Source: a virus
Direction: 5' to 3' (one strand)
Virus record (IMG/VR): IMGVR_UViG_3300013093_000023
Location: 1 to 64,000 of that record
Length of the DNA stretch: 64,000 bases
A program made the translations under genes and the position numbers. This document shows positions 1 to 64,000 of this stretch, in pieces. The notes below the pieces were generated by a model. It did not search any database. It was not told the DNA's origin and worked only from the letters and a program-made list of their open reading frames with translations. Position 1 is the stretch's first letter; the number at the start of each line of letters is the position of its first letter.

Positions 1-395
1 ACTGGATCATATTTTTCTTTAACGTGCTGTGGCAAACCTTTGTGCTTAGTAGCGGCAAAATCACGAGCATCTTTTTTGCCCATTGACTTAGCAACTTTAG
101 CAACTTCTGGACTTGCGGCCTTTGCACCTTTTTGTGCGGCATGAACCATACCCATAAACTTTTGTTGAGCTTGGCTAACTGCTTTTTCGTTAACTTGGCT
201 TTCAGCAAACTGTCGAGCTAGACGTTGTTCAACTGAACTAACATCACGTAGACCTTTAAGGATAGAACCTTGACTTTCGACGCTTTCGCGGATCTGTTGT
301 ACTTTAGCATTGTGACGTTCTTGTGGAGTTGGTTGTAGTGCTTCCAACTTGCCTAGGATGCTATAGATATTATCGTGTGGATGGTTCTTGCTCAT
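1..395 (-). CDS. Partial conserved phage protein of unknown function (N-terminal part)
   Basis: An uninterrupted minus-strand reading frame starts at the ATG complementary to 393-395 (protein begins MSKNHPHDNIYSILGKLEAL) and runs off the window edge after about 131 codons, so the C-terminus is missing. The visible part is charged and mostly predicted helical. It ends in a lysine-rich stretch containing KKDARDFAATKHKGLP, a type of segment I associate with small virion or internal proteins of aquatic T4-like phages. It lies immediately downstream of the gene at 397-984 with only one base between the two, so it is very probably co-transcribed. I cannot assign a function. Confidence 0.75.
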   Translation of the reverse strand, partial: MSKNHPHDNIYSILGKLEALQPTPQERHNAKVQQIRESVESQGSILKGLRDVSSVEQRLARQFAESQVNEKAVSQAQQKFMGMVHAAQKGAKAASPEVAKVAKSMGKKDARDFAATKHKGLPQHVKEKYDP

Positions 396-396
396 T

Positions 397-984
397 TTAA
401 TTGCCTTTGGGTTTGCGATATACTACATTTTGTGTTGTTCCAACTGGACTCTTATCGCTCATTGGAGCATCGTTGGTTGTTTTGCCTGCTTCATTACTGT
501 TTTCAGCAAATTCAAATTTACGTGATTCTAATTCTTTTAATAGACTGCCGATGCGACTCTGGCCTGCTAGTTCTTGTGCACCTGGTGCATCTTTTAATTC
601 TTCTTCATCTAATAAAGCACCATCATGGTCTTGGCCAAGAGCTTCTGCTTCTTCGGTGTCAATGGCTTCATTTAGATTACGCACGGCTAACCAGTCTGGA
701 TTTAACTGGGCACGTTCTTTTAATGTCTGGCGGATTTGTGGAACAGTTACTGGATAAGCAACTTTAACATCAAACTGCCAGCACTCGCAAGGACCCCATT
801 GTGGGAATTCGCGATGCTCCTGAATTGGTATACTTTTAACAGCACTAACACTTTCTAGCTGATATGTATCTAGTGCGTTTTTAATTTGGTCCATTACACT
901 ACTTGGATTAACGGTTGCCATCTTAATACGAAATTCGTATGGCTTATTAATTTCAAAAATGTATGATTGGAATGGTTTCATCAT
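397..984 (-). CDS. Conserved phage protein, possible internal/virion protein
   Basis: 195 aa. The N-terminal ~110 residues alternate strand- and helix-like segments (YIFEINKPYEFRIKMA, then MDQIKNALDTYQLESVSAVK and PIQEHREFP). The C-terminal half is acidic and hydrophilic. The N-terminal pattern is one I have met in several marine phages as a conserved protein without assigned function. The start has two consecutive ATGs (984 or 981), preceded by AGGAT. A perfect T4-type late promoter box (TATAAATA, minus strand, 1003-1010) precedes it, which supports late expression and a virion or assembly role. The role itself is inference. Confidence 0.75.
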   Translation of the reverse strand: MMKPFQSYIFEINKPYEFRIKMATVNPSSVMDQIKNALDTYQLESVSAVKSIPIQEHREFPQWGPCECWQFDVKVAYPVTVPQIRQTLKERAQLNPDWLAVRNLNEAIDTEEAEALGQDHDGALLDEEELKDAPGAQELAGQSRIGSLLKELESRKFEFAENSNEAGKTTNDAPMSDKSPVGTTQNVVYRKPKGN

Positions 985-1002
985 TATAATCCTATTATTG
1001 TA

Positions 1003-1010
1003 TATTTATA
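1003..1010 (-). promoter_or_regulatory. T4-type late promoter (TATAAATA)
   Basis: Minus-strand TATAAATA, the exact T4 late -10 box, about 20 bp upstream of the start at 984. Confidence 0.6.
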
Positions 1011-1019
1011 CAGATTGCA

Positions 1020-1508
1020 TTATTTGCTCTGCTTGTTGCTGAGTATCTGTTTTAATAATTCATTACGATCTAGTACAACGCCGTGTCCTTCTACAGCTTC
1101 TTCAACTGGATCTTTAGTGTCTTTTTTAATTTGATGATCTAATTTGGCTTTAGCTAACTGTAGCTGTACCATTTTTAGTTTTTTGTCTAGTTTAGCAGTT
1201 TTAGCTGTAATAGCGTGTCCTAGCATCACCCCAGCTGTTTGTAGAATAACACCCGAAAAGCGTGGTTCAACGTTCATACCCAAATCAATAAGATCCTCAG
1301 CTTTGCTTTGTGCTAGTTTAGCTAGTTCATCTAGCTCATTGTCACCTGTGTCTAGGTCATTGACTGTGGGTAGAGCCGCATCAATTTTATCTATGGCCTG
1401 ATCAACATCCGTAATTAGTTCGCGATGTTCAGCAATAGTTTGCTCAGTTTCTTCTGGAGTAGCATCCGCAGATGGGAGATTGAAAAGTTCTTCTAATTTC
1501 TTGGTCAT
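1020..1508 (-). CDS. 16: Small terminase subunit, gp16-like
   Basis: 162 aa, almost the length of T4 gp16 (164 aa). The order is an acidic N-terminus, a helical coiled-coil-prone core (AKLAQSKAEDLIDLG, then AKTAKLDKKLKMVQLQLAKAKLD) and a C-terminal segment HGVVLDRNELLKQIL. That last segment resembles the conserved xxVFVGSTAELQKxL ending of cyanophage gp16. In the family this protein forms a ring that regulates the gp17 packaging ATPase. It sits next to gp4 in a run of head/tail completion genes. gp17 is not in the window. The assignment rests on length, architecture and the C-terminal motif rather than strong identity. Confidence 0.7.
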   Translation of the reverse strand: MTKKLEELFNLPSADATPEETEQTIAEHRELITDVDQAIDKIDAALPTVNDLDTGDNELDELAKLAQSKAEDLIDLGMNVEPRFSGVILQTAGVMLGHAITAKTAKLDKKLKMVQLQLAKAKLDHQIKKDTKDPVEEAVEGHGVVLDRNELLKQILSNKQSK

Positions 1509-1519
1509 ATAGTATTTAA

Positions 1520-1951
1520 CTATCGACCCATGTGGAATATATCATTTTCCGTAACAACACGAAACTTTAGTCCCTGTGCCTGGCACCAGGCTTTGGCTGA
1601 TTCCCATTTGGCCATATTAAGTATAGCCGCGGCTTGGTTGCGTGGGTTTTTGCCAGCTTCAACTAGGTTAGTTTCTTTTGTGGGTTTAACTTCAATCACT
1701 TCTGCGTGTTGTTGGCCACGAGCATCTATATAGGTAATTAAAAAGTCTGGAACATATATAGTATTTTTGCCAGTCAATGGATTACGATAGTTAATGTGTA
1801 CTGCTTCGCTAGCCCATTGTAATACGCTAGGATTGTTGTCGCAGAATTGCATAAACACTAACTCCCAGCTAGACCGATACGTTGGACTTTTGTTACCTAC
1901 GTATTTGGCTGGGTTAATTATTTGATATTTTCCTTGGGAATATTTACTCAT
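1520..1951 (-). CDS. 4: Head completion protein gp4 (PD-(D/E)XK/TnsA-like fold)
   Basis: 143 aa, similar to T4 gp4 (gp50/4), which acts on filled heads before tail joining. The family signature YRSSWELVFMQF...PSVLQWASE...VPDF...EVIEVKP is clear. The putative nuclease residues E30, D69, E87 and K89 are all present, so the PD-(D/E)XK site looks intact. The start codon overlaps the stop of the upstream gene (1948-2337) by four bases (ATGA), indicating translational coupling. Full length, no anomaly seen. Confidence 0.85.
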   Translation of the reverse strand: MSKYSQGKYQIINPAKYVGNKSPTYRSSWELVFMQFCDNNPSVLQWASEAVHINYRNPLTGKNTIYVPDFLITYIDARGQQHAEVIEVKPTKETNLVEAGKNPRNQAAAILNMAKWESAKAWCQAQGLKFRVVTENDIFHMGR

Positions 1952-2337
1952 AATAAGATTGTTCGTTTAATGAACGAACTAGTTGAACTGGTAGTCTTGA
2001 TACCTAGTGCGCTAGTCGGCACTCGTGTTGAATTTAAAAAAGCCAACAAATAACTATTCATTTGATCTTTAGGCAATTTTTGAAAATTGTCCAAGACCAA
2101 CATTGGATTTAAATTTTGAGCCTTGGCGGTGTACAATACTGTGCCGGCTAAATTTTGTCCAGCAATTTTATTACCAGTGTACTCTTGAAAAAATGCCACT
2201 AACGCATCATTTGTGTCAGGGCCAATGCTTAGATCAATTGTATATAAATTTGTAAAATACTGATTAGTATCTAAATTAGAGGCACTACTGGCATTTGGGC
2301 CAGATATGTTTGTTGCCGAAGTGGTATTTGTATTCAT
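1948..2337 (-). CDS. Small conserved virion-associated protein, unknown
   Basis: 129 aa. A low-complexity N-terminus rich in Asn, Ser and Thr (residues 1-25) is followed by a conserved-looking body with YTIDLSIGPDTNDALVAFF, NPMLVLDNFQKLP and a C-terminal FIKRTILL. Proteins with this pattern are frequent in aquatic T4-like phages beside tail-tube genes. I know of no assigned function. It lies 3 bp downstream of the tail-tube-fold gene and overlaps gp4 by 4 bp, so it belongs to the same late transcript. Confidence 0.75.
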   Translation of the reverse strand: MNTNTTSATNISGPNASSASNLDTNQYFTNLYTIDLSIGPDTNDALVAFFQEYTGNKIAGQNLAGTVLYTAKAQNLNPMLVLDNFQKLPKDQMNSYLLAFLNSTRVPTSALGIKTTSSTSSFIKRTILL

Positions 2338-2340
2338 AGA

Positions 2341-3930
2341 TTAAAGGTTAACAAATGAGCCAATGTTAACAGCCTGGTAGCCATATAAATCAGCAATCGC
2401 TGGATCAAACCCAAGAGTTTGTAGTGAAGTAGAAATTTGTTCCGATGTTGCTCCGCCTGCGGCAAGACCTAATGCATAATCTTGAGAGCCTAGTATATCG
2501 CCAGGGCCAACTGCAACATAAGATGCTCCACTAGCACCAACAGAATTTACAACAGTTCCGCCGCCAACAAAAGCCTGGTATTGTGCTGATGCGTATGATG
2601 ACACATCTCCAAAAGCTGATGTAATTGGTTGAGTAATATAATTATTAACACCTTTAGCAATAGCATTTGATAAATCATTTATATACGGTGTAGTGGTGTT
2701 AATAGCCCACTGTGCAACTTTTTGTGTTACATAGGTTACCGCAATATTTTCAACTGCGGCTAATGCGGCCTTAGGATTGATAATAGCACTAGCAATACCG
2801 CCAACAATAGCGCCTCCCTGTGGACCAAGTCCTTTAGCAATACCGCCTACAACACCATTGGCAAAATTAGCTGTAACAGTACCAGCTATTGTTGATGCGG
2901 CTGTTTGTAGCTGTGCGGCAACCAGACTTGCGTTTGTTGCGCCTTGTGTTAAACTACCTAGGGTTGGAATATTAAAGCCACCACCGGCACCATTGGCACC
3001 AGATTGATTTGTAGCAGATTGAAATGCCTGACCAAAAGATAAAGCCCCGCCTTGTCCGCCAACAGCATTAATGCCCATTGATATACCATTACTAAATCCT
3101 CTCAATGGATCAGTTAACGGATTAGTATATGCTAAATCTATAACGTCAGTTGAAGTCTGTACTGTTCCGCCCATGTCATCAGCTATCTGATTTACATTTT
3201 GACCATTGGCATTTGGACTTGGGGTATTGTCGTAGTGTAAGTCTATATATCCGCCAGCTGTGCTTCCTGTTGTATAGCCAGTTAGATACTTTACTGTTTC
3301 AAATTGAATACTCATTGAGTGTTGTACTAGGCCATTATTGTCTGCCTGGTTATGTTCACCGTGACTAAAACTAATAATTGTTGGATTAACTAACTGATAT
3401 TCGCTAAAGTTTTTTTGATATAAACTATAAATTCGAATACCCTGAATATATTGGTAGGGTTGGTATTGCCCACTACTAACATATTTGCCTAGTGTTGGAC
3501 GAAGACTATATCCCCAATCAAATGTTGGGCGGCGTTGATATTTGCTTATACCTTGATATGTTGCATCAGCGTAGTCACTGTCTCTGTAGTAAAAACTATA
3601 ATAGTCATACCAAAAATTACGAACCACGTCGGCCTGGTCATCGTGGAATGTAATTTGTACCGGATCGTATTTAATTTTATGCTGACTGATGTTTACACGA
3701 TTGTAGGCATTTTGTATTTTATGATCGACTGTAAATTTTGGTAACGATACCGTTTTAACAATCATTCCAAGTTCTTGGGCGGCGTTATTGCTAACACTAG
3801 TAATTAACGGATTAAAATCAAATTCAACATAAAATAGAAAACCGTACTTGGGGCTTAGTCGGAAATTACCATCAGTAAAAATTCGACTAGCGTGTTGGTA
3901 ACTGCGAAGCGTAGTGTTTTGTAAGGCCAT
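2341..3930 (-). CDS. Tail-tube-fold baseplate/tube protein (gp48/gp54-like position)
   Basis: 529 aa. Residues ~20-230 have the look of a tail-tube beta-barrel. They carry SPKYGFLFYVEFDFNP, a kink region AQELGMIVKTVSLPKFTVD and then QHKIKYDPVQITFHDDQ...VRNFWYDYYSFYYRD, which parallels the tube-family pattern seen in gp19, gp48 and gp54. The C-terminal ~280 residues are Gly/Ala/Ser-rich and helical, like a low-complexity extension. It lies directly downstream of gp19 and gp18 with its own late promoter. A role as tube initiator or tube-cap protein at the baseplate is the best inference. It could also be a tube-associated structural protein with no exact T4 equivalent. Confidence 0.7.
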   Translation of the reverse strand: MALQNTTLRSYQHASRIFTDGNFRLSPKYGFLFYVEFDFNPLITSVSNNAAQELGMIVKTVSLPKFTVDHKIQNAYNRVNISQHKIKYDPVQITFHDDQADVVRNFWYDYYSFYYRDSDYADATYQGISKYQRRPTFDWGYSLRPTLGKYVSSGQYQPYQYIQGIRIYSLYQKNFSEYQLVNPTIISFSHGEHNQADNNGLVQHSMSIQFETVKYLTGYTTGSTAGGYIDLHYDNTPSPNANGQNVNQIADDMGGTVQTSTDVIDLAYTNPLTDPLRGFSNGISMGINAVGGQGGALSFGQAFQSATNQSGANGAGGGFNIPTLGSLTQGATNASLVAAQLQTAASTIAGTVTANFANGVVGGIAKGLGPQGGAIVGGIASAIINPKAALAAVENIAVTYVTQKVAQWAINTTTPYINDLSNAIAKGVNNYITQPITSAFGDVSSYASAQYQAFVGGGTVVNSVGASGASYVAVGPGDILGSQDYALGLAAGGATSEQISTSLQTLGFDPAIADLYGYQAVNIGSFVNL

Positions 3931-3935
3931 AACAA

Positions 3936-3943
3936 TATTTATC
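3936..3943 (-). promoter_or_regulatory. Late promoter box (GATAAATA)
   Basis: Minus-strand GATAAATA ten bases upstream of the start at 3930, unusually close to the start. It lies just past the gp19 terminator hairpin. Confidence 0.5.
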
Positions 3944-3952
3944 TCATAAAAA

Positions 3953-3975
3953 AACCCGGTGTTTTAAGCCGGGCT
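3953..3975 (-). terminator. Rho-independent terminator after gp19
   Basis: Minus-strand hairpin AGCCCGG / CCGGGTT with an 8-9 base loop, followed by a run of T residues (TTTTTTTAT). It is placed 20 bp after the gp19 stop and immediately before the next late promoter. Confidence 0.8.
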
Positions 3976-3995
3976 GTTTTAAATTTTCGTTTAAA

Positions 3996-4610
3996 TTAGT
4001 TAACTGTATCGCCTGGGGTATTAGTTGGCCAATTAGAACCAGCTGTACCATAAGTTTGTGTCGCGTTATCAAATTTAATGTTTAGTGTAATCAATGCAGG
4101 ATCACTTGAGTTATAAGCCATGTCTCCATAGTCAACCTGACTTAGGAAACAACCATCAAGTACCCAAGATTCAAGTACTGTTGGAGCAATAGCGCCGTTA
4201 CCACCATCCAACATATCAAACTCCAATTGGAACTTGTAGTTGATACCACTTGGAGCACTAGCTTGCTCTAAGAAATCAAATTGCTTCTGGATTTGTTGTC
4301 CAACCAACTTGCTTACTGCACCAGAGCTGTCATCACGTAATGAAACTGTAGTCTCTTGCCATTCTGGTTTACCTTGTAAGAACACCTTACTGTTGTAAAC
4401 ATCAATAGTAATTGGGTTAAAGTTTACGTTAGGACGTTTGATATCCTGAACCTGTTTTGTTAGCTCTGTTGTACCTGTCCCTGTAGCACCAAAACTAACA
4501 AATGTCGCACGGAAACGATATTTGAGTTTTGGCATCAACAAGCCCTGGTTGTCAGGGCTTTGATTGTTTGCCAATGGTACTGTAAATTTACTTAAACTTG
4601 CTACGGCCAT
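3996..4610 (-). CDS. 19: Tail tube protein gp19
   Basis: 204 aa, slightly longer than T4 gp19 (163 aa). It has the family features in order: LKYRFRATFVSFG, ELTKQVQDIKRPNVNFNPIT, VSLRDDSSGAVSKLVGQQI, QKQFDFLEQASAPSGINYKF, ESWVLDGCFLSQVDYGDMAY and ALITLNIKFDNA. These closely follow cyanophage gp19. gp19 stacks as hexameric rings to form the inner tube of the contractile tail. A good ribosome-binding site (TAGGAGAATAAC) precedes the ATG. The gene has its own late promoter and a strong terminator, consistent with very high late expression. Confidence 0.95.
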   Translation of the reverse strand: MAVASLSKFTVPLANNQSPDNQGLLMPKLKYRFRATFVSFGATGTGTTELTKQVQDIKRPNVNFNPITIDVYNSKVFLQGKPEWQETTVSLRDDSSGAVSKLVGQQIQKQFDFLEQASAPSGINYKFQLEFDMLDGGNGAIAPTVLESWVLDGCFLSQVDYGDMAYNSSDPALITLNIKFDNATQTYGTAGSNWPTNTPGDTVN

Positions 4611-4628
4611 GTTATTCTCCTATATTCT

Positions 4629-4636
4629 TATTTATC
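4629..4636 (-). promoter_or_regulatory. Late promoter box (GATAAATA) for gp19
   Basis: Minus-strand GATAAATA about 20 bp upstream of the gp19 start and downstream of the gp18 stop. Confidence 0.6.
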
Positions 4637-4643
4637 TATATTC

Positions 4644-7600
4644 TTAGGTTGACTGTTGGCCCAAGGTTGCGATAGCACCTGGGTTATACAATGCTATTGG
4701 AATGTAGATAAACTCGACATCCTTCATTGGCTCAATTGCTACATCAACAAACAATTGATTATTAGCGATTGTGCTTGATGTGTTATTGCTTGTATCACAA
4801 ATTACCAAGAAGTCATACAAACCGCGCTTGCTCAATAGGTCGTGTAACGCACTTTCAATTTGACTTGCGATACTCTTACGAGTAATTGTATCGTTAGGTT
4901 CAAACAAGTAACCATTACTTACACGCTTGAAGATTGTACGTAAGTAGTTTTCTAAACGTACTACGTTTACACGATTACGTGCTGTACTATCACCACTGCG
5001 TGTTTCTTGACCCCAAACTACTAAACCAACGTTAGGTAGTTGAGTAATTGGGTTAAGTTTTAAATTGTAAAGCGCATCACGTAAGCCTTGATTAACAGCA
5101 TTGTGTACAAATGTACCAGTTGCGGCATTAACATAACCAACATCGCTTAGGTTACTTACCAAGCCACGGTTTACACCAGCTGGAGCAAACCAAGGATAGC
5201 TTACATTGTCGCTGTACAAGAATGTACGTAGAACAGCGTGGCTAGCTGGGACTACAACTGCGTTACCAGATAAGTCGTTTGTTAAACCTGCTGGGTAGTA
5301 TACAGCTAAGTATGGACTTGCTGTTGCTAAACCAGAACCATCTGCATCTGTTTCCCAGTTAGTAATATCTACAATGTTTGTGCCTAATGTCAATGGTGTG
5401 TCGCCAATGATAAACGCTGTATCACTACGGTCATCATTTAATGATACCATATTAGGAATCAACTCTGGATAACCAGGAGCGCAAATAATATTAAATGCGT
5501 AGCTGTCTTCACGAACATCTAAGTTAGAGTCAACTGCGGATTTCATTGCGGCAACAACAATAGCACGTTGCGCGGCAGAACCTGCTAGCATACGACCTTT
5601 GCTATCTGTACCGCTGTCGCTTACCCATGCATCAGCAATTTGTGGTAATGAATTGGATGTACCTGGGATTGAACCTGGGTTAGGATAGCTAACATTGTTA
5701 AAATAGTTCTTAACGTAACGTTTAACGTTGAAACCTGAACGACGTGTATTAAACAACAATGTACCTTTTGGATAACGACGTGGATCTGGTGCGTCTTGAT
5801 CTAAGTAGTCACTAGTCAATAGTGATGTAATACTTGGGAAGCTGGCGTTAATAACATCAGTCTGACCATTTGTGTCCCAACGTGCATCAGCAAATATAAT
5901 ACCGTTTGCTGTCACGTGGTCTGTGTTATCAATTGCTACCCACTTAGAACCATCCCAACGACTTAATTTAGGATAGTTAACTAAATCACTGCTGTCTAAC
6001 CAAATGTCACCGGCTACTAGTGCTGTTGCATCTGTTTGACTTGTTGGGGCACTTGCCGCAACAATAACACCGTTTGGATCTGTTTGGTTCAATGGATAGT
6101 TACGGATATCGTTAGTAACGTTTTTGTAACCTTTCCAATGACCGCCGTTGTTGATCATAATATCTACATCGGCAAAGTTGCTGTAGTACCAGTATGTACC
6201 ATCAGCTGGTGCTGTGTATGGGCTTGATGTAGTGTAATTAATATCGTTAGTGATGTTTGAGAAACTACTGATAATAACCTTACCATTTGTTGCATTAACT
6301 GAGTAACCAGAACCATTTAGTGCTGGATTAACATTAGAACGGAAACCTAGGTCACCTAATAATGTATTTGGGCTACCCAATGCTACACCGCTACTGTTAC
6401 TTGGAGTCAATACAATTTGACCACCTAATGTATGTGTTAGTGTAATTGTTTGTTGTTCGCTACTTGGAATTGTTCCTGTGCTACCACCAGTTGTTGAAAT
6501 ACTAGCAGTTACATAAGGAATATTCAATGATAAAATTTGTTGTACAATACTTGCTGGAGTACACGCTGTACCACTAGCCGCTGTAGATACTAGACCATAA
6601 TTAATCAATGAAGCTAATCCTGGATATGTAGCACTTACAGTAAAGTATTGGCTATGGTCTGCTGCCAAGGCTGCCGCAAATCCACTGGTGTTGTAATCAA
6701 TTACACCGCCAGTTGCTGAAGCAGATGTGCTTTGACCTTTAACCTGGAAACGTAAATTGTTACCACGTGAATTGTCGCTGATATAAAACTCAGCAATAAC
6801 CTGACCAGCTGGTACGCTTACGCCACCACCTGTTGGATCTAAACTAGCTAATGCTGTAGGAATGTTTTGATACATTGGAGCACTGACCGCTGTCCATTGG
6901 TCTGAGCTTGCGCTGTATTGCTCAAGCACCGGATTCCAACCGCCACCTAAAGCAGAAGTTTTCCACCACACAGAGCTACTTGGACGTGGCATTGTATCAG
7001 TTGTGCTTAGACCCCAACCTTGATATGCGCCACCAGATGTAGTTGGAGCACTTGCGTAGTCACCGTAGAAGAAATATGGGCTACCTTGAACAGTTGTTGG
7101 AATACCCAATCCTAAAAGTGTAGTTCCTGAAATCTTACCGCCAGTTACAAGTACGCCGGTATCAGCTGTAGATAAGCCAGCGTTGGCACCTGTACTGTCT
7201 GCGGCGCTAGTTGCGTATAGATATAGTACACCACCGTTTGACTGAGCATAAACACCAGTAATGTGTGTGCTACCAGTATTTGCTGTATTAATTGCTGTAG
7301 CTAGTCTAGACGCTGTCAATGGATATGCTACACCACTTACCCAACCTGGGAAATTGGTTGTATTTACAATAACATTAACACCGTTGATACTAAACAATGT
7401 GTCACCTGAACTAATGCCAGAAGATGGGATTGATAAGTTACCATCAATCTTGCTTGACTGCCATACAGGAATACTACGTTGCCAATCTTTGCTACCAACT
7501 TCAACCCATTGATTTGACAATGTGCCAGTGATATTATCGCTACCATCAACACTTACGCCTAGTGCAGAATTACCTGCGCTAGAACTACCATAGCGTCCTG

Positions 7601-8273
7601 CTTTGTAGAATAAACGTAGGATTGGTGCGCTTGTGCCAGGTAATCCATCAGTTGTTGCTGTGCTTGAGCTGTCGTTTACAAATACAACAGCGTAGTCGCC
7701 GATGGCGCCAACTGAGTTGCTTGGGTAAGCAAATGGAGTGCCACCATAATAACCAAATGTGTCATTAGTTAATTGTGTTAGGTCTGTTAATAACCAAGGC
7801 TCGATATGATCAAACCCGCCAGTGTTACGATTTAAACTGTAGATACCAAATTCTGTAGTTGCTAGATTCAACCAGTATGTACCATCCATTGGCATTCCAA
7901 CTGGACGATTAGCTGTGCCGGTTAATTGTGCTAGGTCAATATCAGCACGAATAGCAAACAATTGATTGCCTAGTCCCAATGCTGAGTAAGCTGCCATTAA
8001 GCCGTATTCGCTAACTTCGCTAGCATTAACCGGTGTACCAGCTGAACTAATCTGGAAACTTGGAAGTCCCATTCCAGTTACTAAGTCACGTTGACTTGTA
8101 AAACTTAATAGTTTGCCAGCATTGGCTTTGGTTGTGCCTGACGCTACAGAGCCGTTATATGCTTTATCTTGCGCTGTAGCTAATAAAACTAGTGGTACTG
8201 AACCGACCTGATTTGGTACGTATTGACTTTGATCGGTTACGGAAATTTGAATTCCTGGGGATACTAGTGCCAT
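4644..8273 (-). CDS. 18: Tail sheath protein gp18, greatly enlarged
   Basis: 1209 aa, nearly twice T4 gp18 (659 aa). The N-terminal ~120 residues (MALVSPGIQISVTDQSQYVP...LLATAQDKA) and the C-terminal ~420 residues (from ~785: NGIIFADARWDTNGQ, GTLLFNTRRSGFNVKRYV, ICAPGYPELIPNM, NRGLVSNLSDVGYV, NVGLVVWGQETRS, VEPMKD-like end) match the sheath family. Residues ~150-780 are a long insertion rich in Gly, Ser, Thr and Tyr that would project outward from the sheath. The C-terminal region contains the conserved strand-swapping core. The ribosome-binding site AAAGGA precedes the ATG, and a late promoter lies upstream. The frame is uninterrupted, so the length is real. Confidence 0.93.
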   Translation of the reverse strand: MALVSPGIQISVTDQSQYVPNQVGSVPLVLLATAQDKAYNGSVASGTTKANAGKLLSFTSQRDLVTGMGLPSFQISSAGTPVNASEVSEYGLMAAYSALGLGNQLFAIRADIDLAQLTGTANRPVGMPMDGTYWLNLATTEFGIYSLNRNTGGFDHIEPWLLTDLTQLTNDTFGYYGGTPFAYPSNSVGAIGDYAVVFVNDSSSTATTDGLPGTSAPILRLFYKAGRYGSSSAGNSALGVSVDGSDNITGTLSNQWVEVGSKDWQRSIPVWQSSKIDGNLSIPSSGISSGDTLFSINGVNVIVNTTNFPGWVSGVAYPLTASRLATAINTANTGSTHITGVYAQSNGGVLYLYATSAADSTGANAGLSTADTGVLVTGGKISGTTLLGLGIPTTVQGSPYFFYGDYASAPTTSGGAYQGWGLSTTDTMPRPSSSVWWKTSALGGGWNPVLEQYSASSDQWTAVSAPMYQNIPTALASLDPTGGGVSVPAGQVIAEFYISDNSRGNNLRFQVKGQSTSASATGGVIDYNTSGFAAALAADHSQYFTVSATYPGLASLINYGLVSTAASGTACTPASIVQQILSLNIPYVTASISTTGGSTGTIPSSEQQTITLTHTLGGQIVLTPSNSSGVALGSPNTLLGDLGFRSNVNPALNGSGYSVNATNGKVIISSFSNITNDINYTTSSPYTAPADGTYWYYSNFADVDIMINNGGHWKGYKNVTNDIRNYPLNQTDPNGVIVAASAPTSQTDATALVAGDIWLDSSDLVNYPKLSRWDGSKWVAIDNTDHVTANGIIFADARWDTNGQTDVINASFPSITSLLTSDYLDQDAPDPRRYPKGTLLFNTRRSGFNVKRYVKNYFNNVSYPNPGSIPGTSNSLPQIADAWVSDSGTDSKGRMLAGSAAQRAIVVAAMKSAVDSNLDVREDSYAFNIICAPGYPELIPNMVSLNDDRSDTAFIIGDTPLTLGTNIVDITNWETDADGSGLATASPYLAVYYPAGLTNDLSGNAVVVPASHAVLRTFLYSDNVSYPWFAPAGVNRGLVSNLSDVGYVNAATGTFVHNAVNQGLRDALYNLKLNPITQLPNVGLVVWGQETRSGDSTARNRVNVVRLENYLRTIFKRVSNGYLFEPNDTITRKSIASQIESALHDLLSKRGLYDFLVICDTSNNTSSTIANNQLFVDVAIEPMKDVEFIYIPIALYNPGAIATLGQQST

Positions 8274-8305
8274 GGTTATGTTCCTTTATAATACATAGTT
8301 AAAGT

Positions 8306-8313
8306 TATTTATC
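8306..8313 (-). promoter_or_regulatory. Late promoter box (GATAAATA) for gp18
   Basis: Minus-strand GATAAATAACTTT about 33 bp upstream of the gp18 start. Confidence 0.6.
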
Positions 8314-8375
8314 GGAATGAACCAAAATTTGCCGTGTTACAGGAGCCTTTGTAAAGGTTTAGTGTAAATAACTAT

Positions 8376-8726
8376 ATGCTAAAACGCGATTTATGTCCAA
8401 TATGTTTAGATAGTTTGGTTGCTATCAACTATATTCGTGATGGTGTTAGGCATTATAGAAATACCTGTGCGGCCTGCATTCGTAAAGGGAAGAAATTAAA
8501 ACCGCAACCGCCAGCGTGGGCAAAGTCGGGCTATAAGAAAAAAGAACGTTGCGAACTCTGTAACTTTAAATCTAAAACTGCTCGGCAAATGTCAGTGTTT
8601 CATGTTGACGGCAATCTTAAAAACAACAACTGGCTTAATTTAAAAACTGTTTGTGCTAACTGCAGAATAGAAATACAAGGTAATAAGCTACCGTGGAAAG
8701 CCGCCCCTATCGAACCAGATTTTTAA
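8376..8726 (+). CDS. HNH-like zinc-binding protein
   Basis: 116 aa on the plus strand, flanked by minus-strand genes. It has four Cys-pair motifs (CPIC, CAAC, CELC, CANC), and the last pair follows HVDGNLKNNNWLNLKTVC. That His-...-Asn-...-Leu layout is the HNH nuclease beta-beta-alpha metal signature with structural zinc ribbons. Similar small proteins are common in aquatic T4-like phages. No nuclease activity can be claimed from sequence alone. Its 3' end overlaps the 3' end of the convergent dNMP kinase gene by 20 bases. A weak late-like box (TGTAAATA) lies at 8363-8370. HNH nucleases often act in packaging or as mobile endonucleases; neither role is shown here. Confidence 0.8.
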   Translation: MLKRDLCPICLDSLVAINYIRDGVRHYRNTCAACIRKGKKLKPQPPAWAKSGYKKKERCELCNFKSKTARQMSVFHVDGNLKNNNWLNLKTVCANCRIEIQGNKLPWKAAPIEPDF

Positions 8727-9351
8727 TCTGTGTGTACAGGTCTTCAATAGTTCCGTTGTTGTCAATTTCGGCATCAAATTCAGTACCAATCCAGGCCCAC
8801 TCACTGGCGTGTACATTAGGGTACTGATACTTCATACCTATTTGTTTTTTCTCTTTGCTTTCACTAGCGTGGCGACCTTGACTTTTATTATCGAGTAAAG
8901 CACAACTATACCACTCAGGCAAATCACCACGCTGTACCCAAAGAACTTTGCCGCCGGCGTTTTTAATACTTTTAATTTCATTTGGAAACCTACAATCACT
9001 AATAATAATATTATCTCCAGAACTCTGTAGCTTGTGTTCTAGGCTAGCAATCCATATATCATCATGGAAACTCTTACGTGCTACTTCTGTGCCCCAATAT
9101 TGTAGTACCCAGCGTGGGGATAGATTAGGCATATCCAATCGTTGTGCCCACCAAGGATCTACTTGCTCACGCCAAGCACGTGCTTCTTTAGTACGTCCTT
9201 CTAGTAGTTCTCTGTCCCAGCCAAATACTGCGCTGACTGCGTCCTTGAGTGTAGCGGCAAAACTGTCTCGTCTAAACTCGTGAAAGTTTACCAAGTAGTC
9301 TGCTACTGTGTCTTTACCACTACCAATAAAACCGCATACGCCGATGATCAT
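8707..9351 (-). CDS. 1: Deoxynucleoside monophosphate kinase (gp1-like)
   Basis: 214 aa, against 241 in T4 gp1. The Walker A loop GFIGSGKDT is at residues 7-15. It is followed by the family elements FGWDRELLEGRTKEARAWRE, PRWVLQYWGTEVAR and IIISDCRFPNEI (Walker-B-like, base recognition), and a late WIGTEFDAEIDNNGT. The enzyme phosphorylates dNMPs (dTMP, dGMP, hydroxymethyl-dCMP in T4) to feed the phage dNTP pool. It is the only nucleotide-metabolism gene among neck and tail genes here, and it lies downstream of a terminator that isolates it from the upstream GIY-YIG gene. Full length with an intact active site. Confidence 0.9.
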   Translation of the reverse strand: MIIGVCGFIGSGKDTVADYLVNFHEFRRDSFAATLKDAVSAVFGWDRELLEGRTKEARAWREQVDPWWAQRLDMPNLSPRWVLQYWGTEVARKSFHDDIWIASLEHKLQSSGDNIIISDCRFPNEIKSIKNAGGKVLWVQRGDLPEWYSCALLDNKSQGRHASESKEKKQIGMKYQYPNVHASEWAWIGTEFDAEIDNNGTIEDLYTQIKNLVR

Positions 9352-9356
9352 AAAAA

Positions 9357-9377
9357 AGCCCTCTTCTATTAAGGGCT
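9357..9377 (-). terminator. Rho-independent terminator
   Basis: Minus-strand stem AGCCCT / AGGGCT with a 9-base loop, followed by TTTTTT. It lies between the stop at 9407 and the dNMP kinase start at 9351. The reverse strand also gives an ATTTTT tail, so it may work both ways. Confidence 0.75.
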
Positions 9378-9406
9378 ATTTTTACATACTTTTTGGTATT
9401 TGTCAA

Positions 9407-10024
9407 CTATTTCTTTTTAAGGTTTACCATTCCGCGGGGATCTCGTGGAATTGTGTTGTCGGTATTTTTTGTTACAGTTGGGAAATTTGGATTATATTTT
9501 CCTTGCGCCCTGGGGTTCCATCTGGCTTCTATACGTGTTTCCAAATCTTCAATAGCACGAGCATAGTCTTTATCGGTAATATTTCCAGGTTTGTTAATTG
9601 GATAAAAATAAATTTTAATTCCTTCTAAATCTTTAGCAACCTGACTGCTGTCTAACGCACTAACACCTTGTGCTAAAAAAATCTGAGCAAATTCTTTCCA
9701 TCTTTTGGGATAGTAAACTTTAGCACGATTTAATAATTTCTGAGTATGTGCATCCCATCTTTGCCCTAAATTATCTGCCCGAGCAATACCTACATAAAAA
9801 ATACCAAACGTTGGATGAGTCCAAATATACAATCCTTTTTGTTGTAATACTGATTTAGCTGTCTGTTTCCAACTTATTGTAACATACTCAGGATTATTTT
9901 GGCTAGGACAAACATCTGCCAAACTTAAAAGTTTATGAGCCTGTGGTCTTTCTAATGGTGGAGTAATTCTGATTGATGTTGTTTTTCCTGGAACTGGTAA
10001 TCCCAACACTTCGTCAATACGCAC
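9407..10024 (-). CDS. GIY-YIG-like domain protein
   Basis: 205 aa. The central region GLYIWTHPTFGIFYVGIA, followed by LGQRWDAHTQKLL, reproduces the GIY-(10-11)-YIG core with the conserved Arg and a following His. A later LETRIEARWNPRAQGKYNPN supplies a Glu and the Asn-containing ending typical of GIY-YIG folds. The N-terminus MRIDEVLGLPVPG is a separate short segment. The motif residues are relaxed (GLY/YVG), so it could be a nuclease or a degenerate relative. It sits 5 bp downstream of gp13 and is probably co-transcribed with it. A terminator follows. Confidence 0.65.
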   Translation of the reverse strand: MRIDEVLGLPVPGKTTSIRITPPLERPQAHKLLSLADVCPSQNNPEYVTISWKQTAKSVLQQKGLYIWTHPTFGIFYVGIARADNLGQRWDAHTQKLLNRAKVYYPKRWKEFAQIFLAQGVSALDSSQVAKDLEGIKIYFYPINKPGNITDKDYARAIEDLETRIEARWNPRAQGKYNPNFPTVTKNTDNTIPRDPRGMVNLKKK

Positions 10025-10028
10025 GATA

Positions 10029-10976
10029 TTATCCCATTAACCAAGTTAAGGGCTGACTGTTGTCCACATATTGTTTGAGTTCTTCTTCGAGCTTTTCCAT
10101 ACCCTCTTTGGCTTCGCCTTTTAGGGTAGCACCATTTAGTGTAGTACCACCTTGTGGTCCAGCAATTTGGCCAAACTTTTCGCGAGCTTCACCTAGGATC
10201 ATTTTACAGAAGTTGTAGGCATACTCTTGGATCCAAGGATAAATGTAGGGGTCGTTAAACAACATTTGGTCCGGTTTTTGATTGAATACCCAAAGTAAAA
10301 CATTTTCCATTTGTGTTTGATCTGGGTTGGCGCCTTGCCAAGGCATTTTACGAACCAATGTTAACTTTTTAGTAATCGGATTAAAGGTAAAATTAATGTG
10401 TCCACCAAACATCTTCATTGCTAGTTTTTGATAGTCAACAAATAGTTCGTAGTTAGTTAATCCGCCAACACGTCCGGCTACCAACATATAAGTGTTTAGA
10501 TAGCCTGAACTAAATGGTTCAAACTGGCTACCAGTACCTGTTACGCTACCAATACCGCGGCGGAAGATTTGGCGCACTTGCATAATTTCTTTTGGTAGTA
10601 TGTATTCTTGTGTTTCAGGAAGCAAAGTCATACTTACATAACTTTCTTCTGTAGAATTTTGAGCACGTTGGCGATATCTAATCAGGGCCTGATTAATACC
10701 CATTTCGTAGTGTTCTTTGTCTAGCTCAACGTCAACAATGCCATCGGCCAAACGCATACGAATGTAATCTGTTATTGCGGCACGTAGGCTATTAGTGGTA
10801 TCACCGTACTGCCAATTTGGATCAGTGTTGCCAGGAGTATATACGTCAGGCGTACCATTAAACTCGATGTGTCCGGGGCCGGATCCTGTTGTAGGGTCGT
10901 ACAGGCTTTTAGTCTGTACGTTTAGATTTGCTGTGAATCCGGGATCTTCTACTACATTACCGGTAAATGGTGTCAT
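10029..10976 (-). CDS. 13: Neck (head completion) protein gp13
   Basis: 315 aa, against 309 in T4 gp13. It carries IRMRLADGIVDVELDKEHY, the repeat-like RYRQRAQNSTEESYV, the strongly conserved ETQEYILPKEIMQVRQIFRR, the VRKMPW segment and a C-terminus with EYAYNFCKMILGEAREKFG followed by AGPQGGTTLNG. These match cyanophage gp13 along its length. gp13 binds the portal after packaging and, with gp14, forms the neck. It has its own late promoter variant (AATAAATA) and the ribosome-binding site ACGGAG. It is on the opposite strand to the gp14-like/gp15 pair, unlike the T4 order. Confidence 0.9.
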   Translation of the reverse strand: MTPFTGNVVEDPGFTANLNVQTKSLYDPTTGSGPGHIEFNGTPDVYTPGNTDPNWQYGDTTNSLRAAITDYIRMRLADGIVDVELDKEHYEMGINQALIRYRQRAQNSTEESYVSMTLLPETQEYILPKEIMQVRQIFRRGIGSVTGTGSQFEPFSSGYLNTYMLVAGRVGGLTNYELFVDYQKLAMKMFGGHINFTFNPITKKLTLVRKMPWQGANPDQTQMENVLLWVFNQKPDQMLFNDPYIYPWIQEYAYNFCKMILGEAREKFGQIAGPQGGTTLNGATLKGEAKEGMEKLEEELKQYVDNSQPLTWLMG

Positions 10977-10998
10977 TGTGCTTTACTCCGTTATACAG

Positions 10999-11006
10999 TA
11001 TTTATT
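10999..11006 (-). promoter_or_regulatory. Late promoter variant (AATAAATA) for gp13
   Basis: Minus-strand TAATAAATAC about 23 bp upstream of the gp13 start. Confidence 0.5.
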
Positions 11007-12174
11007 ACTGAACTCGGAGTAGCACCGTTTCTGCGTTTATGCGGCCATTAAGTTTGGTATCTGTAGCTTTGATATCTTCTAAGAATTTGCGTAGCTGTAC
11101 TTTAGTAGCCTTAGCAAATTCTTTGAGTTTTTCCTCGGGTTTACGCAGGGTTTTTGTCACTGATTTAAACTCATCAAAACCGGTAATTGTAGTACCTTTA
11201 ACATTCAGTGGGCCACGTATGCTATCAGCTATGTACTTGCCCAACTTGCGTGTTTTAGTGTTGTAAACCCACAGCTCTTGTGCGCCAATGATGTCGGCTG
11301 GGTTGATACTTACAATTTTAAGCGTTTTGTCTTCTTTGGCAAATTTTAGTTTAGCAACAACTTTTTCTTTGCTGACACTACGTGGAGCACGAACTTTCTT
11401 AGTGGCTTTTTTAACATTACGATAGGCCATAATGTCATTTAGTATTTGATCGATAAAGCCCATAATACGTTTAAAGTCGGCTGTTTTGTAATGGCTGTAA
11501 CCTTCAGCTACCTGCTCGTCCTCTTTATTAAAGGCCTGTGCTAGTTCCACAAAACGTCGTTGGAATAGTTCTTCGTATTTGCCAAGTTGACTTTGTGGTA
11601 CGTTATTAGCTACTAAAAAGTCGTAGGGTTTGAATGTATATTTCTTGTCGGTGATAAACTGATCGTAGTGTCCTTCAAGTTCGCCAATGGTTTCGCTGGT
11701 CTTTTCATTTAGACGATCTTGTATGGTAGGTACATAGGCCTTGGGTTTGGCATCCACCGCAACTTCAACTACTTCGTCCGTGGCGTGTGTAATGGCTCGC
11801 TCAATTTGAGTATCAATGTAGGCTATGTGTTCAGCCAACAATGGCATACCTTGACGATGTGCCATAATCAAACTACATACTGTCATTTCTGTAGCACGAT
11901 CCGGACTACGCTCGTAGGCTTTAATTTCCTCTTTGGTAAATTCGGCTGTTTTCTTTAACCACTCAACTACATACTTCTTACAGTCTTTTTGATTGTAGTA
12001 ATAATTGTAGTAGTAAAAACTCTTACGCATATGATGGTCAAAGTCTTCTTTAGACATTGCCAAGGCACGTTCAGTGTCCCACACTGGTTCGCCACCGGTA
12101 TACTTTTCATCGTGTAGTGCCGGATTACGTTGTGCCTTATGTCGAGCCTTTACTGTCTTACCGTTGAGTTTCAT
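11005..12174 (-). CDS. Conserved phage protein, unknown function
   Basis: 389 aa, basic and largely helical. It opens MKLNGKTVKARHKAQRNPAL, carries a Tyr-rich stretch SFYYYNYYYNQKD near residue 52, and a mid-region of alternating Lys/Glu helices. A more folded C-terminal region includes ELWVYNTKTRKLGKYIA and GTTITGFDEFKSVTKTLR. Homologous-looking proteins occur in aquatic T4-like genomes, but I know of no function. The start overlaps the end of the upstream exonuclease gene by 17 bp, implying coupled translation. Its last bases overlap the gp13 late-promoter box. Confidence 0.75.
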   Translation of the reverse strand: MKLNGKTVKARHKAQRNPALHDEKYTGGEPVWDTERALAMSKEDFDHHMRKSFYYYNYYYNQKDCKKYVVEWLKKTAEFTKEEIKAYERSPDRATEMTVCSLIMAHRQGMPLLAEHIAYIDTQIERAITHATDEVVEVAVDAKPKAYVPTIQDRLNEKTSETIGELEGHYDQFITDKKYTFKPYDFLVANNVPQSQLGKYEELFQRRFVELAQAFNKEDEQVAEGYSHYKTADFKRIMGFIDQILNDIMAYRNVKKATKKVRAPRSVSKEKVVAKLKFAKEDKTLKIVSINPADIIGAQELWVYNTKTRKLGKYIADSIRGPLNVKGTTITGFDEFKSVTKTLRKPEEKLKEFAKATKVQLRKFLEDIKATDTKLNGRINAETVLLRVQ

Positions 12175-12670
12175 TGTGTCTTTCCCTTACTAAAGGTTTG
12201 TATGCGAACATATTGGCGTGGGCATCATACAATGCCATATGCTGTTGCCAACCTATTGTGTCTTTCTCTAACCAAAACCAATCCAGGGCCTGTTTATCTA
12301 GGTCACCCCAGATATTTGTAGCCTGGATATTTACAAATAATTCTTCTTCAGGTAGTAATAATAACATTTTGGACATTAAATGCCAATCGGTATTATAATC
12401 AAAACATATGGTAACAATAGTACTTTGGTAGTACTTTAACCATTCGTTAAGTTTTATAGCAATACCGTAATAATTATCTACTACACGATCTGGGTGCCGT
12501 CCCAATAATGGTAGCACTATTTCCCGAACAAAATCTGAACAGGCTTCTTGTCTGTACTGTGTGCTTTCTGCGTAGAATTCCCTACCATTTTCGTCGACTA
12601 ATCCAATGGATATTAAATCGCATTCGGATTCGGCAAAGTCAGTAAATTCGGTGTCCAAGAATATTAACAT
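12158..12670 (-). CDS. DEDD-family 3'-5' exonuclease-like protein
   Basis: 170 aa. The N-terminal LIFLDTEFTDF gives the first DEDD motif (D6, E8). Further acidic sites follow in CFDYNTDWHLM and in the last motif HMALYDAHANMFAY (HxxxxDA), which is the DEDDh arrangement. ECDLISIGLVDENGREFYAE resembles the Rv2179c-like 3'-5' exoribonuclease group. It could trim RNA or act on phage or host nucleic acids; the substrate is unknown. It overlaps the following gene by 17 bp. Confidence 0.78.
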   Translation of the reverse strand: MLIFLDTEFTDFAESECDLISIGLVDENGREFYAESTQYRQEACSDFVREIVLPLLGRHPDRVVDNYYGIAIKLNEWLKYYQSTIVTICFDYNTDWHLMSKMLLLLPEEELFVNIQATNIWGDLDKQALDWFWLEKDTIGWQQHMALYDAHANMFAYKPLVRERHNETQR

Positions 12671-12700
12671 AAACTATTATAACATTTTGGAAATATTTAG

Positions 12701-12943
12701 TCAACCATTGAGCAAAGTAGCAAAAACCAAATACTGCTCTAATAAGTTTACATCTTCTTCAAGCTCTTGTTTAAGCTCTATCATACGAGCAGTATCTCTG
12801 CCTTTTCTGCGACAAACTACATCTTCCCGGCTGATCTCATCTTCTGTGCGTTTACAGTTGTGCCATATACGCTTAAGATCGCGTTGGTGCTCTTGCTTAC
12901 AGGCAATAATTTTGAAGAATAGCTCGTCAATTCTCTGGCTCAT
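12701..12943 (-). CDS. Small helical protein, unknown
   Basis: 80 aa, highly charged and predicted all-helical (KIIACKQEHQRDLKRIW, RMIELKQELEEDVNLLEQY), compatible with a coiled-coil dimer. It lies 30 bp upstream of the exonuclease and diverges from the plus-strand gp14-like gene. No family recognised. It is supported mainly by its position and by filling an otherwise empty interval. Confidence 0.5.
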   Translation of the reverse strand: MSQRIDELFFKIIACKQEHQRDLKRIWHNCKRTEDEISREDVVCRRKGRDTARMIELKQELEEDVNLLEQYLVFATLLNG

Positions 12944-12983
12944 AATATGATTATAACATTTTGGGAATTAGCCGTCAACAGGG

Positions 12984-12991
12984 GATAAATA
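12984..12991 (+). promoter_or_regulatory. Late promoter box (GATAAATA) for the gp14-like operon
   Basis: Plus-strand GGGGATAAATACTAG, about 20 bp upstream of the ATG at 13012. It closely matches the T4 late consensus TATAAATACT. Confidence 0.6.
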
Positions 12992-13011
12992 CTAGACTAA
13001 TAGGAATAGCT

Positions 13012-14154
13012 ATGCCACGTTTAAGTCTTTGGAAAGACGGTCAACACTCAAATGATTATAAGTTTTTTGATCGCAGAATTTCAGAAATGTTTACCATTGG
13101 CGGTACTGGTGTACTATTAAACAAGTATCTTGGGCCAGTAGAACAAACTGGTAGCACAGACCCGACCCGTCCAGATTATTTAAATCAAAGTGAGCAGAAC
13201 ATTCAAGACCTGCTATGGGTAGAAAATCGTGACCGCAAGTACAGCCAAGACGTTTATAAAATGCGTGGAATTTATCAACGTGCTGATCAAGACTTTGACT
13301 TAAGTCAATTTGGTTTATTCTTACAAACTGGTACAATCTTCATGGTGTTCCATTTGCGTGATATGGTGGATACCATTGGCCGTAAGTTAATAGCCGGCGA
13401 TGTACTAGAACTTCAGCACCTAAAAGATTATGATGCTTTAGACGGAGACTTACCAGCGGCACTAAAACGTTACTATGTTGTTGGTGATGCTAGTTTTGCG
13501 TCAGAAGGTTTTAGTCCAACCTGGTGGCCACATTTATGGCGTGTTAAACTCAACCCATTGGTAGATAGCCAAGAATACAAAGACATTCTCAACAACATCA
13601 AAGCTGGCCCCGGAACAGATACGCCAGTTGGACAAATTTTAAGTACCTACGATAAGTTTATTAATATCAACAATTCCATTGTTGCTCAGGCCGAACTTGA
13701 CGTTCCTAAATCTGGTTACGACACAAGCCCATTTTATGATTTAGCTACCAACAACGATGGTAGCCCAGTTGGGGGCAATAGCAGTTATCCTGATGATAGT
13801 TCTACTACTATAACAGCAGACAATACTAATATTACTGCAGACTCAACTCCAGTGAGCCCAACAAGTAAAGTACAAGGTTACTTAACCGGCGATGGCCGTG
13901 CGCCAAATGGCCTAGTAACTGGTGCTGGCGTAGCGTTCCCGGCTCAACCTGCTATAGGAGATTATTTCTTGCGTTTAGACTATTTGCCAAATCGCCTATT
14001 CCGTTTCAACGGTACTAGCTGGATCAAGATTGAAGATAGTGTACGTGCTAATATCACACCTGGAACAGATACTTTGACACAGCGCATGAGTTATGTAAAT
14101 AATACTACTACTCAACCACTAAGCAAAATTTTAAGACCAAAGGCCGATAACTAA
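13012..14154 (+). CDS. Neck protein, gp14-like
   Basis: About 380 aa. I choose the ATG at 13012 (MPRLSLWKDGQHSNDYKFFD) over the upstream TTG at 12961. It has an AGGA ribosome-binding site, and the upstream extension would overlap the late promoter. Segments DYKFFDRRISEMFTIGGTGV, DLSQFGLFLQTGTIFMVFHL, RKLIAGDVLELQHLKDYDAL and ASEGFSPTWWPHLWRVKLNP match a neck or connector family seen in aquatic T4-like phages. The GDxxxLPxL-type stretch parallels T4 gp14. The C-terminal third is an extra Gly/Asn/Thr-rich region. The stop overlaps the gp15 start (TAATG). The gp14 identity is inferred from position next to gp15 and partial pattern. Confidence 0.7.
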   Translation: MPRLSLWKDGQHSNDYKFFDRRISEMFTIGGTGVLLNKYLGPVEQTGSTDPTRPDYLNQSEQNIQDLLWVENRDRKYSQDVYKMRGIYQRADQDFDLSQFGLFLQTGTIFMVFHLRDMVDTIGRKLIAGDVLELQHLKDYDALDGDLPAALKRYYVVGDASFASEGFSPTWWPHLWRVKLNPLVDSQEYKDILNNIKAGPGTDTPVGQILSTYDKFININNSIVAQAELDVPKSGYDTSPFYDLATNNDGSPVGGNSSYPDDSSTTITADNTNITADSTPVSPTSKVQGYLTGDGRAPNGLVTGAGVAFPAQPAIGDYFLRLDYLPNRLFRFNGTSWIKIEDSVRANITPGTDTLTQRMSYVNNTTTQPLSKILRPKADN

Positions 14155-15557
14155 TGCCAGTACAATTTAACTACGATGGACAAATCCGTCGATTTGTAAT
14201 ACAGTTTATTCGTATGCTATCTAACTTTCAGGTTGAATTTGGCAAAGACGAACAAGGCAATCAGACACTACAAACTATTCCAGTCTACTATGGTGATCAA
14301 AGTCGTCAGGCCGCAATGATCCTACGAGGTAATAGCGAGAACACTCTTAATGCTGTTCCTGCTATTGCTGTTTACATTGGCGGATTAGCGTATGATCGTA
14401 ATCGTTTACAAAATCCCTACTTTGAAGATACTAGACGTGTTCGTGAACAATCATTTGACCCGGTATCACAGAGTTATGTTGGCAGTCAAGAAGGTATCTA
14501 TACTGTAGAGCGCCTAATGCCAGCACCGTATAAGCTAACACTCAAAGCCGATATTTGGACCAGCAACACTGAACAAAAACATCAAATTATTGAACAAATA
14601 CTACCTTTGTTTAATCCGGCATTGGAAATACAAAGCACAGACAACTATCTTGATTGGACCAGTTTAAGTGCTATAGAGTTATCTGATGTTTCTTATACAA
14701 GTCGTAGCGTACCAATGATGGGCGACGATACACAAATTGATATTGCTAATTTAACTTTTGAATTACCAATTTGGTTAACCTTACCTGCTAAGGTCAAGAA
14801 AGGCGGAGTAGTTGCGGAAATTATCGCTAGCATATACGACGCACAAGGAGATCTGAGTTCGGGTGTTGTTACTGTTCTTAACGGCCTAATGAGTCAACAA
14901 CGTTTTACTCCGTTGGGCTACGAAGTTGTTTACACTGGTCCTAATATTTTAACTTTGTACACTCATACTGCTCACGACAACGATGGTGTTGTTGTAGGTG
15001 AAAAAGCCGACTGGAACGGGTTAATTAATATGTATGGAAAGATAGTCAACGGTATCAGTCAGGCTCGTTTACAATTTCCATACCCAGGTGGTAGTCACGA
15101 GATAGTTGGTACTGTAGCAATGAATCCTGTAGATCCTAGTCAACTTATATTCTCGGTAGATGATGCTACCAAGCCTGCCAATACATTACCACCAGTTAAT
15201 GCTATCATTGATCCATTTACTGTTACTGTTGATAGTAATATCTTAACCCCTGCATTACATACTCGTTACCTTATACTAAATCCAATTGGTAGTTTTGACA
15301 GCGAAAGTGCCGCGGCCTGGGCAGGTCCTGAATCAACCCAGTTAGTAGCCAATGCCAATGATATCATTGAGTGGAATGGCAGTTATTGGACTGTGAGTTT
15401 TGATAGTCAACGTAATCCAGGTATACAGTATGTTTCAAATTTAAGAACTACTGTAGCCGGTAATCCAGCACCAGTACAATATCGTTGGTACGAAGGTGAA
15501 TGGACTAGAAGCTATGAAGGCCTGTACAAAGCCGGAGAGTGGAGTTTGGTTCTATAA
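14154..15557 (+). CDS. 15: Tail completion and sheath stabiliser protein gp15
   Basis: 467 aa, against 272 in T4. The N-terminal ~230 residues match gp15: YDGQIRRFVIQFIRMLSNFQ, the IPVYYGDQSRQAAMIL strand, PAIAVYIGGLAYDRNRLQNP, MPAPYKLTLKADIWTSNTEQ, QIIEQILPLFNP and DIANLTFELPIWLTLPAKVK. gp15 caps the tail tube and sheath and docks the tail to the neck. Residues ~230-467 are an extension rich in beta-type sequence with a WNGSYWTVSFDSQ motif, absent from T4. It is translationally coupled to both neighbours through TAATG overlaps. Confidence 0.9.
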   Translation: MPVQFNYDGQIRRFVIQFIRMLSNFQVEFGKDEQGNQTLQTIPVYYGDQSRQAAMILRGNSENTLNAVPAIAVYIGGLAYDRNRLQNPYFEDTRRVREQSFDPVSQSYVGSQEGIYTVERLMPAPYKLTLKADIWTSNTEQKHQIIEQILPLFNPALEIQSTDNYLDWTSLSAIELSDVSYTSRSVPMMGDDTQIDIANLTFELPIWLTLPAKVKKGGVVAEIIASIYDAQGDLSSGVVTVLNGLMSQQRFTPLGYEVVYTGPNILTLYTHTAHDNDGVVVGEKADWNGLINMYGKIVNGISQARLQFPYPGGSHEIVGTVAMNPVDPSQLIFSVDDATKPANTLPPVNAIIDPFTVTVDSNILTPALHTRYLILNPIGSFDSESAAAWAGPESTQLVANANDIIEWNGSYWTVSFDSQRNPGIQYVSNLRTTVAGNPAPVQYRWYEGEWTRSYEGLYKAGEWSLVL

Positions 15558-15988
15558 TGTCAGATAAACACACCGAAGGTGTTGGCGCATTAATTTACGC
15601 CAGGTCTACCAATCGTTATCTTTTTTTACTGCGTAACAAAAGTCGCCAACAAGGCTTTTGGGGTATTGTTGGTGGAAAAATAGAATCCAACGAAACTGTT
15701 ATACAGGCATTGGTAAGAGAAATACAAGAAGAAATTGGTGTTGATTATACCAAGAAGAAATTTATTCCCTTAGAAACATTTACATCAGACAATAATAAAT
15801 TTGTTTATTATACATTTTTAGTAAACGTTGATACAGAGTTTGTGCCAACTCTTAACAAAGAACACCGAGGGTATTGCTGGGTAGAAATGCAGGATCATCC
15901 CAAGCCACTACATCCTGGGCTGTGGCGTAGTTTTAATTTTGATATTATTAAAAAGAAAATTAAGACTTTAGAAAGTATTCTAAACTAA
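15557..15988 (+). CDS. Nudix hydrolase
   Basis: 143 aa from the ATG at 15557, whose A is the last base of the gp15 stop (TAATG). I prefer this to the upstream GTG at 15539. The Nudix box GGKIESNETVIQALVREI followed by QEEIG fits GX5EX7REUXEEXGU exactly, with the metal-binding glutamates intact. N-terminal GVGALIYARSTNRYLFLLRN and C-terminal LHPGLWRSF complete the fold. Nudix enzymes hydrolyse nucleoside diphosphates linked to another group (for example damaged dNTPs, ADP-ribose or mRNA caps); the substrate is not evident. Being coupled to neck genes makes it a late-expressed enzyme, unlike T4 nudE. Confidence 0.9.
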   Translation: MSDKHTEGVGALIYARSTNRYLFLLRNKSRQQGFWGIVGGKIESNETVIQALVREIQEEIGVDYTKKKFIPLETFTSDNNKFVYYTFLVNVDTEFVPTLNKEHRGYCWVEMQDHPKPLHPGLWRSFNFDIIKKKIKTLESILN

Positions 15989-16725
15989 CCTAAGTCTGAT
16001 TCAGTAACAAATCCACGATAGTCAATTTGTCTAAAATTAGTAATACCTTTCCATCCGTCGGGAATGTAAGCGGCTGTGTTTGGCATCACTCTTATAAATT
16101 CAACATCACTGTAGGTTGTCATTACCATATTTAAAGACTTGGTAAAGAAGTCGCCATTTAACACGTGATTGTTGGCTGGATAACCGTTTGTATCTTTGTA
16201 AATGTTATTTGTTGTTTCAGGACCTGGATAGTTGTCAAAGCCAAGTAAAAAGACTTTAGTATGTCCATCAAAGCAGGCTAGGTAAGCGGCCAATGCGCCG
16301 GCATCGTAGTGTAGGTTTTGTGGTACCAGATAAAATTGTTCAGGATACTTTAATACAGATTCTGATGTTGCGTAACAAATATTGTCTTTGGTATATTCAC
16401 TTTGAGCAATTTCGTCAACTATTGTATCGCCAATTGCTACTAAAAAATCTGGTGTAAAATCTCTGTACAAGGCATTACATCCATAGCTTTGTAATTTGTC
16501 GGCTGCTAGTAATCCGCCTTTGTGATTGGCAATATGCTGTAGATTAAATCCTTGACGGCTTTCACCGTTGCCAATAACAACCGCCCGACTAGTTGTGTGT
16601 GTATTAAACACCGCATTAGGAATGTACTCTGTGCTTGGATCCCAGGCATTATCGGACAACGTGAGTTTTCCAACAATGTGTTCGCCGGCATAGTTTGAGC
16701 GGTATATTTTTCTTAATTGTTGCAT
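15985..16725 (-). CDS. Rossmann-like protein, possible sugar/nucleotide-sugar enzyme (DUF115/MptE-like pattern)
   Basis: 246 aa. The motif AVVIGNGESRQGFNLQHI, followed by CNALYRDFTPDFLVAIGDTI, recalls the GNGPSL...NA...PDYxVxxD arrangement of DUF115/MptE-like and some glycosyltransferase-related Rossmann proteins. A later KVFLLGFDNYPG supports the same fold. It is the last gene of the minus-strand fibre operon, 6 bp below a LamG protein, and converges with the Nudix gene with a 4-base overlap. A role in glycan or surface modification is plausible but unproven. Confidence 0.6.
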   Translation of the reverse strand: MQQLRKIYRSNYAGEHIVGKLTLSDNAWDPSTEYIPNAVFNTHTTSRAVVIGNGESRQGFNLQHIANHKGGLLAADKLQSYGCNALYRDFTPDFLVAIGDTIVDEIAQSEYTKDNICYATSESVLKYPEQFYLVPQNLHYDAGALAAYLACFDGHTKVFLLGFDNYPGPETTNNIYKDTNGYPANNHVLNGDFFTKSLNMVMTTYSDVEFIRVMPNTAAYIPDGWKGITNFRQIDYRGFVTESDLG

Positions 16726-16731
16726 AATATG

Positions 16732-17487
16732 CTATACCCCAAAACGACCACGTGTAGCCGTAAAATATTGTAATATTTCGTCGTTGTTTAAATTGCGTTG
16801 ATAAATGGCGCACTGACTGATAAGTCCAAAATACTGGCTAGCATTGGCCGGGTTAAAGTCACCGTTATTGTAAGCACCAAGACTACATATACCATCATTA
16901 AACGTGGCGTTTGAACTAGATATACTACCAACAATACTACTAGGACTGCCGTTAATGCTTAGTTGATACTGTGGACTTGAAGTAGAAAACTGCCAGGTCA
17001 TCATTACCCAACTGTTTGGATAGCCAGGTAAACTTTGTTGACTATATCCTGAATTGTTAAATCCTGTGCCGTGATCGTTATCGTACATACCAACGGCCCA
17101 ACTGCCTGCTTGAAATATAACCTGATGGTTTTGACTGCCAGATAGTCCACGAAATAGTGTACGCCAATTGCCTGTGCTGTTTAGTGGAATACACCAAACA
17201 ATGGCTGTTATATTTCCACTGATGTGTATGTCTGATCCCGATGCCGATTTAGCACACCCGTAACTACCATTGAAATTCATATATGCCGGTGTACCACTAG
17301 CCCAGGCACTAGACACAATATTCATGTGATTTTGACGACCACTAAGATCATACCACACGCTACCCGAACCCGGGTAGCTGGATAGATTACTTGCATCTAA
17401 GAATAAAAATAATCCGTTTGATGGAGGCGTTTGATTTCTTCTAAAATCTTTTACGCTTGCGCCGCCTAGTGTACTTAATGCTGGCAT
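16732..17487 (-). CDS. LamG/concanavalin-A-like virion protein
   Basis: 251 aa. The opening GLFLFLDASNLSSYPGSGSV, then WYDLSGRQNHM, is the classic start of phage LamG-type jelly rolls. WVMMTWQFSTSSPQYQLSIN and the closing FGLISQCAIYQRNLNNDEIL complete the ~200-residue domain. Such domains usually bind carbohydrates and decorate heads or fibres. Its place at the end of a fibre operon suggests a role in receptor or polysaccharide binding. The N-terminal ~20 residues (ALSTLGGASVKDFRRNQ) may be an attachment peptide. Confidence 0.85.
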   Translation of the reverse strand: MPALSTLGGASVKDFRRNQTPPSNGLFLFLDASNLSSYPGSGSVWYDLSGRQNHMNIVSSAWASGTPAYMNFNGSYGCAKSASGSDIHISGNITAIVWCIPLNSTGNWRTLFRGLSGSQNHQVIFQAGSWAVGMYDNDHGTGFNNSGYSQQSLPGYPNSWVMMTWQFSTSSPQYQLSINGSPSSIVGSISSSNATFNDGICSLGAYNNGDFNPANASQYFGLISQCAIYQRNLNNDEILQYFTATRGRFGV

Positions 17488-17495
17488 AGCGGATC

Positions 17496-18815
17496 CTATG
17501 CGAACTTGGTTATGCTACCAAGTACAGTATATACAGGAATACAAGTTGGTGGGGTTACAATTTGTGTAGCGTAGGTACGTATAATAGTAAACGAATAAAC
17601 ATCAATACTATTAGCAGATCCATAACTTGGAGAAGCACCGTTTTGCCAACGAACTGATTGTGCTATACCATCGATTTGAAAGCCGGTTAGATAATAAGGA
17701 GTACCACCGTTTGTGTTTAAGAAGGTAATACTTAAACTCTGACCGGGCTGTAATAGTGTACTCAGGCTGGTACCAGTTGTACTTGTTACAGCGTATCCGT
17801 ATATAGCAGACTGTGCTGGTAAGTAGCCCCAGTTGTTTAGTGTGTATGTACCAGTTGTGCCTGAACCTGTTTGTATTACTGTGTTAGCAAATAGTGGAGG
17901 ATAAGTAGCACCATTGATAGTATAACCTGCAGATCCAACTTTCATACCTGAAGTAAATGATCCAGTACCAACTTCATTAATAGTCATTGTATAGGCATTA
18001 ACAGTACCCTGTGCCTGGACTGTTGGAGTTGATGAATATACGTTTACATTTGACCCTAATACATTAATTGTAAAGTTAGAGGTAGCAGTACCTTGATAAT
18101 ATAGTACGCTTTGACTAGTTACATAAAAAGGAATTGTGCCACTTACCGACGCATTAGACACAGTAGCTACTTCGCCAATGTTGGTAAACATTGATGAAAG
18201 TTGTGTTGTACTACCGTTAAAAAATTGTGTAGTGGTAATGGTACCAGGCGAGTACGGAATACCATTGGCCCAGTTAACACCATTAGTAGTTACTAAACTA
18301 CCTACAGTACTGGTTCCAATATTAGTAATATTATTAACAATTAGATTGCCGGTGGGGTTAGGGGTGCCACCTTTTACTACAACTTTCAATGGTTGTGGAC
18401 TTTTGGTTTGGTTTGTATCTAAACAGATTGCCAATACTGTTGGGGCAATACCCATACCACTAACTGTAGTTGGAGGATTTTGTTCCAAGCTCATTAGTGT
18501 GCCAGGAATGTTACCTGCTACTAACTTATCACCAGCAAACGCTGGCCCTTGTACTAAAGCAATGGTTCTACCGTGCGTAGTAACTGGAATATATGCGCCG
18601 CCTTGTCTGACTGTTAAATCAGCATCAGCGTTTGATAATATACCAGGGTTAGTACTAACAACGCCAATTGGTTGAGTACAATAAGGTGTTACACACAATG
18701 TAACTTCGTATGGATTATTGCCGCTAGGTTTGACTAGGGTACCTACTGGGTAGGCTGCCTCGCTTAGATATAATTGGGCTGTTTCTGCTCCGCTACCGAT
18801 AATATTAGTTGCCAC
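17496..18815 (-). CDS. Beta-rich virion/fibre protein, GTG start
   Basis: 439 aa. It begins at a GTG (complement of 18813-18815) preceded by GAGGG; no better ATG lies nearby. The N-terminal ~130 residues (YPVGTLVKPSGNNPYEVTLC, GRTIALVQGPAFAGDKLVAG) look like a small beta domain comparable to decoration or fibre-tip modules. The middle carries the fibre-type phrase LVTTNGVNWANGIPYS. The C-terminal third (SLSITFLNTNGGTPYYLTGF, DGIAQSVRWQNGASPSYGSA) resembles the C-terminus of the 949-aa fibre at 38779 (NGVNQTVRWAGGLSPYVTAS), so the two share a terminal module. Role: structural, exact position unknown. Confidence 0.75.
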   Translation of the reverse strand: MATNIIGSGAETAQLYLSEAAYPVGTLVKPSGNNPYEVTLCVTPYCTQPIGVVSTNPGILSNADADLTVRQGGAYIPVTTHGRTIALVQGPAFAGDKLVAGNIPGTLMSLEQNPPTTVSGMGIAPTVLAICLDTNQTKSPQPLKVVVKGGTPNPTGNLIVNNITNIGTSTVGSLVTTNGVNWANGIPYSPGTITTTQFFNGSTTQLSSMFTNIGEVATVSNASVSGTIPFYVTSQSVLYYQGTATSNFTINVLGSNVNVYSSTPTVQAQGTVNAYTMTINEVGTGSFTSGMKVGSAGYTINGATYPPLFANTVIQTGSGTTGTYTLNNWGYLPAQSAIYGYAVTSTTGTSLSTLLQPGQSLSITFLNTNGGTPYYLTGFQIDGIAQSVRWQNGASPSYGSANSIDVYSFTIIRTYATQIVTPPTCIPVYTVLGSITKFA

Positions 18816-18828
18816 GGTTAGCCCTCAT

Positions 18829-19530
18829 TTAGAAACGACCAATAACGACTTCGATAGTTCCCACAGAATTATCTTCAATTTTTCCTAGTGCTTTACCTAA
18901 AATACATCCAGGAACAAATTTAGCATTATCAATTTTTTGTGCGATACCGTATTGGCTACTAGTAACTAGAACATCACCAATTTCAACTGGGCCTTGGACT
19001 TTAGTCGGAACTCGTCCAGTTAAGGCAATAGGAACCATAAAGCGATTGCCTACATCTGCCACATTCATCAAGTAAGCTGGATTGTCAGAAACAACTCCTG
19101 CTACACGAGTATCGTATTCTTTTTGTACAGCAGTAACTTCTGCTGAGCCACCAAATATCATAACAGTACCTGGCATATAGTCGTCGCGGTCACCTAAATA
19201 GTTCTCTGCCAAGTCAGCGTATTGTGCCTGTGTTGACTTACCGTAAAATGTACGGAACCATTGTGTACTACTACCAATGTCAACTGCGGCATTGGATGCT
19301 GGCAATAGTGGTTGTGTACTGGTCAATGTAACTGTACCAGTAATAGTAGTTGGTCCACTAATGTATAAGTTTGGACTTGTGATAGCACTGGTTACCGCAA
19401 TAGAAGCCACAGTTAAGTTTGTGCTACTACTTGTTGTACGTTGCCAGGCTGTTTTACTACTGTTATAGGTGTATACTACACCGTTAACGGTAGCCTGTTG
19501 GTTTGATGATGGTGATGATGGAAATGCCAT
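18829..19530 (-). CDS. Short tail-fibre protein with conserved C-terminal 'ADLAE' domain
   Basis: 233 aa. A short N-terminal wrapper motif (VNGVVYTYNSSKTAWQRT) and a repeat stretch precede a ~140-residue C-terminal domain: QAQYADLAENYLGD, PGTVMIFGG, RVAGVVSDNPAYLMN, ALTGRVPTKVQGPVEIGD, GCILGKALGKIEDN. The same domain ends the next gene (19532-20425). It is widespread at the C-terminus of fibres in aquatic T4-like phages and recalls autoprocessing peptidase G2-type appendage domains. That last comparison is tentative. Confidence 0.8.
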   Translation of the reverse strand: MAFPSSPSSNQQATVNGVVYTYNSSKTAWQRTTSSSTNLTVASIAVTSAITSPNLYISGPTTITGTVTLTSTQPLLPASNAAVDIGSSTQWFRTFYGKSTQAQYADLAENYLGDRDDYMPGTVMIFGGSAEVTAVQKEYDTRVAGVVSDNPAYLMNVADVGNRFMVPIALTGRVPTKVQGPVEIGDVLVTSSQYGIAQKIDNAKFVPGCILGKALGKIEDNSVGTIEVVIGRF

Positions 19531-19531
19531 A

Positions 19532-20425
19532 TTAGTATCTTCCTACTGCTATTTCAATTAATTTAACGCTATCATCTTCAATAGCATTCAAGCTCTTGCC
19601 AATGATACAACCTGGCTCATATTTTTCTTTTTCTAAACGTCCGGCTACGCCCGGAGCCACGTTTACCAGTCGATCGCCTTTGTCTACTGGGCCTTTTACT
19701 AAACAAGGAACACGACCAGTTAAAGCAACTGGTAATCCGTCAACTCCGTCGTTCATTAAGTAAGCTGGATCAGTACTGATAACACCAGCGGCACGTACAT
19801 CGTGGCTGATAGCACTTGTTGTAATTTCTTTTTCACCGCCAAACACAACTACAGTACCAGGAGCATACGCTTCATCTGCTATATAGTTTTCTGCTAGGTC
19901 GGCATATTGTGCCTGTACGCTGATGCCGTTAAATCTTACAGCATATACGTTGCTATACCAGGTACTTGTACTACCAATATTAGAACTAATATTAGACTGT
20001 GGTGTTAGGTTACCGGTTAGGATAAAGTTTTGTGCTGTTAGGTAGCCACCAACTGTAGCATTACCTGTAACAGCTAAAGTTTGATAGTTTACAGTTTGAC
20101 TGGTATCAACCCATTGATAGTTAGTACCGTCATATACATATTTGTATAGTATATCTGAACTGCTGTCATACCACTCATCACCTGCTACTGGACTGCTTGG
20201 AGCAGAAGATGCTGTTGAATTCTTAAATACGCGAACGTTATTTTGATAAATTGTGGAACCGTAAATAACACCGTTTGCTCTTACTAGAGTATTACCACCG
20301 GCTGTAACACCATCATGTACGTGTAGAGTGCCAAGTGTGGTATCAACGGTGATTTCACCGACGGCTCCCGTAAACGCTTGGTTTTGGGCATTAGTTCCTC
20401 GTCTAAACTGTACTTGTGTTGGCAT
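19532..20425 (-). CDS. Tail-fibre protein, tropism-determinant-like N-terminus and 'ADLAE' C-terminus
   Basis: 297 aa. It opens with QVQFRRGTNAQNQAFTGAVG, then EITVDTTLGTLHVHDGVTAG, the short triple-beta start seen in many phage fibres (major tropism determinant N-terminal-like). The C-terminal ~140 residues (QAQYADLAENYIADEAYAPG, AAGVISTDPAYLMN, VALTGRVPCLVKGPVDKGD) are paralogous to the C-terminus of the downstream gene. It has its own late promoter and follows the 1099-aa fibre. Probably trimeric and distal. Confidence 0.82.
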   Translation of the reverse strand: MPTQVQFRRGTNAQNQAFTGAVGEITVDTTLGTLHVHDGVTAGGNTLVRANGVIYGSTIYQNNVRVFKNSTASSAPSSPVAGDEWYDSSSDILYKYVYDGTNYQWVDTSQTVNYQTLAVTGNATVGGYLTAQNFILTGNLTPQSNISSNIGSTSTWYSNVYAVRFNGISVQAQYADLAENYIADEAYAPGTVVVFGGEKEITTSAISHDVRAAGVISTDPAYLMNDGVDGLPVALTGRVPCLVKGPVDKGDRLVNVAPGVAGRLEKEKYEPGCIIGKSLNAIEDDSVKLIEIAVGRY

Positions 20426-20448
20426 TTTTTATATCGTCCTCTATATCT

Positions 20449-20456
20449 TATTTATC
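20449..20456 (-). promoter_or_regulatory. Late promoter box (GATAAATA)
   Basis: Minus-strand GATAAATAAGA about 24 bp upstream of the fibre start at 20425. It overlaps the end of the interval after the 1099-aa fibre gene. Confidence 0.58.
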
Positions 20457-20458
20457 CG

Positions 20459-23400
20459 TTAAACAAATGAGTTGCTACCTAAATCTAAAGTCTGTAAGGT
20501 AGTTTCTAATTCATTGAAATCTACTGTATATGTGCTTAGAGTTTGCCCAAATGGGTCACTGTAAGGGCTACCGCCAGAGTTTACATAACTCTCGCTAGCG
20601 CCAAAATCGTTAATTGGGCTACCCGAGAAGTTGGTATATCCTGAGAAATACGCACCAGCTATTGCTGTGCCACTACCGCCTCCACCCCCGCCACTAACCA
20701 CAATACTGCTTAAAATACTAGCACCGTTGGTACTCCAGAAAAAGCCCGGAGCATATACGCCAGTAGTAGCTGTTACTGTTGCGGCATTAATATTACCGCC
20801 AGCACCTAGTGTTCCGCTTGGTGTAATAATATTACCAACATAAATGTTAGCAAAAGAGTAGTTTGCACTACCAAGGTTGTATGATACGTTGGCATTTGGT
20901 AAAATACCATTAACATAGGTAGTACCAGATACGTTTAAATTAGAAGTAGTTGATATGTTACCAGTTGCTGATAGCGCACCAGTTATGCTTTCTGATGTGG
21001 TAACTATTTCTTGTGTTAGGTATGTAACGTTGGCTACAATTAAGTTGCCTTGAATAATAGCATTACCACGTACAAATAACTGACCATTTGTTGTTAGGTT
21101 ACCAGAGCTGACATTGCCTTGGTACCCCGGTAAGTATTGGTCAATGTTGGCCGTACTAAATGATGTAAACGTACCTTGACCATAGCTAACACCATTGGGC
21201 CAGAAAATACCGTTTGTAGTAATAATGTTACCGGCTGTAACAGCACCAGTAGAGTTAACTGTAGCACCTTGAATCGCGGCGCCTGTGTTACCAATTGTGG
21301 CGCCATTAATAGTACCAGCGTAAACAGTACCTAAGTATGCTGTTACCAAATTACCAGTTGTACTATTGATACCGGCTGAATAAACTTGTCCACCAATACC
21401 TGCGCCACCAGCTACACGTAGTGCACCTGTACTTGAACTTGTTGCGGCTGTAGAGTTTGCCGCATAGAATTCACCAGTTTTAATTGTGCCATAGGTATTA
21501 CCAATGAATACGTTGGCAACACCTTCATAACCAGTGTTGTAAAATTCCAAGAATCCTGAATCATTGGCACGACCCAAGAAGGCTAAATTATCACCAGTGG
21601 ATAATACACTATCGTAGTAGTGTAATTTAAATCCAATGTCGCGACCGTCGTTTGTTGTCAACGGTGCCAGGTTAGCGGCAGTATGTAAGTTGATAATTGA
21701 GTCGTTGACAGTTAAGTCTGTGGATCCAATTATTGTGCTTGCGCCTTGTACTGTTAAGTTACCAGCAACTATTAAGTTTGTAAGTGTACCGACTGTAGTA
21801 ATGTTTGGCTGACTGGCTGTCATTACTGTGCCGTATAGCGGACCAACTAGTCCGCCAGCTGTAACGTTACCACCAACACCAACACCACCTGAGCCAGAAA
21901 CAGTGATAGCACCAGTACCTGTACTTGTACTTGCTACACCACTTGCGGCTAAAATATTACTGTAGAATGAAGCAACACCTTGTACGTTTAGCGCACCAGT
22001 TAATGCGCCTAAGTTAGCTGTTGTAATGTTAGCATAGGTAGTGTTTAGGGTAGGAATATAAGCACTACCAACGTTAATCTGACTACCGTTAAATACTGCT
22101 CCAACGTTACCAATTGTACCAGCACTGATGTTTGATGTAAAGATACCTAGGCCAATGTTACCCCAACCGGCTACCTGTAGTCCAGTTAATGTACCAACGC
22201 TGGTAATTGTTGTTTGGCTAGCTGTACCTAGACTACCAATAAGTGTAGTTCCGATGTTACCAATGAGTGTAGCATTAACAGTACCAGCATTGATACTTGT
22301 AGCAAAGAATGTATTAAAATACGCTTGGCTGGCAAAGGTGTTGATAGAACCTGTAACAATACCTGTGGCGTAAACGTTGCCCCAGTAGTTTGCTGGGCCG
22401 CCTAGGTTTAAGTTACCTGTCCAATATGGTTGAAGACCAAGATTGGTATCCCACGATCCGCTACCGCCCATGGCGTTATTGTCATAACGGAAGTAGCCGT
22501 AGTTTGAGCCGCCAGCAACGCTGTTTAAATATATACCAGCGCCGTTGGCCGCAGTTTTACTAACTGCATTATTGGCTAGTGTAAGATATAAATCATTGGT
22601 TGTAATCGCATTGGCGTTGATTGTAGTTGTTTGTCCAGAAACATACAAGTTACCGCCAACGTATAAGTCGTTTGTGTATTCGCCTTGTGCCGCAACTACC
22701 AAGTTACCGTTAACGGTTGTAGTTCCGTTTAATGTAGTTGGGCCACCAAAACTGCTTGAGCCAGTTACTGATATACCATTTGTTACAGTTAAACCGTTTA
22801 ATGTACCGACACTGGTAATGTATGGTTGGCTTGCTGTACTAATGGTGCCGCCAAGATTTCCTGAGTACTGAGATAGATATCCGCCAACGTTGGCATTACT
22901 ATACGATGTTAATCCAGCAGTATAGCTTACACCATTGGCCCAATATATACCATTGGTGGTAGTAATTTGGCCTTGCGCTAAAATGTTTGTATTGCTGGTT
23001 AAATTACCAGCAATTACGTTATTAGAATAAAGAATGTTACCACGAATTACACCACCGTAGACTGTTAATAAACTACTTACGTTAGCGTTTGAATATGCTG
23101 TACCCGAACCGTAAGGACTACCGTTTGCCCAGTAAATACCTTGCGAACCTAAGGTAACACCATTTTGAACAGTGATGGTATTTACCCCCGGTAATCCTGT
23201 AATGTAGGGCTGATTGCCTGCTACATATCCGCCTAGGTTACCTGAGAAGTTTTGTATATAAGTCGATACGTTAGCATCGCCGTAGTATGGAGATCCATTG
23301 GCCCAATACACGCCATTGGTAGTTACTACTTTACCGCCGGTAAAATATTGTGTGTTGGCTGTTATAACGTCGGCTGTGATGCTACCGATAGTAATGATGT

Positions 23401-23758
23401 TACCTGTGGTAATTAGGTTACCAGTATAGGCACTTAATAATAGTTGTACGTTTGCGTTAGAATAAACTGTACCAGATCCGTACTGTGCGCCGTTAGGCCA
23501 AAAAATACCTGTTGAGTTTACAGTAATACCACCTATGTTAGCATTACTGGTTAAGTATACGTTGCTTAAAGTTGGCCCTGTTGTCCAAACACGACTACCT
23601 GATATATTTGTAGATAAGATGGCATTATTAGAACCATAACCTAAGTTAGGTTCTGCCTGGTCCAAGCTCAAGAACTGATATCTTGAACTTGATACTTGGG
23701 TCGGGCTTACTACTGGTACGCGACCCGAAACTGCTCTACTAAATTTAGACTGGCTCAT
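20459..23758 (-). CDS. Large repeat-built tail fibre protein (1099 aa)
   Basis: 1099 aa of Gly/Asn/Thr/Val-rich beta sequence. Recurring units are a TTNGIYWANGxxY phrase, a YSNANVxxYL phrase, a GNLTVxGN beta-turn and an xSTxTGAxxVxGGxGxGGxV unit. Around residues 690-720 it has TVNDSIINLHTAANLAPLTT, then a DIGFKLHYYD block that is closely paralleled in the 1242-aa fibre. This architecture fits an elongated trimeric beta-fibre shaft. No lectin-like tip is obvious; it ends ETTLQTLDLGSNSFV. Its ATG follows the small protein at 23762-24094 by 3 bp. Confidence 0.85.
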   Translation of the reverse strand: MSQSKFSRAVSGRVPVVSPTQVSSSRYQFLSLDQAEPNLGYGSNNAILSTNISGSRVWTTGPTLSNVYLTSNANIGGITVNSTGIFWPNGAQYGSGTVYSNANVQLLLSAYTGNLITTGNIITIGSITADVITANTQYFTGGKVVTTNGVYWANGSPYYGDANVSTYIQNFSGNLGGYVAGNQPYITGLPGVNTITVQNGVTLGSQGIYWANGSPYGSGTAYSNANVSSLLTVYGGVIRGNILYSNNVIAGNLTSNTNILAQGQITTTNGIYWANGVSYTAGLTSYSNANVGGYLSQYSGNLGGTISTASQPYITSVGTLNGLTVTNGISVTGSSSFGGPTTLNGTTTVNGNLVVAAQGEYTNDLYVGGNLYVSGQTTTINANAITTNDLYLTLANNAVSKTAANGAGIYLNSVAGGSNYGYFRYDNNAMGGSGSWDTNLGLQPYWTGNLNLGGPANYWGNVYATGIVTGSINTFASQAYFNTFFATSINAGTVNATLIGNIGTTLIGSLGTASQTTITSVGTLTGLQVAGWGNIGLGIFTSNISAGTIGNVGAVFNGSQINVGSAYIPTLNTTYANITTANLGALTGALNVQGVASFYSNILAASGVASTSTGTGAITVSGSGGVGVGGNVTAGGLVGPLYGTVMTASQPNITTVGTLTNLIVAGNLTVQGASTIIGSTDLTVNDSIINLHTAANLAPLTTNDGRDIGFKLHYYDSVLSTGDNLAFLGRANDSGFLEFYNTGYEGVANVFIGNTYGTIKTGEFYAANSTAATSSSTGALRVAGGAGIGGQVYSAGINSTTGNLVTAYLGTVYAGTINGATIGNTGAAIQGATVNSTGAVTAGNIITTNGIFWPNGVSYGQGTFTSFSTANIDQYLPGYQGNVSSGNLTTNGQLFVRGNAIIQGNLIVANVTYLTQEIVTTSESITGALSATGNISTTSNLNVSGTTYVNGILPNANVSYNLGSANYSFANIYVGNIITPSGTLGAGGNINAATVTATTGVYAPGFFWSTNGASILSSIVVSGGGGGGSGTAIAGAYFSGYTNFSGSPINDFGASESYVNSGGSPYSDPFGQTLSTYTVDFNELETTLQTLDLGSNSFV

Positions 23759-23761
23759 ATA

Positions 23762-24094
23762 TTATGGGTTCGCTGTTTCTAATATGCTTAATAAGATTTG
23801 TCCGGAGACGTTATCACTACCAACAACCTGAATACTATCGTAAGTGGCTAAGATTAATTTACCAGTCAACAACGAAACTGCGTCACTTACTGGTACTGGT
23901 ATGTTAGCTACCAATGTTGTTGGGACTCCACCGCGCACGTGTTGTCCAGTTACGTAGTAGACGTTGGCGTTACTGTTGTTGGCTACTTGAGCAAGTAGTA
24001 CAACTGTAGTATATCCAGTTGGAGCAGAGTAAATTACGTTAGACGTAGTAGTTACGTTTGCTACAATAGTTTTGAATGCGTTTAAGACTGCCAT
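23762..24094 (-). CDS. Small virion/fibre-associated protein
   Basis: 110 aa. All-beta-looking sequence (NVIYSAPTGYTTVVLLAQVA, SLLTGKLILATYDSIQVVGS, GQILLSILETANP). The plan is similar to the 104-aa protein at 44074-44388, with a GTATTTVxLCN- or GYTTVVLLAQ-type strand followed by a TGDxxQ strand. Proteins of this plan occur between fibre genes in many phages and are thought to be small structural or decoration subunits. It lies tightly packed (3 and 12 bp gaps) between two large fibre genes. Confidence 0.7.
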   Translation of the reverse strand: MAVLNAFKTIVANVTTTSNVIYSAPTGYTTVVLLAQVANNSNANVYYVTGQHVRGGVPTTLVANIPVPVSDAVSLLTGKLILATYDSIQVVGSDNVSGQILLSILETANP

Positions 24095-24106
24095 TTTTCT
24101 TTCCTT

Positions 24107-26131
24107 TTACGATAACGCCGTTTGTAGTGCTAGTATGTATGGTGTTACCAACGCAAACATACTTCTGTTAAAGCTATCACCTGTGATAGTACCAGTAACC
24201 TGGTTAATAGTTAAATTTGGACCAATCATAAAGTTACCTTTATGGTCAGTTGCTGTGTAAGTAACGTGTCCACCATTAGTTTGTATAACTGAATAAGTTG
24301 GGTCTGGAATACCGCCAAACTGTGGTAGTGCGTTAGACATAAAATTACCAGCGCCTACATATTCAAATGTGTGTGCTGACGCAATAATTGCACTACGCTG
24401 ATAGAATGCGATATTGGTCACCGGTGCTAGGTTACTACCATAAGTTTCCAACACTTTCACCTGCCAGGTATTAGCATAAGTTCCAGTGTTACCAACAAAG
24501 GAAACTGTGTCAATACTGTAGTAGTTTGTATCTCCGTTGATAATCATAACCTGATTAACTTTAGGAGCAATATTTCCATTCATGTTTACGTTAAACGAAC
24601 CTAGTGCGCTATACCCAAGAGTATTACCATAGGTCAGTAGTGGGCCGTATCCATCGGCACGTAGAGCCACGTTACCAATACTGGTGTCTGAACCGTTGAG
24701 TGTTACAAAGCTACCCGACTGTGCTACGATACCTTGTTCGCAACCAATTGTGTATATGTTAACTAGCTGACTGTACGCTGAATTCTTTAGAACAATACCA
24801 TAACCGTTTTGGTTAATGATTGTAAAGAAACCAATAATCATTGCCTTGAAACCACTGCTACACAAGTTGCCGTCAATGGTTACTGCGGTAGAAGTTGCGG
24901 CAGTTGTTTTACTTGTAATGTTTTGAATATACGGACTTACTGTTGCCGCAATATTACCTGTGCTAGGATAAGCAAAACCGCTAGCGTTATAGTCACGTAG
25001 AGTGAAGCCGTTGATGAACACACCCGGGTTAACCCAAATTAAATCACTGTTAGGATTTTGTGGAGTAATGAATACTGTACGCAAATCGTTGCCTAACAAG
25101 CTGGTATAGGCTGGAACTGTAATTGGGTTGTTTTCTGTGTAAACACCAGGACCGACTTGAACTGTTTGTCCAGCCTGTGCTACTGCCAACGCGGCCTTGA
25201 TTGTCTTGAATGGATTATTAAATGTACCTGCGTTAAGAGCACTATCGTTACCGTTGGATGCGCTAACATAAATTGTTCCACCTTGCCCAGCAATACCAAC
25301 ACCAGAAGTAATGTTTCCTGCTGTCAGGTTACCAAGGGTCATATTACCTTGGAAGGTGTTAGTCAAGAATCCAGCTAATATTGAAGCACCGTTACTGTAA
25401 AAATATCCACCACCGGAATACATTGACCCAGTTGATGTAATAGTACCAGCCACACTTAAATTAGCAGTAGAAACGTTGCCAGCAATTACACCGCGACCGT
25501 TGACTGTTAGGTTAGCAGTAACTACTTCGCTTTGATTAATAATTTCGGTATTAACAGTTGTAGTTGTACCTAGTACTGTTAGATTGCCACCAATAATTGC
25601 GTTACCGCCTGTGTAGACATCTCCCGCAATTCCTGCTCCACCGCCAATTTGTAAAGCACCAGTTGTGGCACTGGTTGAAGGGGTATTACTAGTAATTTGT
25701 AAGTTAGCAAAAATACCAGTTGAGCCGCTAACATTGTCACCAGTAACACTAAATGATCCGCCGGCTGGGTTAATAATTGTAAAACTGTTGCTGGTAGTAG
25801 ATAATATAGCATTACCAAGGTAAATTGTATTACCAGAAACATATAAACTCTTAAATGGATAAGCGGCGTTACCTAAGGTATATAAATTACCTGTTGTTGG
25901 AATTATGTTACCGCTGATTGCTTGTGTACCAACTAAGTTGGCACTAAAAATACTTTTGTTATAGACGTTTTGTGCGGCATTGGCACTTAATATAGGCCAA
26001 CCGCCCGGGGTAACGGAGTCGTGTAGGGTTAGCGTGTTGCTGGTCGTATTGACCGTAACTTCGCCCGGCGCACCTGTGAAGGCTGCTGTTTGGGCCGCTG
26101 TTCCTCGTCTAAGTTGAAATTGTGTTGACAT
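24107..26131 (-). CDS. Tail fibre with pectate-lyase-like (DUF1565) beta-helix
   Basis: 674 aa. The N-terminus QFQLRRGTAAQTAAFTGAPG is the same fibre-start domain as in the 297-aa protein. Residues ~50-280 are repeat units with GNLTVLGTTTTVNTEIINQS. From ~285 comes GGTIYVSASNGNDSALNAGT, NPFKTIKAALAVAQAGQTVQ and GPGVYTENNPITVPAYTSLL, the DUF1565/right-handed beta-helix signature. It is followed by GVFINGFTLRDY and repeated turns. Such domains can bind or cleave polysaccharide; I see no decisive catalytic site. It has its own late promoter. Confidence 0.88.
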   Translation of the reverse strand: MSTQFQLRRGTAAQTAAFTGAPGEVTVNTTSNTLTLHDSVTPGGWPILSANAAQNVYNKSIFSANLVGTQAISGNIIPTTGNLYTLGNAAYPFKSLYVSGNTIYLGNAILSTTSNSFTIINPAGGSFSVTGDNVSGSTGIFANLQITSNTPSTSATTGALQIGGGAGIAGDVYTGGNAIIGGNLTVLGTTTTVNTEIINQSEVVTANLTVNGRGVIAGNVSTANLSVAGTITSTGSMYSGGGYFYSNGASILAGFLTNTFQGNMTLGNLTAGNITSGVGIAGQGGTIYVSASNGNDSALNAGTFNNPFKTIKAALAVAQAGQTVQVGPGVYTENNPITVPAYTSLLGNDLRTVFITPQNPNSDLIWVNPGVFINGFTLRDYNASGFAYPSTGNIAATVSPYIQNITSKTTAATSTAVTIDGNLCSSGFKAMIIGFFTIINQNGYGIVLKNSAYSQLVNIYTIGCEQGIVAQSGSFVTLNGSDTSIGNVALRADGYGPLLTYGNTLGYSALGSFNVNMNGNIAPKVNQVMIINGDTNYYSIDTVSFVGNTGTYANTWQVKVLETYGSNLAPVTNIAFYQRSAIIASAHTFEYVGAGNFMSNALPQFGGIPDPTYSVIQTNGGHVTYTATDHKGNFMIGPNLTINQVTGTITGDSFNRSMFALVTPYILALQTALS

Positions 26132-26158
26132 TTATATTCAAATTCCGTTATATTGTTA

Positions 26159-26166
26159 TATTTATC
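26159..26166 (-). promoter_or_regulatory. Late promoter box (GATAAATA)
   Basis: Minus-strand GATAAATATAACAA about 28 bp upstream of the fibre start at 26131. Confidence 0.6.
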
Positions 26167-26177
26167 TAAACTATATC

Positions 26178-29100
26178 CTAAGGTGCTACAGAGCCTAAAT
26201 CAAACACAGCAGGGACCGGGGCAGTAGTATCTGTAATAAAGCCCATATCCAGGTACGGGAATAAACTACCTGTACTCATTGGATAACCGTTACCTTGCCA
26301 GAAAATACCTGTTGTAGTATAAACTGCGTTGGCAAAAATGTTGCCAGTAACACCCATACCACCCACAATCTGCATAGTACCGCTAACGTTACTGGTTGAG
26401 TTAACATTACCGTTAGCTAGAATTGTATTATTACCTGAGTTGTAAATTAGGTTTGCGGCTGCAAGTACACCACCATTATTGTACTGAATAGCACCAGAAA
26501 CACCCACTGGGCTTCCGCCACCGCCGCCGATGCTGATAATGTTATTATTGCCTGCCCAATACAGTCCAGTTGTTGTATAAATTGCGTTGGCATATACGTT
26601 ACCCGGGGTACTGATACCACCAGCTACTTGTAGTGCTCCAGAACTGACGTTGGCTGCCGGACTAGTAGACGAAACAGTAACAATACCTATATCGCTGATA
26701 CTAAATCTAGATGTTAGTGTATTGCTAGGTGCGCCAGGAGTTTTGGTATAAAAATTCCAGCTGGCGGAATAAACTCCGTCATCAATGACACTAAGTCTAG
26801 CTCCAGGTGCTGTACTTGTAGCCTGATTGGTATAGGTGTAAAAATCAATAGCACTACCAGCACCAGATGACCCACCTGTGTTGATCAGGTTCAGCTGAGT
26901 TTTTACGCCGCCGGTTAAGCTGTTATTTAAATTCAACGGTGCTATATTATAATAACTGTTAGTACCAGTTGGTATACCGCCCGAGAATACATTTCCGGTA
27001 TAGTTAATATTACCAGAAATATTCAAATTGCCGGTTGAGGCATTAATATTAGATGCCAGATTGATAACGTTAGCAAATAAATTGTCAACTCCACTAATAT
27101 TACCGCTGGTACCTGTAGTTTGTATGTTAGCAACTGTTAGGTTACCACCAACGTTTAAAGCTCCGCTGATACCCGCACCACCAACAACTACCATAGCACC
27201 AGTGCTTACATTAGAACTTGTTGTTCCAGAGTTAGCAACCAAATTACCTGTAACCACTTCACTTGTGCTGACAAATTCTTGATTTAAATATGTAATGTTA
27301 GCAACTATCAGGTTGCCGGTGATTGTAGCATTACCAAGTAAGTAACTATCGTTAGTAACAATTAAATTACCGCCGACCTGAATATTACTATTAGTACGTA
27401 CCTGGCTAGCAAATAAGAATCCGCCATAGGATGTTAAGTAAGAAGCTACGTTGGCATTACCGTAGTTGCTGGTAATAAATGGTGCGCCGTTAGCCCAGAA
27501 ATATCCACTAGATAAAATATTACCTGTGCTAATATTTCCGCCTTGCCCACTGGCACTGGTTACTAACAAGTTACCAGCTTGTAGATTGCCTTGATAGTTT
27601 GGCAATAAGGTGTTGCTTACATAAGCATTAGCGGCAATGTTACCATATACTATTGAGAAGCCATTGGCTGCCCAGAAATAACCGTTACTGTAAACTGTGC
27701 TGGCTAAGACGTTACCACCATAGGTTGGCAAATAGCCGGCTACGTTGGCATTACCATAAACACCAATTGCGGCACTAATACTGGATCCATAGCTAACACC
27801 GTTACTCCAGAATAAACCTCCACTGGTTATAAGTCTGTTGCTGGCAGTGATATTACTAGTAGCAATTACGTTACCGCCATCATCCAGAGAAAAGATAACT
27901 TGACTATACCCACTGTTAACAATTTCCAATCCGCCGGTGCTGTTTAAACGGAACCATTTGGTCGGAGTAGTTGCTCCAGTGTAGGTATTTGTAACTTGTA
28001 AGAAATCGTGATAACCAACTCCGCCGCGCCAGCTGTTACCAATGATCTGTAATGCTGGTTGATTGGTTAAGTTATTAATTACCTGATAACCACTGACAGT
28101 AGAGTTTAGGCCAACATTTAAGTTAGCACCAGCATAGACGTTTCCACTAACACCAGCACCACCGATAACAACCAACGCACCCGATGTGGTATTAGTACTT
28201 GCTGTGCCACTTGCGGCCACCAAGTTGCCTTGTATAGTATCTGTTGTGGTAATTATTTCTTGGTTTGTGTAGATAATATTAGCAACTGTTAGATTACCAG
28301 TGATAGTTACGTTGCCGGCACGTAAGTTACCTGAGTAAACCGGCAAAAATGCCGCTGCCGCTGTATTACTGTAGCCAAACGGTGTATTGTTACCTGCCCA
28401 ATACACTCCACCTAATGTGTAAACCGCGCCAATGTTGCCTGTGTAGGTTGGTAAGTATCCAGCTACGTTACTGTTACCATAGTTTGTAATACCTGCTACA
28501 ATACCAGACGAGTATGAAATACCGTTTGGCCATAGCAGGTTAGTAATTGTTAAGTTGGCAATGTTAGCATTACCAGTAATGGTTACGTTGGCAGTACTTG
28601 TACCAACATAGATATTACCAACGGTGTTGCTGGTGTTCCATAAATTACCAAATGCTGTAGTTGATTGTATTGTACCAGTATAGGTATTGGTAATATTGGC
28701 AATGTTTATATTAGCATTACCGCCAACAAATAAGTTACCACCAATACCAACACCACCTGTTGGAACTGTTAATGCTCCGGTAGTGGCACTAGTGCTTGGA
28801 GTAGTATTGGCAATAACTGTATTGCCAAATAATGTTGTTACGTTACCAACACTTAATGAATTTAAATTGCCAACCTGTAGTATGTTAGTCTGTATTGGTG
28901 TAATAATAGCACCGTAATATTGACCATTAAAGTTTACCGCGGTTAAGTTACCAGAACTTGGTTGGAAGAATAAGTTTGTGCTACTAGCCCATAGTTGTGT
29001 ATTACCAGCTGTAATATTAGCAAACGTTGGATAGTAAATACCCGAGCTAGTTGAGTTGGTAATTTGTGTAGTAAGAGCTACCTGCGCTGTATTTGCTGTA

Positions 29101-31763
29101 CCAGCTAATCCGCTGGCCGCAACACCAGTAATACCTGAGCCATTACCAACCAATTGTGTGCCAGTGTTACCAATTGTATAGGCAAATATGTTACCAATGA
29201 TTAAATTGCCCGATGGTAAACTAATATTACCATATGGATCTAGTGTTGTTGTGTAGGCGCCAGACGTGATTGTTACGTTAGTATACGTACCAACAATGTT
29301 GCCACCAACAAATAAGTTACCGCCAACACCAACACCACCATAAGGCACAACAATAGCGCCAGTTGTGGCACTGGTACTATTAGTGGATGAATTTGAAACA
29401 ATGTTTGCTTGTGTAATAACTGGCGTTGTTAACGTGGTCAGGTATGACGCTACGTTGGCATTACCATAAACAGAACCCGAGCCATAACTTTGACCATTGG
29501 CCCAGAATATACCGCCGGTAGTTGTGATATTACCAGAGCCAATATTACCAGCATAGATCGGTAAATAGCTGGCTACGTTAGCGTTACTGTAAGTACTTGT
29601 AGCAAATGCTACACCATTAGACCAGAATAAGCCATTGGTTGTTATTAAGTTACCAACTGTGGCTGCACCGGATAGACCTAACGTAGCACCAGTTAAGGCG
29701 GCACCTGTGTTACCAATGGTTGCGGCTGTTACTGTTGTAGCTGTGATTGTGTTTACGTATTCGGTGTTGGTTACATATTCGTAGTTAAGGAACTGAACGT
29801 TACCTGTAGCTGTTAGTGTTCCACCAACAGTTAAATTACTTGTTACTATAACATTACCAGACGAGTATATGTCTCCGCCAACGCTTAACCGATGCGCTGG
29901 TTGGATGTTGCCACCAACACCTGTATTTTGTCCGTTACGTGCTAATATTAAATATCCAACTCCCGGTTGAACATCAAGGTTGAATGAATCAACAAAACCA
30001 ATTGTAGCAGTTCTAGAACTTGATGGGGAATTAATAATCAGTGATGCATTATTAAATTTACCAATGGTAATGTTACCGGCTGATGTGTTACCGCTAATAC
30101 CTAAATTGCCGCTAAAGTAGCTGTCGCCAGTTACACCTAAACCGTTACTGACTACTAGGCTTTGTCCAGTTGCTTGCGTGGCACTTGGTGTACCGGCCTG
30201 TACTGTAGTAATGATACTGTTGTTAATGCCAGTATAAACTCCGCCACCAGATGGAGCATTAAATGTTACCGACGTACCATCTGTAGTCATTGCATAATTT
30301 TGAGCACTAGGTACAATATTAGTATTGTAAATTGCGGCACCTGTTCCGCCTGCTAGTGTTCTAAATATTAACCCGCCTTGGCCTGATCCGTATTGTATTG
30401 TGCCGGTAGCCTGTACGTTACCGCCAACGATTGCGTTACCAGCAATACCTGTGCCGCCTTTAACAACTAATGCACCTGTTGTAGTACTTGTACTTGGTGT
30501 TGTGGCCGCCGCTACCAGATTACCTTGTATGGTTTCAGTAGAAGTAATAACTTCTTGATTGGTATAGATAATATTAGCAACGGTTAAGTTACCAGTGATA
30601 GTTACGTTACCAGCTTGAATATTTCCGGTATAGGTTGGTAAGTAAGCACCAACGTTGGCTGTGGTAAAATAAGAAAGCGCATATGGTTGGCCATTTGCGT
30701 ATAATAGTGTATTGGTTAATACGTTACCAGCAGTAACGTTTCCAGTAACATATACCTGTGCAGTCGGAACTACAACGCTACCAGAACCATCTGGTGATAA
30801 ATTTAAGTTAGCATTAGAACCAGCAGTGGTTGTGTATATGGTGCTGATTATATTACCAGCCGATACATTGCCAGTTGTAGAAATACTGTTTGATCCAAAG
30901 TTAGTTGATAAGAATTTAGCTACGTTTGAATCGTTGTAGGCAATGATACTTACATTTGTTAAGTAAGCGGTTAGGTTGGCGTTTGAATAAAAACTAAATG
31001 CGTATGGAGCACCATTGGCATAGTAGATGCTATTGGTCAATAAGTTACCAGTTGTAACAGATTGATTATATATTGCGGCATTGGCCAGCAAGTAGTTAAC
31101 ACCAGAAATATTACCAGCAATACCTTGTGCTGTGGTAACAATATTACCAGCATAAATGTTACCTGTTGATGTAACAAAGTTACCAGCTAAAATGTTTGCT
31201 GTAGTTACTAAAGCATTACCTGCGGATCCGGCAATATTAATATTACCACCAACACCAACTCCGCCAGTAACAATAAATGCGCCAGTAACTGAGTTGATAC
31301 TAATAGTGTTGCCACTGATTTTTAACGGGCTGTTTATTGAAACGTTAGCAGAGCCTTTGGCACGTAAATTTAAATCAATGTTAGTGTCTGCTCCAGCTAC
31401 AGTAATAGTTGGACCAAAGCCTGTTGCGCCGCCATTGGCTGTTAGATAGTTTGTTGAGGCGGTACCAATTGCAACGTTGCTGGTTACATTTAGTCCGTAT
31501 GTGGTTAAGTTAGCATACCCAGCGGAATTGATATTGCCGTTAGAAGAGCCGTCATCGGCTGTATAACCGAGTACAAATCCTTGGCCGGCTTCATTCCAGT
31601 ATAATGCTACGTTAGCAACACTACCTACGCCATCTGTTCGATTAAAAATAAAGCCTACATCGACGTTGGCCTGCGTTGCCGCAGAATTAATAACCGTTAA
31701 ATTATCGGTTAGGCTGGCCGAATTTGTTAATAATTGCCCTAAGCGCGGTCTAGTTAATGCCAT
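26178..31763 (-). CDS. Giant repeat-built tail fibre protein (1861 aa)
   Basis: 1861 aa, the longest gene in the window. The N-terminal ~110 residues form a distinct head (NSAATQANVDVGFIFNRTDG, VALYWNEAGQGFVLGYTADD). The rest is a long array of shaft modules. One composite module (GNLTVANIIYTNQE, then a STETIQGNLVAA-type and a TGALVVxGGxGIxGN-type segment) occurs at roughly residues 390-450, 1145-1200 and 1480-1540. YWANG and NANVASYL phrases recur throughout. The C-terminus ends DTTAPVPAVFDLGSVAP. Probably the main long fibre shaft. Its promoter is flanked by an inverted repeat. Confidence 0.87.
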   Translation of the reverse strand: MALTRPRLGQLLTNSASLTDNLTVINSAATQANVDVGFIFNRTDGVGSVANVALYWNEAGQGFVLGYTADDGSSNGNINSAGYANLTTYGLNVTSNVAIGTASTNYLTANGGATGFGPTITVAGADTNIDLNLRAKGSANVSINSPLKISGNTISINSVTGAFIVTGGVGVGGNINIAGSAGNALVTTANILAGNFVTSTGNIYAGNIVTTAQGIAGNISGVNYLLANAAIYNQSVTTGNLLTNSIYYANGAPYAFSFYSNANLTAYLTNVSIIAYNDSNVAKFLSTNFGSNSISTTGNVSAGNIISTIYTTTAGSNANLNLSPDGSGSVVVPTAQVYVTGNVTAGNVLTNTLLYANGQPYALSYFTTANVGAYLPTYTGNIQAGNVTITGNLTVANIIYTNQEVITSTETIQGNLVAAATTPSTSTTTGALVVKGGTGIAGNAIVGGNVQATGTIQYGSGQGGLIFRTLAGGTGAAIYNTNIVPSAQNYAMTTDGTSVTFNAPSGGGVYTGINNSIITTVQAGTPSATQATGQSLVVSNGLGVTGDSYFSGNLGISGNTSAGNITIGKFNNASLIINSPSSSRTATIGFVDSFNLDVQPGVGYLILARNGQNTGVGGNIQPAHRLSVGGDIYSSGNVIVTSNLTVGGTLTATGNVQFLNYEYVTNTEYVNTITATTVTAATIGNTGAALTGATLGLSGAATVGNLITTNGLFWSNGVAFATSTYSNANVASYLPIYAGNIGSGNITTTGGIFWANGQSYGSGSVYGNANVASYLTTLTTPVITQANIVSNSSTNSTSATTGAIVVPYGGVGVGGNLFVGGNIVGTYTNVTITSGAYTTTLDPYGNISLPSGNLIIGNIFAYTIGNTGTQLVGNGSGITGVAASGLAGTANTAQVALTTQITNSTSSGIYYPTFANITAGNTQLWASSTNLFFQPSSGNLTAVNFNGQYYGAIITPIQTNILQVGNLNSLSVGNVTTLFGNTVIANTTPSTSATTGALTVPTGGVGIGGNLFVGGNANINIANITNTYTGTIQSTTAFGNLWNTSNTVGNIYVGTSTANVTITGNANIANLTITNLLWPNGISYSSGIVAGITNYGNSNVAGYLPTYTGNIGAVYTLGGVYWAGNNTPFGYSNTAAAAFLPVYSGNLRAGNVTITGNLTVANIIYTNQEIITTTDTIQGNLVAASGTASTNTTSGALVVIGGAGVSGNVYAGANLNVGLNSTVSGYQVINNLTNQPALQIIGNSWRGGVGYHDFLQVTNTYTGATTPTKWFRLNSTGGLEIVNSGYSQVIFSLDDGGNVIATSNITASNRLITSGGLFWSNGVSYGSSISAAIGVYGNANVAGYLPTYGGNVLASTVYSNGYFWAANGFSIVYGNIAANAYVSNTLLPNYQGNLQAGNLLVTSASGQGGNISTGNILSSGYFWANGAPFITSNYGNANVASYLTSYGGFLFASQVRTNSNIQVGGNLIVTNDSYLLGNATITGNLIVANITYLNQEFVSTSEVVTGNLVANSGTTSSNVSTGAMVVVGGAGISGALNVGGNLTVANIQTTGTSGNISGVDNLFANVINLASNINASTGNLNISGNINYTGNVFSGGIPTGTNSYYNIAPLNLNNSLTGGVKTQLNLINTGGSSGAGSAIDFYTYTNQATSTAPGARLSVIDDGVYSASWNFYTKTPGAPSNTLTSRFSISDIGIVTVSSTSPAANVSSGALQVAGGISTPGNVYANAIYTTTGLYWAGNNNIISIGGGGGSPVGVSGAIQYNNGGVLAAANLIYNSGNNTILANGNVNSTSNVSGTMQIVGGMGVTGNIFANAVYTTTGIFWQGNGYPMSTGSLFPYLDMGFITDTTAPVPAVFDLGSVAP
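26230..31500. repeat. Internal coding repeats of fibre shaft modules
   Basis: The plus-strand text repeats with slight variation. For example, the segments at ~28255-28320 and ~30545-30612 both read (complement) as a translated NLTVANIIYTNQE unit with most bases identical, and ~27270-27335 is a third, more diverged copy. Related units occur in the genes at 20459, 24107, 31852 and 38779. This is shaft-module duplication, not a CRISPR or a non-coding repeat. Confidence 0.75.
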
Positions 31764-31771
31764 ATATTCTC

Positions 31772-31800
31772 ACCATTTTGTATATTTATCACAAAATGGT
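31772..31800. repeat. Inverted repeat flanking a late promoter
   Basis: ACCATTTTGT and its exact complement ACAAAATGGT (10 bp arms) flank a 9-base centre containing the late box (31783-31790). They could form a hairpin in DNA or in a read-through RNA. Confidence 0.75.
31783..31790 (-). promoter_or_regulatory. Late promoter box (GATAAATA) for the 1861-aa fibre
   Basis: Minus-strand GATAAATAT about 20 bp upstream of the start at 31763, centred in the inverted repeat and just after the terminator of the preceding gene. Confidence 0.6.
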
Positions 31801-31822
31801 AAAGGGCCCGTATAGGCCCTTT
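31801..31822 (-). terminator. Terminator hairpin after the 1242-aa fibre
   Basis: AAAGGGCC / GGCCCTTT stem (8 bp) with a 6-base loop, 30 bp after the stop at 31852. The trailing sequence (TTTACCATTTTGT) is only moderately T-rich. Confidence 0.65.
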
Positions 31823-31851
31823 GGTGTGTTATAAAAATTAGCAATCGATTG

Positions 31852-34800
31852 TTAAATCAGCATATATTCTTTTTTAACTCTTACCTGCGTTGTGGCATTT
31901 ACTGCTGTGTAGTTCAATATTGCGTTGCCACCACTGACTGTAGCACTTACTACACCCAGGTTAGAACCTAATGTTACGTTACCATAGCCTGTGATTGCCG
32001 CTGTGGTACCGTTTTGTATCATTAAGGCTTCATAAGACTGATAATTTGAACCGTAAGTAGCCTGAATTGTATACTTGGCTGTACGATAAGTAGATGCGCT
32101 AAAGCTGTCAATTTGTACCGGAACACCAGCACTACCAACTGCTACGTTTGCTACTCCACATACTTCAGCACCGTTGCTTAAATAGCTAGTTGTAACAACA
32201 GGAACACTAGTACCAGTGGTAATATAGGCACCGTTGTTGTCAACTGATACCTGGAATAGTCCGTTCAGGCTGGCAATTCCAGTGACTGTTTGTGTTGTTG
32301 TTAGAATACGTACATCAATAACGTCAGTGTTTGCTGGAGCTTCTGTAAATGTTAATGTTGTACCACTTACAGAGTAAGCTAGTGTTGGAATCTGTATAAC
32401 ACCGTTAATACTTACAAGTGTACCAGCTGTTGTTGCTGACTGACTTAGTGTAAATGCTGTTTGGCTACCCGTTCCTGTAAACTGTTGATCAACAATTACA
32501 GTAAAGTTTGTAGTAGCACCTTGCCAACTTGTGCCGTTATACCATTCTATAAATCCTGAAAAATTGTTATAACGCAACATACCAGCAGTATCAACCCCGC
32601 CACTGTTACCAGGACGCTGACTGTTACTACCACTTGGTAATAAAATAGAATCTGTTGTGTTAATAATTAACTTAGCACCAGTGACTAAAGTACTAGTAGT
32701 GGCTGAGTTACCAATAACTACCTGATCATATGTTGATCCAGGACGTGCCCAAATTAATGTAGCATCGTTTTTACCTTTGACTATTACATCATTACCAGCT
32801 GTGCCGCTACCGTTGAATAAGGTAGCACCGCCGTGGTATACGTTACCCGTAATACTTGCGCCACCCCAGAGCTGGAATGCTCCAGTATTGGCAGTTAGGT
32901 TATTGTTAGTAGGTAGTTTTAATGTAAAGTTACCTGAGTTATTTACGTTACCGTGGAATCGCGCGACTTCAGCATTGGCTATAAATCCACCTACACCAAT
33001 AACTATGTCATTGTATCCACCAGTACTGCCAGTTGCCATAACCAAATTGCCGCCAACTGATGTGTTAGCACCAGACGCAAATACGTAACCATCGTTTGAT
33101 TTGGTAATTGTATAGTTAACGTCACTGAACGCATCGCCAGTGAAACCCATGTCCATCCACCCTTGGTCGCCAACTGCTAGGTTATAGTTATTGGCGTAAG
33201 CAATAAAGTCACTTGAACCAGTATTAGTACCATTGATTAAAGCGTCTTGTGTATATTGTACACCAGCACCAGTTGAGCTTGTGCCACGTTTAACAGCGAT
33301 TGCACTTGTTAATGGAGTTGCTTGTGCTAACGACCCAACAAACAGCTGACCTGCTGAGTTAATGTTACCAGTAACTGCCAGGCCACCGTTTGGAATTACC
33401 AATGCACCGGTTGTGTTGTTGTTTGTGTTAGTTGCGGCTGTTAATAATAGGTTAGCAGAGAAGTTGCTGATGCCACCAACGTTTAATGCGCCGCCAATGC
33501 CAGCACCACCGGATCCGGCAATTACCAATGCGCCAGTTGTTGTACTTGTACTTGCTGTACCACTATTACCAACAATGTTACCTGCGTGTATCGAAGTGCC
33601 AGTTGATACTATAGTAGTAAATGTAGCGGCAGCCGGAGTAACATTACCAATTATTACGTTGTTTAGTGTACCACCAGTTACGTATGCGTTTGGTGATGAA
33701 AAATTGGTTGGAATTAACGATGTTGTAGTTAAATTTGTAATCGATGCTGTGGTTATTGTTGCGTTAGTTAACGCACTAATATATCCGCCGCTGATAACAG
33801 CGTTGGCTGTATTGATACTACCAGCATACAAACTATTTAAAATGTTACCATATGTGGAGTTTAACGGACCTGAATAAATTGCGCCAGCAATACCAGCTCC
33901 GCCAGAAATACGCAAGGCACCAGTTGAACTACTTGTACTAGGTGTTGTGTTAGAAGCATAGTATTCGCCAGATTTAATTGTACCATATGCTGTGCCTGTG
34001 AATACGTTTGCTGTATCTGTACCACGAGCATACCATTCCAAGAATCCAGTGTCATTAGCACGACCAAAGAATGCCGCAGAGTCTGAAGTATCATAATAGT
34101 GAATTTTAATACCAATATCAAATCCGTCGTTACTTGTCAGCGGAGTTAGATCGGTTGGTGTATGTAAGTTAATAATTGGGTCTGTTACACTTAATGAACT
34201 CGAACCAATGCTTACACTTTGACCAGTTACTGATAAGTTACCAGTGACAGTCAGGTTGCCAGTGATTAATGCCTGACCACCTACGTTTAAGTTACCACCT
34301 ACTCCTAAGCCGCCAGTAACAACTATAGCTCCAGTATTAGAAGTTATGCTGTTAATAGCAGAACTAATAAACAATTGATTAGTACCGCTAATAGTTGTAA
34401 ACGCACCAGAACTCTGTGATGATGCTCCAACCGGAATGCCGTTTAAACTACCGCCAGTGATTACAGCGTTACCGGTGGCAAAGTTTGTAAAGGTTCCATA
34501 GCTGGCGCTAATGTTAGAGATACCGGCAATGTAACCACCGGTGACTACTGCGTTGGCTGTGTTTAATGAACCAAAGTAACCAGTTGTAATATTACCGGCT
34601 ACTGCGTTAACAGCGGCGCCGGTGAATGTACCACTTGCGATTGTTGCGTTAGCGGCATATAAGTTTGTTACTGTGTCAAACGTTGTAGTTACGTTAGACA
34701 ATCCAGTTAAGTAGCCGCCAGCAATTCTTGCATTGGCTGTATAAAAGTTTGTGGCAGTTAAATTGGTTACTGACTGTGTTGTAACAGCTAGGTTTGGTGT

Positions 34801-35580
34801 GCTAAAGTTTGTGGCATAGGCTGTAGTAACATAAATGTTAGCTAGGTTAGTGATGTAACCACCATTTATAAAAACGTTACCTGAATAAAAGTTTACCGCG
34901 GTATCGTTAGTAATTTGTGCTGTAGTTAAACTGGCATAGCCAGCATAGATGTTGGCAATTGGTGTACCACTTGTACCAATATATGTTTGGCTGCCTGTAA
35001 TTGCGGCATTGCCTGAGTTAAAGTTTGTTGCCTGTAGTGTTGTAAAGGCACCAGTTGTAAATGCGCCTGTGTTTGGTGTAACACTTCCAATTGGAGTATT
35101 TTGTACACCGCCTGGCGAATAAATTATACCAGTGGTGGTAGTTAAACTGTTGGCAAATAAGTTGCCAGATTTAATGTTGGCGTATCCGCTGATTCCTACA
35201 GCGCCGGCAGTTTGTCCTGTTTCAGTTGTAACAATGGCTTCAAATGCCTGATCCGCTTCTTTCCATATAAACGCTGTATTTTGTCCTGAAGCATAACCTG
35301 TTAGTGTGCCTAGAGCACGGTTTACTAACATACCAATATCGTATGCTGGCACACCAGCGTAACCATTGTTGAATACAATCAAGGGATCGTTAACATAGGT
35401 GTTAGTAGAGTTGATTGTTGTGCTGTTACCGCTAACAGATAAATTACCAACAATAGTAATGTTGGAATTTAGCGTCAGTGTTGGGTTAAAAACAGAGCCG
35501 ACTAAGGTACCAGGTGCAATTTTTTGGTACTGAATGGTTTGGTCAGTAATCTGGTTATTTTGAATTCGGGTAACAGCCAT
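31852..35580 (-). CDS. Large tail fibre protein (1242 aa)
   Basis: 1242 aa. N-terminal domain MAVTRIQNNQITDQTIQYQK, then NDPLIVFNNGYAGVPAYDIG and TAFIWKEADQAFEAIVTTET, a fibre head common in cyanophage-like genomes. The shaft has TNFxTxNAxIxGGxxxGxxN-type repeats (residues ~165-385). Around residues 467-500 there is a block SVTDPIINLHTPTDLTPLTS, then DIGIKIHYYD, paralogous to the 1099-aa fibre. From ~1030 there is a small folded unit (FTGTGSQTAFTLSQSATTAG...VSINGVIQIP) that recurs in the proteins at 38779 and 43643. A C-terminal beta domain follows. It has its own late promoter. Confidence 0.87.
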   Translation of the reverse strand: MAVTRIQNNQITDQTIQYQKIAPGTLVGSVFNPTLTLNSNITIVGNLSVSGNSTTINSTNTYVNDPLIVFNNGYAGVPAYDIGMLVNRALGTLTGYASGQNTAFIWKEADQAFEAIVTTETGQTAGAVGISGYANIKSGNLFANSLTTTTGIIYSPGGVQNTPIGSVTPNTGAFTTGAFTTLQATNFNSGNAAITGSQTYIGTSGTPIANIYAGYASLTTAQITNDTAVNFYSGNVFINGGYITNLANIYVTTAYATNFSTPNLAVTTQSVTNLTATNFYTANARIAGGYLTGLSNVTTTFDTVTNLYAANATIASGTFTGAAVNAVAGNITTGYFGSLNTANAVVTGGYIAGISNISASYGTFTNFATGNAVITGGSLNGIPVGASSQSSGAFTTISGTNQLFISSAINSITSNTGAIVVTGGLGVGGNLNVGGQALITGNLTVTGNLSVTGQSVSIGSSSLSVTDPIINLHTPTDLTPLTSNDGFDIGIKIHYYDTSDSAAFFGRANDTGFLEWYARGTDTANVFTGTAYGTIKSGEYYASNTTPSTSSSTGALRISGGAGIAGAIYSGPLNSTYGNILNSLYAGSINTANAVISGGYISALTNATITTASITNLTTTSLIPTNFSSPNAYVTGGTLNNVIIGNVTPAAATFTTIVSTGTSIHAGNIVGNSGTASTSTTTGALVIAGSGGAGIGGALNVGGISNFSANLLLTAATNTNNNTTGALVIPNGGLAVTGNINSAGQLFVGSLAQATPLTSAIAVKRGTSSTGAGVQYTQDALINGTNTGSSDFIAYANNYNLAVGDQGWMDMGFTGDAFSDVNYTITKSNDGYVFASGANTSVGGNLVMATGSTGGYNDIVIGVGGFIANAEVARFHGNVNNSGNFTLKLPTNNNLTANTGAFQLWGGASITGNVYHGGATLFNGSGTAGNDVIVKGKNDATLIWARPGSTYDQVVIGNSATTSTLVTGAKLIINTTDSILLPSGSNSQRPGNSGGVDTAGMLRYNNFSGFIEWYNGTSWQGATTNFTVIVDQQFTGTGSQTAFTLSQSATTAGTLVSINGVIQIPTLAYSVSGTTLTFTEAPANTDVIDVRILTTTQTVTGIASLNGLFQVSVDNNGAYITTGTSVPVVTTSYLSNGAEVCGVANVAVGSAGVPVQIDSFSASTYRTAKYTIQATYGSNYQSYEALMIQNGTTAAITGYGNVTLGSNLGVVSATVSGGNAILNYTAVNATTQVRVKKEYMLI

Positions 35581-35611
35581 GCTCAGATCCTCAGTATTTG
35601 GGTAATATTGT

Positions 35612-35619
35612 TATTTATC
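35612..35619 (-). promoter_or_regulatory. Late promoter box (GATAAATA)
   Basis: Minus-strand GATAAATAACAATA about 32 bp upstream of the start at 35580. Confidence 0.6.
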
Positions 35620-35650
35620 GCTCTAGCAAATAATGTAAAGTGCGCTAAAA

Positions 35651-36610
35651 TTATGATATTGAGCCCCAAACTGTACCTGTAGCTACCCAGATTATACTGT
35701 AGCCATTTGTTTTAATAGCTGGCCCGCCGGCGCCGCCATAGTAAATTGGATTACTAGTACCAGTGGTTGTAGAAACACCGGCACTATTTGCAGTACCGCC
35801 CGAGCCTGACTGTATTGACCCAACGTTTCCTATTATTGCGTCGTTTCCAGCATTTCCGCCCGGTTGACCCCATCCGCCACCACCAGCCCCAGCATAGTGC
35901 CAAACCTGTACTGTTCCACTAATATAATTTCTTGTAGCGGCTCCACCACTGCCACCTGAGCCTCCACCGTACCCCGGGAAATCGTAATCACCAGGAACAC
36001 CGTTGGTACTTACATATCCGCCACCAGTACCGGGTATTACACACCCACCGCCGCCTCCGGCGGCGTAATTAGATAGACCATTAAATCCAAAGCCACCTAT
36101 TAGGCCGCCCTGACCACCACCATTGGCACCGGATTCTATGGTATTACCACCGTATCCACCCCCGGCGCCACCACCACCTCCGGCAAAATTGTCAGAAGCT
36201 CCGCCACCGCCTCCACCAACAATATAACTGTTATTTCTAATAGCTATACCGTCAGTGAGATTAATAGCCGGGCCGCCATTGCCACCATTGGCGCTTCCGT
36301 ATGTGCCACCTTGTCCGCCCATACCCATAATATAGCCATTATTAATTACTGTTACTCCCGATGGCCATTTGCCACCCATATCAAGTGCGGCGTTGGCAGT
36401 ATTAGCACTCCAGATATAAACCCCAGAATTTATAGTAACAGTAACAGCACTATACCCGTCCCAGACATTAAGATTTGCTACAAAGGTAGATAAGTTTAAT
36501 TCTTTTTGTGAACTACTAATTGTTACCGAAATTGGATTATTGGGCAAGCCGGTGAAACCAACTTTGATGTTGCCACCTAATGTAATTCCCGGTTCTATTA
36601 CAATGCCCAT
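35651..36610 (-). CDS. Glycine-rich receptor-binding adhesin, gp38-type (copy 1)
   Basis: 319 aa. The N-terminal ~60 residues form a beta segment starting MGIVIEPGITLGGNIKVGF. It continues with VTINSGVYIWSANTANAALD and GVTVINNGYIMGMGGQGG. From ~110 to ~285 there are runs of Gly (GGGGGG, GGGGGAGGGYGG, AGAGGGGWGQPGG) separated by variable loops, ending GPAIKTNGYSIIWVATGTVW. This layout is that of T2/S16 gp38 adhesins, in which glycine-rich strands pack as polyglycine-II helices and the loops between them contact the host receptor. A paralogue lies 1.2 kb upstream (37794-38774). Binding specificity cannot be read from sequence. Confidence 0.82.
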   Translation of the reverse strand: MGIVIEPGITLGGNIKVGFTGLPNNPISVTISSSQKELNLSTFVANLNVWDGYSAVTVTINSGVYIWSANTANAALDMGGKWPSGVTVINNGYIMGMGGQGGTYGSANGGNGGPAINLTDGIAIRNNSYIVGGGGGGASDNFAGGGGGAGGGYGGNTIESGANGGGQGGLIGGFGFNGLSNYAAGGGGGCVIPGTGGGYVSTNGVPGDYDFPGYGGGSGGSGGAATRNYISGTVQVWHYAGAGGGGWGQPGGNAGNDAIIGNVGSIQSGSGGTANSAGVSTTTGTSNPIYYGGAGGPAIKTNGYSIIWVATGTVWGSIS

Positions 36611-36627
36611 ATTTTATTGTCCTGCTG

Positions 36628-37794
36628 TTATGAATTCAGTCCAAATATAACCTGATTGGTATCGCCGCCACCTGCATATATCCACGGAGATCCGTAACTG
36701 GGCGCAGTAGTATTCTCTGCCCACTTTAATCCATTTGTGCTGGTATAAACAACTCCCACATAGCCTGAGTTATAAGCAGTAAAATAATAAACAAACATTC
36801 CGTTGGTGTATATCAAATTAAACATACTATATCCAAGGGGAACGTCCCATGTGGCATTATAATTAAATGCGTTTGGATTGGCTGTCCAAGTTGTTCCATT
36901 TGAGCTGGTCCAACAGGTACCTTTATGAATAGGATCCACAATAACGTAAGTGCTATTTCCGTAAGCAAGCGTCGGAGTTGACGAACTTGACATACCGGTT
37001 ACTGTCATGGTACCACCAGTCCAGGTACCACCGTTTGAACTTGTAAGATATGACATCTGGTCGGTTGTTCCTTGACTCCATGCCATATACCATTGACTGC
37101 CAGTCCATACTGGAGTACTATAAGGACCTATGCCTGCTGGCCAACCACTAGAAGCCGGAGCAACGTTGGTCCAGCTAGAACCATTTGTACTATATGCTGT
37201 GTGCCCATCCTGGGAATACATTGTGAAATTATTACCGGCTCCGGTCAACCCATTCCAATTTGATGCTGTTACCGCACTGGTGCTACTGGTCCAAGACGAA
37301 CCATTATTGGTCGAATAGGCAATTTGTCCCGAAGGAGTAAATGTACCAGTATTAGAGTATCCGGGCTGGGCTACCCAGGTGCCGTTGGCGTATGCTAAAA
37401 ATCTCCATGCGTTGTTAGCTGAAGGATTAAGCGTCGGTAATGAAGTTGCGGTAGACCAGGTAACTGAGTCTGTAGTTGTTACCACTTGTCCAGTTGTAGA
37501 AATAGCCATTATAACCGACCCACTAGAAGCGACGGCAATAAACTGAGCAGATGTGGCTGGTGTTGTTGTATAAGATGTCCAAGTTGCCGTCGGGGTTATT
37601 TGTGTTCTAATATATGAACTTTGCATGGTAGTACTACCAGCATTGTAGATAGATTCAAGCGCATTAACTAATACTATTCGGCCAGTGAATGTCGGTGCAG
37701 TTGCGGAATATGCCTGCAACCAAGTTGGTGGCCATGGTGGAGATATAGATATCCCACCTCCCATACTAATACCGTTTTCAATTGTTATGGCCAT
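36628..37794 (-). CDS. Propeller-like (BNR/Asp-box-like) adhesin sharing the N-terminal tag
   Basis: 388 aa. The first ~15 residues (AITIENGISMGGGI) copy the start of the neighbouring gp38-type protein (GIVIEPGITLGGNI), suggesting a shared attachment peptide. The body has repeating S-x-(N/D)-G-x-(S/T)-W boxes (STNNGSSWTS, STNGSSWTN, SSNGGTWTGG, SSNGTTWTAN, STNGLKWAEN). These are spaced like blades of a sialidase-type beta-propeller. It overlaps the upstream polyglycine protein by one base (37794). A carbohydrate-binding or hydrolase tip is plausible. No catalytic Arg triad was identified. Confidence 0.75.
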   Translation of the reverse strand: MAITIENGISMGGGISISPPWPPTWLQAYSATAPTFTGRIVLVNALESIYNAGSTTMQSSYIRTQITPTATWTSYTTTPATSAQFIAVASSGSVIMAISTTGQVVTTTDSVTWSTATSLPTLNPSANNAWRFLAYANGTWVAQPGYSNTGTFTPSGQIAYSTNNGSSWTSSTSAVTASNWNGLTGAGNNFTMYSQDGHTAYSTNGSSWTNVAPASSGWPAGIGPYSTPVWTGSQWYMAWSQGTTDQMSYLTSSNGGTWTGGTMTVTGMSSSSTPTLAYGNSTYVIVDPIHKGTCWTSSNGTTWTANPNAFNYNATWDVPLGYSMFNLIYTNGMFVYYFTAYNSGYVGVVYTSTNGLKWAENTTAPSYGSPWIYAGGGDTNQVIFGLNS

Positions 37795-38774
37795 TATGAT
37801 ACATTTCCGTATACAGCACCGGTGTTGCTACCTTGCCAGGTCACAGAAAAATTATTTAACTGTATAGCACTTCCTCCCGTACCACCACGATAAAAAGTAC
37901 TTGTGCTGTATGTCCCAGTTACTGTAGTATTTCCGCCCTGACCTGACCCACTGCCTCCAGCGCCTGATATGTTTGCGTATGCCACAACAGAAATATTTCC
38001 GTTGCCATCTCTGTTGTCAGAATAATACACAGCATCTCCCCCTTTGGCTCCCCAACCGCCGCCACCTGCACCTGCATAGTGCTCGGCGCCAACAAAAAGA
38101 AAGGACCATGTGCCATAAGGACTATTTAAGTATGAGACGGATTGTGTGTAAGCGGATCCGCCACCGCCTGCACCACCACCATTTGCCCCAACACTTGTTG
38201 AAGATTGTATCCCGGTAGTATTTACACTAGCGCCGCCTGTGCCTGGTAGTATCCGTCCTCCTGCTCCGTATAATCCAGTCTGTCCTGGAGCACCACCTGC
38301 CACGTTGCCAAGCGCCGATAATCCGCCGCCTGCACCGCCTCCGCCCAAACCACCCCATCCGGCACCGCCGCCGCCTCCGCCGGCTATGTATCCAAGATTT
38401 ATTATATTTGCATTGGTAACTAAATTGATAGCGGCTCCACCCGGAAATGCATTACCACCGCTAGTGCCGTTGCCTCCCATTCCCATGATGTACCCGTTGT
38501 TGACTAAGGTCAATCCGTACTGCCAAGAACCAGTGGTCAAAGCGGCATTGGCAGTATTGTTGCTCCAAATATACACCCCAGAGTTTACAGTGATATTACC
38601 AGGTTGGTTAGGTTTCCACCCTTGACTAGTAGCCCAAGTGGCTAAATTTAATTCTTGTTGATTGCTTGTTATAGTAGCGGTAAAAAGACTGCCAGCTACC
38701 GAAACAGCTCTTTTTACTTTTGCAGGTCCTACGCTAGAGGGGGATAAAATTCCAGTAGTTCTACCAAATTTCAT
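37794..38774 (-). CDS. Glycine-rich receptor-binding adhesin, gp38-type (copy 2)
   Basis: 326 aa, a clear paralogue of the protein at 35651-36610. It shares ITVNSGVYIWSNNTANAALT, GLTLVNNGYIMGMGGNG, AGGGGGGAG blocks, HYAGAGGGGWGAKGGDA, and an ending GSAIQLNNFSVTW like the other copy's. The loops between glycine runs differ strongly from copy 1 (for example GGRILPGTGGASVNTTG against a shorter version), which is where receptor specificity is expected in gp38-type adhesins. The N-terminus (MKFGRTTGILSPSSVGPAKV) differs from copy 1, so attachment may differ. It follows the 949-aa fibre by 4 bp. Confidence 0.82.
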   Translation of the reverse strand: MKFGRTTGILSPSSVGPAKVKRAVSVAGSLFTATITSNQQELNLATWATSQGWKPNQPGNITVNSGVYIWSNNTANAALTTGSWQYGLTLVNNGYIMGMGGNGTSGGNAFPGGAAINLVTNANIINLGYIAGGGGGGAGWGGLGGGGAGGGLSALGNVAGGAPGQTGLYGAGGRILPGTGGASVNTTGIQSSTSVGANGGGAGGGGSAYTQSVSYLNSPYGTWSFLFVGAEHYAGAGGGGWGAKGGDAVYYSDNRDGNGNISVVAYANISGAGGSGSGQGGNTTVTGTYSTSTFYRGGTGGSAIQLNNFSVTWQGSNTGAVYGNVS

Positions 38775-38778
38775 AGAA

Positions 38779-41628
38779 TTATCCGTAGTTACCGATTTGT
38801 CCCAATACTCTATAAATAGTACCGTTTAGATTAAACATACTAAAGCTGGCAATGTTAGTATTGCTTGCAGTGACATAAGGAGACAAGCCGCCAGCCCATC
38901 GCACAGTTTGATTAACTCCATTGATTTGTATGTTACTGATAGTGTAAGGGTTAACATCTAGATCAAAAATAATTGTAGCACTAACTGTGGTGCCTACTGC
39001 CGGAATTACGTTGGTAAAATTAGCTGTAACATTACCTGTTAAAGCGGCATAGAATATGTCGCCGGAGTTTAAGTTGCAGGTTAGGTTACCACCGGAGTTG
39101 GTTACGTTACTAAAGTTTTCATAGTAACCGCTCTGTTGGAAAGTATTACCTATCGTAATATTACCAGTAGTTAGGTAGCTGGCCACATTAGAATTTGAGT
39201 ATAAACCATTTAGAATACTTACCCCGTTGGCATAAGCATACGTATTACCAAAATGCACGTTAGCAGATATATTTCCTGAGTAAGTTGGTAAGAAACTGGC
39301 CACCGTGACGTTACTGTATAAATTTACTCCGTTGTAGGGTTGATTATTTCCGGCCCAGAATACTCCACCGTATGTATAAAGTCCGTAAGGCCAATTCTGG
39401 AAGCCTACGTATACATTGCCATATGCAACTACGCTGTTGGCTGGGTTATAGCCAGCATATGGTGTACCAGCATATATTGTACCGCTAGTACTTATTCCCA
39501 TAAAATTTGTATTATTTTGTCCAACATTAATATTACCATTGAGTACGTTTAATGCTGTTCCAGTTCCGCCCATAGTTACCGGTGAGGAAAATGATTGATT
39601 GTAAGCCCAAGTTAAAAATTGGCTAGTCATATAATTTGAAACACCATACATATAACTTGTACCGTTAGCAAAATATATGTTGCCAGTCAACAGGTTACCG
39701 CTTGTGATAGCATTAGCCGTAAGCCAATTTACACCACTGATATTAGATGATGTACTACCACTAGTAATAATAGTGTTAGCCACAAGATAATTGGCATTGA
39801 TATTGCCTGAATAGCTGGACAGCGCACTGGTAATGTTGGCGTTACCTGAACCAATAGCAAATGTCAGGTTAGCATAGTTCTTGAATGCTGTTAAGCTAGA
39901 GTTGGTCGACGAATTGCCCAGGTACAAGGTGCCAACGTTGGCCTGTATAGTTGATATAGTAGAATCTGTACCACTAACCAAATAGCTGGCCACATTACTA
40001 TTACTATAAGTTGAACCTTGCGGATTAGCTAGAAGATAAGCGGCAACCTGAGTGTTACCATACGATGAGGTTGTGGCCAATGCCGCACCCAAATAACGAA
40101 TATCAATTACGTCAGTTGTCAATGGTATTTCAGAAAATGTAATTTGTGTTCCGGCACCATTGACTGTATATGTGTTTGGATTTTGTACAACACCGTTAAC
40201 GCTGACTAATATACCACTTGCAGTAGTTGCGCTATTTAAACTGAATGATTGACTAACACCATCACCACTAAAGGTTTGATCTGAAATAGCACCAGTGACG
40301 CTAACCCATATTGTGCCATTGAAATATTCCAATGAATTTATATCGCTATTGTATCGAGTATAACCGGCTACGTTTGCCGGACGTTGTAGTGTAGTTCCTA
40401 CTGGTAAACTTACTGCTGTATTGCCTATTAGGTTAGTAACACTTAATCCGCCAGGTTGAATATTTACATTACCGTTGCCACCTAACACCCAGGTAGTATT
40501 TACGTTGCCATAAAATGGGCCGACTAGAGCGCCGGCATATACATTACCAGACGCTATCAATGTAGATACGTTGGCCTGTGGAGTATATAAATTACCAGTT
40601 ATGGTATTGGCTGTTACGGTTAAATTGGTAATTGTACTTACTGCGCTGTTTAAATAGGTAAATGTTGCGACATTACCTACTGCTGTTGTAATATTTGCAG
40701 TAACAATATTAGCGGTAGAAATATTTGCGACTGTAGAAATTAAATTTACAATATTGCCATTGGTAGCCAATAGGTTGGCTGTTGTTGTATTACCAGCCAC
40801 TGTTAAATTGGTCAGTGTACCAACTGTGGTAATTAATGTTTGTGTTGGGGTCGATACTGGTCCAATTAAACTGCCGTTGAATTGAGTTGCTGTTACATTA
40901 CTAACTGTTAAGTTACCAGTGCTGGCATTTAGTGTAATAGCAGAGCTGACAAAATGTTGCGTGTTACCACCAAATATATTACCTAAAATTGGATAGTAGT
41001 TAAAGTTAGTTGATGTTGTTAAAACGTTGGCATATAAGCCAACGTTGGCTGTAGCTAGTGTACCAACAATAGTATTAGCATTAATGTTACCAATACCAAT
41101 AATACCATTGTAGACTGCTCCAACAATATAGATAGTTTTTGTTCCGCCGGCTGCGACTGTTGTGGGAATGTTATCTGGGAATGTTAGTACACCTGCGTCG
41201 TAGTCAAAGAACCACTCGTCGTCATTACCGGTACCATCTGGGAATAACTGTGTTCCAGATGTCTGTGGACTAATTGTGCTAGTACTATCCCAATAGACTT
41301 TAACAGAATAGGTTGCGCCAAAGCTAGGATTGATCCATCCGGTAATACCAGTTTTCCAGGTACGGTATGTTGTACTAGTTGAGTCTGCTGTAGTTTTAAT
41401 AGTATTGCTATTAGCATCACTGTAGACTGTAACTACTCCAGTAGACGATGATGGCTGTGTGGCTGGTATCAGTCCAGACTGTTGCCAAATTACGTCGCCA
41501 CGTAAGTTTAAAGGACTGGCAATAGTTTCGTTACTAGGACTCTTGGCCGTGGTAGTATCTGTCTTAGCTACGCTATAACCAATTTTCTTAAAGAGATAGT
41601 CTACCTGGTTGGTCTGATTAATTGGCAT
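38779..41628 (-). CDS. Large tail fibre protein (949 aa) with conserved N-terminal domain
   Basis: 949 aa. The N-terminal ~180 residues (MPINQTNQVDYLFKKIGYSV, IASPLNLRGDVIWQQSGLIP, DEWFFDYDAGVLTFPDNIPT) are a strongly patterned domain known to me from many aquatic T4-like virion proteins. Around residue 450 there is the module FSGDGVSQSFSLNSATTASG...VSVNGVVQNP. It is followed by shaft repeats (YSNSNVASYL, ANGTSYMYG). The C-terminal ~90 residues (YYENFSNVTNSGGNLTCNLN, AALTGNVTANFTNV, NGVNQTVRWAGGLSP) form a tip domain similar to the end of the 439-aa protein. Likely a proximal or mid fibre carrying the downstream adhesins. Confidence 0.86.
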   Translation of the reverse strand: MPINQTNQVDYLFKKIGYSVAKTDTTTAKSPSNETIASPLNLRGDVIWQQSGLIPATQPSSSTGVVTVYSDANSNTIKTTADSTSTTYRTWKTGITGWINPSFGATYSVKVYWDSTSTISPQTSGTQLFPDGTGNDDEWFFDYDAGVLTFPDNIPTTVAAGGTKTIYIVGAVYNGIIGIGNINANTIVGTLATANVGLYANVLTTSTNFNYYPILGNIFGGNTQHFVSSAITLNASTGNLTVSNVTATQFNGSLIGPVSTPTQTLITTVGTLTNLTVAGNTTTANLLATNGNIVNLISTVANISTANIVTANITTAVGNVATFTYLNSAVSTITNLTVTANTITGNLYTPQANVSTLIASGNVYAGALVGPFYGNVNTTWVLGGNGNVNIQPGGLSVTNLIGNTAVSLPVGTTLQRPANVAGYTRYNSDINSLEYFNGTIWVSVTGAISDQTFSGDGVSQSFSLNSATTASGILVSVNGVVQNPNTYTVNGAGTQITFSEIPLTTDVIDIRYLGAALATTSSYGNTQVAAYLLANPQGSTYSNSNVASYLVSGTDSTISTIQANVGTLYLGNSSTNSSLTAFKNYANLTFAIGSGNANITSALSSYSGNINANYLVANTIITSGSTSSNISGVNWLTANAITSGNLLTGNIYFANGTSYMYGVSNYMTSQFLTWAYNQSFSSPVTMGGTGTALNVLNGNINVGQNNTNFMGISTSGTIYAGTPYAGYNPANSVVAYGNVYVGFQNWPYGLYTYGGVFWAGNNQPYNGVNLYSNVTVASFLPTYSGNISANVHFGNTYAYANGVSILNGLYSNSNVASYLTTGNITIGNTFQQSGYYENFSNVTNSGGNLTCNLNSGDIFYAALTGNVTANFTNVIPAVGTTVSATIIFDLDVNPYTISNIQINGVNQTVRWAGGLSPYVTASNTNIASFSMFNLNGTIYRVLGQIGNYG

Positions 41629-41629
41629 A

Positions 41630-43639
41630 TTAGTTAGTTGCGGCCGCTATACTCAGCGCCGTCAATGATTGTCCTGATGTTAATTTAACTCTAACGTAGA
41701 TATAGTTATTGGTACTACTTGTTGAACTTGCTGTTCCAAATGTACCAGTAATACTATATGTACCTGATGAATTTAATGTGGCATTACCGCCAACTGCGGC
41801 TCCTGTACTACCGTTACCGCCTGAACCTGTTCCTGGAACTCCTGATCCTAGGTAAGCACTGGCTAAACTAGTCCACCCTTTTGTTGGGCTAGCATAGCTA
41901 ACGTCAGTTACTCCAGGTAGTGCGATCCATAGTCCGGCTAGTATACCAGTGTAGGAAACGTTAAACTTACTTAACGCACTACGCTGGAATCTGAATGTAA
42001 AATATTGTGCCGATCCCTGTGTTGACAGATTAGGACCAACTGGTAAGTAACCAGTAGAATAGTTTGTTTGATCAAATTGTATTTTATTTGCTACTGCTGT
42101 TGCATCAGTTGTATAAAACGCACCTGTTTGACTGTTGAATGCTGATTCACTACCAGTGTAGGTAGGATTATCTGCGGCTGTACCGGCGTCAGGATTAACA
42201 ATACGATATCCGTTGCTACTGTATCCACTACCTAAACTACCCGGTACTGTAATAATAGTTTCTTCGATGGTATTACCTGTACCATTTTTATATAAAATAG
42301 TTACGCCCGGACTAAAAGTTTGGTTAGCAGTATTATAGCCATTGGTAACCTGTACCTGTGGCCCAGTTGCACTAGAACTAAAACCCGAAGCTACAATATT
42401 AGTAGTTGTTTGAAAATACGCACTACCAGAACTGACATAAAGATTTCTGGCTAGCGGGGAAGTAACTCCAAATCCAGCATAGTTTAAACTTACCGGCGCT
42501 TGGAATGCTCCGCCGGCTATACCAGCCAACGGAGTTGATGTGTTTGGGTATGTATCACCACTTAGGTTACTTACGTTGCCTTTTAAGGTAAATTGTGCTG
42601 AGCTAGTAAACATTGGTATTGTACTTGAATACGTTACCACGTTTGATGTCAATGAAATACTGGTATTGCTGTAAGTTGGGTTACCCGGTGTGCTTGAATC
42701 ATAGTACCAGGTTGCGTCATTGGTCGCGGCGCCTGTACTTGAATCATAAAGACGTACACGATTCCACCCTGGCAACATACCACCGGTGGCTGTAGCATAA
42801 GCACTAAAGCTAGTCCAGAAGCCAGCTGTCACACTACTTACTACGTTGTGGTAATCTTGTACGTTATAGACATAAAGGTTACCATTGGTTGTATTTGAAT
42901 TTGATCCTGTTAATGTTACGTTACCGTTTGGCACGTTATTAATATAGGCAGTAATAGTACCAGAGCTACCAGGACCAACGTTTAATATAGGAGTACCGCT
43001 GGTACTCATTGTTGCGGCACGTAAAGTACTAACGCCGGTGCCTGCGCTGACACTAAGATTGCCCCAACCTGAATTATCTGTTTGTGTAAAGTTACACATC
43101 AATCCAGTGTTAGTAGTTCCAACAGAAATTGTAGTACTATTAGGAAATGGTGGTGGGCTTGGAGGTACTAGTTTGCCTAGTACATAGTTTAATTGTGTAA
43201 TAGCGTTTGTCACTGACGTAGAAGTTGTTAGTGATACTGCGTTACTAACCAAGTAACCTGCTGTGTTGGCACCAAGGTTAATGGTATTACCAAACGCACC
43301 ACTGTTAGTAATGATGCTGGTAACGCTGTTCCAAGACATATTACCATTACCGTCTGTTGTTAACAGATTATAAGGAGCGCCACCAGTGATAGAAATATTA
43401 CTAGTAGAACCAAGACTAATAACGCCTGTGTTACTACTGATTGTGTTGCCTAATATGTATAGATTGGCAATACGAGCATTACCAGTTGAATCTAACGCAT
43501 AGGCCGGACTGGCTGTGTTAATACCAACGAAACGATTAGCTACATCAAAGTAAACTAAGTTTGCGTCAATGGATAAGGGTACACCCTGGCGTTCCAGGTT
43601 GTTGTATAACATTGTCCCCGTTATTTTACCAATTGCCAC
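41630..43639 (-). CDS. Virion/fibre structural protein (669 aa)
   Basis: 669 aa. N-terminal fibre head AIGKITGTMLYNNLERQGVP, then VYFDVANRFVGINTASPAYA and short shaft repeats to ~100. A Pro-rich hinge (VPPSPPPFPNS, ~residue 160) leads into a long C-terminal region of beta-sandwich character, with TDATWYYDSSTPGNPTYSNT, PGVTILYKNGTGNTIEETII and RFQRSALSKFNVSYTGILAG. Its last ~60 residues are Gly/Ser/Thr-rich. The start pattern is common in aquatic phage fibre operons. It lies 1-3 bp from both neighbours, so it is in one transcript with them. Confidence 0.8.
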   Translation of the reverse strand: MAIGKITGTMLYNNLERQGVPLSIDANLVYFDVANRFVGINTASPAYALDSTGNARIANLYILGNTISSNTGVISLGSTSNISITGGAPYNLLTTDGNGNMSWNSVTSIITNSGAFGNTINLGANTAGYLVSNAVSLTTSTSVTNAITQLNYVLGKLVPPSPPPFPNSTTISVGTTNTGLMCNFTQTDNSGWGNLSVSAGTGVSTLRAATMSTSGTPILNVGPGSSGTITAYINNVPNGNVTLTGSNSNTTNGNLYVYNVQDYHNVVSSVTAGFWTSFSAYATATGGMLPGWNRVRLYDSSTGAATNDATWYYDSSTPGNPTYSNTSISLTSNVVTYSSTIPMFTSSAQFTLKGNVSNLSGDTYPNTSTPLAGIAGGAFQAPVSLNYAGFGVTSPLARNLYVSSGSAYFQTTTNIVASGFSSSATGPQVQVTNGYNTANQTFSPGVTILYKNGTGNTIEETIITVPGSLGSGYSSNGYRIVNPDAGTAADNPTYTGSESAFNSQTGAFYTTDATAVANKIQFDQTNYSTGYLPVGPNLSTQGSAQYFTFRFQRSALSKFNVSYTGILAGLWIALPGVTDVSYASPTKGWTSLASAYLGSGVPGTGSGGNGSTGAAVGGNATLNSSGTYSITGTFGTASSTSSTNNYIYVRVKLTSGQSLTALSIAAATN

Positions 43640-43642
43640 TGA

Positions 43643-44071
43643 TTAGTCTCCGATTGTTTTGGTACTAGTGATATTGTGAATAACTATGATTTGGTTAGGA
43701 TTCACACCAGGAGCTGGTGGAGCACTTGTAAAATGAATAGTAGTTCCGCTGACTGTATAATGTGTTGTAGGGATTTGATAAACACCACCAATGGTTACTA
43801 ATATAGCAGTTGGATCTGTTTCGGCCTGTGACATTGTAAAATCTGTCTGTGAGCCAGTGCCGTTAAACGAGTCTGCTACTAGTTGTGTAGATCCAATCTT
43901 AGCTACCTGATTCCAGGTGCTGTTATAATAGAATTCAATTTTACTGTTGTCTTGGTTAAATCGCATCTGACCATTAACAGCCTGATCAGGACCAATGGCA
44001 CTAGATCCTAGAGGGATCTGAATTGCTTTACTCCGACTATTCAGTTGGGCGTTTTTAAGAAAGCGTCCCAT
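43643..44071 (-). CDS. Small fibre-region structural protein (142 aa)
   Basis: 142 aa. MGRFLKNAQLNSRSKAIQIP, then NGQMRFNQDNSKIEFYYNST, WNQVAKIG is a compact N-terminal unit frequently seen in phage fibre clusters. The rest is one copy of the module found inside the 949- and 1242-aa fibres (FNGTGSQTDFTMSQAETDPT...VTIGGVYQIP, TTIHFTSAPPAPG). It probably represents a stand-alone version of that fibre module. It is packed 2-3 bp from its neighbours. Confidence 0.75.
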   Translation of the reverse strand: MGRFLKNAQLNSRSKAIQIPLGSSAIGPDQAVNGQMRFNQDNSKIEFYYNSTWNQVAKIGSTQLVADSFNGTGSQTDFTMSQAETDPTAILVTIGGVYQIPTTHYTVSGTTIHFTSAPPAPGVNPNQIIVIHNITSTKTIGD

Positions 44072-44073
44072 GA

Positions 44074-44388
44074 TTAGATACCTATACTGCTTACTGTTGC
44101 TACAACGGCATTGTTTGTTCCAGCATTAGCCTGTAACATATCACCGGTGCCTAAGAAGATTTTCTCCACGTCCATAATATAAGTTTCATTTGTAGTTAAT
44201 ATAACGTTGCTATAAATGATGTTGTTGCTACTGGCAATAGATCCGGAACTTACAGCATACAGATTAACAAGAACGTTTGATGCGCTACGATTGCACAAGT
44301 AAACGGTAGTAGTTGCTGTTCCAAGAGAACCGCTGCCAACTAAAATGTTAGCCACTGTGGTTGATAAAACTGTGTTCTGTATACTCAT
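44074..44388 (-). CDS. Small structural protein (104 aa)
   Basis: 104 aa, beta-rich (TTTVYLCNRSASNVLVNLYA, ILTTNETYIMDVEKIFLGTG, DMLQANAGTNNAVVATVSSI). It has the same plan as the 110-aa protein at 23762-24094: strand, NRS/NNS turn, TxxTGDxxQA strand, then a VxATVSxxx ending. Likely a minor structural subunit of the fibre or baseplate. No family function known. Confidence 0.7.
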   Translation of the reverse strand: MSIQNTVLSTTVANILVGSGSLGTATTTVYLCNRSASNVLVNLYAVSSGSIASSNNIIYSNVILTTNETYIMDVEKIFLGTGDMLQANAGTNNAVVATVSSIGI

Positions 44389-44397
44389 TTTTTATTC

Positions 44398-44970
44398 CTA
44401 AAGAAGATTATTATAAATCAAAGCCATACGCTTTGATATCAATTCGTGATTGCCAAGATATGTATTGCTGTATACACCAGTACCGCCTGCGCCAACGTTG
44501 CTGATGTTTGCTGAAACATTACCTGTTGTGCTGTCGTATATTGTGTGGCTGTTTAAATTTATGTTAGCACTTAGTTTAGGTGCTGAGTCCTGAAACAAAG
44601 CTGTAATTGCTGTCCCGCCACCAACACTGGTAGCTACGTTAGAAAAATTACCACCAGTTTGATCACTGACTTGCCAGGCCTTAACTGATTCATTCCAAAG
44701 TAAGCCAACGTTTGCTAGACTACCTCGGTTAATTTCAAGACCAGCTGTGTTTAAAGTTACACCCGGGCCGGCATCACCTGAATTTAAATAAATGATATTG
44801 TCTGTGATTGCTGTATCGGTACGTGTAACCTGTTGGGCATTTCCGCCAACAATTAAATTACCATCGATATACAATGTGTTAGTGGATATTGTTACGTTAG
44901 ACGAGGTCCCTAGAGTAGGATCTCTGTTAATTATGGTATAATTACCTTTGATTCTTTTGGTGACGCTCAT
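44398..44970 (-). CDS. Fibre protein, first gene of the fibre operon (190 aa)
   Basis: 190 aa. MSVTKRIKGNYTIINRDPTL, then NTLYIDGNLIVGGNAQQVTR, TDNIIYLNSGDAGPGVTLNT and GLLWNESVKAWQVSDQTGG. It shares with the 1242-aa fibre a head domain in which a declared-feature strand (xDNIIYLNxG or NDPLIVFNNG) is followed by a WNE or WKE unit. It ends with a helix NHELISKRMALIYNNLL. Preceded by a late promoter variant (CATAAATA), it begins the long minus-strand fibre transcript. Confidence 0.78.
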   Translation of the reverse strand: MSVTKRIKGNYTIINRDPTLGTSSNVTISTNTLYIDGNLIVGGNAQQVTRTDTAITDNIIYLNSGDAGPGVTLNTAGLEINRGSLANVGLLWNESVKAWQVSDQTGGNFSNVATSVGGGTAITALFQDSAPKLSANINLNSHTIYDSTTGNVSANISNVGAGGTGVYSNTYLGNHELISKRMALIYNNLL

Positions 44971-44991
44971 TTAAGTATCCTGTTTATACTA

Positions 44992-44999
44992 TATTTATG
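44992..44999 (-). promoter_or_regulatory. Late promoter variant (CATAAATA)
   Basis: Minus-strand CATAAATATAG about 22 bp upstream of the start at 44970. Confidence 0.5.
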
Positions 45000-45028
45000 C
45001 TCTATAGATCTTATGCTTAAATCAAACA

Positions 45029-45050
45029 AAAACCCGCCGGAGCGGGTTTT
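45029..45050 (-). terminator. Rho-independent terminator after the 146-aa virion protein
   Basis: Minus-strand AAAACCCGC / GCGGGTTTT hairpin (9 bp) with a tetraloop TCCG, followed by TGTTTG. It lies 20 bp after the stop at 45071. Confidence 0.85.
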
Positions 45051-45070
45051 ATTATCTAAATTAATTTAGA

Positions 45071-45511
45071 TTAGTACGAAGCCACGTTAGCAAAACCGTT
45101 GCCGGCTACTGTTGGGCTTAATACATAACGCATTTTGTTACCAGCAAAATCGTAAACAAATTTGTTAGTAATACGGCTTGCGTTAAATGCTACGTTACTA
45201 GTGTTGTAACCAGTAATAGTACCTTGGCTAGCTGTTCTTAAATTACCTGTAGCATTAACCAATGTAACTGTAGTAGCGTTGGCTACAGATTGATCAACTA
45301 CACGGAACTTATGAGCACCTTTTTGTGCTACAATGTAACCGTTAGCAATTTGAGCATTTGCTGTAGTATTGTAAGCGATAGCGATAGTTTTTACGCCAGT
45401 TGATGTGATAGCCTGGCTAGCACCACCTGTACCACCTAATTTAGATGGACCAGTATATTGATCGTGTAGTGTACCGTTTGATTCTTTTGCCGCGATTTTT
45501 AATTTTGCCAT
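45071..45511 (-). CDS. Small, probably abundant virion structural protein
   Basis: 146 aa. MAKLKIAAKESNGTLHDQYT, then TSTGVKTIAIAYNTTANAQI, NGYIVAQKGAHKFRV and SRITNKFVYDFAGNKMRYVL. The KGAHKFRV and SRITNKFVYDFxGNKxRYVL patterns are ones I associate with an unnamed virion protein of aquatic phages. It is unusually well equipped for expression: a late promoter variant, a very strong ribosome-binding site (AAAGGAG, 8 bases before ATG) and its own strong terminator. That suggests a high-copy subunit such as a head decoration or tail-surface protein, which is inference. No relation to T4 hoc or soc is visible. Confidence 0.78.
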   Translation of the reverse strand: MAKLKIAAKESNGTLHDQYTGPSKLGGTGGASQAITSTGVKTIAIAYNTTANAQIANGYIVAQKGAHKFRVVDQSVANATTVTLVNATGNLRTASQGTITGYNTSNVAFNASRITNKFVYDFAGNKMRYVLSPTVAGNGFANVASY

Positions 45512-45582
45512 TTTATTTTCTCCTTTAAATAGCGTTCTAGGCTACCCGAAGTGGCTACTCCGAGAGTTCTAATGAACATAAC

Positions 45583-45590
45583 TATTTATG
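45583..45590 (-). promoter_or_regulatory. Late promoter variant (CATAAATA) for the 146-aa protein
   Basis: Minus-strand CATAAATAGTTATG, 72 bp upstream of the start at 45511. It implies a leader of about 60 nt containing two GGCTAC/GTTCTA-type direct repeats. Confidence 0.45.
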
Positions 45591-46458
45591 CTATTTGACT
45601 ATAAAGATAGTCAGACCATAGTCTATGACCCTCAGGATTAGGATGACAAGTACTGCCTTTTAAATTGTAAGGACTTGATCCAAGAAACTTCCAACGTGTT
45701 CCTACACGTTCCATTATGTCTAGGAACTCTATTTTTTGTTGATCTGTTGTAATGTATTTTTCGTTTAATGGATCAATTGACATCTGTCCTATAAAAGGAA
45801 CTGGACGTTGATAGTCTGAGTATTGGTACTGTTCCTGTATTATATCGCACCAGGTTTTATCTAGCAGTAGCGGCCTAGTTGTCCAGCTGTCAGTAAACGC
45901 TCTTGATACATAGGCCTCTACCTGGGGCAACTGTTTAAAATAATGCTCTAGGTTATTGAATAAAAATTGTTCTACTTTAATTAAAAAATCTTTGATAGTT
46001 TCACTAGTGTCCCAAAATTCTCTGTAGGGACGGTCAACATTTAATCGGCGTGTGTATGTTGCTTCACGTAGATCTTCTGTAAGTGTAACTACTACAACAA
46101 CTCGTTGATAGTTGTTGTTGGCCAAATGCTTTTGTATGTCTAATAATTGTTCCAGCATCCAATAGTTGCTACATCCAGGACGAGCTAGATTAACCCAATC
46201 AGCATCTAACCGGTCAGCTAATAGTCTACCAAATATTTGTTTCAGCCGAACAGGATCATCGCTGGCCTTGTCCCAGTCTATGTTGCCTAAGTGGTCTCCC
46301 CAGGTCCAGCTATCACCTACGGTCATTAGTAGTGTGCTTTTTCCTTTGATATCTTCTGAGTACCATTGACGATATGTTTCCATACGGTCAGGTGACCAAT
46401 CTGTGTGTTTGTGATCTAGGCTAGCTTCAAAAGTAAGTTCCGGGTAAAATTTAAACAT
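45586..46458 (-). CDS. SGNH/GDSL-hydrolase-like protein 1
   Basis: 290 aa. Block I TVGDSWTWGDH (nucleophile Ser50) and block III-like NLARPGCSNYWMLEQLLD are clear. A C-terminal CHPNPEGHRLWSDYL gives the HPN..GH block containing the catalytic His (~272). The usual Asp three residues before that His is not evident, so catalysis may differ. SGNH enzymes remove or transfer acyl groups on sugars and lipids. It is the last gene of a three-gene coupled set (overlap of 8 bp with the glycosyltransferase-like gene). It probably modifies a glycan, substrate unknown. Confidence 0.78.
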   Translation of the reverse strand: MFKFYPELTFEASLDHKHTDWSPDRMETYRQWYSEDIKGKSTLLMTVGDSWTWGDHLGNIDWDKASDDPVRLKQIFGRLLADRLDADWVNLARPGCSNYWMLEQLLDIQKHLANNNYQRVVVVVTLTEDLREATYTRRLNVDRPYREFWDTSETIKDFLIKVEQFLFNNLEHYFKQLPQVEAYVSRAFTDSWTTRPLLLDKTWCDIIQEQYQYSDYQRPVPFIGQMSIDPLNEKYITTDQQKIEFLDIMERVGTRWKFLGSSPYNLKGSTCHPNPEGHRLWSDYLYSQIA

Positions 46459-47422
46459 TGAGAATTTTTAACAATCTATTATCGTATGGTATAGTTTTTA
46501 GACATTGTTGGTTATGTAAAAACATTGTGTGGTGTTTGCTGTGTAATTGGTATAAATCTAAATCTAATAATCTGAATAATTCAGTTTTAAATTTTTCAAA
46601 TCTTAATGCCACATCTGGTTCTTGATCGTAGCTATAGTCTATAAAGTCCGGCAGCTCAAACCCTAGTGTTTGTATACGTGATATAGTTCCAGGATTACTA
46701 AACGGCAATATAAAATGTCCTTTAACCAATGGTTCATAGGTTTTTTCAGTGATGTGTATTAATTCTGGTCGAACACAATTACTTTCAACGTATACACTTA
46801 AACAACTATTTAAGTAAAACTTGTTAGGCGCAGGAACAAAAGCACCAACTATATCTTGTTGTTCTAAAAATATTCCTTTGGTACGGTTACTGATGTATCC
46901 ATCTAAGTCTTTAACTAAGTCAAATAAATGTGTACGATATCCATATTCTCTACCACACAAACTCATAAACTTTTTCTTTTTATCTGCTGTTGTTAGATCT
47001 GGTAATTGATATGCTGTAGAGCCGGCATAGTGATGTATGTTACCCGGAGGCGGCGTGTCTGTATAGTAGGCACGATATCTGTTCCACATAAAGTCCCAAG
47101 GTATGATGTTTATATTTTGTACCTGGAATTGTTGTTGATTAACTGTTAGCCAATGTTTATTGGGGTGCGGAAAGTTTTTAGTAAATGCACAAAATCTTGG
47201 ATGTTCCCAATCTCCTGAATTGACTATATCATAAAATATCACAGCGCGATAATTTTTTGATTGTTCTATAGTATCTTCAACAAATGATTCTGTGTGTAAT
47301 CCATAATGATTGTTTAATGGGATAAACAATATGTCTTTGGGTAATTGAGTAATATCCGCACCTAGTAATTTTAGGTGCCAGGCTATATCATCACCTTCTA
47401 TTCCTTGATAAACTGTAATCAT
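46451..47422 (-). CDS. Glycosyltransferase-like protein
   Basis: 323 aa. The C-terminal half contains ITEKTYEPLVKGHFILPFSN, then PGTISRIQTLGFELP and IDYSYD. This is the (S/T)EKTxxPLxxGxPxLxxGxPGxxxxLxxLGF pattern of fucosyltransferase-like and other GT-B enzymes found in phages and capsule loci. The N-terminal half (DITQLPKDILFIPLNNHYGL, AVIFYDIVNSGDW) has Rossmann-like alternation. It sits between two SGNH-like genes with 4- and 8-base overlaps. Together they could build or edit a sugar on the virion or host surface. Donor and acceptor cannot be inferred. Confidence 0.72.
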   Translation of the reverse strand: MITVYQGIEGDDIAWHLKLLGADITQLPKDILFIPLNNHYGLHTESFVEDTIEQSKNYRAVIFYDIVNSGDWEHPRFCAFTKNFPHPNKHWLTVNQQQFQVQNINIIPWDFMWNRYRAYYTDTPPPGNIHHYAGSTAYQLPDLTTADKKKKFMSLCGREYGYRTHLFDLVKDLDGYISNRTKGIFLEQQDIVGAFVPAPNKFYLNSCLSVYVESNCVRPELIHITEKTYEPLVKGHFILPFSNPGTISRIQTLGFELPDFIDYSYDQEPDVALRFEKFKTELFRLLDLDLYQLHSKHHTMFLHNQQCLKTIPYDNRLLKILNV

Positions 47423-48105
47423 ATTTTTGTATATAATAATTTTGCTATTTGTTCGTGGCCGTATATATTAGGATGTGATATCTTTCCTTCAAAACAAGGA
47501 TGCTTCATTACGTCCTTGTTGGTATAGTCCATTCCTGTTATCGACCGTGTGATTGTTGTTGGATGTATGACTGTAGTATCAATAACATCAGTATAACTAG
47601 AAAAATCAAATTGATCAAAATAGCTAAAAAAATAGCAAGTAATATTTTGATTCGTACAATATTGTTGAAATTGAAAAATAGTCTGTGCCGCTAAGAATGT
47701 GTCCCATTGTGTGTGCTGTACACGTCGATATGTTTCACTGCTAATAATATTAAAATCTTGTACTGTGTCTGGTGGCTTACCACTGTGGTGTAGGTCACCT
47801 GTGCGGTAGTTTGCTTCTGGTGTGATGTTTACAAATTCTTCAAGTTGATTACTATAACTAAGGTAACGTGTAGATCCGGTTAACCCCACCATAAAAATTT
47901 TATGGTAATCATTGTAGGTATTATTCTTAATAAAATCAAAGAGTTGTATACTTAAATGACCAATACTGCTTGCCGGTGTTCCTTTATTGATACTAGGACA
48001 CCCTACTAAATTTGAAAGTTGGTATAGCCAGCATTGACTGGCTGGGCGATCGAGTTCTGATCCAAAGGTCCAGCTATCGCCAAACCCCACTAACATTTTA
48101 TTCAT
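47419..48105 (-). CDS. SGNH/GDSL-hydrolase-like protein 2
   Basis: 228 aa. Block I is at the extreme N-terminus: MLVGFGDSWTFGSEL (Ser11). It is followed by LSNLVGCPSINKGTPASSIG (block II-like) and KIFMVGLTGSTRYLSY (block III-like). The C-terminal KISHPNIYGHEQIAKLLYT contains the HPN..GH block. As in its neighbour, the Asp usually three residues before the His is missing. It overlaps the glycosyltransferase gene by 4 bp. It is distinct from SGNH protein 1 in length and in the position of block I, so it is probably an old duplication or an independent acquisition. Confidence 0.78.
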   Translation of the reverse strand: MNKMLVGFGDSWTFGSELDRPASQCWLYQLSNLVGCPSINKGTPASSIGHLSIQLFDFIKNNTYNDYHKIFMVGLTGSTRYLSYSNQLEEFVNITPEANYRTGDLHHSGKPPDTVQDFNIISSETYRRVQHTQWDTFLAAQTIFQFQQYCTNQNITCYFFSYFDQFDFSSYTDVIDTTVIHPTTITRSITGMDYTNKDVMKHPCFEGKISHPNIYGHEQIAKLLYTKI

Positions 48106-48109
48106 CTAG

Positions 48110-48117
48110 TATTTACT
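48110..48117 (-). promoter_or_regulatory. Possible weak late promoter (AGTAAATA)
   Basis: Minus-strand AGTAAATACTAG just upstream of the start at 48105. One mismatch from the local consensus and very close to the start. Confidence 0.3.
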
Positions 48118-48140
48118 GTACAAAACATACGGTCAACAAA

Positions 48141-48160
48141 AAAGCCCCTTGCGGGGCTTT
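48141..48160 (-). terminator. Rho-independent terminator
   Basis: Minus-strand AAAGCCCC / GGGGCTTT stem (8 bp) with a 4-base loop, followed by TTTGTTG. It lies directly after the stop of the 75-aa gene at 48165. Confidence 0.88.
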
Positions 48161-48164
48161 AGTT

Positions 48165-48392
48165 TTACGCTTGATCTACAAACTTCTTGAGTTCTTCGGC
48201 CTTGCTCACAATGTCTGTGCTAGACGGAAAATCTGGTAAGGTTGGAAACGGATGCGTTCCTCGATTAGCGTCAGTTAACTTAGAGTGATACTCATCAGTC
48301 AATGCTTGACGTTGTTGGAAGACTGGCGTCACAAGGATTTCGTTAGCCATTTTGAGTAGTTCGAGACGAATCTCGTAAGGTGTTTTGCTCAT
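48165..48392 (-). CDS. Small conserved phage protein, unknown (75 aa)
   Basis: 75 aa. MSKTPYEIRLELLKMANEIL, then FQQRQALTDEYHSKLTDANR, a Pro-rich stretch (HPFPTLPDFPSS) and DIVSKAEELKKFVDQ. This helix / Pro linker / helix plan is one I know from many aquatic T4-like phages without a function. It has a late promoter, a strong ribosome-binding site (AAAGGAGAAAA) and its own terminator, so it is expressed as an isolated, probably abundant, late product next to the major capsid gene. Confidence 0.78.
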   Translation of the reverse strand: MSKTPYEIRLELLKMANEILVTPVFQQRQALTDEYHSKLTDANRGTHPFPTLPDFPSSTDIVSKAEELKKFVDQA

Positions 48393-48453
48393 ATTTTTCT
48401 CCTTTAATGTGTGTATGTGTGTTAAACACGAGCTGTAGCTGTTGCTACAAAAA

Positions 48454-48461
48454 TATTTATC
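48454..48461 (-). promoter_or_regulatory. Late promoter box (GATAAATA)
   Basis: Minus-strand GATAAATATTTTT, 62 bp upstream of the start at 48392. The leader contains GTAGCAACAGCTAC, which can fold into a small hairpin. Confidence 0.58.
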
Positions 48462-48481
48462 TTATGTATCTCACCGCCAAC

Positions 48482-48507
48482 AAAAAAGGCTCCGAAGAGC
48501 CTTTTTT
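48482..48507 (-). terminator. Strong Rho-independent terminator after gp23
   Basis: Minus-strand AAAAAAGGCTC / GAGCCTTTTTT stem (11 bp) with a 4-base loop, ending in a T run. It lies 35 bp after the gp23 stop. Confidence 0.9.
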
Positions 48508-48541
48508 ATTCCTTCCCATCCCTGGGTTAGACAATCCAATA

Positions 48542-49720
48542 TTATTGGAATGATAAGTTTGCTACAGCAATCTCACCAACGTAGTCGCCAGCGTTACCTA
48601 GAGATGATGCTGTGTTTGTTAACTCAACATATCCATAACGTGTCATAAACGAAACTACTGGTTCGAATGTGCTTGGGTCTAGAACAACACCAGAGCTCAT
48701 CAATGGGATATAAGGGCAATAGAACGCGGCAGCATCTGCCTCGCTAGAACCTTTGTAACCAACTAGAACTGCTTGGCTGTCGTTAGCATAACCGTCAACA
48801 TAAATCTTCATTGCGCCATTCAATGTACCAACAAACTTAGTGTTTGTAGGAGCTTCGAATGTACCTTCTGTTGTACGAGCAAATGCGCTAGTAGTAGCAG
48901 ATTGTAGAACTGTCAATGAAGCTGGAGAAACAACTGCCCAGTTACCTGCGCCACGACGTGTACGTTGTGCGATCAAGTTAGCTGTACGGTTGATTAGAAC
49001 TGCCAATGCGGCGTGTTCGTCACCAACGAAAGTTGCTGTACCAGAAACGGCAGATTGGTCAAATGTGTAATCAGTTGCGGCAAGAGCACGTAGAGAACCT
49101 AGAATTTCTTGGTCGATCTCAACTGTGATTTCTTGTGCTAAAGCAGCCATAATTTCTGCTTCAACATCCAAACCGTGCATAGATTGTGCATCTTGCGCGG
49201 CTTCAAATGTCCAACGAGCAGCCAATTTACGTGTCTTAGCTTCAACAACTTGTTTCAAGATTTGAACGTTGATACGGTTACCAGCTACGCCTTCAAGTGC
49301 CGCTGTTGAAGTAGCTTGACCAGTAGCGTTGCTACCAGAATATGCTACAGCGATCTTGAATGGTGATAAAGCTTCATCACCAGCTGTAACGCTAGTTGCA
49401 TAACCAGAACTATCAGTTACTGGATCAGCGTAACGTACACGTAGTGTATGAATTTGTGCTACTGGACCTGTCATTGGTTGTACACCAACGATTTCGTTAG
49501 CGATAACTGTTGGCATTACACGACGGATAACTGGTAGAATAACACGGTTAAGTGTTGCTACGTTACCTGCTTGTGTAGAGCCAGCTGTTGCGTTCTCAGC
49601 TAACATTTTACGAGTGTTTTCTAAAATCACACCCATTGTGGTGCGCTTAGAACCTTGTAGGCCTTCTAACAGGGCTTCTTTGGTCTCGCCCCAACGGCTT
49701 TCTAATAATGCTTGTGTCAT
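48542..49720 (-). CDS. 23: Major capsid protein gp23
   Basis: 392 aa, shorter than T4 gp23 (521 aa) but typical for non-T-even relatives. N-terminal prohead region MTQALLESRWGETKEALLEG has gp21-type (I/L)xE sites, with a likely cleavage after LAE (~residue 42) just before ATAGS. The core has VILPVIRRVMPTVIANEIVG, VQPMTGPVAQIHTLRVRYA, the EALSPF region and QEITVEIDQEILGSLRALA. The C-terminus VSFMTRYGYVELTNTASSLG is the conserved end. The ribosome-binding site AGAGGA precedes the ATG and a strong terminator follows. No late box was seen in the 25 bp separating it from gp22, so it may be read from upstream. Confidence 0.96.
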   Translation of the reverse strand: MTQALLESRWGETKEALLEGLQGSKRTTMGVILENTRKMLAENATAGSTQAGNVATLNRVILPVIRRVMPTVIANEIVGVQPMTGPVAQIHTLRVRYADPVTDSSGYATSVTAGDEALSPFKIAVAYSGSNATGQATSTAALEGVAGNRINVQILKQVVEAKTRKLAARWTFEAAQDAQSMHGLDVEAEIMAALAQEITVEIDQEILGSLRALAATDYTFDQSAVSGTATFVGDEHAALAVLINRTANLIAQRTRRGAGNWAVVSPASLTVLQSATTSAFARTTEGTFEAPTNTKFVGTLNGAMKIYVDGYANDSQAVLVGYKGSSEADAAAFYCPYIPLMSSGVVLDPSTFEPVVSFMTRYGYVELTNTASSLGNAGDYVGEIAVANLSFQ

Positions 49721-49745
49721 GATATTTCCTCTTTCCTTTTAGGGT

Positions 49746-50861
49746 TTAATTAAGCCCTGCTAAACGTTTCATTTCATAAACATTTGACATTACGTCGGAT
49801 GCTTGTGAATTGTCAACGGCAGTTTTAGCAGTTTTATCACCAGTAACTTCTACACGGCTCTCTGTTAAAGCAACCTTAACGGCTGGCTTAGCAACAGGGG
49901 AGTTGTTTAGAACTGCTGGTAGATACTTTTCGTATGCAGTCTGAAGACGATCAGTCTGTACACTTTCAAGAAGGTCACGCATAATTGCTGACTTTTCTTT
50001 GTTCAAAGGCTTCAACATTTCAGCAAGTTTTTCCTTGCGTTCTGCCGATTCCTTAATAATTTTGATTTCTGTTTCTTTTGATTCAACTATTGCTTTTTTC
50101 TCTTCAATTGCTGATACTGCTTCAGACAATTTAGTAGACAAGATACCAACAGTATCTTGTAGCTTGCGAATTTCTTTGTTCTCATTTAAGTGAGTACCAG
50201 CAAATTCACTAGCAAAAGCTTCGAATAGACGACGTCCAAACATATTCTCGCGAGCGAGTTGGATGTCTTCTTTCAGTTGAGTCAATTCTGACTCTAACGA
50301 ACTGGTTACAGCCTCTTTAACAGCGGCAGCAGATTGAGCAACAAATTTTTGTTGTAGTTCAGCTAATTTAGCTTTACCTTCGGCAACCAAACGAACCTTA
50401 GTTTCCACTACGGCCTGTTTATCTGCTTCAAACTCTTTGATTTCTTCTGCCAGCGCACGGATTACAAAGTTTTCTAGTTTGCTTACAGCACCTTCGTATA
50501 CTTTGCGATCGCTACGTAGTTCACGGATTTCTTCAGATAATTTTGATACCATAAAGTTGTTGAACTTTTCTGCGCTTTCGACCATATGTGTTTTAAATTT
50601 AACACGGTCTTCTGCTAATTGTTGTTTTTCGTCTGCAAACTCTTTGAGTTCAGCAGTGAGAGACTCTGTTACCATTTTGTCTAGAGCTTCAACCATAACT
50701 TGCTTGTCATGTGAATAACGTTGTGCGAATTCTTCACGTAGTTCAGCACGAACTTGTTCTTTGGCTTCAGTAATACGAGCTTCCCAAGCCTCAGAAATCG
50801 CTGTGCGAGTTTCTTCGTTAATAATTCCGTTATCCAACAATGGTTTGATAGCATCTAACAT
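49746..50861 (-). CDS. 22: Prohead scaffolding protein gp22
   Basis: 371 aa, against 269 in T4, and almost entirely helical and charged. MLDAIKPLLDNGIINEETRT, then repeated ~40-residue units of the form VxxMVxESLxxEIxExxxDR separated by VKFKTHM-, VSKLENFVIRALAEEI- and VRLVAEGKAK-type segments. The C-terminus includes LLESVQTDRLQTAYEKYLPA and ends MSNVYEMKRLAGLN. gp22 forms the inner core around which gp23 assembles and is degraded by gp21. The extra length is due to additional heptad-like repeats. It lies between gp21 and gp23 in the canonical order, with the strong ribosome-binding site TAGGAGAAA. Confidence 0.92.
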   Translation of the reverse strand: MLDAIKPLLDNGIINEETRTAISEAWEARITEAKEQVRAELREEFAQRYSHDKQVMVEALDKMVTESLTAELKEFADEKQQLAEDRVKFKTHMVESAEKFNNFMVSKLSEEIRELRSDRKVYEGAVSKLENFVIRALAEEIKEFEADKQAVVETKVRLVAEGKAKLAELQQKFVAQSAAAVKEAVTSSLESELTQLKEDIQLARENMFGRRLFEAFASEFAGTHLNENKEIRKLQDTVGILSTKLSEAVSAIEEKKAIVESKETEIKIIKESAERKEKLAEMLKPLNKEKSAIMRDLLESVQTDRLQTAYEKYLPAVLNNSPVAKPAVKVALTESRVEVTGDKTAKTAVDNSQASDVMSNVYEMKRLAGLN

Positions 50862-50873
50862 TGGATATTTCTC

Positions 50874-51512
50874 CTATAGTTTTAAATCTTTGATTAGGCG
50901 TGTAATGCCTTCTTGTACATACTTCTGTACTCTTTGATTACTTCCGGCTTCACGTGCCATTTCAAATACCTGCATCCCTCCACGCATATTCATCAGACCT
51001 TCATAAATGGCCTTAGGATAAGCATGAGGAGCACTAGGTTGCGCTACAATGTCCACGGTAATGATTTCAAAATCACTAACGTGTCCAGAACCTTCGTTAA
51101 CGTTACCGGATCCACGTGAGCTAACACCTAGTTTTACGCCTGATGTAATCATAGCTTCAACTAGCTTGCCCATTGGTGTTGGTAATATTTTTAACTTACC
51201 ATGACCGCAAGGACCATCCATCCACATTTCGCAGATCATATGGCTTACGCGATCAAGATTAATTTTTAGGTCATCTGGGTGGTCAACTTCACCTAATACA
51301 GAATAACCTTCTTTGACCTGATTATTAATAGTAGAGACAGCTTTTTCAATTTCGTGAACGGGATATACACGTTCGTTAGCGTTTCTCACGCCTCCTTCGA
51401 TGAATATCCCTTTCATATAGAGATCTTTTCCCTTCCCGTCGGCAGATTCAGTAGATTCAACTACTATATTTGCCCGGTCGAACGTCAAGTTCTCTTTTAG
51501 GTACAAAGCCAT
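50874..51512 (-). CDS. 21: Prohead core protease gp21
   Basis: 212 aa, as in T4 (212 aa). The family line GIFIEGGVRNANERVYPVHE, SVLGEVDHPDD (catalytic His78), VKLGVSSRGSG (catalytic Ser131/132) and FEIITVDIVAQPSAPHAYP (Asp154 in the third motif) is intact. This serine protease (S77 group, herpesvirus-assemblin-like) matures the capsid by cleaving gp23 and the core proteins after (I/L)xE. The gene lies 12 bp upstream of gp22 and downstream of the acidic core protein. Confidence 0.95.
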   Translation of the reverse strand: MALYLKENLTFDRANIVVESTESADGKGKDLYMKGIFIEGGVRNANERVYPVHEIEKAVSTINNQVKEGYSVLGEVDHPDDLKINLDRVSHMICEMWMDGPCGHGKLKILPTPMGKLVEAMITSGVKLGVSSRGSGNVNEGSGHVSDFEIITVDIVAQPSAPHAYPKAIYEGLMNMRGGMQVFEMAREAGSNQRVQKYVQEGITRLIKDLKL

Positions 51513-51534
51513 TTTATGTTCCCTAATCTATTAA

Positions 51535-52566
51535 TTACTTCTTACCAGCATTTTGTTTCTGTACAGACTTGCTGTTTACAGGAACGCTACCGTCATTACC
51601 AACTGTTTTACCTTCTGGCTTGTGTTCTGTTTCATACTTTGTGCCAGTTGTTTCTAACTTGTCAGCCTTGCCACCTGGAACATTACGGTTACCAGATTTG
51701 ATTTCGCCTTGGCCTTTGTTATATTCGTTGCTTGCTTTAGTTGGGCTTGTGCCGTCTTGGTTTTGCTCGCCACCTTTAGGGGTAGCTGTGTGTCCACCAA
51801 AGTCTGCGCCTGGGCCTACTGAACCTGGCTTAGTGTTAACTGCAACTTTTTTACCGGCTGCACCAACAGCATCACCTTCGCTAGCACCTGTTAGATTCAT
51901 ATCTTGAATCTTGTCAACGTATTCGCGCATTAGTTCGCTTGTAGATTTTTTGCCTTCTGTTTTACCAGAACCGCTCTTACCAGACTTGCCAGATGCGGCA
52001 GAACCAGATTTACCTGATTGTGCTGAACCTGATTTACCAGAACCTTTTTTCAACCACTCTGGTTGCTCGCCTTCCATCATGCCTTGTTCAGCAAAAGCTT
52101 CTTCGCCGTGCTCGTCGCCCATTGCTGGCTCTTCGCCACCAAATTCGTCGTCCATAGCTGGCTCTTCGCTGTGCTCTTCACCGCCCATGATTTCGTCAAA
52201 CTTAGCTAATAGCTCGTCCAACTTAGCGTCGATGTTCATTACAACTTCATCGTGACCTTCTTCACCGGCTGGCTCTTCTTCACCGCCGAAAGCTGGCTCT
52301 TCGCCGCCTTCTTCGCTGTCGTGATCACCGCCGAGTTCAAATTCTTCACCCTCTTCATCATCTTCGCCCATGGCTTCTTCGTGGCCTACTTCGTCAACCA
52401 TATCTTCAACCTGGTTTCCGGCTACGTTTTCTTCCATTTGCTCTTCGTCCATAATGGACTCATAGATGTCGCGGGATTTTTCTACTACGATATCGTGAAA
52501 CAACTCACGTGCTTTTTGATCTTCATCATTAATGATGTATTCAATTAATTTTTCAAACTTGTTCAT
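51535..52566 (-). CDS. Acidic prohead core protein, gp68-like
   Basis: 343 aa, much longer than T4 gp68 (141 aa). The N-terminal ~40 residues (FEKLIEYIINDEDQKARELF, then HDIVVEKSRDIYESIM) match the conserved start of gp68-type core proteins in T4-like phages. Residues ~45-175 are extremely acidic (runs of Glu/Gly/Asp, EEGGEEPAFGGEEEPAGEEG). A basic, repetitive linker of SGKSGS units (~185-210) follows. The C-terminal ~120 residues are Lys/Gly/Thr-rich and look disordered. Charge segregation of this kind suits a core protein later cleaved by gp21. It is preceded by a late-like box TGTAAATA. Confidence 0.78.
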   Translation of the reverse strand: MNKFEKLIEYIINDEDQKARELFHDIVVEKSRDIYESIMDEEQMEENVAGNQVEDMVDEVGHEEAMGEDDEEGEEFELGGDHDSEEGGEEPAFGGEEEPAGEEGHDEVVMNIDAKLDELLAKFDEIMGGEEHSEEPAMDDEFGGEEPAMGDEHGEEAFAEQGMMEGEQPEWLKKGSGKSGSAQSGKSGSAASGKSGKSGSGKTEGKKSTSELMREYVDKIQDMNLTGASEGDAVGAAGKKVAVNTKPGSVGPGADFGGHTATPKGGEQNQDGTSPTKASNEYNKGQGEIKSGNRNVPGGKADKLETTGTKYETEHKPEGKTVGNDGSVPVNSKSVQKQNAGKK

Positions 52567-52598
52567 GAGAACTCCTTATATAAGTGGCTTTGTAGTAT

Positions 52599-52606
52599 TA
52601 TTTACA
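52599..52606 (-). promoter_or_regulatory. Possible late promoter variant (TGTAAATA)
   Basis: Minus-strand TGTAAATAATAC, 33 bp upstream of the start at 52566. One base from the local consensus. Confidence 0.35.
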
Positions 52607-52663
52607 AAACTACGTATATTTTGGGGTTAAATGGGTGTTTTTTGAAGGATTTTGACGGAATAA

Positions 52664-52897
52664 TTACAGACCCATCGGGCCTGCGCCTGCTTCCGGTGCT
52701 GGTGCGTACTGTTTAGCTACTGCTTCTAGCTTCTTTTCGTGTTCCAGTTTACGCACATCGTGACTCTGACGTAGCTGGTTTAGGTGTGCTAGTGTAAGGC
52801 GAGTTTTGCGACTATCAGACATTTTAGCCACGCTTTGATCGGCTTTTTCGTCGTGATAGCCGTCGGGTGATTGGTCAAATAGTTCCATTATATTCAT
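52664..52897 (-). CDS. Small prohead-core-like protein at the gp67 position
   Basis: 77 aa, the size of T4 gp67 (80 aa) and in the same place, between gp20 and the gp68-like gene. The sequence (MNIMELFDQSPDGYHDEKAD, then KTRLTLAHLNQLRQSHDVRK, LEHEKKLEAVAKQY) is helical and basic rather than acidic like T4 gp67. It belongs instead to a small family I recognise from aquatic T4-like phages. It is assigned to the core by location only. Confidence 0.65.
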   Translation of the reverse strand: MNIMELFDQSPDGYHDEKADQSVAKMSDSRKTRLTLAHLNQLRQSHDVRKLEHEKKLEAVAKQYAPAPEAGAGPMGL

Positions 52898-52921
52898 GTT
52901 AGTATTTAACCTTTTTTCAAT

Positions 52922-54613
52922 TTAAAGTGGACCGCCACCTGCGGCTGCACCGGGGCCAGCTGGGCTTCCGGCCATTTCTTGTCCGGCAGGAGCGCCTACT
53001 CCTGTGTCTTGTCCTAGTCCATCTAGTTCAGCATCAACACGACCTGGGGTAATGTTTACACCACCTAAGCTAGGAGCATCAGGTTTAGCTAGTTCAGTAT
53101 CGCCACGTTCTTCGGCCCAGGCTGTTTCGTTTTCACTTAGCTCTTGTTCACTCATACCTAAGTAACGTTTCATTAAGAAACGTTTGCTCAAATAAGGAAC
53201 CTGTTCTAACTGTGCGAAGTTAGTAATACGTGCGGCATCAATATCAGCCTGGCGATATTGAGCAAAGTTTTGCGGTTCATTGAATGTTAAATCAAATAAT
53301 GATCCATCAATATTAAAGCCTCTCCAACGCATAAACAGCTTAAACTCACTGTCTAACTTGTCGGCAATCATTGCCTGTAAACGCTGGCAATATTGGTTAA
53401 AGCGCCATTCTTGTATAAGTGCTGTACCAACACGACCGTCTGTGTAGGCCTGGCTACCGTCTTCGGCTGTAGTAGGCAAGTAGCTACTAGGAATACGCAA
53501 ACCACGGAATAACTTGTTGGTAAAGAAGCGTAAGTCTGTAATTTCGCCTAGGTTTTGTCCACCCTGTAGTACGTCCACTTTACTGCCACGGCCTTCGGCT
53601 GTTACCGGAAAGAAGTAGTCTTCGTTTTGGCTCAAAGGATTATATGTAGAATCCATCATACTTTGTCCGCCGGTGTTATTAGCACTAGGCATACGACGCT
53701 GATGAATTTCATTTTTAATACGTTCAACAAATGCCATGGCCATATGACTTGGCATATTACCTACGTCAATTGTAAACACACGACGCTCTGGAGCACGTTG
53801 TACACGATAGATAATAATACTATCTTCTAACAGTTCTTTTTGTTTAAACACCTTAAAGATGTTTTCTAATACAGAGTTACCAAATGGCCAATATACGTCT
53901 AAGCCTTCAGTTAGGCTAATATGAACCACGTGTTCGGCATTAATAACTGCTTCATTTTTACTGTGACTAAAACGTGAACCACCGCCAAATGGGCTTTGTG
54001 GTTGTGTATAGCTACCGCTTGGGCCACCAACCTGTGGGTGATTCATATATGTGTCTGTTGTAGCTACTGCTGTTACTGTTAAGTTTTGAAAGTTAGGATT
54101 TAGGTCTTTAACTAGGTACTGCTCGGGCTTTTTGCCTTCGCCTTCATTGACAATAACTTTAGTAACCTTAGACATTTCTGTCCAATATAATTTAAAGTTT
54201 TCTGGATCACGTAGGAACACTTGGTCTCCGTATTTGAATACGTTGCGTACCATTTTAAAGATACGCTTGTTAAATTCATTAAGTGCTACCCATTGTTGTA
54301 GCTGTTCTTTAATGATTTTAACTTCGTTATCACTAGGTTGTTCTTTGAACTTGACAGTAAACGCTGTGTGGTTTTCTAAGTTCTTTTGTGTACAGAATTC
54401 AGCAAGAATGTCTAGTGCGGCATTAACTTCTGAATCCATATCCATTTGTTCGTACTGATTGTAACGTTCAACACGATTTGGTTGACCAGTATACACTTCA
54501 GGTAACTGACTTTGATAGTTGCGATAACCAGGATCCGCTAATCGTCCGCCACCTAAGGGGCTGATGTTGCTAGGTAAGTTACTGGTTTTAAAGTATTTTT
54601 TCCAACCGGCCAT
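52922..54613 (-). CDS. 20: Portal vertex protein gp20
   Basis: 563 aa, against 524 in T4. MAGWKKYFKTSNLPSNISPL, then YTGQPNRVERYNQYEQMDMD, SEVNAALDILAEFCTQKN, FGNSVLENIFKVFKQKELLE, DSIIIYRVQRAPERRVFTID and GNMPSHMAMAFVERIKNEIH, NKLFRGLRIPSSYLPTTAED: all are gp20 hallmarks, including the cyanophage-type wing and stem. The C-terminal ~60 residues are Gly/Ala/Pro-rich and low complexity. gp20 forms the dodecameric connector that nucleates the head. It has its own late promoter and starts the head operon gp20-67-68-21-22-23. Confidence 0.96.
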   Translation of the reverse strand: MAGWKKYFKTSNLPSNISPLGGGRLADPGYRNYQSQLPEVYTGQPNRVERYNQYEQMDMDSEVNAALDILAEFCTQKNLENHTAFTVKFKEQPSDNEVKIIKEQLQQWVALNEFNKRIFKMVRNVFKYGDQVFLRDPENFKLYWTEMSKVTKVIVNEGEGKKPEQYLVKDLNPNFQNLTVTAVATTDTYMNHPQVGGPSGSYTQPQSPFGGGSRFSHSKNEAVINAEHVVHISLTEGLDVYWPFGNSVLENIFKVFKQKELLEDSIIIYRVQRAPERRVFTIDVGNMPSHMAMAFVERIKNEIHQRRMPSANNTGGQSMMDSTYNPLSQNEDYFFPVTAEGRGSKVDVLQGGQNLGEITDLRFFTNKLFRGLRIPSSYLPTTAEDGSQAYTDGRVGTALIQEWRFNQYCQRLQAMIADKLDSEFKLFMRWRGFNIDGSLFDLTFNEPQNFAQYRQADIDAARITNFAQLEQVPYLSKRFLMKRYLGMSEQELSENETAWAEERGDTELAKPDAPSLGGVNITPGRVDAELDGLGQDTGVGAPAGQEMAGSPAGPGAAAGGGPL

Positions 54614-54633
54614 ATATGTTCTCTCTTATACAG

Positions 54634-54641
54634 TATTTATC
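54634..54641 (-). promoter_or_regulatory. Late promoter box (GATAAATA) for gp20
   Basis: Minus-strand GATAAATACTGTATAAG, 20 bp upstream of the gp20 start and downstream of the tape-measure stop. Confidence 0.62.
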
Positions 54642-54646
54642 GCTAG

Positions 54647-57226
54647 TTAGATGAGAGACATACTAATATTTTCCGAAACATCCTTGTGCGCTTTAGTAAC
54701 TCGTACTAATTCTTTAACTTCATTGATTAATTCAGCCATTCCGGGCAACATACCATTTTTTAAAGGTGTAATTAATTCGTCGCGTCCGCCTTCGCCGACG
54801 TTAACGCCCACTCCGCCAGTTTTGGAACTAACAATAGCGCCATCTTTAAGTTCTGCGTGGAAATGGCCGCCAATGGCAGCATCACTCGGTTTAATATATT
54901 CATCGTCAACTGTTTTAAATCCAAGTGCTATAATAGCGGCTTTAATTGCTTCGGATCTTTTTAATATTGTTGGATCTGTGTCGTTTACCTTGGCGTTATA
55001 GCCAGGTATAGTGATATCCATTGCACGACCAATGCCGTGCTTTGAATTGCGATGTGGGGCAAATGTTGTAGCATCGTTAGCTGATGATATCGTTGCGCCT
55101 TTTAAAGGATTGTTGGCATCAGTTTGTGCTTTTGCTAAGTTAGTGATTGCGGCCTGTAGATCTGGAGTGATTTGTCCGTATCCTTGTGCACCGTTAGTGT
55201 TTACTCCAGAGAAATCTGGAGTTTTTCCATCCTTAACACTAGGGATTCTACTAGATCCCCCATCTTTTCTTTTTTGATATTTTTCGTAGGCATCATAACT
55301 AGCAGTTCCAAGACCTAAGGCACCAGTGCCAATTATTGCTGTACTACCACCTAAGGTAAATGGTTCGGCGATTGCACCAACACCTATCATAACAGCACCA
55401 AGCAAACCTTGGGCAATATCTAATCCGTAGGCTTCCCAGAATCCCTCATCTTCACCTTTGTATTTGCCAATTTCTATATAAAAGTCTCTGAGAGCTTTAT
55501 CTAATGCTCCTAGGATTGCTGTAGTATAAAGAGCAAACTGTCCTAGTTCGTTTTTAGCCAGGTTTTGTAAAGTTATAGCAAAGTTCTGTGCAGTATGAGC
55601 GGCTTCAACCATTTGTGTTGTTAGGCCGTCATTGGCTGTTTTAAGACTCTCAGCATTTTGTTGTGCTTTTCTAACACCTTCTTCAGAAATTAAATCAGAC
55701 TTTCTAATTTGGTCGCTAAGTGCTTTGTTTAGTTCTGACATTCCGCCTGCAAGACCAGCAATACCAATTTGTGTAAATGTATCGATTTGTTTCATAAACA
55801 TATCGTTAGTTTTACCTTGTAGTTGCTGATTTTCTTCTAATTGTTTTTGTGTGCTTAGGTTACCAGATTTTATAGCTTCAACTGTTCCGTATATTTGCTC
55901 TGATATTGCCGCACTTTGACTTGACATTATCGCACCTTCAGTATTGATTACCTGACCAAGCAATAATCCTTCCATAACGCTTTTTTGCATTACCGGAGTC
56001 ATAGTAGCCATTGCAGCCAATGTCTTTTGATATGTGCCAGGAAACTGGTTTTCTAATTCCAATAACTTAGCCCGGAATGCCGCTTGTGTAGCTAACCCTC
56101 TAACTTCTTCCATTTTCTTACGTGCGTCTTCGCCTGTGATAGATGATATCACACGTAGATTTTTAGCGTATTCTTCGGTAGCTCTTGCTATGCCAGCCGG
56201 ATCTTTTATCATATCCGATCTAGATGCTCGCATATCTGCGATAGTCTCAGCTACTAGTTGAACCTGCTCTTCAAATCCGTAGCCAAGTCTTAATAAATTG
56301 TCAGTCATGTTAGTTGCCTTCATAACCTGACCAACTCTGCCAACCATCTTAACAGTCTCTGTAATACTCATACCAGAGGCAGCAAAAGTTTCTGTGTTCT
56401 TGGCTACAACATTTGATAACTGTGTAATTGTTAATCCAGCTTTATCAGCGGCATCATACATACCAGTCATGCCATTGGCAAATGTAGCACCTGCGGCTGT
56501 TAATTTATTAAACGATTCCATGGTCATTTCTAACTGCTTGACCATAAAGTTAACAATGAACTTACCAGTAGCCGTTGCCGCATCTGCTAGTCCGCCAAAT
56601 GCCATTGCTAAACCAGTTGTGGCTACTCCAAGAATTTTCCAATACCCTGGTAATACCTGGGTCATTCCCATACCAACGGCGCTCATACCAGCCGCCAGGG
56701 CCTGTGTACCAGCATTGGCTACATCCATAGCACCATTCATAACACCACCGGCTAGACTAAAAGCACTTGCTCCGCTTTGTAATCCGTTGGCTAAATTGCC
56801 CATCGACCTTGCGGCAATACCAACGGCCGACACACCAAATCCTGCTAGTGCTTTTGTGCTAGTTAATACTGTGTCTATAAAGGCTTTTTTTGCTATATTA
56901 GACTTTTGAGTAATTTCTAACTCTTTTTTCATTCCCTGCAACTGTTCACGTTGCTCGGCAGCCACTTCACCTGTTTTATCAGCTAATTCTTCAAGTTTAT
57001 CTTCAACGTCACTTATTTGATATGTTAGATCTTTAAACGCCGCTTTACCAGCTAGCATTCCTTTAGTGATATCTCCAAAGCTGGCTTTGTTACGTTTTAA
57101 TGCGGCTTCAAACTTAGCCATTTCTTCAATAGGGTCACCCTTGAAGGTTGGTCCGCCAAACGAACCACGCGATTCCCGCATAGCATCCATAAATGCTTGT
57201 TTTAGATCATCTTTACTAAAGTCCAT
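54647..57226 (-). CDS. Tail tape-measure protein with C-terminal M15-type peptidase motif
   Basis: 859 aa. The N-terminal ~150 residues are charged helices (DVEDKLEELADKTGEVAAEQ, then LQGMKKELEITQKSN). A long Ala/Gly-rich hydrophobic stretch follows (~125-245), then helical segments with conserved-looking turns to ~620, and a membrane-like segment GLLGAVMIGVGAIAEPFTLG. This is the composition of a tape measure. Near the C-terminus, NSKHGIGRAMDITIPGYN (His730, Asp737) and GGHFHAEL (His788, His790) reproduce the zinc-ligand and catalytic pattern of M15 D,D-/L,D-carboxypeptidases. The protein may thus also cut peptidoglycan at DNA entry. It replaces T4 gp29 by role and lies opposite the gp26-like gene. 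Confidence 0.85.
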   Translation of the reverse strand: MDFSKDDLKQAFMDAMRESRGSFGGPTFKGDPIEEMAKFEAALKRNKASFGDITKGMLAGKAAFKDLTYQISDVEDKLEELADKTGEVAAEQREQLQGMKKELEITQKSNIAKKAFIDTVLTSTKALAGFGVSAVGIAARSMGNLANGLQSGASAFSLAGGVMNGAMDVANAGTQALAAGMSAVGMGMTQVLPGYWKILGVATTGLAMAFGGLADAATATGKFIVNFMVKQLEMTMESFNKLTAAGATFANGMTGMYDAADKAGLTITQLSNVVAKNTETFAASGMSITETVKMVGRVGQVMKATNMTDNLLRLGYGFEEQVQLVAETIADMRASRSDMIKDPAGIARATEEYAKNLRVISSITGEDARKKMEEVRGLATQAAFRAKLLELENQFPGTYQKTLAAMATMTPVMQKSVMEGLLLGQVINTEGAIMSSQSAAISEQIYGTVEAIKSGNLSTQKQLEENQQLQGKTNDMFMKQIDTFTQIGIAGLAGGMSELNKALSDQIRKSDLISEEGVRKAQQNAESLKTANDGLTTQMVEAAHTAQNFAITLQNLAKNELGQFALYTTAILGALDKALRDFYIEIGKYKGEDEGFWEAYGLDIAQGLLGAVMIGVGAIAEPFTLGGSTAIIGTGALGLGTASYDAYEKYQKRKDGGSSRIPSVKDGKTPDFSGVNTNGAQGYGQITPDLQAAITNLAKAQTDANNPLKGATISSANDATTFAPHRNSKHGIGRAMDITIPGYNAKVNDTDPTILKRSEAIKAAIIALGFKTVDDEYIKPSDAAIGGHFHAELKDGAIVSSKTGGVGVNVGEGGRDELITPLKNGMLPGMAELINEVKELVRVTKAHKDVSENISMSLI

Positions 57227-57235
57227 GTTTTTGCG

Positions 57236-57272
57236 CCTATAAATATACTCGAGTATATCAACTATTTATAGG
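57236..57272. promoter_or_regulatory. Symmetrical divergent late promoter region
   Basis: CCTATAAATA (57236-57245) and its exact complement TATTTATAGG (57263-57272) face each other around a perfect palindrome TATACTCGAGTATA (57244-57257). The plus-strand TATAAATA (57238-57245) lies 37 bp before the gp26-like ATG (57282). The minus-strand TATAAATA (57263-57270) lies 37 bp before the tape-measure ATG (57226). The two transcripts would overlap at their 5' ends. Confidence 0.7.
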
Positions 57273-57281
57273 AATCAAAAT

Positions 57282-58136
57282 ATGGATACAAAACCAATTA
57301 ATCCTTTGGTCAAGCATTTTAGACGCCCAACAATTTATTTCAAATTACCAAGCAACGGACGTTTTTGGCCAGACGACGCACTAGATTTACCAGTAACTGG
57401 AGAAATCCCGGTTTATCCAATGACAGCCGGAGACGAAGTAACACTAAAAACTCCCGACGCACTAATGAACGGCAACGGTATAGTAGATGTTATTAAAAGC
57501 TGTTGTCCAAATATCAAAGACCCCTGGCAAACACCTAGCGTTGATGTTGACTCTATTTTGATTGCTATACGTGTTGCTAGTTATGGACAACTTATGCCTA
57601 TCAATGCCAAGTGCCCATATTGCGACCACGAGCACGATTATGATGCCGATTTATCAGTAGCCAGTAGCGGAATTAAATGCCCGGACTACGATACTACAAT
57701 TGAATTTAACGATTTAAAAATTAAACTACGTCCGCAAAAATATTTTAACGTAACTAAATCAAATATTATTAATTTTGAAGAACAACGTATAATCCAATCT
57801 TTACAAGATACTAGCATCACAGAAGAAGTTAGAAATGCTAAACTTAAAGAAAGTATGAGGAAAATAGTTGATTTAAACAATCAACTAATTGTTTCTGCTA
57901 CAGAATACATTGAAACAGATGATGGCTCTAGAGTAACCGACGAAGAGTTTATTAAAGAATTTTATCAAAACGCCGAAGCCCAGATTACTAGATTAATTGA
58001 AGCAAGATTAACCGCTATTGCTAATGAAGCCGCTATCCCACCATTTAAACTTAAATGCACAGAAACAGACTGTGGCAAAACATTTGAAGTACCAATGGAG
58101 TTTGACTACTCACGTTTTTTCGCGATCGGCTCTTAA
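57282..58136 (+). CDS. 26: gp26-like baseplate hub / tail assembly protein
   Basis: 284 aa, against 208 in T4 gp26. MDTKPINPLVKHFRRPTIYF, then KLPSNGRFWPDDALDL, EIPVYPMTAGDEVTLKTPDA, LMNGNGIVDVIKSCCPNIKD and ILIAIRVASYGQLMPINAKC match T4 gp26 and the PF12322 (T4 baseplate) family. Two Cys pairs follow: CPYC in CPYCDHEHDYD, and C..C near the end (CTETDCGKTF), probably zinc ribbons. The zero-frame product ends EFDYSRFFAIGS. Just before that end, a perfect slippery heptamer can divert ribosomes into the next reading frame (see the neighbouring feature). In T4, gp26 and gp51 help to assemble the hub. The gene is adjacent to and divergent from the tape-measure gene. Confidence 0.88.
   Translation: MDTKPINPLVKHFRRPTIYFKLPSNGRFWPDDALDLPVTGEIPVYPMTAGDEVTLKTPDALMNGNGIVDVIKSCCPNIKDPWQTPSVDVDSILIAIRVASYGQLMPINAKCPYCDHEHDYDADLSVASSGIKCPDYDTTIEFNDLKIKLRPQKYFNVTKSNIINFEEQRIIQSLQDTSITEEVRNAKLKESMRKIVDLNNQLIVSATEYIETDDGSRVTDEEFIKEFYQNAEAQITRLIEARLTAIANEAAIPPFKLKCTETDCGKTFEVPMEFDYSRFFAIGS
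58115..58121 (+). promoter_or_regulatory. Putative -1 ribosomal frameshift site (T TTT TTC)
   Basis: In the gp26-like frame the codons read CGT TTT TTC, so the heptamer T TTT TTC has the canonical X XXY YYZ spacing. Both tRNAs can re-pair perfectly (TTT TTT) after slipping back one base. The -1 frame is then open for 76 codons to 58351. A 6-bp hairpin AGGAGA / TCTCCT (58149-58167) lies 27 bases downstream, a little far for a classic stimulator. Confidence 0.65.
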
Positions 58137-58351
58137 CACTCTCTAACGAGGAGACTATAGATCTCCTTAATCGTTACGAAAGAGATGCAAGGGCCGTTAA
58201 AGAAGAAGCACTTAAAATGAGTTGGTTTATGCGTGGTGGAATAAGCTACGACGAAGCTATGATGTTAAGTAATCAAGAGCGCGAGATTATTGCTAGTATT
58301 ATTAAGAAAAACATGGAAACCACTAAAGAATCGGGTTTACCATTCTTTTAG
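58115..58351 (+). CDS. gp51-like extension, likely expressed as a -1 frameshift fusion to gp26-like protein
   Basis: This open frame ends at TAG 58349-58351. Its conserved-looking sequence (NEETIDLLNRYERDARAVKE, then MSWFMRGGISYDEAMMLSNQ, EREIIASIIKKNMETTKESG, LPFF) resembles small gp51-type proteins I know downstream of gp26 in aquatic T4-like phages. There is no ATG, GTG or TTG in frame between the previous stop (58103) and the ATG at 58217, which lies well inside the conserved part. Slippage at 58115-58121 joins it to residue 280 of the gp26-like protein and adds 76 aa, giving a fusion of about 356 aa. This would mimic the lambda G/G-T tail assembly chaperones, which also lie beside the tape-measure gene. 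If the slip does not occur, a 44-aa product from 58217 would be the alternative. Confidence 0.7.
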   Translation, partial: FFRDRLLTLSNEETIDLLNRYERDARAVKEEALKMSWFMRGGISYDEAMMLSNQEREIIASIIKKNMETTKESGLPFF

Positions 58352-58726
58352 AGTTTTATACTTTCGAGACTTACTACGTAAGTCTATTTCTTTCACTGCG
58401 TTCAGAAATTATTTTTTTTATTAGTGTTGTTCTAAGTATCATCCAGATTAATCAGTCACACTTTGCCCGCTAAAGGGGCAAAATGAAATTGTAGCATCAT
58501 CCGAGTAGCACAATCACTTAGCGTTACAACATTACAGAGGCGGTCGTCCGGTACCTCGAGTTGCGTCTTTATACGACGGCGGCACATATTCATACGCTAA
58601 CACAAATATGTACGTAGGGTTTTTCTCCCTTCTTTTAGCCTTTTCCTAAAATCTTTTCAAATAGCAAAACCGGTTCCGTAGGCATATCCGATCTTCGTCC
58701 TGTTAAGGATAGTTGCTAAGTGCTCA
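58352..58726. other. 375-bp gene-free convergent interval with stem-loops
   Basis: No reading frame with a plausible start is present. Visible structures are AGACTTAC-TAC-GTAAGTCT (58367-58385, 8-bp stem), followed 3' by a T8 tract near 58412, so possibly a loose terminator for the plus-strand operon. Others are TTTGCCC / GGGCAAA (58462-58482) and a long-range TTAGCGT / ACGCTAA pair (58518-58524 with 58594-58600) enclosing GC-rich GAGG...CCTC and CGTC...GACG hairpins. A pyrimidine-rich stretch follows (58621-58660). It separates convergent genes and may be a structured RNA or 3'-UTR. Confidence 0.5.
58367..58385 (+). terminator. Possible terminator/RNA hairpin after the gp26/gp51-like operon
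   Basis: Perfect 8-bp stem AGACTTAC / GTAAGTCT with a 3-base loop, 16 bases after the TAG. The T-rich tract lies about 25 bases further on, so it is not a textbook Rho-independent terminator. Confidence 0.4.
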
Positions 58727-59257
58727 TTACAGCGATGAGTCTTCCGTCCCTGCGATCCTAGATCCAGTTGTCTTAGGCACACGAGTTTGACCTGTGCTAG
58801 TCGTAACTGTGGACTTGGTGTCTAGTGAACTTATCTTGTTGATAATATGTGAGCCATGTACACGGACCTGTATGTGTCCGTTATAATAATCTTCTGTTTC
58901 TAATACTCTGCGAGCAAATTGTTCTCTCGCTTCAATGTAACTGCATTCTGCTTTGCTTGAGCAATAGTATAAGATTTCTCTACTAAAATTGTCAACGCCT
59001 AATGCTACTACATCTTTTGTTAATTCGGGACTTGAGCCATAATATGTTTGCCAATCACTGTCGATACTTCCACGTATCTTTTTTCTTTTCTTCTTACCGT
59101 TTTTAAGTTTTACCATACGATAAGTTGTTTTTTTAAAACGTGCTAATTTTTTTCCAATATATTTCCTGCCAGTTAGTTTATTTGTAATCAAATAAACAAA
59201 ACCAACACACGTTTCAGGTAAAGTTTCTACTACGGAATTTTCGAATAACCATGTCAT
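58727..59257 (-). CDS. GIY-YIG nuclease-domain protein
   Basis: 176 aa. GFVYLITNKLTGRKYIGKKL is a complete GIY-YIG core (GFVYLI-x8-KYIGKK). It is followed by a basic insert (KLKNGKKKRKKIRGS), then WQTYYGSSPELTKDVVALGV, FSREILYYCSSKAECSYIEA (catalytic-type Glu) and DYYNGHIQVRV. This version is frequent in aquatic T4-like phages as a free-standing protein. The last ~35 residues are a Ser/Thr-rich tail (STVTTSTGQTRVPKTTGSRI) that relatives appear to lack, perhaps a read-on extension into the intergenic region. It may be a homing endonuclease or a repair/recombination nuclease; there is no intron or clear target site next to it. Confidence 0.82.
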   Translation of the reverse strand: MTWLFENSVVETLPETCVGFVYLITNKLTGRKYIGKKLARFKKTTYRMVKLKNGKKKRKKIRGSIDSDWQTYYGSSPELTKDVVALGVDNFSREILYYCSSKAECSYIEAREQFARRVLETEDYYNGHIQVRVHGSHIINKISSLDTKSTVTTSTGQTRVPKTTGSRIAGTEDSSL

Positions 59258-59290
59258 ATAGCATACTTAATTATGCCTCTTTCGCTATAT

Positions 59291-59734
59291 TCATAATTTT
59301 TCTCCGTAAATCCACCCTAATTGCTGTGTTCGATGTATCCAAGTAAAAATAGGAGTGGTAAACGACAGCTGCCATTCGCCATTCCAACCTAAATAATTGC
59401 TTTTTAAACTATCCCTACCGGTTGGGTAGTATGTAGCTTGGTACATAAAATCATCTAACTTGTAGCCCTCTATTTCTATAGGATGTATGTAAATTGCTTT
59501 GTCTGATACAATTTTGCCGTCATTAACAACAGTATCAGCATCAGTTTTATTAGTTAATCCAACACTGAGCACGTGTTTGCCGTCCTCTAGTGTAACATCA
59601 AAATTGTAAGTGAGCTGTTCTTTTAGTATGCCCTGATCCTGCAGGTTATCGTCGATCTTAATAAAAAACTCTGGCCAGCAATCGTCGTAGCCCTTAGGCT
59701 CTATAGTTAATCGAAACTGTAAATTAGTAGCCAT
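59291..59734 (-). CDS. Beta-rich conserved protein, unknown
   Basis: 147 aa from the ATG at 59734 (MATNLQFRLTIEPKGYDDCW). I prefer this to the in-frame upstream start at 59779, because this start overlaps the radical SAM stop (ATGGCTACTAA) in the manner of coupled genes. FFIKIDDNLQDQGILKEQLT, then YNFDVTLEDGKHVLSVGLTN, KTDADTVVNDGKIVSDKAIY and FMYQATYYPTG form a jelly-roll-like pattern seen in other phages as a carbohydrate-binding-type or unknown beta protein. It is the last gene of the radical SAM operon. A substrate or scaffold for those enzymes is one possibility; no evidence decides it. Confidence 0.7.
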   Translation of the reverse strand: MATNLQFRLTIEPKGYDDCWPEFFIKIDDNLQDQGILKEQLTYNFDVTLEDGKHVLSVGLTNKTDADTVVNDGKIVSDKAIYIHPIEIEGYKLDDFMYQATYYPTGRDSLKSNYLGWNGEWQLSFTTPIFTWIHRTQQLGWIYGEKL

Positions 59735-61028
59735 TTGATTCAAACCATTCTTGTAATACAGGAAACGCCGCCACAACACTATTCTTACGCATAGTATCTA
59801 ACTGCTTGAACTTTAACACACTAGCTCTAGCAAGGTCTACATCAACGTTGCCCGGCTCTAAACTACAAATTGCCGCTTCAATTTCTTTTATTAGATTTTC
59901 TAAAACATATTCTTTGTTTCTAAAGTTAGTTAGACCTTTAATACGATGATCGGTTAAAGCACGATAACGTTCTAATTGAGCCTGAAATTGTTTTTGTAAA
60001 GGTATTTTTATTGAATCGGGCAACAATTGAATCTGTTGCCACGGTGGATCAACAGCAAAATAACTGTTTAGTAAAAAGTCATTGTCATAGCACCAATCAA
60101 TTAATTGACTGTATTCTGTAATGGTCAACAGCGTTGGAACTGTGCGAACAACAAAATCTACATTGTCTGGAGCAGACATTTGAAACTCAGCTATGTTTAA
60201 TAGTATAGCATCTATGCTACTACCATAGCGTACATAGTTGTTGGATTCGCTGACTGTTTCTACACTCATACCAATCTCAACACGCTTAAACTTGGCTAGC
60301 TTATCCCACAGATCATCAATAGGATGCATACAGTTAGTAGTAAAACTAAAGCTAAAGTCTGTGCGATTATTGCTGACAAATAGGTCTATTAGTTGTCTAA
60401 ATCGCTTGTTTATAGTAGGCTCGCCGCCGATAATATGTAGGCTGAGTAAATCAGTAGTTAGTAGGGTTTGACAAAAGTTATTCCAAATGTCCTGATCATC
60501 AGTCCAATTAAGCCTGCGAGCATCTTTAGCCCAACCTAAGACTTTATAATCCTGTGCTAGTTTAAAGCTGGCATTTGGACTACACATAATACAGGATAAA
60601 TCACATTCGTTGCCCAGGCTCAAATGATAACTTGCTGGCTTTGTAACTGTAACACCATCATTGGCCAGACTGTATTCAAATGCGGCTCTGTGCGGGCTTT
60701 GTTCAAAACTCTTATAAAAATTCTTGTCGTAAAAAATAACACTCTTTAAGTTTTCTTTGATACGTTTACTGTGATTACCTATTGAGTCTTGATGTTGGCA
60801 AACACTGCAGGCAGGATTGGGCACATCTGACATCTTGCTTAATCGTTCATCACGTAACCTACGACTTTGCCAATACTCTGCCACAGGATAATTACGTATG
60901 TTCCACTCCCGAGCATCTGCCGTGTCGGTAATAAGCTCACTCATACAGCCACAAAGATCATAGCTACCATCGTGATTGATGTGTAGCTCGTACCAGGGTA
61001 TGTTACAAAATATATCTTTATTCGGCAT
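59724..61028 (-). CDS. Radical SAM enzyme with N-terminal cysteine-rich (twitch/SPASM-like) region
   Basis: 434 aa. The radical SAM cluster motif CDLSCIMC (Cys142, Cys146, Cys149) and IIGGEPTINKRFRQLIDLFV (GGE motif binding SAM) are intact. VEIGMSVETVSESNNYVRYG gives the later barrel strands. The N-terminal ~80 residues carry CNIPWYELHINHDGSYDLCG, then CM and CSVCQHQ, the pattern of an auxiliary Fe-S (twitch) domain placed before the barrel. Such proteins occur in phages and in peptide- or sugar-modification loci, but the reaction is unknown. It overlaps the second radical SAM gene by 11 bp and the downstream beta protein by 11 bp. Confidence 0.88.
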   Translation of the reverse strand: MPNKDIFCNIPWYELHINHDGSYDLCGCMSELITDTADAREWNIRNYPVAEYWQSRRLRDERLSKMSDVPNPACSVCQHQDSIGNHSKRIKENLKSVIFYDKNFYKSFEQSPHRAAFEYSLANDGVTVTKPASYHLSLGNECDLSCIMCSPNASFKLAQDYKVLGWAKDARRLNWTDDQDIWNNFCQTLLTTDLLSLHIIGGEPTINKRFRQLIDLFVSNNRTDFSFSFTTNCMHPIDDLWDKLAKFKRVEIGMSVETVSESNNYVRYGSSIDAILLNIAEFQMSAPDNVDFVVRTVPTLLTITEYSQLIDWCYDNDFLLNSYFAVDPPWQQIQLLPDSIKIPLQKQFQAQLERYRALTDHRIKGLTNFRNKEYVLENLIKEIEAAICSLEPGNVDVDLARASVLKFKQLDTMRKNSVVAAFPVLQEWFESNGY

Positions 61029-62007
61029 TTTTACACTTTAGTTTACAAATATCTAGTGGTGCTATTTCAAAGCGTGTGTACATTTCGTCCCATAATGGAT
61101 CATTGATAATTTCAGTAAGTGTACGATGTTTAATTGACAACTGTTCTCGATGTTTTTCAAAGAAATCATTTTCCAAGTAACCTGAATTAAACCAAGGACA
61201 AGGAAATACATAACCATCTACATTGATAAACATAGGTATGTCCCAATTGGCACATCGAGCCCACGAGTGGCGTTGACGTGTTTCATAAAATATAACAGGG
61301 ATACCGCTTTTTAATTTTTCCTGCATAACTTCATACTTGCCTGTAGCAACCCATCCACCCACAGGCTTCAATGGGTCTACACCGTTGACAAGATACTGAT
61401 TGTCAAACTTTGTACTCAGTACAGCTTCAAATGTATCAAATTCTAATTCACGTGCTAGGTCTTGTATCCAGGGCATCTTATCTTCGTTAAACTTGAAATA
61501 GATAGCTGACCAATTCATTTGTGCCTTAGTTACTCGTCTTAAAGCACGAGCACCTGCTACAATTGAATCAAAGTCGCTGTTAACACGATACTGTTCATTA
61601 CTGGCCTGATCCCACCCGTCAACACTAAATGTAACTTTGTCATTGGGCCTTAGGTACATACCTAGTTCTTGCCACCACGCTTCGGGCTTGTAACTACCAT
61701 TAGTAACAATAATCAAGCTGACATTGAACCGTGATCGCTTAATGTACTCCACAATAGGTAAAAAGTCGCGAGCATATATAGGATCACCTATGTCGCCACA
61801 GAAAGTTATTTCCTGTATCTCTTTTAGTAGGTCCGGGGTAAAGGCACGCTGAAACTCTAATAGAGTAATTTCTTTGTTTAGGCTATCTGGATGTAACTCC
61901 GTGCGAGGGCATCGAGGGCATTTAAGCGTACACTTACTACTTAATTCGATGTGTATTCTACGATGACTCAGTAATCTCGACGTCGGTGTTGTAACTTGTA
62001 TATCCAT
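61018..62007 (-). CDS. Radical SAM enzyme, second of a pair (SPASM-like C-terminus)
   Basis: 329 aa. RRIHIELSSKCTLKCPRCPR contains CxxxCxxC (Cys26, Cys30, Cys33). EITFCGDIGDPIYARDF and VSLIIVTNGSYKPEAWWQEL are the next barrel motifs, and VTFSVDGWDQASNEQYRVNS follows. C-terminal Cys (CANWDIPMFINVDGYVFPCP, and CKLKCKNAE) suggest a SPASM-like auxiliary cluster. The start overlaps the gp46 stop by 50 bp. No later ATG fits, because the Cys motif begins at residue 26. Being translationally coupled to the other radical SAM gene, the two probably act in one pathway, perhaps peptide, nucleobase or sugar modification. Confidence 0.87.
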   Translation of the reverse strand: MDIQVTTPTSRLLSHRRIHIELSSKCTLKCPRCPRTELHPDSLNKEITLLEFQRAFTPDLLKEIQEITFCGDIGDPIYARDFLPIVEYIKRSRFNVSLIIVTNGSYKPEAWWQELGMYLRPNDKVTFSVDGWDQASNEQYRVNSDFDSIVAGARALRRVTKAQMNWSAIYFKFNEDKMPWIQDLARELEFDTFEAVLSTKFDNQYLVNGVDPLKPVGGWVATGKYEVMQEKLKSGIPVIFYETRQRHSWARCANWDIPMFINVDGYVFPCPWFNSGYLENDFFEKHREQLSIKHRTLTEIINDPLWDEMYTRFEIAPLDICKLKCKNAE

Positions 62008-63736
62008 TTTCTTTAACTACGTGTAAGGTGTTGTTTACCCGACCCGACAATTCATCCTTGTGCGACACTAACCAAACACTCTTGTTACTGTCCCTTGACA
62101 TTTTCTTTAGTATAGATAGTGCGTTTTCTACACCCGAACTATCCATACCTGAGTCAACTAACTCATCAATGAATAACAGGTTAATAGGTTGATACAGGCT
62201 TTCCCAAACATCGCGGAATGCCCAGCTTAATGATAAAATTAAACGATTGCGTTCTCCGCGGCTTAGGTTATCAAAATCTAAATCACGCCCTAACTCGGTG
62301 ATTTCTACACTAAGGTCATTTAGGAATTTAACAGTATGCGGTAAACCAATACGATCTAAGTACTGCCCAAGGCGAGCATTTAGATAACTTAAATTTTGAT
62401 CAATAATACGTTTACGAATAAACGAATCTTTATTAGTCAACAGTTTAAGTAGGAACTCTTGATGATCACGCAGATTAGTTAATTCGTTCATGACATCATA
62501 GGTAATCTCTTCAATGCCCTGCTCGCTCATTTCGGCAATTTGTTCTGTGTAGGGATCTACTTCTGCTGACTTAGTTGCTAATTGTTGAATTAAATTATCA
62601 ACTGTGGCCTGGTGATGAATAGCATCTGACTCTCGATCGTAGAATGTTTCTGGACGTGGGCCTAGTTTGCCCAACCCATCGTGAGCAGACTGTAATTCAG
62701 CCAGTGTGGCAGCATGGGTTCTCTGATTTTCTTGTGCTGTTGATAAGTCTCTCTGCTTCTGTCCCAATACTTGTTGGTGCTTTTCGTCATGGAACTCTTG
62801 ACCGCAGGTATGGCACGTATGATTTTCCAGCGAAACGAGTTCTGTAGATATCTTTGCAATAGTTTTCTCTTCCCGAACAAGATCCATTTTCGTCCGACTA
62901 ATCGCCGACGATAATTCATTGATATCCTTTCGAGTTTGATCCCAGGTTTTAAACGCTTGGTGTGCCTGAATCTCGGCCTCGATGTCGATTTTCTGAAGCT
63001 CTTCAATTCCCGTCTGTAGTTTCTTAATCTCTTCTTCATGTTTCGTAGTCCACTGCGTTTGCCGACGTTTTAATGATTCTATTTGTTCTTCAATACGTTT
63101 GTTAGCATCGCCTACAGCTTTGATACGAAACTCTTCGGCTGTAATAGCTTCTTTAGTGGCTTTTGCTGTTTCTTTTAAACGATCAGCTTTTTCACTTAGT
63201 AGTGTAATACCCAACAGTTGTTCAATAATAGTACGTTGATCATTGGCTTTTAATGACAAGAACGGTTCTGTATAAGTGTTTAGAGCTACAATATGTTTGA
63301 ACATATCGTGACTCATACCCAGCATACGTTCTATTTCTTGCTGTGTTTCTCTTGAATCACCTTGGGCATCGTCTGTAATTTCTTTTTCTTGATCGCCTAC
63401 AAAGAACTTCATTACGTTAGGCTTACGCCCACGCTCAATTCTATATGTTTCGCCATCCTTTTCAAAATCAATAGTGACCATTAGGCCTTTGCTGTTGGTC
63501 TTATTAATTAAGTTATCTTTTTTAATGTTAGTCAAGGCATTGCCGTACATGGCAAAACTAAGAGCATTGATAATGGTTGTTTTACCTGTACCATTACGTG
63601 CGCCCGAGTCGTCTCCTCCTAGGTCCAAGTTTTCGCCCAAGACCAATGTTAGGTCTCGACGATCAAAATCTACAGCCTGAGTAATATTACCCACGCTCAT
63701 AAAGTTTTTAACTGTGAGTGTTTTTATTTTAAACAT
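61958..63736 (-). CDS. 46: Recombination endonuclease subunit gp46 (Rad50/SbcC-like)
   Basis: 592 aa, against 560 in T4. Walker A GARNGTGKTT at residues 45-54 and the Q-loop region HIVALNTYTEPFLSL are followed by two long coiled-coil arms around a zinc hook CHTC (Cys308, Cys311). The signature LSRGERNRLILSLSWAFRDV and Walker B NLLFIDELVDSGMD are intact. With gp47 (probably just upstream, outside the window) it resects DNA ends for recombination-dependent replication and degrades host DNA. Full length, normal architecture. Confidence 0.95.
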   Translation of the reverse strand: MFKIKTLTVKNFMSVGNITQAVDFDRRDLTLVLGENLDLGGDDSGARNGTGKTTIINALSFAMYGNALTNIKKDNLINKTNSKGLMVTIDFEKDGETYRIERGRKPNVMKFFVGDQEKEITDDAQGDSRETQQEIERMLGMSHDMFKHIVALNTYTEPFLSLKANDQRTIIEQLLGITLLSEKADRLKETAKATKEAITAEEFRIKAVGDANKRIEEQIESLKRRQTQWTTKHEEEIKKLQTGIEELQKIDIEAEIQAHQAFKTWDQTRKDINELSSAISRTKMDLVREEKTIAKISTELVSLENHTCHTCGQEFHDEKHQQVLGQKQRDLSTAQENQRTHAATLAELQSAHDGLGKLGPRPETFYDRESDAIHHQATVDNLIQQLATKSAEVDPYTEQIAEMSEQGIEEITYDVMNELTNLRDHQEFLLKLLTNKDSFIRKRIIDQNLSYLNARLGQYLDRIGLPHTVKFLNDLSVEITELGRDLDFDNLSRGERNRLILSLSWAFRDVWESLYQPINLLFIDELVDSGMDSSGVENALSILKKMSRDSNKSVWLVSHKDELSGRVNNTLHVVKENGYTSYNTDVEITESS

Positions 63737-63990
63737 TAGAGATTTTTATAAATGTCCAGTAATAGGTTTTTATTAAACTGCTCCGATTCGATACTGCTTA
63801 GTTGTCCATAGACAATTTGATCTACACTTTCGAACTCTATATTGCCTTGTATTTCGTAGTCGGTTAAGTCTGTGACTTTGGCAGGAATAAGTGTAAGCTC
63901 ACGTAAATTATACTGCGGAACAAAAGTTTCTTTAATAAAAGTGGCTTCTTCGTAGCTGATATCTACGTCCAAATTAACACGAACGTGCAT
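63736..63990 (-). CDS. Small conserved protein upstream of gp46
   Basis: 84 aa. MHVRVNLDVDISYEEATFIK, then LTDYEIQGNIEFESVDQIVY, QFNKNLLLDIYKNL. Beta-alpha-like pattern with no family recognised. Its stop overlaps the gp46 start by one base, so the two are coupled. In T4-like genomes small ORFs lie between genes 47 and 46, and this fits that place. Function unknown. Confidence 0.7.
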   Translation of the reverse strand: MHVRVNLDVDISYEEATFIKETFVPQYNLRELTLIPAKVTDLTDYEIQGNIEFESVDQIVYGQLSSIESEQFNKNLLLDIYKNL

Positions 63991-64000
63991 ATTGGGTTTA

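Follow-up and report, generated by a model that had tools for sequence, protein, structure and literature searches.

A conserved slippery heptamer in the gp26-like gene of T4-type phages probably directs a -1 ribosomal frameshift that yields short and long tail-assembly chaperones

We analysed 64,000 nucleotides of viral DNA (the window; positions 1 to 64,000 of IMG/VR record IMGVR_UViG_3300013093_000023, full record 124,550 bp) and conclude that one gene in it very probably gives rise to both a short and a long tail-assembly chaperone through -1 programmed ribosomal frameshifting. The gene (57282..58136, + strand) encodes in its zero frame a gp26-like protein of 284 amino acids, a putative short tail-assembly chaperone (TAC-N), which matched the PF12322 (T4_baseplate family) profile with 58.6 bits against a curated cut-off of 24.5 (E 9e-16) and the baseplate hub family phrog_150 (E 2e-20). 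The first-pass annotation of this DNA had stated that PF12322 covers both gp26 and gp51 of T4, and both T4 proteins indeed matched the profile. The gp26-like product ends in ...DYSRFFAIGS*, encoded by TCA CGT TTT TTC GCG ATC GGC TCT TAA. This 3' end contains a slippery heptamer, T TTT TTC (58115..58121, + strand), in the phase X XXY YYZ; it is read as CGT TTT TTC in the zero frame, and four sense codons separate it from the TAA stop of the short form (58134..58136, + strand). In the -1 frame, a C-terminal extension of 76 codons (58121..58351, + strand; RDRLLTLSNE...SGLPFF*), accessible only after a slip, runs to a stop at 58349-58351, and the preceding stop in that frame is the TGA at 58103. 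From this upstream stop to position 58217 the -1 frame contains no ATG, GTG, TTG or CTG. Re-reading the sequence thus agreed with the first-pass annotation on the perfect in-phase heptamer near the end of the gp26-like frame, on the 76-codon open -1 frame and on the lack of a -1 start before 58217.

The motif alone carries no meaning, because the window has 12 copies of TTTTTTC where 15 would be expected by chance; we dropped heptamer frequency as evidence, the count being in line with chance. Its placement is more telling. Among 50 greedily chosen, non-overlapping genes, a chance control confined to the window, only the gp26-like gene had an in-phase slippery heptamer within its last 25 codons followed by a -1 frame that stayed open for 50 codons or more beyond the stop. 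Chance is excluded as an explanation of the place, phase and conservation of the heptamer, and conservation across relatives is decisive here.

An alignment across related genomes, which the first-pass annotation had proposed as a check, found the heptamer conserved and the -1 frame constrained. We compared 127 homologous loci from IMG/VR relatives, jumbo phages, cyanophages and phages of Rhizobium, Caulobacter, Stenotrophomonas, Vibrio and Aeromonas; these loci are not independent, many being close relatives, but at the far end of the range the proteins are only about 23-30% identical. TTTTTT(C/T/G) stood in the same register in 124 of them (TTTTTTC in 120, TTTTTTT in 3 and TTTTTTG in 1). TTTTTTC was present in all 19 of the closest IMG/VR relatives that cover the junction (protein identity 45-60%), in 79 of 80 cyanophage-like contig loci and in cyanophage P-SSM7. 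The heptamer was also found in the jumbo phages Atu_ph07, Phosso, RaK2, PA5oct, 121Q, Vibrio 2.275, XacN1, SCTP-2, GAP32, CBB, Munch, BF and others, and the hosts of such phages include Agrobacterium, Sinorhizobium, Klebsiella, Pseudomonas, Escherichia, Vibrio, Salicola, Cronobacter, Pectobacterium, Salmonella, Serratia and Xanthomonas. It occurs in Cr30, phiAS5, Bhz51 and the Vibrio phages D483 and V07 as well, and in the Rhizobium phages IC12 and P10VF, the latter with TTTTTTG; XacN1 and Stenotrophomonas CM1 have the TTTTTTT variant. The zero-frame stop follows the heptamer by 0-21 codons, depending on the locus.

Three of the 127 loci are exceptions. Salmonella phage GG32 (Ackermannviridae; L128, 3250-3480) reads GAG ATT TTC ATT TAA, and Vibrio phage K474 (L127, 3180-3405) reads CTT TTT GCG TAATGATG; both have lost the run of six T and still have the tail in the -1 frame, and in K474 an ATG lies at the zero-frame stop. 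The third, L119 (3001-3894 of a 236-kb IMG/VR contig), is the sole cyanophage-type locus with gp26 and tail in one frame (TCTTTTTGGTTAGG), and its record holds a single PF12322 gene. Either this fusion is an assembly or homopolymer error, or the short form has been lost naturally. An AlphaFold model of it as a natural in-frame fusion was of low confidence (pLDDT 66) and was discarded. Homopolymer indels are common, and together with L119 they could suggest that the frameshift is itself a sequencing or assembly indel in one intact long gene. More than 120 loci, drawn from many separate assemblies and isolates, share the two-frame layout, however, with the stop at differing places 0-21 codons past the heptamer, so the comparative data already refute this explanation, to which we give next to no credence.

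We also observed that the codons at the slip site are constrained in ways that favour frameshifting. The register of the heptamer is identical in 108 distinct sequences. In every one of these, the codon 5' of the Phe-Phe pair ends in T (AGT, AAT, TCT, GCT, GAT, CGT, CAT, TAT or GGT), and at least seven amino acids are encoded at this position. The second, A-site Phe codon is TTC in all 75 cyanophage-type and all 15 window-type sequences, whereas TTC makes up only 26% and 19%, respectively, of the Phe codons elsewhere in the same genes. Zero-frame coding alone would require neither the T-ending codon nor the TTC preference. What is conserved is a run of T, and an RNA polymerase slipping on it would likewise reach the -1 frame, so transcriptional slippage could in principle generate the long form in place of ribosomal frameshifting. 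Bacterial polymerase slippage usually needs a run of about 8-9. The run here is exactly 6 long in 105 of the 108 sequences, which is short for a bacterial polymerase, the X XXY YYZ register never varies, and an RNA stem lies 6 nt downstream in the window's family; we regard transcriptional slippage as very improbable, and ribosomal frameshifting as the better reading of the site.

The tail itself is under selection as protein. Across 107 distinct tails the -1 frame had no stops, whereas the zero frame had 659 and the +1 frame 632, and pN was below pS in every pair of tails in both families tested (91/91 and 2145/2145 pairs). In the stretch between the heptamer and the first ATG, pN/pS was 0.50 in the -1 frame versus 0.99 and 1.19 in the others. 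This protein-level constraint is why the first ATG of the -1 frame (58217..58219, + strand) is not thought to be a true start. The tail of PA5oct contains no ATG, GTG or TTG anywhere. Constraint ahead of any start codon, together with this start-less tail, indicates that the tail is read as an extension of gp26 and has no start of its own. The relatives retain the heptamer and the -1 tail, rather than encoding the tail from its own start codon without a heptamer, the pattern that the first-pass annotation had named as contrary to its proposal. Only one PF12322 gene was found in the window's record and in each related record (records that may be incomplete), so the available sequence holds no separate gene for a long form. 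Searching bacterial genomes for the tail found none.

An ATG at or just past the stop in some relatives (Atu_ph07, Phosso, L018, D483, V07 and 121Q), and the separate small tail ORFs called by annotators, would fit another explanation, in which coupled stop-start re-initiation or an internal start yields the tail as a small protein of its own and the T run is incidental. Such starts are not a stable feature of the locus, as the first start ranges from codon 3 to codon 35, the window and RaK2 have none ahead of the conserved residues, and the PA5oct tail has none at all. The protein-level constraint likewise begins ahead of any start codon, and a separate protein would leave the T wobble before Phe-Phe in every sequence unexplained. 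We therefore consider a separate tail protein very unlikely, though a shade more probable than polymerase slippage, and retain the frameshift reading. In the loci L022, L023, L018, L026, L126 and L129, the heptamer is accompanied by a zero-frame stop with an overlapping or adjacent ATG (ATGA/TAATG), so these phages might also make some free tail peptide by coupled re-initiation.

In the window's family and Atu_ph07, the heptamer is followed by a putative stimulatory RNA stem, GGCTCTT...AAGAGCC, which starts exactly 6 nt 3' of it. In the window, a 6-nt spacer (58122..58127, + strand), the length shared by this family and Atu_ph07, leads to the 5' arm GGCTCTT (58128..58134, + strand), which pairs with the 3' arm AAGGGCC (58189..58195, + strand); the last base of the 5' arm is the first base of the TAA stop. 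A structure 5-9 nt from the heptamer, as is looked for in -1 frameshifting, is thus present in this family. Five stem pairs had two-sided (compensatory) changes, in L016, L018, L022 and others, compared with 1.0 in shuffles, and 82% of stem cells were paired versus 25-53% for slid versions; this pairing signal may be due in part to the protein coding of both arms. Two outer stem pairs are broken in L016. Alignment folding of the cyanophages gave no common stem, though several members have a strong hairpin. Upstream, the Shine-Dalgarno-like stimulator GGAG occurs in some relatives and is not conserved.

That slippage occurs, and how often, is inferred. Most ribosomes would terminate at 58134 to give the 284-aa short form, and a minority, with tRNA-Phe on TTT TTC, would move one base backwards on T TTT TTC, aided in the window's family by the stem 6 nt downstream. 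These ribosomes would continue in the -1 frame to produce a 356-aa long form (TAC-NC) with the 76-residue C-terminal tail. Both forms would then coat the tape-measure protein and keep it soluble, with the long form attaching by its tail, and would later give way to the tail tube. The first-pass annotation had proposed just such a short gp26-like product and longer fusion acting as tape-measure chaperones; the heptamer and the conservation of the -1 tail support the two products, and the chaperone role would follow by analogy with lambda G/GT and with T4 gp26 and gp51, which are listed as hub-assembly chaperones, gp51 being absent from the particle (PMC3004832). In public annotation of PA5oct, the gp26-like gene (L025, 4995-5849) has no ESI-MS/MS tag, and the four genes listed towards the portal and tape measure do carry one, which is consistent with absence of the gp26-like protein from virions. 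The CBB homologue of the gp26-like protein is annotated as a structural protein.

T4 has a different arrangement. Its gp26 is a PF12322 short form like the gp26-like protein of the window, ends in ...KEFFELL* with the FF codons TTC TTT, and lacks the heptamer, which was also absent from all close relatives of T4 with a readable gp26 end. T4 gp51 is a separate gene product of 249 aa that combines a PF12322 domain with a C-terminal tail homologous to the cyanophage -1 tails; in a profile comparison these tails matched the gp51 C terminus (residues ~195-249) at 96%, and phrog_634 supports the homology as well. T4 thus has the long form as a gene of its own, without the heptamer, whereas the window phage has one gene and a frameshift. 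The window-family tail matched jumbo-phage tails at 97%, and showed no significant similarity by profile comparison to the T4 gp51 C terminus (2% probability) or the cyanophage tails (0.4%). The label 'gp51-like' in the first-pass annotation consequently holds for the cyanophage tails at the level of sequence, and for the window tail is a statement about position and architecture only. We count the T-evens, with a separate gp51 and no heptamer, as support for frameshifting elsewhere.

The extent of the frameshift is firm on these comparisons: it appears to be the norm in all tested groups apart from the T-evens and the heptamer-less GG32 and K474. We consider it fairly likely that the T TTT TTC frameshift is ancestral and prevailing in the T4 superfamily, and that the T-evens duplicated the gene into gp26 and gp51 and lost the heptamer; a split of the frameshift product into two genes in the T-evens would be the simplest history. 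The tail-assembly chaperones of T4-like phages have been identified by Vladimirov, Gautam and Davidson 2022 (Virology 566:9), whose title points away from frameshifting to another mechanism. As relayed by one citing paper, some T4-like phages do without frameshifting and have the long form as a fused gene of its own besides the short gene; another credits the same study with poly-T signals for frameshifting in T4-like TAC-N genes. Chaperones of this kind were therefore already known, as may be their production by frameshifting in some T4-like phages, so the suggestion of the first-pass annotation that this had not been described for T4-like phages was too strong. If our reading is true, the T-evens are the exception, which reverses the impression given by that title.

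The present comparison adds the apparent breadth and age of the frameshift. Lambda and many other phages are known to make two forms of a tail chaperone by -1 frameshifting. Lambda gpG/gpG-T and the conserved -1 frameshift of tail-assembly chaperone genes were reportedly described by Levin in 1993 and by Xu, Hendrix and Duda in 2004. The window phage resembles lambda in making a short and a long chaperone in this way; it differs in that its PF12322 protein is unrelated in sequence to the lambda protein, or undetectably so, in its heptamer, T TTT TTC, and in gene order, since the lambda chaperone gene lies upstream of the tape measure on the same strand and the window gene is divergent from the putative tape measure. 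A -1 frameshift at a GTTTTT motif in the tail-assembly chaperone of the Vandenendeviridae and Andersonviridae is likewise a bioinformatic case of poly-T frameshifting in a myophage chaperone gene with the -1 frame open in all genomes, in other phage families and with a shorter T motif (PMC12846349). Our results would extend the two-form rule of lambda to T4-type contractile phages at large, including cyanophages and jumbo phages, and explain why annotations of cyanophage and jumbo-phage genomes show 'gp51' as a truncated orphan ORF or overlook it. None of the annotated public records that we inspected marks a frameshift or joined gene, and a practical correction to phage annotation follows. 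Our results also suggest a testable history in which T4 genes 26 and 51 are two halves of an old frameshift product, and the locus supplies a well-conserved natural slippery site.

The gp26-like protein was predicted with a pLDDT of 84.8 (AF2), and its model resembles predicted gp26-type proteins of many myophages in BFVD, T4-like gp26 structures among them; fold comparison with solved structures gave none similar, with nothing below E 0.79. The model also matched uncharacterised BFVD proteins of ~450-690 aa (from Special G, phiEaH2, RSF1, RP12, Motura and others), possibly unrecognised chaperone homologues in other large phages. Two cysteine pairs, C111/C114 and C259/C264 (window 57612-57623 and 58056-58076), are invariant across the gp26-like family, and T4 gp26 and gp51 have the same pairs as CxC/CPxC, which suggests a putative zinc-ribbon-like site. 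The surrounding genes include that of the T4-type portal protein gp20 (52922..54613, - strand; PF07230, E 2e-101), a marker of the T4-type structural block, and, divergent from the gp26-like gene, one for a protein of 859 aa (54647..57226, - strand). We regard the latter as a putative tape-measure gene because it lies between gp20 and gp26 and because RaK2 ORF088 offers an analogy; it had no family match among Pfam and PHROG profiles and no homologue in the phage collection. Its C-terminal part contains HRNSKHGIGRAMDITIPG, which resembles an M15-type peptidase motif, with no Pfam match. In Cr30, an annotated tape measure lies just 3' of the gp26 and tail ORFs. Directly downstream of the gp26-like locus in the window is a gene for a SegE-type GIY-YIG homing endonuclease (58727-59257, - strand), followed by two radical-SAM/SPASM genes (59724-62007, - strand).
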